Origin: Nocardioidaceae bacterium
Lineage (GTDB): Bacteria > Actinomycetota > Actinomycetes > Propionibacteriales > Nocardioidaceae
DNA: 34,996 nucleotides
Reading direction: 5' to 3'
Assembly: GCA_013361955.1 (NCBI GenBank)
Contig: JABFXA010000197.1
Span: forward strand, 1-34,996
Shown here: positions 1 to 34,996 of the stretch, piece by piece
How positions within the stretch are numbered: the stretch's first letter is position 1
Layout: every line of letters starts with the position of its first letter
Notes under the pieces: model-generated
Database searches by the model: none
What the model was told of the DNA's origin: nothing
Seen by the model: only the letters and a program-made list of their open reading frames with translations
Position numbers and translations under genes: made by a program

Positions 1-1
1 C

Positions 2-673
2 GCCACCGAGGTGCTCACCTTCCTCGCCCTGCAGACCGCCCCGGTGCACCCGAGCGTCCTCGCCGCCTCGGTGTGGCCGCGTGGGGTGACCCCCGAGGTC
101 CGCGACGCGACGGTGGAGCGGGTCCGCGAGTGGCTGGGCACCGACACCGAGGACAACCACCTGCTCCGCGCCGGCGACGACGGCCGGCTCTCGCTCGCGC
201 CCGACGTGGCCGTCGACTGGCACGCGTTCTGCGAGCTGGCGCTTCGCGCCCGCAGCGCCAGCCACCGCGAGGAGCGCGAGCTGCTGCGCCGCGCGCTGCA
301 CCTGGTGCGCGGCGAGCTCCTCCAGGACCGGCCCGCGAACCGTTACGCCTGGCTGGCCCGCACCCGGCTGGAGAGCCAGGTCGAGGACGTCGTCGTCGAC
401 GCCGCGCACCGGCTGTGGGTGCTGTGCACCGACGACCGCGACCCGGAGGGCGCGTCGGCGGCCGCCCGGGCCGGGCTCCGACTGGCTCCGGGGTCGCAGG
501 TGCTGTGGCGCGACCTGGTCCGCTCCGAGTACGACGGTCCCGGCGGCGCCGACGCGGCGTCGCGGGCGGTCGGCGGCATGGTCGACGTGCTCGGCCGCCG
601 GGGTGCGCACATCGAGGCCGAGACCGACGCGCTGGTCGAGGAGCTGCTGCCCGCGGAGCAGTCCGCGGGCTGA
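2..673 (+). CDS. Bacterial transcriptional activator (BTAD)-like C-terminal fragment; 5' end lies outside the window
   Basis: Frame is open from base 2 through the ORF at 11..673; alpha-helical Ala/Arg/Leu-rich tail (LLRRALHLVRGELLQDRPANRYAWLARTRLESQVEDVVVDAAHRL) resembles BTAD/SARP-type domains. Confidence 0.55.
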   Translation, partial: ATEVLTFLALQTAPVHPSVLAASVWPRGVTPEVRDATVERVREWLGTDTEDNHLLRAGDDGRLSLAPDVAVDWHAFCELALRARSASHREERELLRRALHLVRGELLQDRPANRYAWLARTRLESQVEDVVVDAAHRLWVLCTDDRDPEGASAAARAGLRLAPGSQVLWRDLVRSEYDGPGGADAASRAVGGMVDVLGRRGAHIEAETDALVEELLPAEQSAG

Positions 674-679
674 GGTCGC

Positions 680-1132
680 TCAGCGGAGCAGCAGCACCAC
701 GGTCTCGGCGACGCAGGCCGGCTTGTCCTGGTCCTCGATCTCGACGGTGTAGCGGGTCAGCATCTGCTTGCCCGCCGGTACGTCGGTCACCTCGGCGACC
801 TGCGCGGACGCGCGGATCCGCGAGCCCACCCGGACCGGGTTCGGGAAGCGCACCTTGTTGACGCCGTAGTTGAGCCGGGCGCCCGGGGTCTCGAGCCGGA
901 ACAGCTGGGGGGTGAACTGCGGGATCAGTGACAGGGTCAGGTACCCGTGCGCGATGGTGCCGCCGAACGGCCCGTCCTTCGCGCGCTCGACGTCGACGTG
1001 GATCCACTGGTGGTCGCCGGTCGCGTCGGCGAACGCGTCGACGCGGTCCTGGGTGACCTCGAGCCAGTCGGTGCTGCCGAGGTCCTCGCCGACGGCGTCG
1101 TGGAGCTCCTCGAAGGTGGTGAAGACCCGCAT
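680..1132 (-). CDS. MaoC family dehydratase
   Basis: [69 protein letters not shown]: hot-dog fold MaoC D-x(4)-H...HG motif; SD-like GAGAGG upstream. Confidence 0.9.
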
Positions 1133-1181
1133 CGTCACTGCCTCTCGTCCCCGGTCGGAGCCGGGCTGGTTGGATGGGCGC

Positions 1182-2285
1182 ATGCCGAGCCCCGAACGTA
1201 CCGCCGCACCGCGCGAGATCGTGGCCCGGGCCCCGAAGGTGCTGCTGCACGACCACCTCGACGGCGGGCTGCGCCCGGCCACGGTCGTCGAGCTGGCCCG
1301 GGCCGCCGGTCACGAGCTGCCCGCGACCGACCCCGACGCGCTGCGCCGCTGGTTCGAGGACTCCGCGAACAGCGGCTCGCTGGAGCGCTACCTGGAGACG
1401 TTCGAGCACACCGTCGCGGTGATGCAGACCGCGGACCACCTGCGCCGCGTCGCCCGTGAGTGCGTGCTGGACCTCGCCGACGACGGGGTGGTGTACGCCG
1501 AGGTGCGATACGCCCCCGAGCAGCACCTGGCCGACGGGCTCAGCCTGGAGCACGTCGTCGAGGCGGTCCGCGACGGGTTCGCCGAGGGCGAGGCCGAGGC
1601 GGAGCGCGACGGCCGGCCGATCGTGGTGCGCCAGCTGCTCACCGCGATGCGGCACCAGGCCCGCAGCCGCGAGATCGCCGAGCTCACCGTCGCCTACCGC
1701 GACCAGGGTGTCGTCGGGTTCGACATCGCCGGCGCCGAGGCCGGGTTCCCGCCGACCCGGCACCTGGACGCGTTCGAGTACCTGCAGCGCGAGAACGCGC
1801 ACTTCACCATCCACGCCGGCGAGGCGTTCGGGCTGCCGTCGATCTGGCAGGCGATCCAGTGGTGCGGCGCCGACCGGCTCGGGCACGGCGTGCGGATCAT
1901 CGACGACGTGGTCGCCCTCGACGGCGGCGCCCCGCGGCTGGGCCGGCTGGCGTCGTACGTGCGGGACAAGCGGATCCCGCTGGAGATGTGCCCGTCGTCG
2001 AATGTCCAGACCGGGGCCGCCGCGTCGATCGCCGAGCACCCGATCGGGCTGCTCGCCGCGCTCCGGTTCCGGGTCACCGTGAACACCGACAACCGGCTGA
2101 TGAGCGGCACCTCGATGACGCGGGAGATGCAGCAGCTGGTGGACGCGTTCGGGTACGGCGTCGCGGACCTGCGCTGGTTCACCATCAACGCGATGAAGTC
2201 CGCGTTCTTGCCGTTCGACGAGCGGCTCGCGATCATCGAGGAGCAGGTCAAGCCGGCGTACGCCGTGCTCGGGGCGGTCTCCTAG
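1182..2285 (+). CDS. add: Adenosine deaminase
   Basis: [32 protein letters not shown]...; metal-binding HDHLDG, HAGE, and late [22 protein letters not shown] motifs typical of adenosine deaminase. Confidence 0.93.
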
Positions 2286-2322
2286 TCCCACGTCGGTGGG
2301 GGCCGGCCCCGAGGGGTGGCAC

Positions 2323-3507
2323 ATGGAGGAGACCGCTTCGTCGCTGCTGCTGATCGTCGCCTGCAGCGTGCTCGCCCCCCTGCTCGCCGGTCTGGTCCCG
2401 CGGCGGCTGCTTCCCGAGGTGGTGGTGCTGCTGGTGCTCGGGGTACTGATCGGGCCGCACGTGCTCGGGCTGGCCAGCACCGTCCCGCCCATCGAGCTGC
2501 TGCGCCAGCTCGGCCTGGGCCTGCTGTTCCTGCTGGCCGGCTACGAGATCGAGCTCGACGAGCTGCGTGGCACCGGCGGCCGCCGGGCGATGTGGACCTG
2601 GCTGGTCTGCCTGGGCCTGGCGCTCGGCATGGTCGCGCTGCTCGGCGTGATCGGGACCGTGCACGCCGAGGCCGCGGTCGCCATCGCGCTCACCTCGACC
2701 GCGCTCGGCACCCTGCTGCCGATTCTCAAGGACAGCGGCCGGCTGGAGACCCCGCTGGGCGGCACCGTGCTGCACCACGGGGCGTTCGGGGAGCTCGGCC
2801 CGGTCGCCGCGATGGCCCTGCTGCTGGGCTCCCGCGACCCGGCGATCTCGCTGGTGGTGCTGATCGGGTTCGCCGTCCTGGCGCTGCTGGTCAGCGTGTT
2901 CGCCCAGCGGGTGCAGCGGGTGAGCGGCCGGGTCGTCGACCTGGTCCGCGCCGGCGCGGAGACCACCGGGCAGACCCTGGTCCGGCTGAGCATGCTGCTG
3001 CTGGTCCTCCTCGGCTCGCTGGCGCTGGCGTTCGAGCTGGACGTGGTGCTCGGCGCGTTCGCGGCCGGGATCGTGCTGCGCCAGCTGCTGCCGAGCGGGC
3101 ACGAGCGGCTCGAGCTGCGGCTGAACGGCATCGCCTTCGGCTTCTTCATCCCGGTCTTCTTCGTCACCTCCGGGATGGCCATCGACCCGGCGGCGGTGGC
3201 CAGCAAGCCCGGCGTGCTGCTGGTGTTCGTGGCGATGATCCTGGTGCTGCGCGGTGGCCTGGTGTACCTCGCCGAGGGGCTCGGCCGGCCGGCGACGTAC
3301 CGGCCGCGCGAGCGGGTCGGGATCGCGTTGTACGCCGCGACCGGCCTGCCGATCATCGTCGCGGTCACGTCGACCGCGGTGTCGGCCGGGTCGATGAGCC
3401 CGGCGAACGCATCGGTGCTGGTCGCCGGGGGAGCGCTGACCGTGCTGCTGTGCCCGATGGCCGCGACCCTGCTGCTCGGCGAGCCGGCCGCCGTCGACGA
3501 GAGCTAG
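2323..3507 (+). CDS. Cation:proton antiporter (CPA2/KefB-type membrane domain)
   Basis: ~394 aa, many hydrophobic helices; LLPEVVVLLVLGVLIGPHVLGL, FLLAGYEIELDEL, FFIPVFFVTSGMAID; SD GAGGGG before ATG. Confidence 0.85.
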   Translation: MEETASSLLLIVACSVLAPLLAGLVPRRLLPEVVVLLVLGVLIGPHVLGLASTVPPIELLRQLGLGLLFLLAGYEIELDELRGTGGRRAMWTWLVCLGLALGMVALLGVIGTVHAEAAVAIALTSTALGTLLPILKDSGRLETPLGGTVLHHGAFGELGPVAAMALLLGSRDPAISLVVLIGFAVLALLVSVFAQRVQRVSGRVVDLVRAGAETTGQTLVRLSMLLLVLLGSLALAFELDVVLGAFAAGIVLRQLLPSGHERLELRLNGIAFGFFIPVFFVTSGMAIDPAAVASKPGVLLVFVAMILVLRGGLVYLAEGLGRPATYRPRERVGIALYAATGLPIIVAVTSTAVSAGSMSPANASVLVAGGALTVLLCPMAATLLLGEPAAVDES

Positions 3508-4130
3508 CCGCGGGCGCGCACCCCGGCCAGCACGCCGTCGCCGTCCGGCCACCGCCCGTTGAGCGTCTCGTCGGCGGTCACCGGGGTGCCGACCCGCCGG
3601 ACCACGACCAGGTCGAGGTGCCCGGTGTGCACCAGCGTGCTGTCCTCCTGGTCGGCACAGGTGACCGCGCCGATCTGCGGCACCTCGGTGCCCGGGTCGC
3701 CGCTCCCGGTCACGGTGGTGGTGGGCTGCCGCTCGTGGCGCACGCCCTCCTCGTCCTCCCACTCGAGCGCGGCCTGCCGCCCGCCGGTGAGCATCGCCCG
3801 GACCACCGCCGAGGCGAAGACCGGGTCGGCGCAGCCGTCGTACACCCAACGGGTGCCGAGGGCCGAGTGCTCGGTGGTGCCGACCAGGTGCGCGTCTGCG
3901 CCGTCGAGCGGTGTGCCGCGGTAGGTCAGCGGCACGTGCAGCAGCGGTCCGTCGCCGGCGCGGACCAGCAGTCCCTCGATCCCGACCTCGCCGGCCGGGT
4001 CGTCCAGGCGGTACGAGCCGACCTTCGCCAGCCCCGCGGTCGCGCCCGCCCAGGGCCGGCCCGGCAGCCAGCCCGCCAGCAGCTCGATCTTGCCGGGGAC
4101 CACGGACGCGCGCGTGAAGAGGAAGGCCAT
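3504..4130 (-). CDS. Stand-alone maltokinase N-terminal cap-like domain protein
   Basis: MAFLFTRASVVPGKIELLAGWLPGRPWAG... with later WVYDGCADPVFASAVVRAML, the actinobacterial MaK N-cap pattern; no kinase domain follows. Confidence 0.65.
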   Translation of the reverse strand: MAFLFTRASVVPGKIELLAGWLPGRPWAGATAGLAKVGSYRLDDPAGEVGIEGLLVRAGDGPLLHVPLTYRGTPLDGADAHLVGTTEHSALGTRWVYDGCADPVFASAVVRAMLTGGRQAALEWEDEEGVRHERQPTTTVTGSGDPGTEVPQIGAVTCADQEDSTLVHTGHLDLVVVRRVGTPVTADETLNGRWPDGDGVLAGVRARG

Positions 4131-4142
4131 GGGTCCAGGGTC

Positions 4143-4748
4143 TCAGCAGCCGACCAGCCGGGACAGCCGGTCGAACGCCTGGTCGCCGGTCGCCGGCGTG
4201 CAGCCGCGGGCGACCGCGTGCGCGACGACGCCGGGCTCGCTGCGCATCAGCCGCCAGCCGCGGCGCACCAGCACCAGCGGCGGCTTGCGGCGCTCGCGCA
4301 GGTCGCGGGTGAGCCGCCGCCAGAAGGTCAGCATCGGCCGGTTCCGCACGCACACCGCGTCGGCGAGCACGCCCCGGCGCGCGAGGCCGTCGACCACCTC
4401 CTGCGCGAACAGCCCCTCCGCCACGACGTACGCCGCCCCGCCGGCCTCGACCCGGTGCGTGCCGGTGCGCCCGTCGTGGGCGAGGTCGTAGACCGGCAGG
4501 TCGACGGCGCCCTCGCGGCAGAACGTCTCCAGCGCGTCCAGTGCGTCCTCGCGGCTCCACGACCGCGGGTCGTCCCAGTCCACGATCCGCTGACCGTGAC
4601 CGAGCGTGGTCCACGGCAGCGTCGGGTCGTCGCCGTCCTTGTAGAAGTCGTCGAGGTTCACCACCGGCAGCCCGCACCGGTCGTGCAGCCGCCGGCACAG
4701 CCGGGACTTGCCGGACCCCGAGGGCCCGGCGACCACGATCACCTTCAC
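4143..4748 (-). CDS. Uridine kinase family / P-loop nucleoside kinase
   Basis: MKVIVVAGPSGSGKSRLCRRL (Walker A), VNLDDFYKDGDDPTLPW. Confidence 0.85.
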   Translation of the reverse strand: MKVIVVAGPSGSGKSRLCRRLHDRCGLPVVNLDDFYKDGDDPTLPWTTLGHGQRIVDWDDPRSWSREDALDALETFCREGAVDLPVYDLAHDGRTGTHRVEAGGAAYVVAEGLFAQEVVDGLARRGVLADAVCVRNRPMLTFWRRLTRDLRERRKPPLVLVRRGWRLMRSEPGVVAHAVARGCTPATGDQAFDRLSRLVGC

Positions 4749-4755
4749 CCGCGCG

Positions 4756-5622
4756 TCAGATCCCGACCGGGTGCCACACCGTCTTGGTCTCGAGGAACCG
4801 GGTCATCCGGTCGAGTCCCGGGTCGAGCGTCCAGTCCGGCTCGGCGGCCTCCGGGCGGAGCACCCGCTTGAGGTTCTCCGCCGCGGCGCGCTCCAGGTCG
4901 GCGGCCGTCGCGGGGTCGCTGACACCGGTCAGGTCGAGGGCGTTGACGTCCATGTGCGCGGCCAGCGTCGGCACCGTGTCGCCGATCGGGCCGGTCAGCA
5001 CGTTGACCACCCCGCCGGGCACGTCGGAGGTGGCCAGCACCTCCGACAGCGTGATCGCCGGCACCGGCCGCTCGGCCGACGCGGCGACCACGACGGTGTT
5101 GCCGGTGACCACGACCGGCGCGACCACGCTGACCAGGCCGAGCAGCGACGACTCCTGCGGGGCCACGACCGCGACCACACCGGTCGGCTCGGGCAGCGAG
5201 AAGTCGAAGTACGGCGCGGCCACCGGGTTCGTGCCGCCGACCACCTGGGCGAGCTTGTCGGCCCAGCCGGCGTACCAGACGAGCCGGTCGACCGTCGCCT
5301 CCACCGACGCCTGCGCCTGCCGCTTGGTCTCGCCCTCGCCGCGCTGCACCTCGTCGACGAGCTGGGCGGCGCGGCTCTCCAGCACCTCGGCGATCCGGTA
5401 GACCACCTGGCCGCGGTTGTACGGTGTGCGCGCCGACCAGCCGGCGAACGCCTTGCGGGCGGCCTGCACGGCGTCGCGGGCGTCCTTGCGGGAGGCCTGC
5501 GCGGCGTTCGCGAGGAACTTCCCCTTGGCGTCCTCGACGACGTAGGACCGGCCGGACTCCGAGCGCGGGAAGGCGCCACCGACGTACAGCTTGTAGGTCT
5601 TCCTCACGTCGATGCGCGTCAT
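4756..5622 (-). CDS. Half-length aldehyde dehydrogenase-like protein (288 aa) lacking catalytic residues
   Basis: MTRIDVRKTYKLYVGGAFPRSESGRSYVVED...RRMTRFLETKTVWHPVGI-type tail; ALDH N-terminal domain only; ATGA overlap with upstream ALDH at 5619-5622. Confidence 0.85.
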   Translation of the reverse strand: MTRIDVRKTYKLYVGGAFPRSESGRSYVVEDAKGKFLANAAQASRKDARDAVQAARKAFAGWSARTPYNRGQVVYRIAEVLESRAAQLVDEVQRGEGETKRQAQASVEATVDRLVWYAGWADKLAQVVGGTNPVAAPYFDFSLPEPTGVVAVVAPQESSLLGLVSVVAPVVVTGNTVVVAASAERPVPAITLSEVLATSDVPGGVVNVLTGPIGDTVPTLAAHMDVNALDLTGVSDPATAADLERAAAENLKRVLRPEAAEPDWTLDPGLDRMTRFLETKTVWHPVGI

Positions 5623-7061
5623 CGGATGTAACCCTCCAGTCCGTGCCGGCCGCCCTCGCGGCCGTAGCCCGACTCCTGGTAGCCGCCGAAGGGGCTCGTC
5701 GGGTCGAACTTGTTGAACGTGTTCGCCCAGACCACCCCGGCCCGGAGCTTCTCGGCGGTCCAGAGGATCCGCGAGCCCTTGTCGGTCCAGACGCCGGCGG
5801 ACAGGCCGAACGGCGTGTTGTTCGCCTTCTCGACCGCCTCGGTCGGGGTGCGGAAGGTGAGCACGGACAGCACCGGCCCGAAGATCTCCTCGCGGGCGAT
5901 CCGGTGCGCCTGGGAGACCCCGGTGAACACCGTCGGCGGGAACCAGAACCCGTGCGACGGCAGGTCGCACGCCGGCGACCAGCGCTCGGCGCCCTCGGAC
6001 TCGCCGACCTCCGACAGCTGCCGGATCTTCGCGAGCTGCTCGGCGGAGTTGATCGCGCCGACGTCGGTGTTCTTGTCCAGCGGGTCGCCGACGCGCAGCG
6101 TGGCCATCCGCCTCTTCAGCCGCTCGAGCACCTCGTCGGCGACGGACTCCTGCACCAGCAGCCGCGAGCCCGCGCAGCAGACGTGGCCCTGGTTGAAGAA
6201 GATGCCGTTGACGATGCCCTCGACGGCCTGGTCGACGGGCGCGTCGTCGAACACGATGTTCGCGGCCTTGCCGCCGAGCTCCAGGGTCACCTTCTTGTCG
6301 GTGCCCGCGACGGTCCGCGCGATCAGCCGGCCGACCTCGGTGGACCCGGTGAACGCGACCTTGTCGACGTCCTCGTGCGCGACGATCGCGCGACCGGTGC
6401 CGCCGGCGCCGGTGACGATGTTGACCACGCCCGGCGGCAGGTCCGCCTGCTGGCAGATCTCCGCGAACAGCAGCGCAGTGAGCGGCGTGGTCTCGGCCGG
6501 CTTGAGCACGACGGTGTTGCCGCAGGCGAGCGCCGGCGCGATCTTCCAGGCCAGCATGAGCAGCGGGAAGTTCCACGGGATCACCTGGCCGGCGACACCG
6601 AGCGGCTGCGGGTCGGGACCGAAGCCCGCGTGCTCGAGCTTGTCGGCCCAGCCGGCGTAGTAGAAGAAGTGCGCTGCCGCGAGCGGTACGTCGACGTCGC
6701 GCGACTCCTTGATCGGCTTGCCGTTGTCGAGCGACTCGAGCACCGCGAGCTCGCGGCTGCGCTCCTGCAGGATGCGGGCGATCCGGAACAGGTACTTCGA
6801 GCGCTCGCGCCCGGACATCCGCGACCAGACCCGGGTGTACGCCTTGCGGGCCGCCTTCACCGCGAGGTCGACGTCGTGCTCGGAGGCCTCGCTGACCTCG
6901 GCCAGCACCTCCTCGGTGGCCGGGCTGATCGTCTTGAACGACCGCCCGCCGACCGGGTCGACGAACTCGCCGCCGACGAACAGCCCGTACGACGACCGGA
7001 TGTCGACCACCGCGCGCGACTCGGGGGCCGGCGCGTAGTCGAAGACGTTCTTGTCAGCCAC
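5619..7061 (-). CDS. Aldehyde dehydrogenase, full length (480 aa)
   Basis: IPWNFPLLMLAWKIAPALACGNTVVLKPAE, VTLELGGKAANIVF (Glu), FFNQGHVCCAGSRLLV (Cys), EEIFGPVLSVLTF. Confidence 0.95.
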   Translation of the reverse strand: MADKNVFDYAPAPESRAVVDIRSSYGLFVGGEFVDPVGGRSFKTISPATEEVLAEVSEASEHDVDLAVKAARKAYTRVWSRMSGRERSKYLFRIARILQERSRELAVLESLDNGKPIKESRDVDVPLAAAHFFYYAGWADKLEHAGFGPDPQPLGVAGQVIPWNFPLLMLAWKIAPALACGNTVVLKPAETTPLTALLFAEICQQADLPPGVVNIVTGAGGTGRAIVAHEDVDKVAFTGSTEVGRLIARTVAGTDKKVTLELGGKAANIVFDDAPVDQAVEGIVNGIFFNQGHVCCAGSRLLVQESVADEVLERLKRRMATLRVGDPLDKNTDVGAINSAEQLAKIRQLSEVGESEGAERWSPACDLPSHGFWFPPTVFTGVSQAHRIAREEIFGPVLSVLTFRTPTEAVEKANNTPFGLSAGVWTDKGSRILWTAEKLRAGVVWANTFNKFDPTSPFGGYQESGYGREGGRHGLEGYIR

Positions 7062-7066
7062 AGCGA

Positions 7067-8065
7067 TCAGTCCAGCGTGAAGTAGTCGGGGCCGGAGTAG
7101 CGGCCGGTGGCCATCTTGGTGCGCTGCATCAGCAGGTCGTTCAGCAGCGTGGAGGCGCCGAACCGGAACCAGTCCGGGTCGAGCCAGTCGGGGCCGGCCA
7201 CCTCGTTGACGGTGACCAGGTACTTGATCGCGTCCTTCGCGGTGCGGATCCCACCGGCCGGCTTCACGCCGACCATCCGCCCGGTCGCCTCGCGGAAGTC
7301 GCGCACCGCCTCGAGCATCACCAGCGTGACCGGCAGTGTCGCGGCCGGCTGCACCTTGCCGGTCGAGGTCTTGATGAAGTGCGCGCCGGCGAGCATCGCC
7401 AGCCAGGAGACCCGGCGGACGTTGTCGTAGGTCTGCAGCTCGCCGGTCTCGAAGATCACCTTCAGGTGCGCGTCGCCGCAGGCCTCGCGGACCGCGACGA
7501 TCTCGTCGTACACCTGCTGGTAGCGGCCGGCCAGGAACGCGCCCCGGTCGATCACCATGTCGATCTCGTCGGCGCCGGCCTCGACCGCGTCGCGGGTGTC
7601 GGCGAGCTTGACGTCGAGCGCGGCCCGGCCGGACGGGAACGCGGTCGCCACCGACGCGACGTGCACGCCGCTCGCGCCGAGCGCCTGCCGGGCGGTGCCG
7701 ACCATGTCGGGGTAGACGCAGACCGCGGCGACCGACGGGCAGCCCGGGTCGGCGGGGTCGGGCCGCACTGCCTTCGCGCACAGCGCGCGGACCTTGCCGG
7801 GGGTGTCCTGGCCCTCGAGCGTGGTGAGGTCGACCATCCGGATCGCCAGGTCGAGCGCGAACTCCTTGGCGGTGGTCTTGATCGACCGGGTGCCGAGGGA
7901 GGCGGCGCGGGCTTCGGCGCCGACCTGGTCGACGCCGGGCAGGCCGTGCAGGAAGCGCCGCAGCGCGGCGTCCGACCCGGTGGCCTCGGCGAGGTGCACG
8001 GGGAGGTCGGCGGGCTCGGCCGGGGACGGCGCGGTGGCCGCGGTCGAGCTCGGGGGAGGGGTCAC
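7067..8065 (-). CDS. deoC: Deoxyribose-phosphate aldolase (GTG 8065 preferred; ATG 8077 alternative)
   Basis: ATAFPSGRAALDVKLADTRDAVEAGADEIDMVIDRGAFLAG, DAHLKVIFETGEL, FIKTSTGK, MVGVKPAGGIRT (catalytic Lys motifs). Confidence 0.94.
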   Translation of the reverse strand: MTPPPSSTAATAPSPAEPADLPVHLAEATGSDAALRRFLHGLPGVDQVGAEARAASLGTRSIKTTAKEFALDLAIRMVDLTTLEGQDTPGKVRALCAKAVRPDPADPGCPSVAAVCVYPDMVGTARQALGASGVHVASVATAFPSGRAALDVKLADTRDAVEAGADEIDMVIDRGAFLAGRYQQVYDEIVAVREACGDAHLKVIFETGELQTYDNVRRVSWLAMLAGAHFIKTSTGKVQPAATLPVTLVMLEAVRDFREATGRMVGVKPAGGIRTAKDAIKYLVTVNEVAGPDWLDPDWFRFGASTLLNDLLMQRTKMATGRYSGPDYFTLD

Positions 8066-8072
8066 AGGCTTC

Positions 8073-8078
8073 AGCATA
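8073..8078 (-). promoter_or_regulatory. -10 element TATGCT, predicted leaderless deoC transcript
   Basis: TATGCT followed by 7 nt then GTG at 8065. Confidence 0.45.
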
Positions 8079-8118
8079 GGTGCGGCCCCCGGGGGCCCGG
8101 GAACCGGCCGAGACAGGG

Positions 8119-8124
8119 CAGAAT
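8119..8124 (+). promoter_or_regulatory. -10 element CAGAAT, predicted leaderless transcript of downstream gene
   Basis: CAGAAT followed by 7 nt then GTG at 8132. Confidence 0.4.
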
Positions 8125-8131
8125 CGGTCTC

Positions 8132-8782
8132 GTGAGTGGTGTCGGTGCCGGCCAGCCGGTGGAGCGGTTCAAGCCCACGTCCGGTGTCTTCCTCGGCTAC
8201 GCCGGGCTGGCGATGGCCCTGTTCGCGGTGGGCTACTGCCTGTTCTCGGTGCACACCGTGGTCGGCCTGCGGGTCGGGCTGGGCGCGGCGTTCGGGGCGG
8301 TGCTGATCTGGGTCTCCCAGCTGCGCCCGCGCGTCACGGCGTACGCCGACGCGCTGCTGCTGAAGGGGTCCCTGCAGGACATCCGGATCCCGTACCTCGC
8401 GATCGAGGAGGTCTCGGTCACGCAGATGCTGAACGTGTTCGCCGAGGGCCGCCGCTACGTCTGCGTGGGGATCGGCAAGGGCATCGCCGCGGAGACCCGG
8501 GAACGGGCGAAGCGGCAGCGCGAGCGCGACAAGCTGCAGGCGCGAGGCACCCGGTCCGGCCGCGCGCGGGAGCTGTCGGAGAAGGCCGACGCCGCGGCCC
8601 CCGACCAGACCGCGATGAGCTACCACACCTTCGTGGTCACCCGCATCGAGGAGCTCGTCGACCGCGCGAAGCGCGACCAGCGCGGCGCCGAGGTGCCGCC
8701 GGTGACCCGGTCGGTGGCGCTGCCCGAGGTCGTCGGGCTGGCGGTGACCGCCGTGGCGTTCCTGGTCAGCCTGTTGGTCTAG
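8132..8782 (+). CDS. Membrane protein of unknown function, possibly PH-like domain
   Basis: Two N-terminal TM segments, YADALLLKGSLQDIRIPYLAIEEVSVTQMLNVF (PH-like), C-terminal TM; shares CTAG stop with the convergent neighbour. Confidence 0.7.
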   Translation: MSGVGAGQPVERFKPTSGVFLGYAGLAMALFAVGYCLFSVHTVVGLRVGLGAAFGAVLIWVSQLRPRVTAYADALLLKGSLQDIRIPYLAIEEVSVTQMLNVFAEGRRYVCVGIGKGIAAETRERAKRQRERDKLQARGTRSGRARELSEKADAAAPDQTAMSYHTFVVTRIEELVDRAKRDQRGAEVPPVTRSVALPEVVGLAVTAVAFLVSLLV

Positions 8783-9432
8783 GGCTCTGCGGCGAGCCGC
8801 TCGGCGAGCCCGTCGAGGACCAGGTCGAGCCCGACGTCGAACTCGTCGCCGAAGACGTAGCCCGGCCGCAGCGCGTGGTCGACGACGAACTCCCGGAAGT
8901 GCGGCAGCTCGCCCGCGGGCAGCGCGGTCATGATCTCCGTCGCCAGCGCGGCGAGGTCCGCCTCGCCCTGGAACGGCAGGCTCAGCTCCTGCACCAGGAA
9001 GCCGTAGAGATGCGCGTCGAGCAGCGCGAACGCGTGCCCGGCCAGCGTCAGCGAGAAGCCGGCCGTGCGCAGGCAGCCGAGCACCGCGTCGTGGTGCCGC
9101 AGCGTCTCGAGGCCGGCGGACCGGCGCGAGTCCATCAGCCCGACCGCCCACGGGTGCCGCTTGAGCGCCTGCCGCGCGGAGCGGGAGCGCTTGCGCATCT
9201 CCTCGGTCCAGTCACCGCCGACCCGTGGCTGGTGGAACTCGGCGAACACCGCGTCGACCATCCCGTCGAGCATCGCCTCCTTGTTGCCGACGTGGTGGTA
9301 CAGCGACATCGCCTCCACCCCGAGCCGCGCCGCCACCGTCCGCATCGAGACCGCGCCGAGCCCGTCGGCGTCGGCGACCGCGCAGGCGGCCTCGAGGATC
9401 CGGGACCGGTTGAGCGGTTCACGTGCGGGCAC
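8779..9432 (-). CDS. TetR family transcriptional regulator (TetR_C-type)
   Basis: LNRSRILEAACAVADADGLGAVSMRTVAARLGVEAMSLYHHVGNKEAMLDGMVD helix-turn-helix. Confidence 0.92.
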   Translation of the reverse strand: MPAREPLNRSRILEAACAVADADGLGAVSMRTVAARLGVEAMSLYHHVGNKEAMLDGMVDAVFAEFHQPRVGGDWTEEMRKRSRSARQALKRHPWAVGLMDSRRSAGLETLRHHDAVLGCLRTAGFSLTLAGHAFALLDAHLYGFLVQELSLPFQGEADLAALATEIMTALPAGELPHFREFVVDHALRPGYVFGDEFDVGLDLVLDGLAERLAAEP

Positions 9433-9455
9433 CGGGCTTCCTCTCCTTGACCTGG

Positions 9456-9468
9456 CTTACACCGTAAG
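9456..9468. promoter_or_regulatory. Putative TetR operator 1, CTTACACCGTAAG
   Basis: 5-bp perfect inverted arms (CTTAC-N3-GTAAG); overlaps the TACGGT -10-like hexamer of the tetR gene. Confidence 0.75.
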
Positions 9469-9490
9469 GGTACCGTCGACGACCGGGAGG

Positions 9491-9503
9491 CTTACAGCGT
9501 AAG
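9491..9503. promoter_or_regulatory. Putative TetR operator 2, CTTACAGCGTAAG
   Basis: Near-identical palindrome 35 bp centre-to-centre from operator 1, immediately upstream of the oxidoreductase start. Confidence 0.75.
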
Positions 9504-9511
9504 GCGAGAGG

Positions 9512-10489
9512 GTGAGGGCGATGCGGGCAGTGGTCCAGAGGGAGTACGGCGGCGCGGACAAGCTGTCCGTGCGCGAGGTGCCGGCGCCGATGCCGGGCAA
9601 GGGCGAGGTGCTGGTCCGGGTGCACGGGGCGGCGCTCGACCGCGGCACCTGGCACCTGATGACCGGGCTGCCGCTGGTGGTTCGCCCGTTCCTGGGGCTG
9701 CGCGGGCCGCGCACCCAGGTCGTCGGCCGCGACGTCGCCGGGGTGGTCGAGGCGGTCGGCCTGGAGGTCGACGACGTCTCCCTCGGCGACGAGGTGATCG
9801 GCACCGCCGACGGGTCCTGCGCCGACCTCGCCGTCGTACCGGTGCGCCGGCTGGCGGCGAAGCCGCGCGGGCTGACCTTCGAGGAGGCCGCCGCGCTGCC
9901 GGTCTCGGGGATGACCGCGCTGCGGGCGGTGCGCGACGCCGGCCGGGTGCGCCCGGGCCAGCAGGTGCTGGTCGTCGGCGCGTCCGGCGGGGTGGGCAGC
10001 TACGCCGTGCAGATCGCCCGGGCGTACGGCGCCGAGGTGACCGCCGTGTGCAGCGGCGCGAAGGCCGAGACGGTGCGCGGGCTCGGCGCCGTCCGGGTGG
10101 TCGACTACCAGCGCGAGGAGCCCGGCGCGGGCGGCGAGCGCTACGACGTGGTGATCGACATCGGCGGCCGCCGGCCGCTGCGTGTGCTGCGCGGGCTGCT
10201 CACCCACACCGGGACGCTGGTGATGGTCGGCGGTGAGGGCGGCGGCCGGTGGCTGGGCGGCCTCGAGCGGCAGATCGGAGGCGCGCTGCGGTCCCTGTTC
10301 GTCCGACAGCGGCTGGTGATGCTCTCCGCGAAGGAGCGGGCCGAGGACATGCGGGCGCTCGGCGACCTGGTCGAGCGCGGCGAGCTGCGCCCGGTCGTGG
10401 ACAGCACCTGGAAGCTGGAAGGCGTGCCCGACGCGATCCGCCGCCTGGAGGACGGCGGTGTCTGCGGCAAGCTGGTCGTCAGCGTCTGA
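9512..10489 (+). CDS. NAD(P)-dependent medium-chain alcohol dehydrogenase / quinone oxidoreductase-like (GTG 9512 or ATG 9521)
   Basis: MRAVVQREYGGADKLSVREVPAPMPGKGEVLVRVHGAALDRGTWHLMTG..., VLVVGASGGVGSYAVQIARAYGAEVTAVCSG. Confidence 0.92.
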   Translation: MRAMRAVVQREYGGADKLSVREVPAPMPGKGEVLVRVHGAALDRGTWHLMTGLPLVVRPFLGLRGPRTQVVGRDVAGVVEAVGLEVDDVSLGDEVIGTADGSCADLAVVPVRRLAAKPRGLTFEEAAALPVSGMTALRAVRDAGRVRPGQQVLVVGASGGVGSYAVQIARAYGAEVTAVCSGAKAETVRGLGAVRVVDYQREEPGAGGERYDVVIDIGGRRPLRVLRGLLTHTGTLVMVGGEGGGRWLGGLERQIGGALRSLFVRQRLVMLSAKERAEDMRALGDLVERGELRPVVDSTWKLEGVPDAIRRLEDGGVCGKLVVSV

Positions 10490-10492
10490 GCG

Positions 10493-12154
10493 TCACAGGC
10501 CGGCCGCCGCGGACAGGTCCGCGCGGATCGCGTCCAGGCGGCCGGCCGCGCTGATCCGGGCCGCGTCGACGCCGCCCTCGTCGTCGGCCTCGACCGGCAC
10601 CACGACCTCCAGGTAGCACTTGACCTTCGGCTCGGTGCCGGACGGGCGGACGATCACCCGGGCGCCCTCGGCGAGCCGGAACCGCAGCCCGTCCGTCGGG
10701 GGCAGGCCGCCGTCGCCCTCGGCGAGGTCGTCGACCTGCTCGACGGCGAGCCCGCCCAGCGACGCCGGCGGCCGGGACCGCAGCCGGTCCATCACCTCGG
10801 CGATCAGCGCGAGGTCGGTGACCCGCACCGAGAGCTGGTCGGTGGCATAGAGGCCGTGGCCGCGGGCGATCTCGTCGAGGCGGTCGGCGAGCGTGCGGCC
10901 CTCCGCCTTGAGCAGTGCCGCGAGCTCGACCACCCGCAGCAGCGCCGAGACGCCGTCCTTGTCCTTGACCAGGTGTGGCGCGACGCAGTACCCGAGCGCC
11001 TCCTCGTAGCCGTACACCAGGCCCTCGACCCGGCCGATCCACTTGAACCCGGTCAGCGTCTCCTCGTGCGGGTGCCCGTGCGCGGCGGCCAGCACCCCGA
11101 GCAGCGACGACGACACGATCGAGCTGGCGTACACCCCTTGCGCGCCGGTGCGGAGCAGGAAGTCGCCGAGGAGGGCGCCCACCTCGTCGCCGCGCAGCAT
11201 CCGCCAGCCGTGCGGTCCGGGGACGGCGACCGCGCACCGGTCCGCGTCGGGGTCGTTGGCGACCACCACATCGGCACCGACCTCCGCGGCCAGCGCCATC
11301 GCGAGGTCCATCGCGCCCGGCTCCTCCGGGTTGGGGAACGCGACGGTGGGGAAGTCCGGGTCGGGCTCGGCCTGCGCCTCGGCGACGTGCGGCGCGGCGA
11401 AGCCGGCCCGTCGCATCGCCTCCACGACGGTCCCGCCGCCGACGCCGTGCAGCGGCGTGTAGACCGTGACCAGGTCGCGCGGCCCGTCGCCGACGAGCCC
11501 GGCGACGTCGTCGAGGTAGTCGGTGAGCACCTCGGGCCCGAGCCGCTCCCAGCCGTCGGCACGGGCGACGTCGGCCACCCGGCCGACCGCGTCGATGCGG
11601 GCCGAGATCTCGGCGTCGGCCGGCGGCACGATCTGGCTGCCGTCGCCGAGGTACACCTTGTAGCCGTTGTCCTGCGGCGGGTTGTGGGACGCGGTGACCA
11701 TCACGCCGGCGACGCAGCCGAGCCGGCGGATCGCGTGCGCGAGCACCGGGGTCGGCAGCGGTTCCGGCAGCACCACGGCGCGCAGCCCGGCACCGGTCAT
11801 CACGGCCGCGGTGTCCGCGGCGAACGTCTCGGAGCCGTACCTCGCGTCGTACCCGACCACCACGGTGTCGCCCGGCCCGGCGCCCTGGTCGAGCAGGTAC
11901 GCCGCCAGCCCGGCGGCCGCGCGGATCACGACCGCGCGGTTCATCCGGTTCGGGCCGGCGCCGAGCGCACCGCGCAGCCCCGCGGTGCCGAACTCCAGGG
12001 TGCCGTCGAACCGGTCCGCGAGCTCGGCGGCCGCGACCGGGTCCGTGCCGGCCACCTCGACCAGCGCGAGCAGCTCGGCCCGGGTGCCCTCGTCGGGGTC
12101 GTCGTCGGCCCAGGCCCGGGCCCGGTCGAGCAGGTCGGTCGGTGCCGTGGTCAC
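10493..12154 (-). CDS. Phospho-sugar mutase (phosphomannomutase/phosphoglucomutase family)
   Basis: FGTAGLRGALGAGPNRMN, MVTASHNPPQDNGYKVY (phosphoserine loop), NDPDADRCAVAV, VRPSGTEPKVKCY. Confidence 0.94.
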   Translation of the reverse strand: MTTAPTDLLDRARAWADDDPDEGTRAELLALVEVAGTDPVAAAELADRFDGTLEFGTAGLRGALGAGPNRMNRAVVIRAAAGLAAYLLDQGAGPGDTVVVGYDARYGSETFAADTAAVMTGAGLRAVVLPEPLPTPVLAHAIRRLGCVAGVMVTASHNPPQDNGYKVYLGDGSQIVPPADAEISARIDAVGRVADVARADGWERLGPEVLTDYLDDVAGLVGDGPRDLVTVYTPLHGVGGGTVVEAMRRAGFAAPHVAEAQAEPDPDFPTVAFPNPEEPGAMDLAMALAAEVGADVVVANDPDADRCAVAVPGPHGWRMLRGDEVGALLGDFLLRTGAQGVYASSIVSSSLLGVLAAAHGHPHEETLTGFKWIGRVEGLVYGYEEALGYCVAPHLVKDKDGVSALLRVVELAALLKAEGRTLADRLDEIARGHGLYATDQLSVRVTDLALIAEVMDRLRSRPPASLGGLAVEQVDDLAEGDGGLPPTDGLRFRLAEGARVIVRPSGTEPKVKCYLEVVVPVEADDEGGVDAARISAAGRLDAIRADLSAAAGL

Positions 12155-12984
12155 GGGATGTCCTTCAGGTCGAGGGCCGGGCGGTGGAAGTGCTCGAGCG
12201 CCCACTCGCCGCCGGCGAAGCCGTCCTCCACCCGGTCGCGCTCGGTCGGCGCCGGCAGCTGCGTGGCCCAGTGCTCGGCGTCGTCCTCCGGGTGGTAGCC
12301 GAGGGCCCGGCCCGGCGCCAGGTCCCACCAGCCGCGGGTGTTGGCGGAGACGCCGTAGACCACCGCGTAGCCGGGGTCGGGCGCGGTCAGGCAGGCGTCG
12401 AACATCCGCACCGCGTCGTCGGGCGAGAGCCACGACGCGAGCTGGCGCAGGTTCTCCGGCTGGGTGTTGAAGGTGCCGATCCGGGTGGCCACGGCGTCCA
12501 GGCCGTGCCGGTCGACGTACAGCCGCAGCAGCGCCTCCGCTGCCACCTTGGCGACGCCGTAGAAGGTGTCCGCCCGCGGCGGCCCGTCGCTGCGAAGCGA
12601 GACCGTCCCCGGCGGTCCGGTACGTCGCTCCCGGCCGACGGCGTGGATGCTGCTGGCGTACACGATCCGGCTGACCCGGTGCCGCACCATCGCGTCGAGG
12701 AGCGCGGCGGTGGTGAGCAGGTGCGACTCGAGCTCCTCGGGGAGCGCGACCTCGGCGGGCAGGCCGGCCAGGTGCACGACCGCGTCGACGGGCGGCCGGT
12801 CCAGCTCGGCGAACACCTCCTCCACGGCGTCGGCGTCGGCGCAGTCGGCGGTGAACCAGGCGCCCGCGTACCCGTCGGGGGCGGGCACCCGGTCCAGGCC
12901 CACCACCTCGTGGCCGCGGTCGGCGAGACCGCTGCAGAGCACGCTGCCGATGCTGCCGGCGGCGCCGGTGACCAGCACCCTCAT
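12151..12984 (-). CDS. NAD-dependent epimerase/dehydratase, uronate dehydrogenase-like
   Basis: MRVLVTGAAGSIGSVL (Rossmann), FYGVAKVAAEALLRLYVDRHGL, WLSPDDAVRMF...VVYGVSANTRGWWDL..LGYHPEDDAE; 4-bp overlap with the mutase start. Confidence 0.85.
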   Translation of the reverse strand: MRVLVTGAAGSIGSVLCSGLADRGHEVVGLDRVPAPDGYAGAWFTADCADADAVEEVFAELDRPPVDAVVHLAGLPAEVALPEELESHLLTTAALLDAMVRHRVSRIVYASSIHAVGRERRTGPPGTVSLRSDGPPRADTFYGVAKVAAEALLRLYVDRHGLDAVATRIGTFNTQPENLRQLASWLSPDDAVRMFDACLTAPDPGYAVVYGVSANTRGWWDLAPGRALGYHPEDDAEHWATQLPAPTERDRVEDGFAGGEWALEHFHRPALDLKDIP

Positions 12985-12994
12985 CGCGGCCCCC

Positions 12995-13810
12995 TCAGAC
13001 CCTCGGCAGCACGCGGGCGAGCAGGTCGCCCATCCGGGTGGCCGCGGCCCGACCGGCCTCGAGGACCTCCTCGTGGTTCAGCGGCTCGCCGGTCATCCCG
13101 GCGGCGAGGTTCGTGACCAGCGAGATGCCGAGCACCTCAAGGCCGGCCTCGCGGGCGGCGATCGCCTCGAGCACGGTGGACATGCCGACCAGGTCGCCGC
13201 CGATGGTGCGGATCATCCGGATCTCGGCCGGGGTCTCGTAGTGCGGCCCGGGCAGCTGCACGTAGACCCCCTCGTCGAGGCCGTCGTCGACCTCGTGGCA
13301 CAGCGCCCGGAGCCGGGGGCTGTACAGGTCGGTGAGGTCGACGAAGTGCGCACCCTCGATCGGCGAGGTGGACGTGAGGTTCAGGTGGTCGCTGATCAGC
13401 ACCGGCGTGCCCGGCTGCCAGGTCTCGCGCAGCCCGCCGCAGCCGTTGGTGAGCACGGCGGCCCGGCAGCCCGCCGCGGCCGCGGTGCGCACGCCGTGCA
13501 CCACGGCCCGGACGCCGAGGCCCTCGTAGAGGTGGGTGCGGCCCAGGAACACCAGCAGGTGGCGGTCACCGGCGCGCACCGACCGGATCCGGCCGGCGTG
13601 CCCCTCGACCGCGGGCGGCGCGAAGCCGGGCAGGTCGGTGGTGCTCAGCTCCGCGGTCGCCTCGCCGAGCAGGTCGACGGCCGGCAACCACCCGGAGCCC
13701 ATCACCAGCGCGACGTCGTGCTTCTCGACGCCGGTGCGCTCCGCGAGGACGGCGGCGGCCTCGGCCGCGAGCTCGGTGGGGGCGGGTGCGGGGCTCTGGT
13801 CGATGCTCAC
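12995..13810 (-). CDS. Purine-nucleoside phosphorylase
   Basis: [105 protein letters not shown]. Confidence 0.95.
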
Positions 13811-13816
13811 CGCGGA

Positions 13817-13822
13817 ACCTTA
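13817..13822 (-). promoter_or_regulatory. -10 element TAAGGT, predicted leaderless pnp transcript
   Basis: TAAGGT + 6 nt + GTG (13810). Confidence 0.6.
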
Positions 13823-13833
13823 TCCGCGCCGGC

Positions 13834-14286
13834 TCAGAGCCCGACGGATCGGCACGGCCGTGCTCGCAGCGCCGCGACGTAGTCGTCCGGGGCGTCGGCG
13901 GCCTCGGCGGCCTCGGCGAGGATGCCCAGGTAGCCGGCCGACGGCAGCCCGCCCTCGTAGGCGTCGAGCACGTAGGTCCAGGCAAGCTGCTCGCCGAGCA
14001 TCGTGGACACCCGCACCCGGGTCTTGTGGTACAGCCCGGTGTCGGCCTGCTCGAGCACGTCGAGGCTCGACTCGTCGTCGCCGGTGACGTCGTACACCGC
14101 GACGAACACCTGCTCGAGCGGGTCCTCGACGATGGTGGCCAGCGCGCCGTCCCAGCCGTGCTCCTCGCCGCCGAACGTGAGCCGCCAGCCGATCAGCCAG
14201 CCGGTGGTCCGCAACGGCGAGTGCGGACACCGCTCCAGCATGCGGCGGGGGTCCATGTTGGACCCGAAGGCGGCGTACAACGGCAC
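13834..14286 (-). CDS. Gamma-glutamylcyclotransferase-like protein
   Basis: PLYAAFGSNMDPRRMLERCPHSPL...: GGCT fold YGSN-like motif. Confidence 0.85.
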   Translation of the reverse strand: MPLYAAFGSNMDPRRMLERCPHSPLRTTGWLIGWRLTFGGEEHGWDGALATIVEDPLEQVFVAVYDVTGDDESSLDVLEQADTGLYHKTRVRVSTMLGEQLAWTYVLDAYEGGLPSAGYLGILAEAAEAADAPDDYVAALRARPCRSVGL

Positions 14287-14292
14287 GGCCGC

Positions 14293-14298
14293 AGCCTA
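14293..14298 (-). promoter_or_regulatory. -10 element TAGGCT, predicted leaderless transcript
   Basis: TAGGCT + 6 nt + GTG (14286). Confidence 0.6.
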
Positions 14299-14339
14299 GT
14301 TGTCCGCGCCCGGCTTCCCGGGCAGGTCCCGTCCTTTGA

Positions 14340-14345
14340 CAGGAT
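14340..14345 (+). promoter_or_regulatory. -10 element CAGGAT, predicted leaderless transcript
   Basis: CAGGAT + 6 nt + GTG (14352). Confidence 0.5.
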
Positions 14346-14351
14346 GGTGGC

Positions 14352-15740
14352 GTGAACCGAGTCGTGGTGGTCGGCGGTGGGCCGGGCGGGTACGAAGCCG
14401 CCCTGGTCGCCGCCCAGCTCGAGGCCGAGGTCACCGTCGTCGACACCGACGGGATCGGCGGCTCCGCGGTGCTCACCGACTGCGTGCCGAGCAAGACCCT
14501 GATCGCCACCGCGGAGCTGATGGCCGACATGGAGGAGGCCAAGGAGCTCGGCATCCGGTTCACCGGTACGACGGGCGCGCCCGTCGCCGACCTGGCCCGG
14601 GTCAACGACCGGGTCAAGGCGCTGGCGCAGGCGCAGTCCTCCGACATCGAGAGCCGGCTGCAGCGCGAGGGCGTCCGGGTGGTCCGCGGCCGGGGCCGGC
14701 TCGACGGTCCCGACAAGGTGGTGGTCAGCCCGGCCGACGGCGGCGCCGAGCAGACCTTCGGGGCCGACGCCGTCCTGCTCGCCACCGGTGCGGCGCCGCG
14801 CACGCTCGCGACCGCGCAGCCCGACGGCGAACGGATCCTCACCTGGGAGCAGGTCTACGACCTCGAGGAGTTCCCCGAGAAGCTCGTGGTGGTCGGCTCC
14901 GGCGTGACCGGCGCGGAGTTCGCCGGTGCCTACAACAGCCTCGGCGTCGACGTCACGCTCGTGTCCAGCCGCGACCGGGTGCTGCCCGGCGAGGACGCCG
15001 ACGCCGCGCAGGTGATCGAGGAGGTCTTCTCGCGGCGCGGGATGACCGTGCTGTCCCGGTCGCGGATGCAGTCCGTCGAGCGGCGCGACGACATCGTCGA
15101 GGTCACCCTCACCGACGGCCGCACCGTGGTCGGCTCGCACTGCCTGCTGGCGCTGGGCTCGGTGCCGAACACCGGCGAGATGGGCCTCGAGGAGGCCGGC
15201 GTACGCCTCACCGACGCCGGCTTCGTCGACGTCGACCGGGTCTCCCGCACGTCCGCGCGCGGGGTGTACGCCGCCGGCGACTGCACAGGTGTGCTGATGC
15301 TCGCCTCGGTGGCCGCCATGCAGGGCCGGATCGCGATGTGGCACTTCCTCGGCGACGCGGTGGCCCCGCTCGACCTGGGGGTGGTGTCGTCGAACGTCTT
15401 CACCGCCCCGGAGATCGCCACCGTCGGCGTCACCCAGGCAGCGGTCGACGGCGGCGAGGTCGACGCCGAGTGCCTGATGCTGCCGCTGTCGGGCAACCCG
15501 CGCGCGAAGATGCAGGGCGTCCGCGACGGCTTCGTGAAGCTGTTCGCGCGGCCGGGCAGCGGGATCGTCGTCGGCGGCGTGGTGGTGGCGCCGCGCGCGT
15601 CCGAGCTGATCCACCCGGTGTCGATCGCGGTGGCGCAGCGGCTCACCGCCGACCAGCTCTCGCACGTCTTCACGGTCTACCCGTCGATGAGCGGGTCGGT
15701 CGCCGAGGCAGCGCGACGGCTGCACCGGTTCCGCACCTAG
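14352..15740 (+). CDS. lpdA: NAD(P)H-quinone dehydrogenase / dihydrolipoamide dehydrogenase-like flavoprotein (LpdA family)
   Basis: VVVVGGGPGGYEAALVAAQLEAEVTVVD, GGSAVLTDCVPSKTLIATAE (no CxxxxC pair), GVYAAGDCTGVLMLASVAAMQGRIAMWH. Confidence 0.9.
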   Translation: MNRVVVVGGGPGGYEAALVAAQLEAEVTVVDTDGIGGSAVLTDCVPSKTLIATAELMADMEEAKELGIRFTGTTGAPVADLARVNDRVKALAQAQSSDIESRLQREGVRVVRGRGRLDGPDKVVVSPADGGAEQTFGADAVLLATGAAPRTLATAQPDGERILTWEQVYDLEEFPEKLVVVGSGVTGAEFAGAYNSLGVDVTLVSSRDRVLPGEDADAAQVIEEVFSRRGMTVLSRSRMQSVERRDDIVEVTLTDGRTVVGSHCLLALGSVPNTGEMGLEEAGVRLTDAGFVDVDRVSRTSARGVYAAGDCTGVLMLASVAAMQGRIAMWHFLGDAVAPLDLGVVSSNVFTAPEIATVGVTQAAVDGGEVDAECLMLPLSGNPRAKMQGVRDGFVKLFARPGSGIVVGGVVVAPRASELIHPVSIAVAQRLTADQLSHVFTVYPSMSGSVAEAARRLHRFRT

Positions 15741-15746
15741 CCGGGC

Positions 15747-16607
15747 TCAGAACCCGCCGAAGTCGCCGCCCCCGAAGTCGCCGCCGCCCCCGAAGTCCCA
15801 GCCGCCGCCGAAGTCGCCGCCCCCGTCGCCCCCGTAGTCGCCGCCGCCGTCGCCCCCGCTGTCGCCGCCCCCGTCGCCACCGTCGTACCCGCCGTCACCA
15901 CCGGTGTCGGTGTCGAACCCGTCGACGTAGCCGCCGTCCCAGCCCGGCGAGAGCAGGGTGCCGAGCAGGAACCCGGGCAGCAGCCCGGACATCGCGTAGC
16001 CGCCGTAGTAGCCGGACGCCCAGGGGGAGTACGCCGGGCCGGCCTGCCAGTACGGCACCCGGCCGACGCCCTGCGGCACCGTGCGGATGTCGGGCTCGGC
16101 GCCCTGCTGGAGCCGGTCGGCGTCCGCGGCGCACACCGGGATCTGCCGCTCCTGGCCACCCGGCGGCGCCCACTGCACATCGGTGGTGGAGGGTCCGTGC
16201 GCGGGGTTGAAGAAGCACGGCGGCCGTCGGGTGGGCAGCGGCTCGCCGGCGACGCGGGCGCGCACCGACGCGACGGCGTACCGGCCGTCCTCGAGCGCCT
16301 CGGTGACGTGCCGGACCTGGTCCGGCTCGCTGACCCGGGTCATCGAGTCCTTGGCGGACTCGTAGGAGTCGAGGGCGCGCTGGAAGTCCTGGCGGGTCGC
16401 CTCGTCGAGCGTCTCGGTGAGCAGGTCGGCGTCGAGCCGCTGCAGCTCCTCGCCGAACCGGGTGACGTCCTCGTCGGCGACCTTCTTCACCGCCTCGAGG
16501 TCCTCGGCGCGGCGCTGCTCGAGCGCCTTGCGCCGGTTCTTGCGGGCGATGCCCGACGCGACGGCCACCCCGACGGCGACCAGGGCCAGGACCACCAGGA
16601 ACTCCAT
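15747..16607 (-). CDS. Membrane-anchored protein with extreme Gly/Asp/Phe-rich C-terminal tail
   Basis: N-terminal TM MEFLVVLALVAVGVAVASGIARKNRR; coiled helical region; tail DTGGDGGYDGGDGGGDSGGDGGGDYGGDGGGDFGGGWDFGGGGDFGGGDFGGF. Confidence 0.8.
   Translation of the reverse strand: MEFLVVLALVAVGVAVASGIARKNRRKALEQRRAEDLEAVKKVADEDVTRFGEELQRLDADLLTETLDEATRQDFQRALDSYESAKDSMTRVSEPDQVRHVTEALEDGRYAVASVRARVAGEPLPTRRPPCFFNPAHGPSTTDVQWAPPGGQERQIPVCAADADRLQQGAEPDIRTVPQGVGRVPYWQAGPAYSPWASGYYGGYAMSGLLPGFLLGTLLSPGWDGGYVDGFDTDTGGDGGYDGGDGGGDSGGDGGGDYGGDGGGDFGGGWDFGGGGDFGGGDFGGF
15750..15905 (-). repeat. Degenerate tandem repeat encoding GGD/GGDFGG units
   Basis: Reiterated tcgccgccCCCGaag / cccgtcgcc units on the + strand; repeated (G2-4)D(F/Y/S) peptides. 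Confidence 0.8.
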
Positions 16608-16613
16608 GCGGCC

Positions 16614-16619
16614 AGGGTA
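16614..16619 (-). promoter_or_regulatory. -10 element TACCCT, predicted leaderless transcript
   Basis: TACCCT + 6 nt + ATG (16607). Confidence 0.6.
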
Positions 16620-16656
16620 CGGCGATGCGTGAAACCCCTGCAGTCACAAGAGAAAC

Positions 16657-16697
16657 GAACTACAGCGGTGTGGTTCCTCAAGACCCCGGACAGGGGT
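16657..16697 (+). promoter_or_regulatory. Tandem predicted RNA hairpins in the leader of the SpoIID/LytB gene
   Basis: GAACTACA-GCGG-TGTGGTTC (8-bp stem incl. one G:U, 16657-16676) and ACCCC-GGACA-GGGGT (16683-16697). Confidence 0.4.
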
Positions 16698-16746
16698 GCC
16701 GATCCCGTACGAAGGTGGGCACATCGACCTGGGGAGGCCTTCGACC

Positions 16747-17940
16747 ATGCGTGCTTCGCTGTCTGCTGCCGTGCTGGCGGCGACCGGCCTGCTGCTCAGC
16801 GCGACGGCGCTGCCGGCGTCGCCGGCGAGCGCGGTGGCCGTCGGCCGCACCGTGGTGCTCGACGGGCACGGCTTCGGGCACGGACACGGCATGTCGCAGT
16901 ACGGCGCGCAGGGTGCCGCCAAGCGGGGCCTCGGCTACCAGCGGATCATCGAGTTCTACTACCCGGGGACGACCTGGTCGCAGGTCACCGGCCGGGTCCG
17001 CGTCCTGGTCACCGGGGACACCACCAGCGACGTCGTCGTCGCCACCGCCCCGGGCCTGACCGTCCGCGACCTCGGCACCGGCACGACGTACCGGCTGCCC
17101 ACGCCGGCGGGTGCGACCAGGTGGCGCATCGCGGTGGGTGCGGGCAACCGATCGGTGGTGGCGTACTACGCGTCCGGCTGGCACGCCTGGAGGCCCGGCG
17201 GCAACGCCGCCCTGGCCGGCGACGGTGAGTTCCGCGCGTCGACGCCGCTGACCCTCTACACGCCGTCCGGCACCCGTCGGTACCGCGGCGCCCTGCGCTC
17301 CGCGTCGCCGACACCGGGCTCGTCGGCCCGGGACACCGTGAACGTGCTGTCGATGGACCGGTACGTCAAGGGCGTGATCCCCTCGGAGATGCCGGCGTCG
17401 TGGCACCCCGAGGCGGTCAAGGCGCAGGCGGTCGCGGCGCGGACGTACGCGACCTGGTCGCGCGACCAGTACCCGGACCGCTACTACCAGATCTGCGACA
17501 CCTCGTCGTGCCAGGTGTACGGCGGCGAAGGCGTCGAGGACCCGCGCAGCAACGCGGCCGTCGACGCCACCGCGCGACGGATCCTCACCTACGGTGGCAA
17601 GCCGGCGTTCACCCAGTTCGGCTCCAGCAACGGTGGCTGGACCTCGGCCGGCAGCGTGCCGTACCTGACCGCCCGCTCGGACCCGTACGACGGCTTCGCC
17701 GGCAACCCGGTGCACGACTGGCGGGTCAGCCTCAAGGCGGTCGGCATCGAGCGCGCCTACCCGTCGCTCGGCACCCTCAAGGGCATCCGGGTCACCCGGC
17801 GCGACGGCAACGGCGCGTGGGGCGGCCGGGTCTGGACGCTGGTCCTGAACGGCTCCCGCAAGGACGTGACGGTCAGCGGCGACGCGTTCCGCGCGCGGTT
17901 CGGGTTGCGGTCGTCCTGGTTCACCGTCGTCGCGCGGTAG
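16747..17940 (+). CDS. SpoIID/LytB domain-containing secreted protein
   Basis: Sec-type signal peptide MRASLSAAVLAATGLLLSATALPASPASA; HGFGHGHGMSQYGAQGAA; VLSMDRYVKGVIPSEMPASWHPEAVKAQAVAARTYA; SD GGGGAGG. Confidence 0.94.
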   Translation: MRASLSAAVLAATGLLLSATALPASPASAVAVGRTVVLDGHGFGHGHGMSQYGAQGAAKRGLGYQRIIEFYYPGTTWSQVTGRVRVLVTGDTTSDVVVATAPGLTVRDLGTGTTYRLPTPAGATRWRIAVGAGNRSVVAYYASGWHAWRPGGNAALAGDGEFRASTPLTLYTPSGTRRYRGALRSASPTPGSSARDTVNVLSMDRYVKGVIPSEMPASWHPEAVKAQAVAARTYATWSRDQYPDRYYQICDTSSCQVYGGEGVEDPRSNAAVDATARRILTYGGKPAFTQFGSSNGGWTSAGSVPYLTARSDPYDGFAGNPVHDWRVSLKAVGIERAYPSLGTLKGIRVTRRDGNGAWGGRVWTLVLNGSRKDVTVSGDAFRARFGLRSSWFTVVAR

Positions 17941-17978
17941 CTCCCGCGCCCGGATGGCCCGCGTGGGTCATCGGAAGA

Positions 17979-17991
17979 TCACTCGCAGTGA
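17979..17991. promoter_or_regulatory. Inverted repeat TCACT-CGC-AGTGA
   Basis: Perfect 5-bp arms, overlapping the GTG start of a 35-codon mini-ORF. Confidence 0.35.
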
Positions 17992-18095
17992 CTACGAACT
18001 TTCCCGGCGGATCCTCGTTGGTGGTTCGTACTGTGGAAGACGTCGGACCACCCGCGCGGCGGGGACCGACGGTGGTCTCGGGAGGTGCTCGGTGA
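17988..18095 (+). CDS. Putative 35-aa leader/mini-ORF VTTNFPGGSSLVVRTVEDVGPPARRGPTVVSGGAR
   Basis: GTG start with GGAAG 10 nt upstream; stop overlaps the next start (GTGA). Confidence 0.3.
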   Translation: MTTNFPGGSSLVVRTVEDVGPPARRGPTVVSGGAR

Positions 18096-18238
18096 ACGTC
18101 GACCCGCTCCAGGTTCCGTTGGAGGACGAGCCGTTGATCCAGGAGATCCGGCTGCTCACGGACCTGATCGTCGCGGCCACGGAGACGGCCGGGCCGCTCG
18201 ACGACGCCGAGATCGATCGGGCGCTCGGGCTGCGCTGA
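18092..18238 (+). CDS. Small hypothetical protein (48 aa)
   Basis: VNVDPLQVPLEDEPLIQEIRLLTDLIVAATETAGPLDDAEIDRALGLR; SD GGAGG ~6 nt upstream of GTG; acidic helical composition. Confidence 0.6.
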   Translation: MNVDPLQVPLEDEPLIQEIRLLTDLIVAATETAGPLDDAEIDRALGLR

Positions 18239-18308
18239 GGCCCTTGTCGGAGGGTCGGCCTAGAGTCCGGATCGTCCGAATCATGGTCGATCAAGGGGAA
18301 GTGAAGAC

Positions 18309-18896
18309 ATGGCCGAGGTCGTGCTGTTCCACCACGTGCTGGGGCTCACCGACGGGGTGCGCGCGTTCGCCGACGAGCTGCGCGCGAGCGGGCACACGGT
18401 GCACACGCCCGATCTGTACGACGGCCGCCGGGCCGACTCCCTCGAGGCGGGTCTGGCGCTCTCGAAGGAGGTCGGCGAGGAGGCGGACAAGCGGGCGGCG
18501 GCCGCCGTCGACGACCTGCCGGCGGCCATCGTCTACGCCGGCATCTCGTCGGGCGCCGCGACCGCCCAGCAGCTCGCGCAGACCCGGCCGGGTGCGCGCG
18601 GGGCGCTGCTCTACGAGGCCTGCCTGCCGATCTCGGGGGAGTGGGCGGTCGGGCCGTGGCCGGAGGGCGTCCCCGTGCAGGTCCACGGCATGGACCACGA
18701 CCCGTTCTTCGCGCTGGAGGGCGACATCGACGCGGCCCGCGAGCTGGTCGGGTCCGTGGGGCCCGAGGTGGGCGAGCTGTTCGCGTACCCCGGCGACCAG
18801 CACCTGTTCGTCGACAGCTCGCTGCCGTCGTACGACGCGGAGGCGGCCGGCCTGGTGCTCGAGCGCACCCGGGTGTTCCTCGACCGGGTCGGCTGA
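18309..18896 (+). CDS. Dienelactone hydrolase family protein
   Basis: MAEVVLFHHVLGLTDGVRAFADELRASGHTVHTPDLYDGR; YAGISSGAATAQQLAQTRPGARGALLYEACLP; VHGMDHDPFF; YPGDQHLFVDSSL; SD GGGGAAG. Confidence 0.88.
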   Translation: MAEVVLFHHVLGLTDGVRAFADELRASGHTVHTPDLYDGRRADSLEAGLALSKEVGEEADKRAAAAVDDLPAAIVYAGISSGAATAQQLAQTRPGARGALLYEACLPISGEWAVGPWPEGVPVQVHGMDHDPFFALEGDIDAARELVGSVGPEVGELFAYPGDQHLFVDSSLPSYDAEAAGLVLERTRVFLDRVG

Positions 18897-18904
18897 GCGC
18901 TACA

Positions 18905-19549
18905 TCCGGCGAGGGCCCGGCGGAGCACGACGCGGACGTCGGTGTCGAAGTCGGGCACCTCATCGGCGGCCAGCGCGCGGCGCTGCCGCAGCGAGGCCCG
19001 GCGTGCGCGACCGTGCCGACCCGCAGTGCCAGGTCGAAGGTGTCGCGCTGGCCCGGTCCGAACGGCTCGAGGTAGGCGTCACGGAGCCGGTCGAACCACG
19101 GGTCGCCGGGTCGCAGCCCGTTGACCTCCTCGAGGAACCGGAAGGTGACGACGAGCGAGGCGTACGGGTGCGCGACCGAGCTGTCGCCCCCGTCGAGGAC
19201 CCGGAGCCTCGCCGCCGCGCTGCAGCTTCGCGTACGCCGGCAGCGCGGCCAGCCACAGCTCCGGCGGGTTGCCGATCGCGCCGACCGGCCGGCCGGCGTC
19301 CGCGAGCAGCAGCCAGGCCCGCTCGGCGTCGTACCCGGTCACCTCGCCGACCCGGTCCGGCCAGCGGGCGAACAGGTCCGCCTCGTGTCGCGGCTCGAAG
19401 CCCCGCACCGGGGCGCACGCCTTGAACCACACGTCGCCGGCGGCGGTGGGCACCCGCACCACTCGCGACCACGGCCGGTCGTGGCTGACCACGACCGGGC
19501 CGACCGGGTCGACGTGCTCGCGGATCCACCGCTCCGCGTCGGTCACCAC
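18905..19549 (-). pseudogene. Aminoglycoside phosphotransferase-family pseudogene (internal deletion plus frameshifts)
   Basis: Frame 1: MVTDAERWIREHVDPVGPVVVSHDRPWSRVVRVPTAAGDVWFKACAPVRGFEPRHEADLFARWPDRVGEVTGYDAERAWLLLADAG...ALPAYAKLQR; frame 2 from ~19215: ARLRVLDGGDSSVAHPYASLVVTFRFLEEVNGLRPGDPWFDRLRDAYLEPFGPGQRDTFDLALRVGTVAHA; frame 3 from ~19000: ASLRQRRALAADEVPDFDTDVRVVLRRALAG. Confidence 0.75.
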
Positions 19550-19555
19550 TCGCCG

Positions 19556-22500
19556 TCAGGCGTTCAGCACCAGCACCAGGTCGCCGCCCTCGACCTGCTG
19601 GGTCCCGTCGAGGGCCAGCCGCTCGACGGTGCCGCCGACCGGCGCGGTGATCGAGGCCTCCATCTTCATCGCCTCGATGGTGGCCACGGTGGCGCCGGCC
19701 TCGACGGTGTCGCCCTGCGAGACCACCAGGGTGACCACGCCGTCGAACGGCGCGGCGACGTGACCCGGCTTGCCCGGGTCGGCCTTCTCCGCCGTGGCCG
19801 CGTCGGCCTGCACGGAGCGGTCGCGCACGTTCACCGGCCGGAGGTGGCCGTTGATCGTGCACATCACCGTGCGGATGCCGCGCTCGTCGGCCTCGCTGAC
19901 CGCCTGCAGCCCGAAGATCAGCCGCTTGCCCTCCTCGAGGTCGACGAGGTGCTCCTCGCCGCTGCGCAGGCCGTAGAGGTAGTCGGTGGTCGGGAGCACC
20001 GAGATGTCGCCGTACGTCTCCCGCGACTCGGCGAACTCCTTCGTGGGGCCGGGGAACAGCAGCCCGTTGAGGGTTCCGCGCCGGTCGGTGCGCAGCCCCT
20101 CGCGCGACTCGTCGTCGAGGTCGGCGCGGGCCGGTTTCACGGTGCGGCCCTCCAGCGCCCTGCTGCGGAACGGCTCCGGCCAGCCACCGGGCGGGTCGCC
20201 GAGCTCGCCGGAGAGGAAGCCGATCACCGAGTCGGGTACGTCGAACTTCTGCGGCGACTCCTCGAACTCCTTCGGGTCGGCGCCGACCGCGACCAGGTGC
20301 AGGGCGAGGTCGCCGACGACCTTCGAGCTCGGCGTCACCTTGACGACGTTGCCGAGGATGTCGTTGGCGGCGGCGTACATGTCCTCGATCTGCTCGAACT
20401 TCTCGCCGAGGCCGAGCGAGATCGCCTGCTGCCGCAGGTTCGACAGCTGGCCGCCGGGGATCTCGTGGGTGTAGACGCGACCGGTCGGCGAGGGCAGGCC
20501 GGACTCGAACGGCGCGTAGACGCGGCGGGTGGCCTCCCAGTACGGCTCGAGGTCGCACACCGCCCGCAGGTCGAGGCCGGTCGCGCGCGGGGTCTGGTCG
20601 GTGGTCGCCACCAGCGCCGACAGCGCCGGCTGCGAGGTGGTGCCCGACATCGACGCGCACGCGGCGTCCACGGCGTCGACCCCGGCGTCGACCGCCGCCA
20701 GCAGGGTGGCGAGCTGGCCGCCGGGGGTGTCGTGGGTGTGCAGGTGCACCGGCAGGTCGAACCGTTCGCGCAGCGCCCGGACCAGGGTGCGCGCGGCGGG
20801 TGCGCGCAGCAGCCCGGCCATGTCCTTGATCGCCAGCACGTGCGCGCCGGCGTCGACGATCCGCTCGGCGAGGCCGAGGTAGTAGTCGAGCGTGTAGAGC
20901 CGCTCGCCGGGGTCGGACAGGTCGCCGGTGTAGCAGAGCGCCACCTCGGCGACCGTGCTGCCGGTGGCGCGGACCGCCTCGATCGCCGGCCGCATCTGCT
21001 CGACGTCGTTCAGCGCGTCGAAGATCCGGAACACGTCGATGCCGGTGTCGGCCGCCTCCTGCACGAAGGCCTCGGTGACCTCGGTCGGGTACGGCGTGTA
21101 GCCGACCGTGTTGCGGCCGCGCAGCAGCATCTGCAGGCAGATGTTCGGCACCGCCTGGCGCAGCCGGGCGAGCCGCTCCCACGGGTCCTCGGAGAGGAAC
21201 CGCAGCGCCACGTCGTACGTCGCCCCGCCCCAGGCCTCGAGGCTCCACAGCTGCGGGGTGGTGCGCGCGACGTGGCCGGCGACCGCGACCAGGTCGCGGG
21301 TGCGCACCCGGGTGGCGAGCAGCGACTGGTGCGCGTCGCGGAAGGTGGTGTCGGTGACCGCGACCGGCTGCTGCTCGCGCAGCGCCCGCGCGAAGCCCTC
21401 CGGCCCGGCCGCGAGCAGCGCCTGCCGGGTGCCGTCGGGCGCCGGCACCCCGAGGTCGACGGGCGGGAGCTTGGTCACCGGGTCGACCGACACCGGCCGC
21501 TCGCCGTACGGCTTGTTGACGGTGACGTCGGCGAGGTAGGTCAGCAGCTTGGTGCCTCGGTCGGCGGACGACCGCGCGGTGAGCAGCTGCGGGTGCTCCT
21601 CGATGAACCCGGTGGTGAGCCGGCCGGCCCGGAAGTCCGGGTCGTCGAGCACCGCCTGGAGGAACGGGATGTTGGTGGACACCCCGCGGATCCGGAACTC
21701 CGCGACGGCCCGCCGCGCCCGGTCGACCGCCGTGGCGAAGTCGCGCCCCCGGCAGGTCAGCTTGGCCAGCATCGAGTCGAAGTGCGCGGACACCTCGGCG
21801 CCGGTGTAGGTCGTACCGCCGTCGAGGCGGACGCCCGCGCCGCCGGGGGAGCGGTACGTGGTGATCTTGCCGGTGTCCGGGCGGAACCCGTTCGCGGGGT
21901 CCTCGGTGGTGATCCGGCACTGCAGCGCGGCGCCGCGCAGCGTGACGGTGTCTTGGGACAGGCCGAGGTCGGCCAGCGTCTCCCCGGAGGCGATCCGCAT
22001 CTGCGCCTGCACCAGGTCGACGTCGGTGACCTCCTCGGTGACCGTGTGCTCGACCTGGATCCGCGGGTTCATCTCGATGAACACGTAGTCGCCGTCGGGG
22101 TTCAGCAGGAACTCCACGGTGCCGGCGTTGCGGTAGCCGATCTCGGTCGCGAACCGGACCGCGTCGGCGCAGATCCGCTCGCGCAGCGCCGGGTCGAGGT
22201 TCGGTGCCGGCGCGATCTCGACGACCTTCTGGTGTCGCCGCTGCACCGAGCAGTCGCGCTCGAACAGGTGCATGACGTGGCCCTCGCCGTCGGCGAGGAT
22301 CTGCACCTCGATGTGCCGCGGGTCGACGACCGCCTGCTCGATGAACACCGTCGGGTCGCCGAACGCACCGTCGGCCTCGCGCATGCAGGTCTCGACGGCC
22401 TCGCGCAGGTCCTGCGGGTCGTCCACCCGCCGCATGCCGCGGCCGCCGCCGCCCGCGACCGCCTTCACGAACAGCGGGTACGGCAGGTCGCTCGCCGACG

Positions 22501-22936
22501 CGACCAGTGCGTCGACGTCGGTGGACGGCTCGACGGACGCCAGCGTCGGGACGCCGGCGGCCCGGGCCGCGGCGATGGCGCGCGCCTTGTTGCCGGTGAG
22601 CTCCAGGACGCCGGCCGTGGGGCCGATGAACGTGATGCCGGCGTTGGCGCAGGCCTCCGCGAGGTGCGGGTTCTCGGACAGGAAGCCGTAGCCCGGGTAG
22701 ACCGCGTCCGCGCCCGCGCTGCGCGCGGCGGCGACGACCACCTCGGGGTCGAGGTACGCCCGCACCGGGTGGCCCCGGTCACCGATCTCGTACGCCTCGT
22801 CCGCCTTGAGCCGGTGCTCGGAGCCGCGGTCCTCGTAGGGGAAGACCGCGACCGTCTGCGCGCCGAGCTCGTAGGCGGCCCGGAACGCGCGGATCGCGAT
22901 CTCACCGCGGTTGGCGACCAGCACCTTGGAGAACAT
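19556..22936 (-). CDS. pyc: Pyruvate carboxylase
   Basis: Biotin carboxylase domain MFSKVLVANRGEIAIRAFRAAYELG; carboxyltransferase TDTTFRDAHQSLLATRVRT; biotin site EAMKMEAS; 1126 aa. Confidence 0.97.
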   Translation of the reverse strand: MFSKVLVANRGEIAIRAFRAAYELGAQTVAVFPYEDRGSEHRLKADEAYEIGDRGHPVRAYLDPEVVVAAARSAGADAVYPGYGFLSENPHLAEACANAGITFIGPTAGVLELTGNKARAIAAARAAGVPTLASVEPSTDVDALVASASDLPYPLFVKAVAGGGGRGMRRVDDPQDLREAVETCMREADGAFGDPTVFIEQAVVDPRHIEVQILADGEGHVMHLFERDCSVQRRHQKVVEIAPAPNLDPALRERICADAVRFATEIGYRNAGTVEFLLNPDGDYVFIEMNPRIQVEHTVTEEVTDVDLVQAQMRIASGETLADLGLSQDTVTLRGAALQCRITTEDPANGFRPDTGKITTYRSPGGAGVRLDGGTTYTGAEVSAHFDSMLAKLTCRGRDFATAVDRARRAVAEFRIRGVSTNIPFLQAVLDDPDFRAGRLTTGFIEEHPQLLTARSSADRGTKLLTYLADVTVNKPYGERPVSVDPVTKLPPVDLGVPAPDGTRQALLAAGPEGFARALREQQPVAVTDTTFRDAHQSLLATRVRTRDLVAVAGHVARTTPQLWSLEAWGGATYDVALRFLSEDPWERLARLRQAVPNICLQMLLRGRNTVGYTPYPTEVTEAFVQEAADTGIDVFRIFDALNDVEQMRPAIEAVRATGSTVAEVALCYTGDLSDPGERLYTLDYYLGLAERIVDAGAHVLAIKDMAGLLRAPAARTLVRALRERFDLPVHLHTHDTPGGQLATLLAAVDAGVDAVDAACASMSGTTSQPALSALVATTDQTPRATGLDLRAVCDLEPYWEATRRVYAPFESGLPSPTGRVYTHEIPGGQLSNLRQQAISLGLGEKFEQIEDMYAAANDILGNVVKVTPSSKVVGDLALHLVAVGADPKEFEESPQKFDVPDSVIGFLSGELGDPPGGWPEPFRSRALEGRTVKPARADLDDESREGLRTDRRGTLNGLLFPGPTKEFAESRETYGDISVLPTTDYLYGLRSGEEHLVDLEEGKRLIFGLQAVSEADERGIRTVMCTINGHLRPVNVRDRSVQADAATAEKADPGKPGHVAAPFDGVVTLVVSQGDTVEAGATVATIEAMKMEASITAPVGGTVERLALDGTQQVEGGDLVLVLNA

Positions 22937-22943
22937 GCGTGTC

Positions 22944-22949
22944 AGGCTA
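22944..22949 (-). promoter_or_regulatory. -10 element TAGCCT, predicted leaderless pyc transcript
   Basis: TAGCCT + 7 nt + ATG (22936). Confidence 0.5.
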
Positions 22950-22986
22950 GTGGCCGCCCGGCCGGCCGGCGTTCCGGTCTCGCTCC

Positions 22987-23760
22987 CTAGAAGCCGGGGA
23001 ACGAACGCCGCAGCAGGTCGAGGTCGACGCCGTCCGCGCGCACGCCCGTCGGGGTGTGGTCGGCGTCGAGCCGCCCGTACAGCAGCCGCAGCAGCGCCTC
23101 CGCGGGCAGCGCGAGCGTCGGAGCACCGTGGGTGGCCTCCTCGGTGAGCGTCGCGCTGTCGCCGGCCAGCCGCAGCCGGTAGCTCCGCTCCGGGCCGGCG
23201 GTGACGACCGCGACGTCCGCCTCGGCACCGTCGGGCTTGCCGGCGCGGGCGGTCAGCCCGCCGACGTTGCTCAGGATCTCGGTGACCGCGTCCTCGGGAA
23301 GCGTGGCCGCCGGGTCCAGCGCCGCCTGCACGTCCCAGGTGTGCACGGCGTGCTCGCTGAGCTTCATCCGCACCAGGCCGGTCAGGTCGGACTCCGCGCC
23401 GAACAGGTCCAGCCGCCACTTCTCCCGCTCGTCGTCGCCGAGGGCGTCGACCTGGTCGAGGAACGCCCGGTTCGCGGTCCCGCTGTCGCGGGCCTGGTCC
23501 GCCGGTGCCTTCGCGTCCCAGCGGGCCCAGATCTTCTGGAACTCCTCCATGCCGGGCGACGGGTCGCCGGTCCGTCCGGCCTCCAGGAACAGCCCGAACA
23601 CCTCGGCCTGCGACCCGAGGTGCGAGGCGACCTGGGCGATCGACCAGGAGTGGTACGACGGGCCGGCCACCTGTTCGTCGTCGAGGGACGCCAGCGTCCT
23701 GGTGAGCCGGTCGTGCGACCGGTGCAGCGCGGCGAGGGCGGTGTCGAGATCGTCGGTCAT
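22987..23760 (-). CDS. Maleylpyruvate isomerase family mycothiol-dependent enzyme (DinB-like)
   Basis: Four-helix N-terminus HDRLTRTLASLDDEQVAGPSYHSWSIAQVASHLGSQAEVF, KLSEHAVHTWDVQAAL. Confidence 0.88.
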   Translation of the reverse strand: MTDDLDTALAALHRSHDRLTRTLASLDDEQVAGPSYHSWSIAQVASHLGSQAEVFGLFLEAGRTGDPSPGMEEFQKIWARWDAKAPADQARDSGTANRAFLDQVDALGDDEREKWRLDLFGAESDLTGLVRMKLSEHAVHTWDVQAALDPAATLPEDAVTEILSNVGGLTARAGKPDGAEADVAVVTAGPERSYRLRLAGDSATLTEEATHGAPTLALPAEALLRLLYGRLDADHTPTGVRADGVDLDLLRRSFPGF

Positions 23761-23767
23761 ACCTTCA

Positions 23768-23773
23768 ACCCTA
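23768..23773 (-). promoter_or_regulatory. -10 element TAGGGT, predicted leaderless transcript
   Basis: TAGGGT + 7 nt + ATG (23760). Confidence 0.45.
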
Positions 23774-23797
23774 GGCGGCCGTCCTCGCCGCGCCGGG

Positions 23798-25222
23798 TCA
23801 CGCGACCGAATCGGCCATCAGCCGCTCTGCCCGATGGACCAGCGCGGGATGGTCGGACGCCACGTCGGTGGTCTCGCTGAGGTCCCGGTTGAGCCGGTAC
23901 AGCTCGACGGGACCGCGGTCGTGCACCGCCTTCCACTGGCCCCAGCGGACCGCCTCGTCGAAGCCGCCCTCCGGGAACTGCCAGTAGAGGTGGTCGTGGG
24001 TCGGCTGCGGGTCACCGAGGATGGTGGGCGCGAACGAGATCCCATCCAGCCCCTCGGGCGTGGTGGCGCCGGCCAGGTCGGCGAAGGTGGGCAGCAGGTC
24101 CCACACGGCGAGCGGTGTGCTCACCACGCTGCCCGCGGCCGGGCTCGCCTCGGTACGCAGCGATTCGGGGATGCGAGCCACCATCGGCACCCGGATCCCG
24201 CCCTCGTACACGTCGCGCTTGATGCCCCGGAGCGGGCCGTTGCTGTCGAAGAACTCCGGGTCGTGCGGGAGCCTGCTGCCGACGTGACCGTAGCTGGCGC
24301 CCTCCTGGTGCGGTCCGTTGTCGCTGACCACCAGCACCAGCGTGTTCGCCGCGAGGTCGCGCTGCTCCAGGCGGTCGAGGAGCAGACCGACCTGGGTGTC
24401 CGTCCAGGTCACCTGCTCGGCGTGGTTCCGCTCGCCCTCGGGCCAGGTCTCGTCGGCGTACCGTCCCTCGTCGGGGATCTCGTTCGGCGCGTGCGGCGTG
24501 GTGTACGAGACGTCGAGGAAGAACGGTGTTGCCGCGTCGACCCGGTCGAGGTAGCCGAGCGCCTCCTCGGTGATCAGTGTGCCGGCGTACGTGACGTCGG
24601 CGCCGTCGTTCTCCGGGTAGCTGAGCCGGGTGCTGTTTCGCCACAGGTACGTCGGCCAGTAGTCGTGGGCGTGCCGCTGATTGATGTAGCCGAAGAAGTA
24701 GTCGAAGCCCTGGCGGTTCGGGTGGCTGGGGTTGTCGCCGGTGTCCGGGCCGAGGCCCCACTTGCCGACGATCCCGGTGTCGTAGCCGACGCCCTTGAGG
24801 ATCTCGGCGACGGTGACGTCCTGCGGCAGCAGCCCGGCTGCAGCGTCGCTGTTTTGCTTCACTCGGGCGTGGCCGGTGTGCTTGCCGGTGAACAACGAGC
24901 ACCGGGTGGGTGCGCAGGTCGGCGTCGCGTAGGCCTGCGTGAAGCGAAGGCCTTCGTCGGCGATGCGGTCGAGGCTGGGGGTGGCGAGCACCTTCTGGCC
25001 GTACGCGCCGACCTCACCCCAACCGAGGTCGTCGACGACGACGAGCAGGATGTTCGGGCGTGGGGCGTTGCGTGCGGCACCGGTGGACGCGGCGTGCGCC
25101 GTGGGGGTGGCGCCCCGGCCGGCGGTCAGGCCGAGCACGGCACTGGTGCCCAGCGCGCCGAGCAGGCTGCGCCGGGTGACGGGTCGGGGACGTGGGACGT
25201 GGGTGCGTGGGTCCGAGAACAT
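23798..25222 (-). CDS. Sulfatase (arylsulfatase-like), Tat-exported
   Basis: Tat signal TRRSLLGALGTSAVLGLTAG; PNILLVVVDDLGWGEVGAYG; formylglycine motif C-A-P-T-R (TPTCAPTRCSLFTGKHTG). Confidence 0.93.
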   Translation of the reverse strand: MFSDPRTHVPRPRPVTRRSLLGALGTSAVLGLTAGRGATPTAHAASTGAARNAPRPNILLVVVDDLGWGEVGAYGQKVLATPSLDRIADEGLRFTQAYATPTCAPTRCSLFTGKHTGHARVKQNSDAAAGLLPQDVTVAEILKGVGYDTGIVGKWGLGPDTGDNPSHPNRQGFDYFFGYINQRHAHDYWPTYLWRNSTRLSYPENDGADVTYAGTLITEEALGYLDRVDAATPFFLDVSYTTPHAPNEIPDEGRYADETWPEGERNHAEQVTWTDTQVGLLLDRLEQRDLAANTLVLVVSDNGPHQEGASYGHVGSRLPHDPEFFDSNGPLRGIKRDVYEGGIRVPMVARIPESLRTEASPAAGSVVSTPLAVWDLLPTFADLAGATTPEGLDGISFAPTILGDPQPTHDHLYWQFPEGGFDEAVRWGQWKAVHDRGPVELYRLNRDLSETTDVASDHPALVHRAERLMADSVA

Positions 25223-25229
25223 GCACGTC

Positions 25230-25235
25230 AGAGTA
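25230..25235 (-). promoter_or_regulatory. -10 element TACTCT, predicted leaderless sulfatase transcript, in a locally AT-rich spacer
   Basis: TACTCT + 7 nt + ATG (25222); the 49-bp spacer is unusually AT-rich and contains the palindrome TACATGTA (25243-25250). Confidence 0.45.
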
Positions 25236-25271
25236 GTCAAAGTACATGTAATTACTCCACTATTGACCCGG

Positions 25272-26411
25272 TCAGTCGCCGGCCACGGCCTGCTGCAACC
25301 GACGCTTCAGCACCTTGCGCCGCTTCTTCAACCGCCGCCGCTCGGCCTCGAGGCGGGCGATCTCGCTGCGGCCGCGGTGCACCTCGACGAGCAGCTCGGC
25401 GGTGGCGGCCACGGCGCTCTCCACCTGCCGGGTGGTGTCCACGTCGTCCGGGTGCGGGCCCGGGGCGCCGGGCTTGGGCAGCAGGTCGGCGAGATCCCCG
25501 TGCACCGGGTAACCGGCCCGGTCGATCTCCTTGACCCAGCGCTCGGCGACGACGGTCAGGTCGTCGTACAGGTCCGGAGGGACGGCCGGCCGTCGGCCAC
25601 CGGTGCCGGCGAGGAGCCGCTGGGCGAAGTACCGCTTGACGACCTCGCCGTACGCGGGCTGCACGAGGCGGCGGTCCAGGGCGACGTTGACGCGGCGGAG
25701 CAGGTCGATCTCGTCGGTGCCCAGCGAGCGGTTGTCGCTGTCGGAGCCGGCGGGCGGGTGCTGGGCCGGGTCGAAGCCGACGACGTCGGCGAACCGCCGC
25801 CACAGCTCGGTGCGGTCGGCGCCCGCGGGCGGGCAGCAGACGACGTGCAGCCGATCCTCCGGCACGGCGGCGCCCCATCGGGAGAGCACCGACGGCAGGT
25901 CCTGGGCCGCGTGGAACCGGCGTGCGTAGTCGTTCTCCGACTCGGGGGCGAGCACCTTGGTGCGGAACTGCTCGAACGTCAGCTGCCGCCCGTGCTTGAT
26001 GCCCTCCTGCCACTCCGCCGTGGCCTGCCGTGCGGGGTCGCGTGCGGTCACCACCACGTGCACGTCGAGACCCTTGAGCATCGTCATCGCGGCCACGACC
26101 TGGTGCACGGACGCGGCGGCCAGGAGCTCGTGGCTGATCACCGTGACGCCGTCGTGCTTGCGGGCCCGGCGGCACAGGTCGTCCCAGGTGCCCTGCACGT
26201 CGGCGCGGCGGCGGCCCCACGCCTTGTGGTTGCCGCGGACGTCGAGCGCGGCCCGGAACATCCGGTCGTCCTTGCCGGAGGGGTAGCGGATGCCCGCCTC
26301 CTTCAGCGCCGGCTTGTTCTGCTCGAGGGACGCCTGCAGGAACGTCGTACCCGTCTTGGGGAGGCCGATGTGGAGGAACACCGTCCCGGCCCCTCGCGTG
26401 CGCTTGGCCAT
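25272..26411 (-). CDS. Sulfotransferase-family (PAPS P-loop-like) protein with basic C-terminal coiled coil
   Basis: TVFLHIGLPKTGTTFLQASLEQNKPAL (5'-PSB-like loop), VVTARDPARQATAEWQEGIKHG; tail IARLEAERRRLKKRRKVLKRRLQQAVAGD. Confidence 0.75.
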   Translation of the reverse strand: MAKRTRGAGTVFLHIGLPKTGTTFLQASLEQNKPALKEAGIRYPSGKDDRMFRAALDVRGNHKAWGRRRADVQGTWDDLCRRARKHDGVTVISHELLAAASVHQVVAAMTMLKGLDVHVVVTARDPARQATAEWQEGIKHGRQLTFEQFRTKVLAPESENDYARRFHAAQDLPSVLSRWGAAVPEDRLHVVCCPPAGADRTELWRRFADVVGFDPAQHPPAGSDSDNRSLGTDEIDLLRRVNVALDRRLVQPAYGEVVKRYFAQRLLAGTGGRRPAVPPDLYDDLTVVAERWVKEIDRAGYPVHGDLADLLPKPGAPGPHPDDVDTTRQVESAVAATAELLVEVHRGRSEIARLEAERRRLKKRRKVLKRRLQQAVAGD

Positions 26412-26473
26412 GACGTCACGGTCACCCGGCCCGGTGAACGGTGCGTGACCTCGTGGTGGAGCCGGCGTGAGGG

Positions 26474-27676
26474 TCAGCCGACGGTGAGCCCGTCGAGGAA
26501 GTCCTCCCAGTCGGCGGTGATCCGGTCGATGGTGTACCGCTCCGCGTCGCGCAGGGCCTGCGCGCCCAGCCGGGCCCGCAGCTCGTCGTCCTCGACCAGC
26601 CGCATCAGCGCCTCGCCCAGCCGCTCGTGCGGTCCCTCCGGCACCAGCAGGCCGTTCTCGCCGTCGCGGATGATCTCCGCGGGGCCGCGCGGGCAGTCGA
26701 ACGCGACCAGCGGGACGCCGCGGGTCATCGCCTCGATGAGCACCATCGGGAAGCCCTCGGACATCGAGGCCATCGCGTACGCGGACGCGCCGGCGAGCAC
26801 GCTGGGGAAGTCGTGGGTGTAGCCCTTCAGGATCACCTGCCCGGACAGCTCGAGCCGCCGGATCACCTCGCGGATCTCCCCCTCCTGCGGGCCGGTCCCG
26901 TAGATGTGCAGCTGCCAGTCCGGGTGCGCGCGGGCCACCGGCGCGAAGGCGCGGACCAGGCGGCGGAAGCCCTTGCGCGGCACCAGCCGTCCGGCCGCGA
27001 CGACCACCTTGCTGTCCAGCGGTGCGGGGGTCGCGCTGAGCGGCCAGGACACCGAGTTGCGCAGCACCTCGATGCGGGTCGCGGTGGCCGGCAGCGCCTT
27101 GCGGTAGTCCTCGGCGTCCGCGTCGGTGAGCACGGCGTACCCGTCGAGCCGCGGCACGGCGGCGCGCAGCACCTCACGCTGGCGGGCGTTGGCGAAGCGG
27201 GACGGGAAGTTCAGGTGGTCCCAGCCGACCGTGGTCACCTCGGGCCGCGCGAAGCGGGTCGCGGCCAGGTGGAGCGACGGGCGGGTGGACACCAGCACGC
27301 CCTCGGTGATGGCCCGCAGCGAGCGCCCGAGCAGCACGTCGGTGAGCAGCGACATGTTCTTCTCCGACGGCACCGGGCGCAGCCGGCTGCCGAACCGGGC
27401 GGCGACGCGCGCCGGCAGCCGCTCGGCCTTCGTGAGGTCGCGCAGCACGGTCAGCTCGATGCTGCTGTCGAGGGCGAACCGGGGGTGCTCGCGGCGGCGG
27501 TACAGGCTGACCACGCGGACCGTGCGGCTGTGCACGAGGTGGTTGGCGAGGTTCGCGACGGTGCGCGCCACCCCACCGCCGCCGTACGCGTCGAAGACGA
27601 GGAAGGTCACGGGCGCAGGTCCGGGCTTCGCTCCGGGCGCTCGGTGTCGGTGCCTGGTCTCTTCCGCGGTCGACAC
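26474..27676 (-). CDS. Glycosyltransferase family 4 (GTG 27676 preferred; ATG 27715 alternative)
   Basis: FDAYGGGGVARTVANLANHL; VVVAAGRLVPRKGFRRLVRAFAPV; SMSEGFPMVLIEAMTRGVPLVAFDCPRGPAEII; SD GGGGGG upstream of GTG. Confidence 0.9.
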   Translation of the reverse strand: MSTAEETRHRHRAPGAKPGPAPVTFLVFDAYGGGGVARTVANLANHLVHSRTVRVVSLYRRREHPRFALDSSIELTVLRDLTKAERLPARVAARFGSRLRPVPSEKNMSLLTDVLLGRSLRAITEGVLVSTRPSLHLAATRFARPEVTTVGWDHLNFPSRFANARQREVLRAAVPRLDGYAVLTDADAEDYRKALPATATRIEVLRNSVSWPLSATPAPLDSKVVVAAGRLVPRKGFRRLVRAFAPVARAHPDWQLHIYGTGPQEGEIREVIRRLELSGQVILKGYTHDFPSVLAGASAYAMASMSEGFPMVLIEAMTRGVPLVAFDCPRGPAEIIRDGENGLLVPEGPHERLGEALMRLVEDDELRARLGAQALRDAERYTIDRITADWEDFLDGLTVG

Positions 27677-27810
27677 GGCTTCCCCCCACTGGCCGATGAC
27701 GGTGGTCACCGTCATCTTTGCTCGCGGAAGGCGCTCGTACGACCGTTTCGGCGAAACCGGCGGGCAGCGTTCACCGATTGTGCACGTGTCGGTCGCCGCA
27801 GGGTCGGGGC

Positions 27811-29586
27811 CTAGTCCTTGATCTCGCAGATCACCGCGCCGTTGCTCACGCTGGCGCCGACCTCGGCCTGCAGCCCGGTGACCGTGCCGGACTTGTGTGC
27901 TTTGAGCGGTTGCTCCATCTTCATCGCCTCGAGGACCACGACCACGTCGCCCTCCGCGACCTGCTGGCCCTCCTCGACCGCGACCTTGACGATCGTGCCC
28001 TGCATCGGGGACGCGACGGCGTCGCCGCTGACCGCGGCGCCGGCCTTCTTCTTCTCGCGCTTGGGCTTCTTCGCGGAGCCGCCGGCCACCGCGGCACCCG
28101 CGGCGAACCCGGCCGGGAGCACCACCTCGATGCGCCGGCCGCCGACCTCGACGGTGACCGCCTGCCGCTCGGACGACTCGAGGTCCGCGGCCCCGCCCCT
28201 GTACGGCGCGATGCGGTTGTCGAACTCGGTCTCGATCCACGACGTGTACACCGCGAACCGCTCGCCGTCGCCGATGAACGCCGGGTCGTCGACCACGGCC
28301 TGGTGGAACGGGATGACCGTGGGCATGCCGTCGACGACGAACTCGTCGAGGGCGCGGCGGGACCGCTCCAGCGCCTGGCCGCGGTCGCGGCCGGAGACGA
28401 CGAGCTTGGCGACCAGCGAGTCGAACGAGCCGGGGACGGTCTCGCCCTGGTCGTAGCCGCCGTCGAGGCGGACGCCCGGGCCGGACGGCGCGTGCCAGCG
28501 GGTCAGCGTGCCCGGGGCCGGCATGAAGTTCGAGCCCGGGTCCTCGGCGTTGATCCGGAACTCGATCGAGTGGCCCTCGATCTCCGGGTCGTCGTAGCCG
28601 AGCTCCTCCCCGGCGGCGATGCGGAACATCTCGCGGACCAGGTCGAGGCCGGTGACCTCCTCGGAGACCGGGTGCTCGACCTGCAGCCGGGTGTTCACCT
28701 CGAGGAACGAGATGGTGCCGTCCTGGCCGACCAGGAACTCGCAGGTGCCGGCGCCGACGTAATGCGCCTCGCGCAGGATCGCCTTGCTGGCGTCGTAGAG
28801 GGTGCGCAGCTGCTCGTCGCTCAGGAACGGCGCGGGTGCCTCCTCGACGAGCTTCTGGTGGCGGCGCTGCAGCGAGCAGTCGCGTGTGGACACCACGACG
28901 ACGTTGCCGTGCCGGTCGGCGAGGCACTGCGTCTCCACGTGCCGGGGCTTGTCGAGGTACTTCTCCACGAAGCACTCGCCACGGCCGAACGCCGCGGTGG
29001 CCTCGCGGACGGCGGACTCGAAGAGGTCGGCGACCTCCTCCTCCTTGCGGGCCACCTTCAGGCCGCGGCCGCCGCCCCCGAACGCCGCCTTGATCGCGAT
29101 GGGGAGGCCGTTCTCCTTGGCGAACGCCACCACCTCGTCGGCGTTCTCGACAGGGTCCTTGGTGCCGGCCACCAGCGGTGCGCCGACCTTCTCGGCGATG
29201 TGCCGGGCCTTGACCTTGTCGCCGAGGTTCTCGATGGCCTCCGGCGGCGGGCCGATCCACACCAGGCCGGCGTCGAGCACCGCCTGCGCGAAGTCGCGGT
29301 TCTCGGCGAGGAACCCGTAGCCCGGGTGCACCGAGTCGGCGCCGGAGTTCTTCGCGACGTCGACGATCTTCTCGATCGACAGGTACGACTCGGCCGGGGT
29401 GGCGCCGCCCAGGCTGTAGGCCTCGTCGGCGAGCCGCACGAACAGCGCGTCACGATCGGGGTCGGCGTACACCGCGACGCTGCCGATGCCGGCGTCCTTG
29501 CAGGCCCGGATCACGCGTACGGCGATCTCACCGCGGTTGGCGATCAGCACCTTCTGGAGCGGCTTGACCTCCGGCGTACCGGCCAC
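27811..29586 (-). CDS. Acetyl-/propionyl-CoA carboxylase alpha subunit (biotin carboxylase + BCCP); GTG 29586 with AGGAG preferred, 29601 alternative
   Basis: [61 protein letters not shown]; AccA3-like. Confidence 0.95.
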
Positions 29587-29610
29587 GGTGGGTCTCCTCA
29601 CGATCGGGGC

Positions 29611-31437
29611 TTACCTTCTGGCGGAGTCTAGGACCCTCGCGAGGAAGCCCATCGCCGCCGGGTAGGCGTCCAGCCGGTTCACCCGCTTCGCGAGCCCGTG
29701 CCCCTCGTCGTGGTAGACGCGCAGCTCGCACTCGACGCCCTTGGCCTCCAGGGCCGCGGTGATCTGCTCGGCCTCGGACAGCGGCACCCGGGGGTCGTTG
29801 GCGCCGTGGATGACGAACAGCGGCGCGACCATCTGATGCAGGTAGCTGATCGGGGAGGCCTTCTCGAGCAGGTCGCGGTGGTGCTCGAGGCTGCCGTACT
29901 CGCGCTCGCGGAACGCGCGCCGGTAGCCCGACGTGTTCTCCAGGAAGGTCACCAGCGACGACATCCCGACGATGTCGACGCCGGCCGCCCAGCGGTCCGG
30001 CTGCATGGAGACCCCGGCGAGCACCATGTAGCCGCCGTACGAGCCGCCCCACAGGGCGCTGCGGCCCGCGTCGAGGTCCTGGCTGGGCAGCCAGTCGTGC
30101 AGCGCGGCCAGGTCGGCCACCGAGTCGAGCCGCTTCTCGACGTCGTCGAGGGAGTACCAGCGCTTGCCGTAGCCGGTCGACCCGCGGACGTTCGGGACCA
30201 GCACCGCGAAGCCGAGCAGGCTGAGCGCCTGCAGCACCGGGCTGAAGATCCGGTTCGCGGCCGCCTCCGGCCCGCCGTGCACGTGCACCACCGAGGCGCC
30301 GGCGAGACCGGGGTCGCCGTCGGGTGCCGCGGCGTACAGGAAGCAGGGCACCCGCTCGCCGTCGGGCGTCGGCACCCGGTGCACGGTCGGGGTGGTGAGC
30401 CGGTCGCGCAGCGCCGGCGGGACGGCGTCGCGGCCGTCGACGACGACGGTGCTCGTGCCGGTCGCGGCGTCGACGCGGTGCAGCGACCCGGGGTCGGTCG
30501 GGGTGTTGAGCGAGACCAGGAACCGGGACCCGTCGGCGGCCCACCGCACGTCGGCGAGTCCCTTCGCGGGCAGGTCGACGTCGCACCGCTTGGTCCCGTC
30601 GGCCTCGTGGACGGCGAGGCGTACGGCGCCGTCGGCCAGCGTGCCGACCACCAGGGCGGTGCCGTCGGGGGAGGCCCAGCAGAGCAGGTCGTGCCCGGGG
30701 TCCTCGACCAGCACCTGCCAGTCGCCGTCGAGGGTCAGCCGGACGACGGCGGTGAGCTCGCGGTCGTGGTTGGACGACATCACGACCGCGTCGTCGTCGG
30801 CCGACCAGGCGACCTGCTCGTGGTAGGCGAGCTCGCCCTCGTCGGTCAGCGGGCGGCTGCCGTCGGGCCCGACGACGCCGACCACCATGGAGTTCGGCTG
30901 CAGGCTGAGCCGGTTCACGACGGTCGAGCGGCCGTCGTGCGAGACGACCGTCTCGGCGACGTACCCGCCCTCGTCGAAGACCACCCGCTCCTCGCCGGTG
31001 GCCAGGTCGCGGACCACGACGTCCATGTCGACGTCGTTGCGGCGGTTCGTGGAGTAGACGAGGGACGTCTCGGTGACGTCCTGCAGGTTGTGCATGTGCG
31101 CCGGGTCGGCGACCAGCGGCTGCAGGTCGTCGTGGGCGGCAGGGCGGCCCAGCGGCTCGGCGAGGTCGAGCAGCGACAGCTGCATGTGCTCGTCGCCGCC
31201 GTTGTCGTGCTCGACGACCACGGCGCGCCGGCCCGGGACGTAGCGGCCGCTGCACCGCGACGGCAGGTCGGTCAGCGGTGTGCGCGTGCCGTCGGGCGCG
31301 ATCTCGACGAGCTGCAGGCTGCCGAGGTCGTCGGTGCCCGCGAGCACCCGCCCCTCGTCGTCGATGTCGAACGCGGTCCAGACCCGGATGTCGAGGAGGT
31401 CGCGAACCAGCGCCTGCAGGTCGTGGGGGAGCGTCAT
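29611..31437 (-). CDS. S9 family peptidase (prolyl oligopeptidase-like)
   Basis: Beta-propeller N-terminus; catalytic GGSYGGYMVLAG (Ser), HGANDPRVPLSEAEQ (Asp), YHDEGHGL (His). Confidence 0.93.
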   Translation of the reverse strand: MTLPHDLQALVRDLLDIRVWTAFDIDDEGRVLAGTDDLGSLQLVEIAPDGTRTPLTDLPSRCSGRYVPGRRAVVVEHDNGGDEHMQLSLLDLAEPLGRPAAHDDLQPLVADPAHMHNLQDVTETSLVYSTNRRNDVDMDVVVRDLATGEERVVFDEGGYVAETVVSHDGRSTVVNRLSLQPNSMVVGVVGPDGSRPLTDEGELAYHEQVAWSADDDAVVMSSNHDRELTAVVRLTLDGDWQVLVEDPGHDLLCWASPDGTALVVGTLADGAVRLAVHEADGTKRCDVDLPAKGLADVRWAADGSRFLVSLNTPTDPGSLHRVDAATGTSTVVVDGRDAVPPALRDRLTTPTVHRVPTPDGERVPCFLYAAAPDGDPGLAGASVVHVHGGPEAAANRIFSPVLQALSLLGFAVLVPNVRGSTGYGKRWYSLDDVEKRLDSVADLAALHDWLPSQDLDAGRSALWGGSYGGYMVLAGVSMQPDRWAAGVDIVGMSSLVTFLENTSGYRRAFREREYGSLEHHRDLLEKASPISYLHQMVAPLFVIHGANDPRVPLSEAEQITAALEAKGVECELRVYHDEGHGLAKRVNRLDAYPAAMGFLARVLDSARR

Positions 31438-31443
31438 GGCTCG

Positions 31444-31449
31444 AACCTA
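31444..31449 (-). promoter_or_regulatory. -10 element TAGGTT, predicted leaderless transcript
   Basis: TAGGTT + 6 nt + ATG (31437). Confidence 0.6.
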
Positions 31450-31509
31450 GGCCAACCGCGCCACGGACCGGCGCGCCGGGCCGACCCGCCACGTCATGTC
31501 GTGGCGCGT

Positions 31510-32763
31510 TCACGTCCGCCGGTGGAACCGCACCTTCCCGTCCGGCAGCCGGTCGGAGACGTACAGCTGCGAGTGCGCCTTGCGGTGGTGGAAGCCGCAG
31601 AGCAGCCGGCCGTTCGCCAGGTCGGTGCGGCCGCCCTCCTGCCACGCGGTCATGTGGTCGGCCTCGCACCAGGAGGCCGGGCGGTCGCAGCCCTCGGCGA
31701 CGCAGCCCTGGTCCTGCACGGTGAGCAGCAGCCGCTGGGTGCGGCTGAACAGCCGGCGCCGGCGGCCGGCGTCGAGCACCACGGAGCGGCCGTCCACGGC
31801 GCGGCGGAACACCACCGGGACGATGCCGGCCGAGCAGACCAGCCGGCGGGCCTCGCCGGCGGAGATCCGGGTGCCGGTGTCGAGGCGGGCGGCGCCGACG
31901 CCGGAGACGAGCTTGTCGTAGTCGAGTAGCACCAACACGGTGGCCGACGACCCGCCGGCCTTCGGCAGCCGGTCGGCGGGGAGTCGCTCGAGGAGGTCGC
32001 AGAACGCACGGCCGAGCCGTTCGGGTCTCGTGGGCGTCGGTCCGTCCGGTCGCAGCCGGGGCTGGTCGAGCGCGTGCAGCGCCTTGGTCAGCATCGCGGC
32101 GTGCAGGTCGGGGAGCCGGGCCCGCAGCGAGTGGGTGCCGTCGTGGTTGTCCTGGAGCTGCAGGTAGGTCGCGCGGGCGGCCGCCGCCTCCTGCGCTTCG
32201 AGCCGCCGGCCCTCGTCCCGGTCGGCGGCCTCGGGGTCGACCACCTCGTAGACACGACGCCCCAGCAGCCGCAGCGCCGGCGGCGCGTGCAGTGCGGCCA
32301 GCTCGACGAGCCGCTTCTGCGCCTCGGGCCGCACCCAGGGCGGCGCGTCGTCGGGGAGGGCATGCAGCGAGCCCACGACCACCCGGGCCTGGTCGAGCGT
32401 GAGGTCACCGGCCGCGAGGGCCGTGCGGGTGACGGCGTGCCGCTCCTCCTCGAGCGCGTGCGCGAGGCGTACGTCGGACCGTGCGGCGGCCCGGGTGCAC
32501 CGCGTCGCGTGCGCCAGCCAGGCAGTCGTCGATGTGGCACCGGTCTCGGCCCCGACGTCGCGGTCGTCGGCGTGCGCGAGCAGCCGCAGCCGCACCGCCG
32601 CGAGCCGGGCCTCGGCCCGCGCCAGGGCGACGATGCCGTCGGCCAGGTCCGCGTCACTCATCGCCCACGGCTCGAGGTCGACGACGTCGTCGAGCGCCTC
32701 GTGCACGCCGACGGCGAACCTGGCGACGGGGTGCGCCGGCTCGACGGACGTGCTGGTGGTCAT
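31510..32763 (-). CDS. DUF222 / 13E12-repeat family protein with C-terminal HNH endonuclease domain
   Basis: DUF222-like helical N-terminus; HNH core CVAEGCDRPASWCEADHMTAWQEGGRTDLANGRLLCGFHHRKAH. Confidence 0.92.
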   Translation of the reverse strand: MTTSTSVEPAHPVARFAVGVHEALDDVVDLEPWAMSDADLADGIVALARAEARLAAVRLRLLAHADDRDVGAETGATSTTAWLAHATRCTRAAARSDVRLAHALEEERHAVTRTALAAGDLTLDQARVVVGSLHALPDDAPPWVRPEAQKRLVELAALHAPPALRLLGRRVYEVVDPEAADRDEGRRLEAQEAAAARATYLQLQDNHDGTHSLRARLPDLHAAMLTKALHALDQPRLRPDGPTPTRPERLGRAFCDLLERLPADRLPKAGGSSATVLVLLDYDKLVSGVGAARLDTGTRISAGEARRLVCSAGIVPVVFRRAVDGRSVVLDAGRRRRLFSRTQRLLLTVQDQGCVAEGCDRPASWCEADHMTAWQEGGRTDLANGRLLCGFHHRKAHSQLYVSDRLPDGKVRFHRRT

Positions 32764-32769
32764 CCGCCG

Positions 32770-32775
32770 AGGCTA
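32770..32775 (-). promoter_or_regulatory. -10 element TAGCCT, predicted leaderless transcript
   Basis: TAGCCT + 6 nt + ATG (32763). Confidence 0.6.
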
Positions 32776-32858
32776 GGAGAGAAGTGCGTCGACGGGAGCA
32801 GGCGGCAACCCGCTTGGGGACAACGGGCCGGTCCGGCCGGCTGTGGACGGTTCCCGGC

Positions 32859-32945
32859 TCAGAGCAGCCGTTCCAGCTGCCGGCGGTCCAGCTCGGTGAC
32901 GCCGGTGCCGAGCACCGCCACGGAGCGCAGGGCGGTCCCGCTCAC
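32859..32945 (-). CDS. Putative 28-aa mini-[31 protein letters not shown]
   Basis: GTG start overlaps the manD TGA stop (TGGTGAGC); terminates within the intergenic region. Confidence 0.3.
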
Positions 32946-34162
32946 CAGTGGAACATGGTGCCGTCGCGCAGCCGGTTCACCGGCAGCGAGGCCGGCCGGT
33001 ACGGGTATGTGGCCGCCTCGTCCAGGTCGATGTCCACGCCCAGCCCGGGCGACTCGCCGACGTGCAGCAGCCCGTCCTCGAACCAGTAGTCGTGCGGGAA
33101 GACCGCGTCGGTCTCGGGGGTGTGCGGCATGTACTCCTGCAGCCCGAAGTTCGGGATCGCGGTGTCCACGTGCAGCGCCGCCGCGAGGCAGACCGGCGAG
33201 AGGTCGGTGGCGCCGTGCGACCCGCTGCGGACGTCGTACAGGGCGGCGAGGTCGAAGATCCGGCGCAGGTGCGTGATGCCGCCCGCGTGCACGACGGTGG
33301 TGCGGATGTAGTCGATGAGGCGTTCGCGGATCAGCAGCTCGCAGTCGTAGATCGAGCTGAACACCTCACCGGTGGCCACCGGCGTCGTGGTGTGCTGCCG
33401 GATCAGCCGGAACGCGTCCTGCAGCTCGGCCGGGACCGGGTCCTCCATCCAGGTGAGGTGGTACGGCTCCAGCTCCTTGCCGAGCCGGGCCGCCTCGTTG
33501 CCGGTGAGCCGGTGGTGCACGTCGTGCAGCAGCCGCGGCGCCGGCCCGAGCTCGCGGCGCACCGCCTCGAACAACGTGGGCGCGTGCGCGAGGTACGCCT
33601 CGGTGTCCCACACGTTCTCGGTCGGCAGCGCGGCGTCGGCCGGCTCGTAGGACCGCGCGTCCGCGGCGCTGCTGCCGCCGATGCCGTACGTCGAGTCCAG
33701 GCCCGGGACCGCGGACTGCACCCGCACGGCGCGGTAGCCGCGGTCGACGTACGACGCCGCCGACGCCACCGCCTCCTCGACCGTCGCCCCGGACGCGTGC
33801 CCGTAGACGGTGACCGCCTCGCGGGACCGGCCGCCGAGCAGCTGGTAGACCGGCAGCCCCGCGACCTTCCCCTTGATGTCCCACAGCGCCGTGTCCACGC
33901 CGGCGATCGCGGTCATCGTCACCGGCCCGCGGCGCCAGGACGCGCCGCGGTAGAGGTACTGCCAGGTGTCCTCCGTGCGCAGCGGGTCACGTCCGACGAG
34001 CTGGGGCACGAGGTGCTCGCGCAGGTAGGCGACCACCGCGAGCTCGCGGCCGTTCAGGGTCGCGTCGCCGACACCGGTGACGCCCTCGTCGGTGCTGACC
34101 CGCACCGTCACGAAGTTGCGTCCGGGGCAGGTCACCACGACCTCGACGTCGGTGATCTTCAT
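32942..34162 (-). CDS. manD: D-mannonate dehydratase family (enolase superfamily)
   Basis: [89 protein letters not shown]. Confidence 0.92.
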
Positions 34163-34996
34163 CGGCTGGTCAGCTCCTCCGCGTGTGCGACGACGACGTC
34201 CACCAAGGCTGCGTCCTCCGGGAGCGCCGCGTCGAGCACGCCCAGCAGGCGGCGTACGGCGTCCGGCAGCGGCGCGTCGGCGAGCCGGCGCAGCTCGTCG
34301 GCCCGGGGGTCGGTCAACGGGGCACCGGCCCCGCGCACGTGCGCGACCCACGCGCCCAGCGTGCGGCCACCCGCGTCAGGGACCCGGCCGGCGGCCCGCT
34401 CGGCGCGCACGACGGGCAGCACCCGGACCGGCAGCTTCTGCGACCCGTCGGAGGCGATCTGCTCGAGCAGGTGCCGCATCCCCGGGTTCTCGAACCGGGC
34501 CAGCAGGTCGGCCCGGTAGTCGCGCACCGGCGCCTCGGGCAGGTCGAGGTGCCGCGCGGCCTCGTCCCACCAGTCGCGCATCCAGCCCGCGCAGGTCTCG
34601 TCGGCGAGCGCCTCCGCGACGGTGTGGTGGCCGCGGATGCTGCCGGCGTACGCGAGCAGCGAGTGCGCGCCGTTGAGCAGCCACAGCTTCCGCTCCTCGT
34701 ACGGCGTCACGTCGTCGACGAACAGCGCGCCGGCCTGCTCCCAGCCCGGCCGGCCCGCCGGGAACCCACCGGCCAGCACCCACTCGCTGAACGGCTCGGT
34801 GACCACCGGGCAGTCGTCGCGCAGCCCGGTCAGCCGGGCCACGGTCCCGACGTCGGCGGCGGTGGTGCGCGGGGTGATCCGGTCCACCTCGGAGTCCACG
34901 AACGACACCGTCTCGCGGACCCAGCCGCCGAGCACCTCATCGACGGCGTCGGCCAGGTCGAGCACCACCCGCCGGACCGCGCGGCCGTTGTGCAGC
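34159..34996 (-). CDS. Mannitol dehydrogenase family / fructuronate reductase (D-mannonate oxidoreductase), 5' end outside the window
   Basis: [73 protein letters not shown] overlap with manD. Confidence 0.9.

Follow-up and report, generated by a model that had tools for sequence, protein, structure and literature searches.

ALDH16 is, to our knowledge, a little-understood aldehyde dehydrogenase (ALDH), and we know of no settled job for its extra domain. In ordinary ALDHs each protomer carries a flap, made up of a hairpin and a C-terminal strand, which docks onto the partner protomer. A review (PMC8160307) describes the ALDH16 of Loktanella as dimeric, the dimer resembling the tetramer of classical ALDHs, and human ALDH16A1 has been described as a pseudoenzyme without a catalytic triad (PMC10650815). 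A search of the open-access literature turned up neither a split ALDH16 nor a link between ALDH16 and deoC; the original ALDH16 structure paper might mention either.

The window analysed here, a stretch of 34,996 nucleotides from a Nocardioidaceae bacterium (contig JABFXA010000197.1), carries on its minus strand a long ALDH gene (5619..7061, 480 aa) followed by a short half-ALDH gene (4756..5622, 288 aa). The initial annotation had read these as a full-length ALDH and a half-length ALDH overlapping by ATGA, and translation bore this out. The long frame opens with GTG at 7061 and closes with TGA at 5619-5621. The short frame opens with ATG at 5622, its stop codon lies at 4756-4758, and the two frames share the 4 nt of the ATGA stop/start overlap (5619..5622, minus strand), an arrangement suggestive of translational coupling. 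The motifs PWNFP, LELGGK and GHVCCAG that had been listed for the long protein were all present in its translation; the short protein, again as annotated, carries APQESS in place of PWNFP and lacks the Glu and Cys segments. Aligned to the Pfam Aldedh profile (461 positions), the long protein covers positions 4-456, compared to positions 5-232 only for the short protein.

The top match of the long protein among solved structures was 6MVR, the Loktanella protein and the one crystallised bacterial ALDH16, over residues 10-476 (E 9e-178), with 595 bits as against 425 bits for the next-best solved ALDH. Its N-terminal ALDH domain is thus closest to that of ALDH16 among solved ALDHs. An AF2 model of this subunit alone was mediocre (pLDDT 77, with the last 35 residues below 50, possibly owing to a shallow alignment or to modelling without the partner) and served for the fold match only. 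The short protein, searched as a single sequence, matched residues 500-766 of 6MVR best, tail included (E 5e-61), while ordinary ALDHs reached E 2e-28 at best, with most alignments ending at residue 255. A 53-member profile of the short protein likewise favoured ALDH16 (E 2e-77) over ordinary ALDH (6e-40), and its AF2 model (pLDDT 90.6) retrieved 6MVU, 6MVR and 6MVS as the top three matches with a TM of 0.89 over 287-288 columns, compared to a TM of about 0.81 over 250-260 columns only for ordinary ALDHs. The tail of the short protein, RMTRFLETKTVWHPVGI, had been regarded as distinct. It proved not to be unique: the C domain of ALDH16 finishes in a segment with which it can be aligned (EVKTIWVPYG), and it resembles the strand found at the C-terminus of ordinary ALDHs (..YTEVKTIWITL).

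A tree of 102 domains, including 20 ordinary actinobacterial ALDHs, placed the long proteins with the N domains of fused ALDH16s in one group and the short proteins with the fused C domains in another, each with a support of 100 and both apart from the 20 ordinary ALDHs. The equivalents of Cys, Glu268, Lys192, Ser246, Trp168 and Asn169 were retained in all 165 long proteins and all 12 fused N domains, whereas Cys, Glu and Lys were lost in every short protein and every fused C domain, and cofactor residues are likewise absent from the short protein. The latter is thus a stand-alone, shorter second ALDH-like domain without catalytic Cys and Glu, closest to the C-terminal domain of ALDH16, and the ALDH16 second domain fitted it better than the N half of ordinary ALDHs by sequence, profile, structure and tree. 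The proposal that the pair is an ALDH16 split over two polypeptides was therefore supported, each half best matching its own part of 6MVR, and orthology of both halves to ALDH16 is established at the level of sequence. An ordinary ALDH beside an unrelated fragment was considered and ruled out, the short protein not being nearest to ordinary ALDH N halves by matches, profile or tree. ALDH16 is otherwise defined by both domains residing in one polypeptide; here they are encoded by two genes with an ATGA overlap.

The split was found at every usable actinomycetotal locus (165/165), these being the loci with a complete catalytic gene, gathered from relatives, a scan of genome contigs and a phylum-wide sample with some near-duplicates among the sets. 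Among 297 Actinomycetota genomes sampled, about 70, or close to a quarter, had the short gene. A search with the long protein returned a clear orthologue, at 695-895 bits, in 10/10 genomes picked for the short gene, and none of 40 genomes without the short gene gave a match above 417 bits. The comparison of split and fused forms covers Actinomycetota and Proteobacteria, in the latter of which the fused gene was found on 12 plasmid loci (11 alpha, 1 beta). Separately, a plasmid of Rhizobium leguminosarum bv. viciae 248 (L220:4501-4605) matches an ALDH16 C domain over its last 35 residues only, with no gene annotated there and with RbsD and sugar transporters alongside; it is apparently a decayed ALDH16, and several further R. 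leguminosarum plasmids gave the same partial C-domain match.

Upstream of the pair, deoC, encoding deoxyribose-5-phosphate aldolase (7067..8077, minus strand; 336 aa from an inferred start), ends 5 nt before the catalytic-subunit gene. This operon recurs: deoC was upstream on the same strand at 130 of the 135 split loci with enough sequence, with a median of 11 nt between matches, and lay directly before the fused gene at 12/12 loci. The window around the pair also contains genes of nucleoside salvage, which provide pathway context, namely an adenosine deaminase (1182..2285, plus strand, start approximate), a phosphohexomutase-family protein that is a candidate phosphopentomutase (10493..12163, minus strand, start uncertain) and a purine-nucleoside phosphorylase (12995..13810, minus strand). 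Directly downstream of the short gene is a uridine-kinase-like P-loop kinase (4143..4748, minus strand), which at 48 bits falls far below the udk cut-off of 180 and is possibly another nucleoside or sugar kinase. Also downstream of the pair is a CG0192-related protein with a maltokinase N-cap domain (3504-4130, minus strand), slightly under the cut-off of that model.

DeoC yields acetaldehyde and glyceraldehyde-3-phosphate. An ALDH directly behind deoC in two phyla, together with the nearby phosphorylase and phosphomutase genes, makes acetaldehyde removal the simplest role, and the gene neighbourhood thus points to acetaldehyde from DeoC as the substrate, possibly handed over directly. As this assignment comes from the neighbourhood, and aldehyde specificity could not be read from the sequence here, the pair might also be a split ALDH16 acting on a different aldehyde that arises when nucleosides or sugars are broken down; with the adjacency to deoC shared by the split form and the fused one across two phyla, we consider this unlikely.

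The two proteins differ in the parts by which ALDH protomers dock. The hairpin loop has 19-24 residues in the 20 ordinary ALDHs. Its median length is 11 residues among the long proteins (n=165), and the fused N domains (n=12) have 9 residues. In the short proteins, by contrast, it was 22 residues long in 169/169 cases, and 19 in the 12 fused C domains. Moreover, the K-x-V strand with which ordinary ALDHs finish is missing from long proteins and fused N domains, both of which terminate directly after ..LEGY/EYL. The C-terminus of the short proteins is KTVWHPxG, a predicted strand. Judged by sequence, the flap is therefore present on the short protein or C domain and absent from the long protein or N domain. 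This complementary loss and retention suggests that one chain has taken over catalysis and the other the docking arm. In a conservation test by circular shifts, flap and tail did not stand out significantly from the remainder of the short protein, values as high being reached in 49 of 288 shifts. In eight of the 165 long proteins (L012, L015, L031, L042, L088, L103, L109 and L144) the place of the flap is taken by an insert of 16-20 residues, often Gly/Ser-rich and apparently a loop and not a flap.

Pseudoenzymes often act as regulators. The short protein could accordingly be envisaged as a free-standing regulator or scaffold, for example a bridge between DeoC and the ALDH that channels acetaldehyde, and no constitutive structural subunit; the presence of deoC beside the pair in nearly all loci would agree with such a role. 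However, the counterpart of the short protein is covalently part of the enzyme in fused orthologues, and the flap and strand absent from the enzyme are kept by the short protein alone, which makes a regulator or scaffold improbable. The absence of a catalytic domain and of any active-site residue might also be taken as signs of decay, with the short gene as a duplicate or remnant of an ALDH that is turning into a pseudogene beside an ordinary ALDH. Against this, conservation of the short protein, a point the initial annotation had left to be checked, was found across many Actinomycetota families, tail included, and its full length and C-terminal motif are kept phylum-wide. In addition, the start codons overlap, none of the genomes tested had the short gene on its own, and in the tree the short proteins cluster with fused C domains. 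Decay is thus highly improbable.

The junctions between long and short genes (n=165) comprised 54 of the ATGA type, 32 one-base overlaps, 53 longer overlaps and 26 gaps, classes which depend on a heuristic choice of start, and the short gene was in a different reading frame from the long gene at 158 of the 165 loci. Gaps above 150 nt were seen in Nonomuraea and Sphaerisporangium. At one locus (L181; G067:C494:8000-15200) about 1.2 kb of other sequence separates the catalytic and pseudo-subunit genes, which are still close, and deoC was not found within the fetched stretch. Fused homologues are known, and yet the idea of a fused ALDH16 gene interrupted by a frameshift or by misassembly can be set aside with near certainty, as can sequencing error or chance, the split recurring in 165 loci with many junction types, a different frame in 158, gaps of more than 100 nt and, in one case, the ~1.2 kb in between.

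Three observations lead us to infer that the long and short proteins associate: the coupling of their genes, their co-occurrence without exception across 50 genomes and the complementary flap loss. It is very likely that the two genes encode an obligate heteromeric, two-polypeptide ALDH16, probably alpha2beta2, which would oxidise acetaldehyde derived from deoxyribose-5-phosphate; its physical assembly, stoichiometry, substrate and cofactor are inferred. The 480-aa protein would be the enzyme and the 288-aa protein a pseudo-subunit, consisting of a dead nucleotide-binding domain together with the two elements now missing from the enzyme, its dimerisation flap and its C-terminal strand. The flap of the pseudo-subunit would dock on the catalytic subunit where a second ALDH protomer would otherwise sit, and two such heterodimers would then join into an alpha2beta2 complex resembling the ordinary ALDH tetramer in outline, as the fused ALDH16 dimer does. 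This complex would catalyse the NAD-dependent oxidation of the acetaldehyde that DeoC frees from deoxyribose-5-phosphate, and deoxynucleosides would thereby be converted into glyceraldehyde-3-phosphate and acetate.

With regard to the order of the split and fused states, fused N domains were nested within split ones in a quick LG tree, and the split and fused groups were each monophyletic in a mixture-model tree. We can only tentatively suggest that ALDH16 began as, and in Actinomycetota stayed, an obligate heteromer in which one protomer lacks catalysis and the other the flap; the one-chain form of Proteobacteria, and perhaps of animals, would be a later fusion, and the original job would have been to clear acetaldehyde as deoxynucleosides are broken down, DeoC possibly passing it on directly.

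The adjacency to deoC and the flap exchange are new details relative to the initial annotation, which was made from the DNA letters. The link to deoC across two phyla suggests a concrete physiological role for ALDH16, and the trading of flap against active site between the subunits would represent a clean case of a homodimer becoming an obligate heterodimer. The two-gene form offers an opportunity, which the fused form does not, to produce the catalytic half free of the extra domain and to see what is lost. A bare label of "aldehyde dehydrogenase" on the short gene would mislead.

Human ALDH16A1 shares with this pair the family name and, going by literature descriptions, the two-domain build; in contrast, the catalytic triad absent from the human protein is kept in the catalytic subunit described here. 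The latter has the ordinary fold and active site of classical ALDH1/2-type tetramers, which are, however, homo-oligomers with a flap and C-terminal strand of its own on each protomer. The fused ALDH16 of plasmids in Sinorhizobium, Paracoccus, Agrobacterium, Phyllobacterium, Caballeronia and others has the same domains and likewise directly follows deoC, but its domains are joined by a linker of roughly 20-40 residues and its neighbours are ribokinase, RbsD and sugar transporters. Closest of the described systems is the ALDH16 of Loktanella sp. (PDB 6MVR/6MVS/6MVT/6MVU), whose two parts are orthologous to the two halves here, whose second domain is without active-site residues and has the same end motif, and whose first domain has lost the flap, as measured on fused homologues. 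While the Loktanella enzyme is a single chain of 767 aa with a linker, in the Nocardioidaceae bacterium the same two parts are encoded by two overlapping genes.
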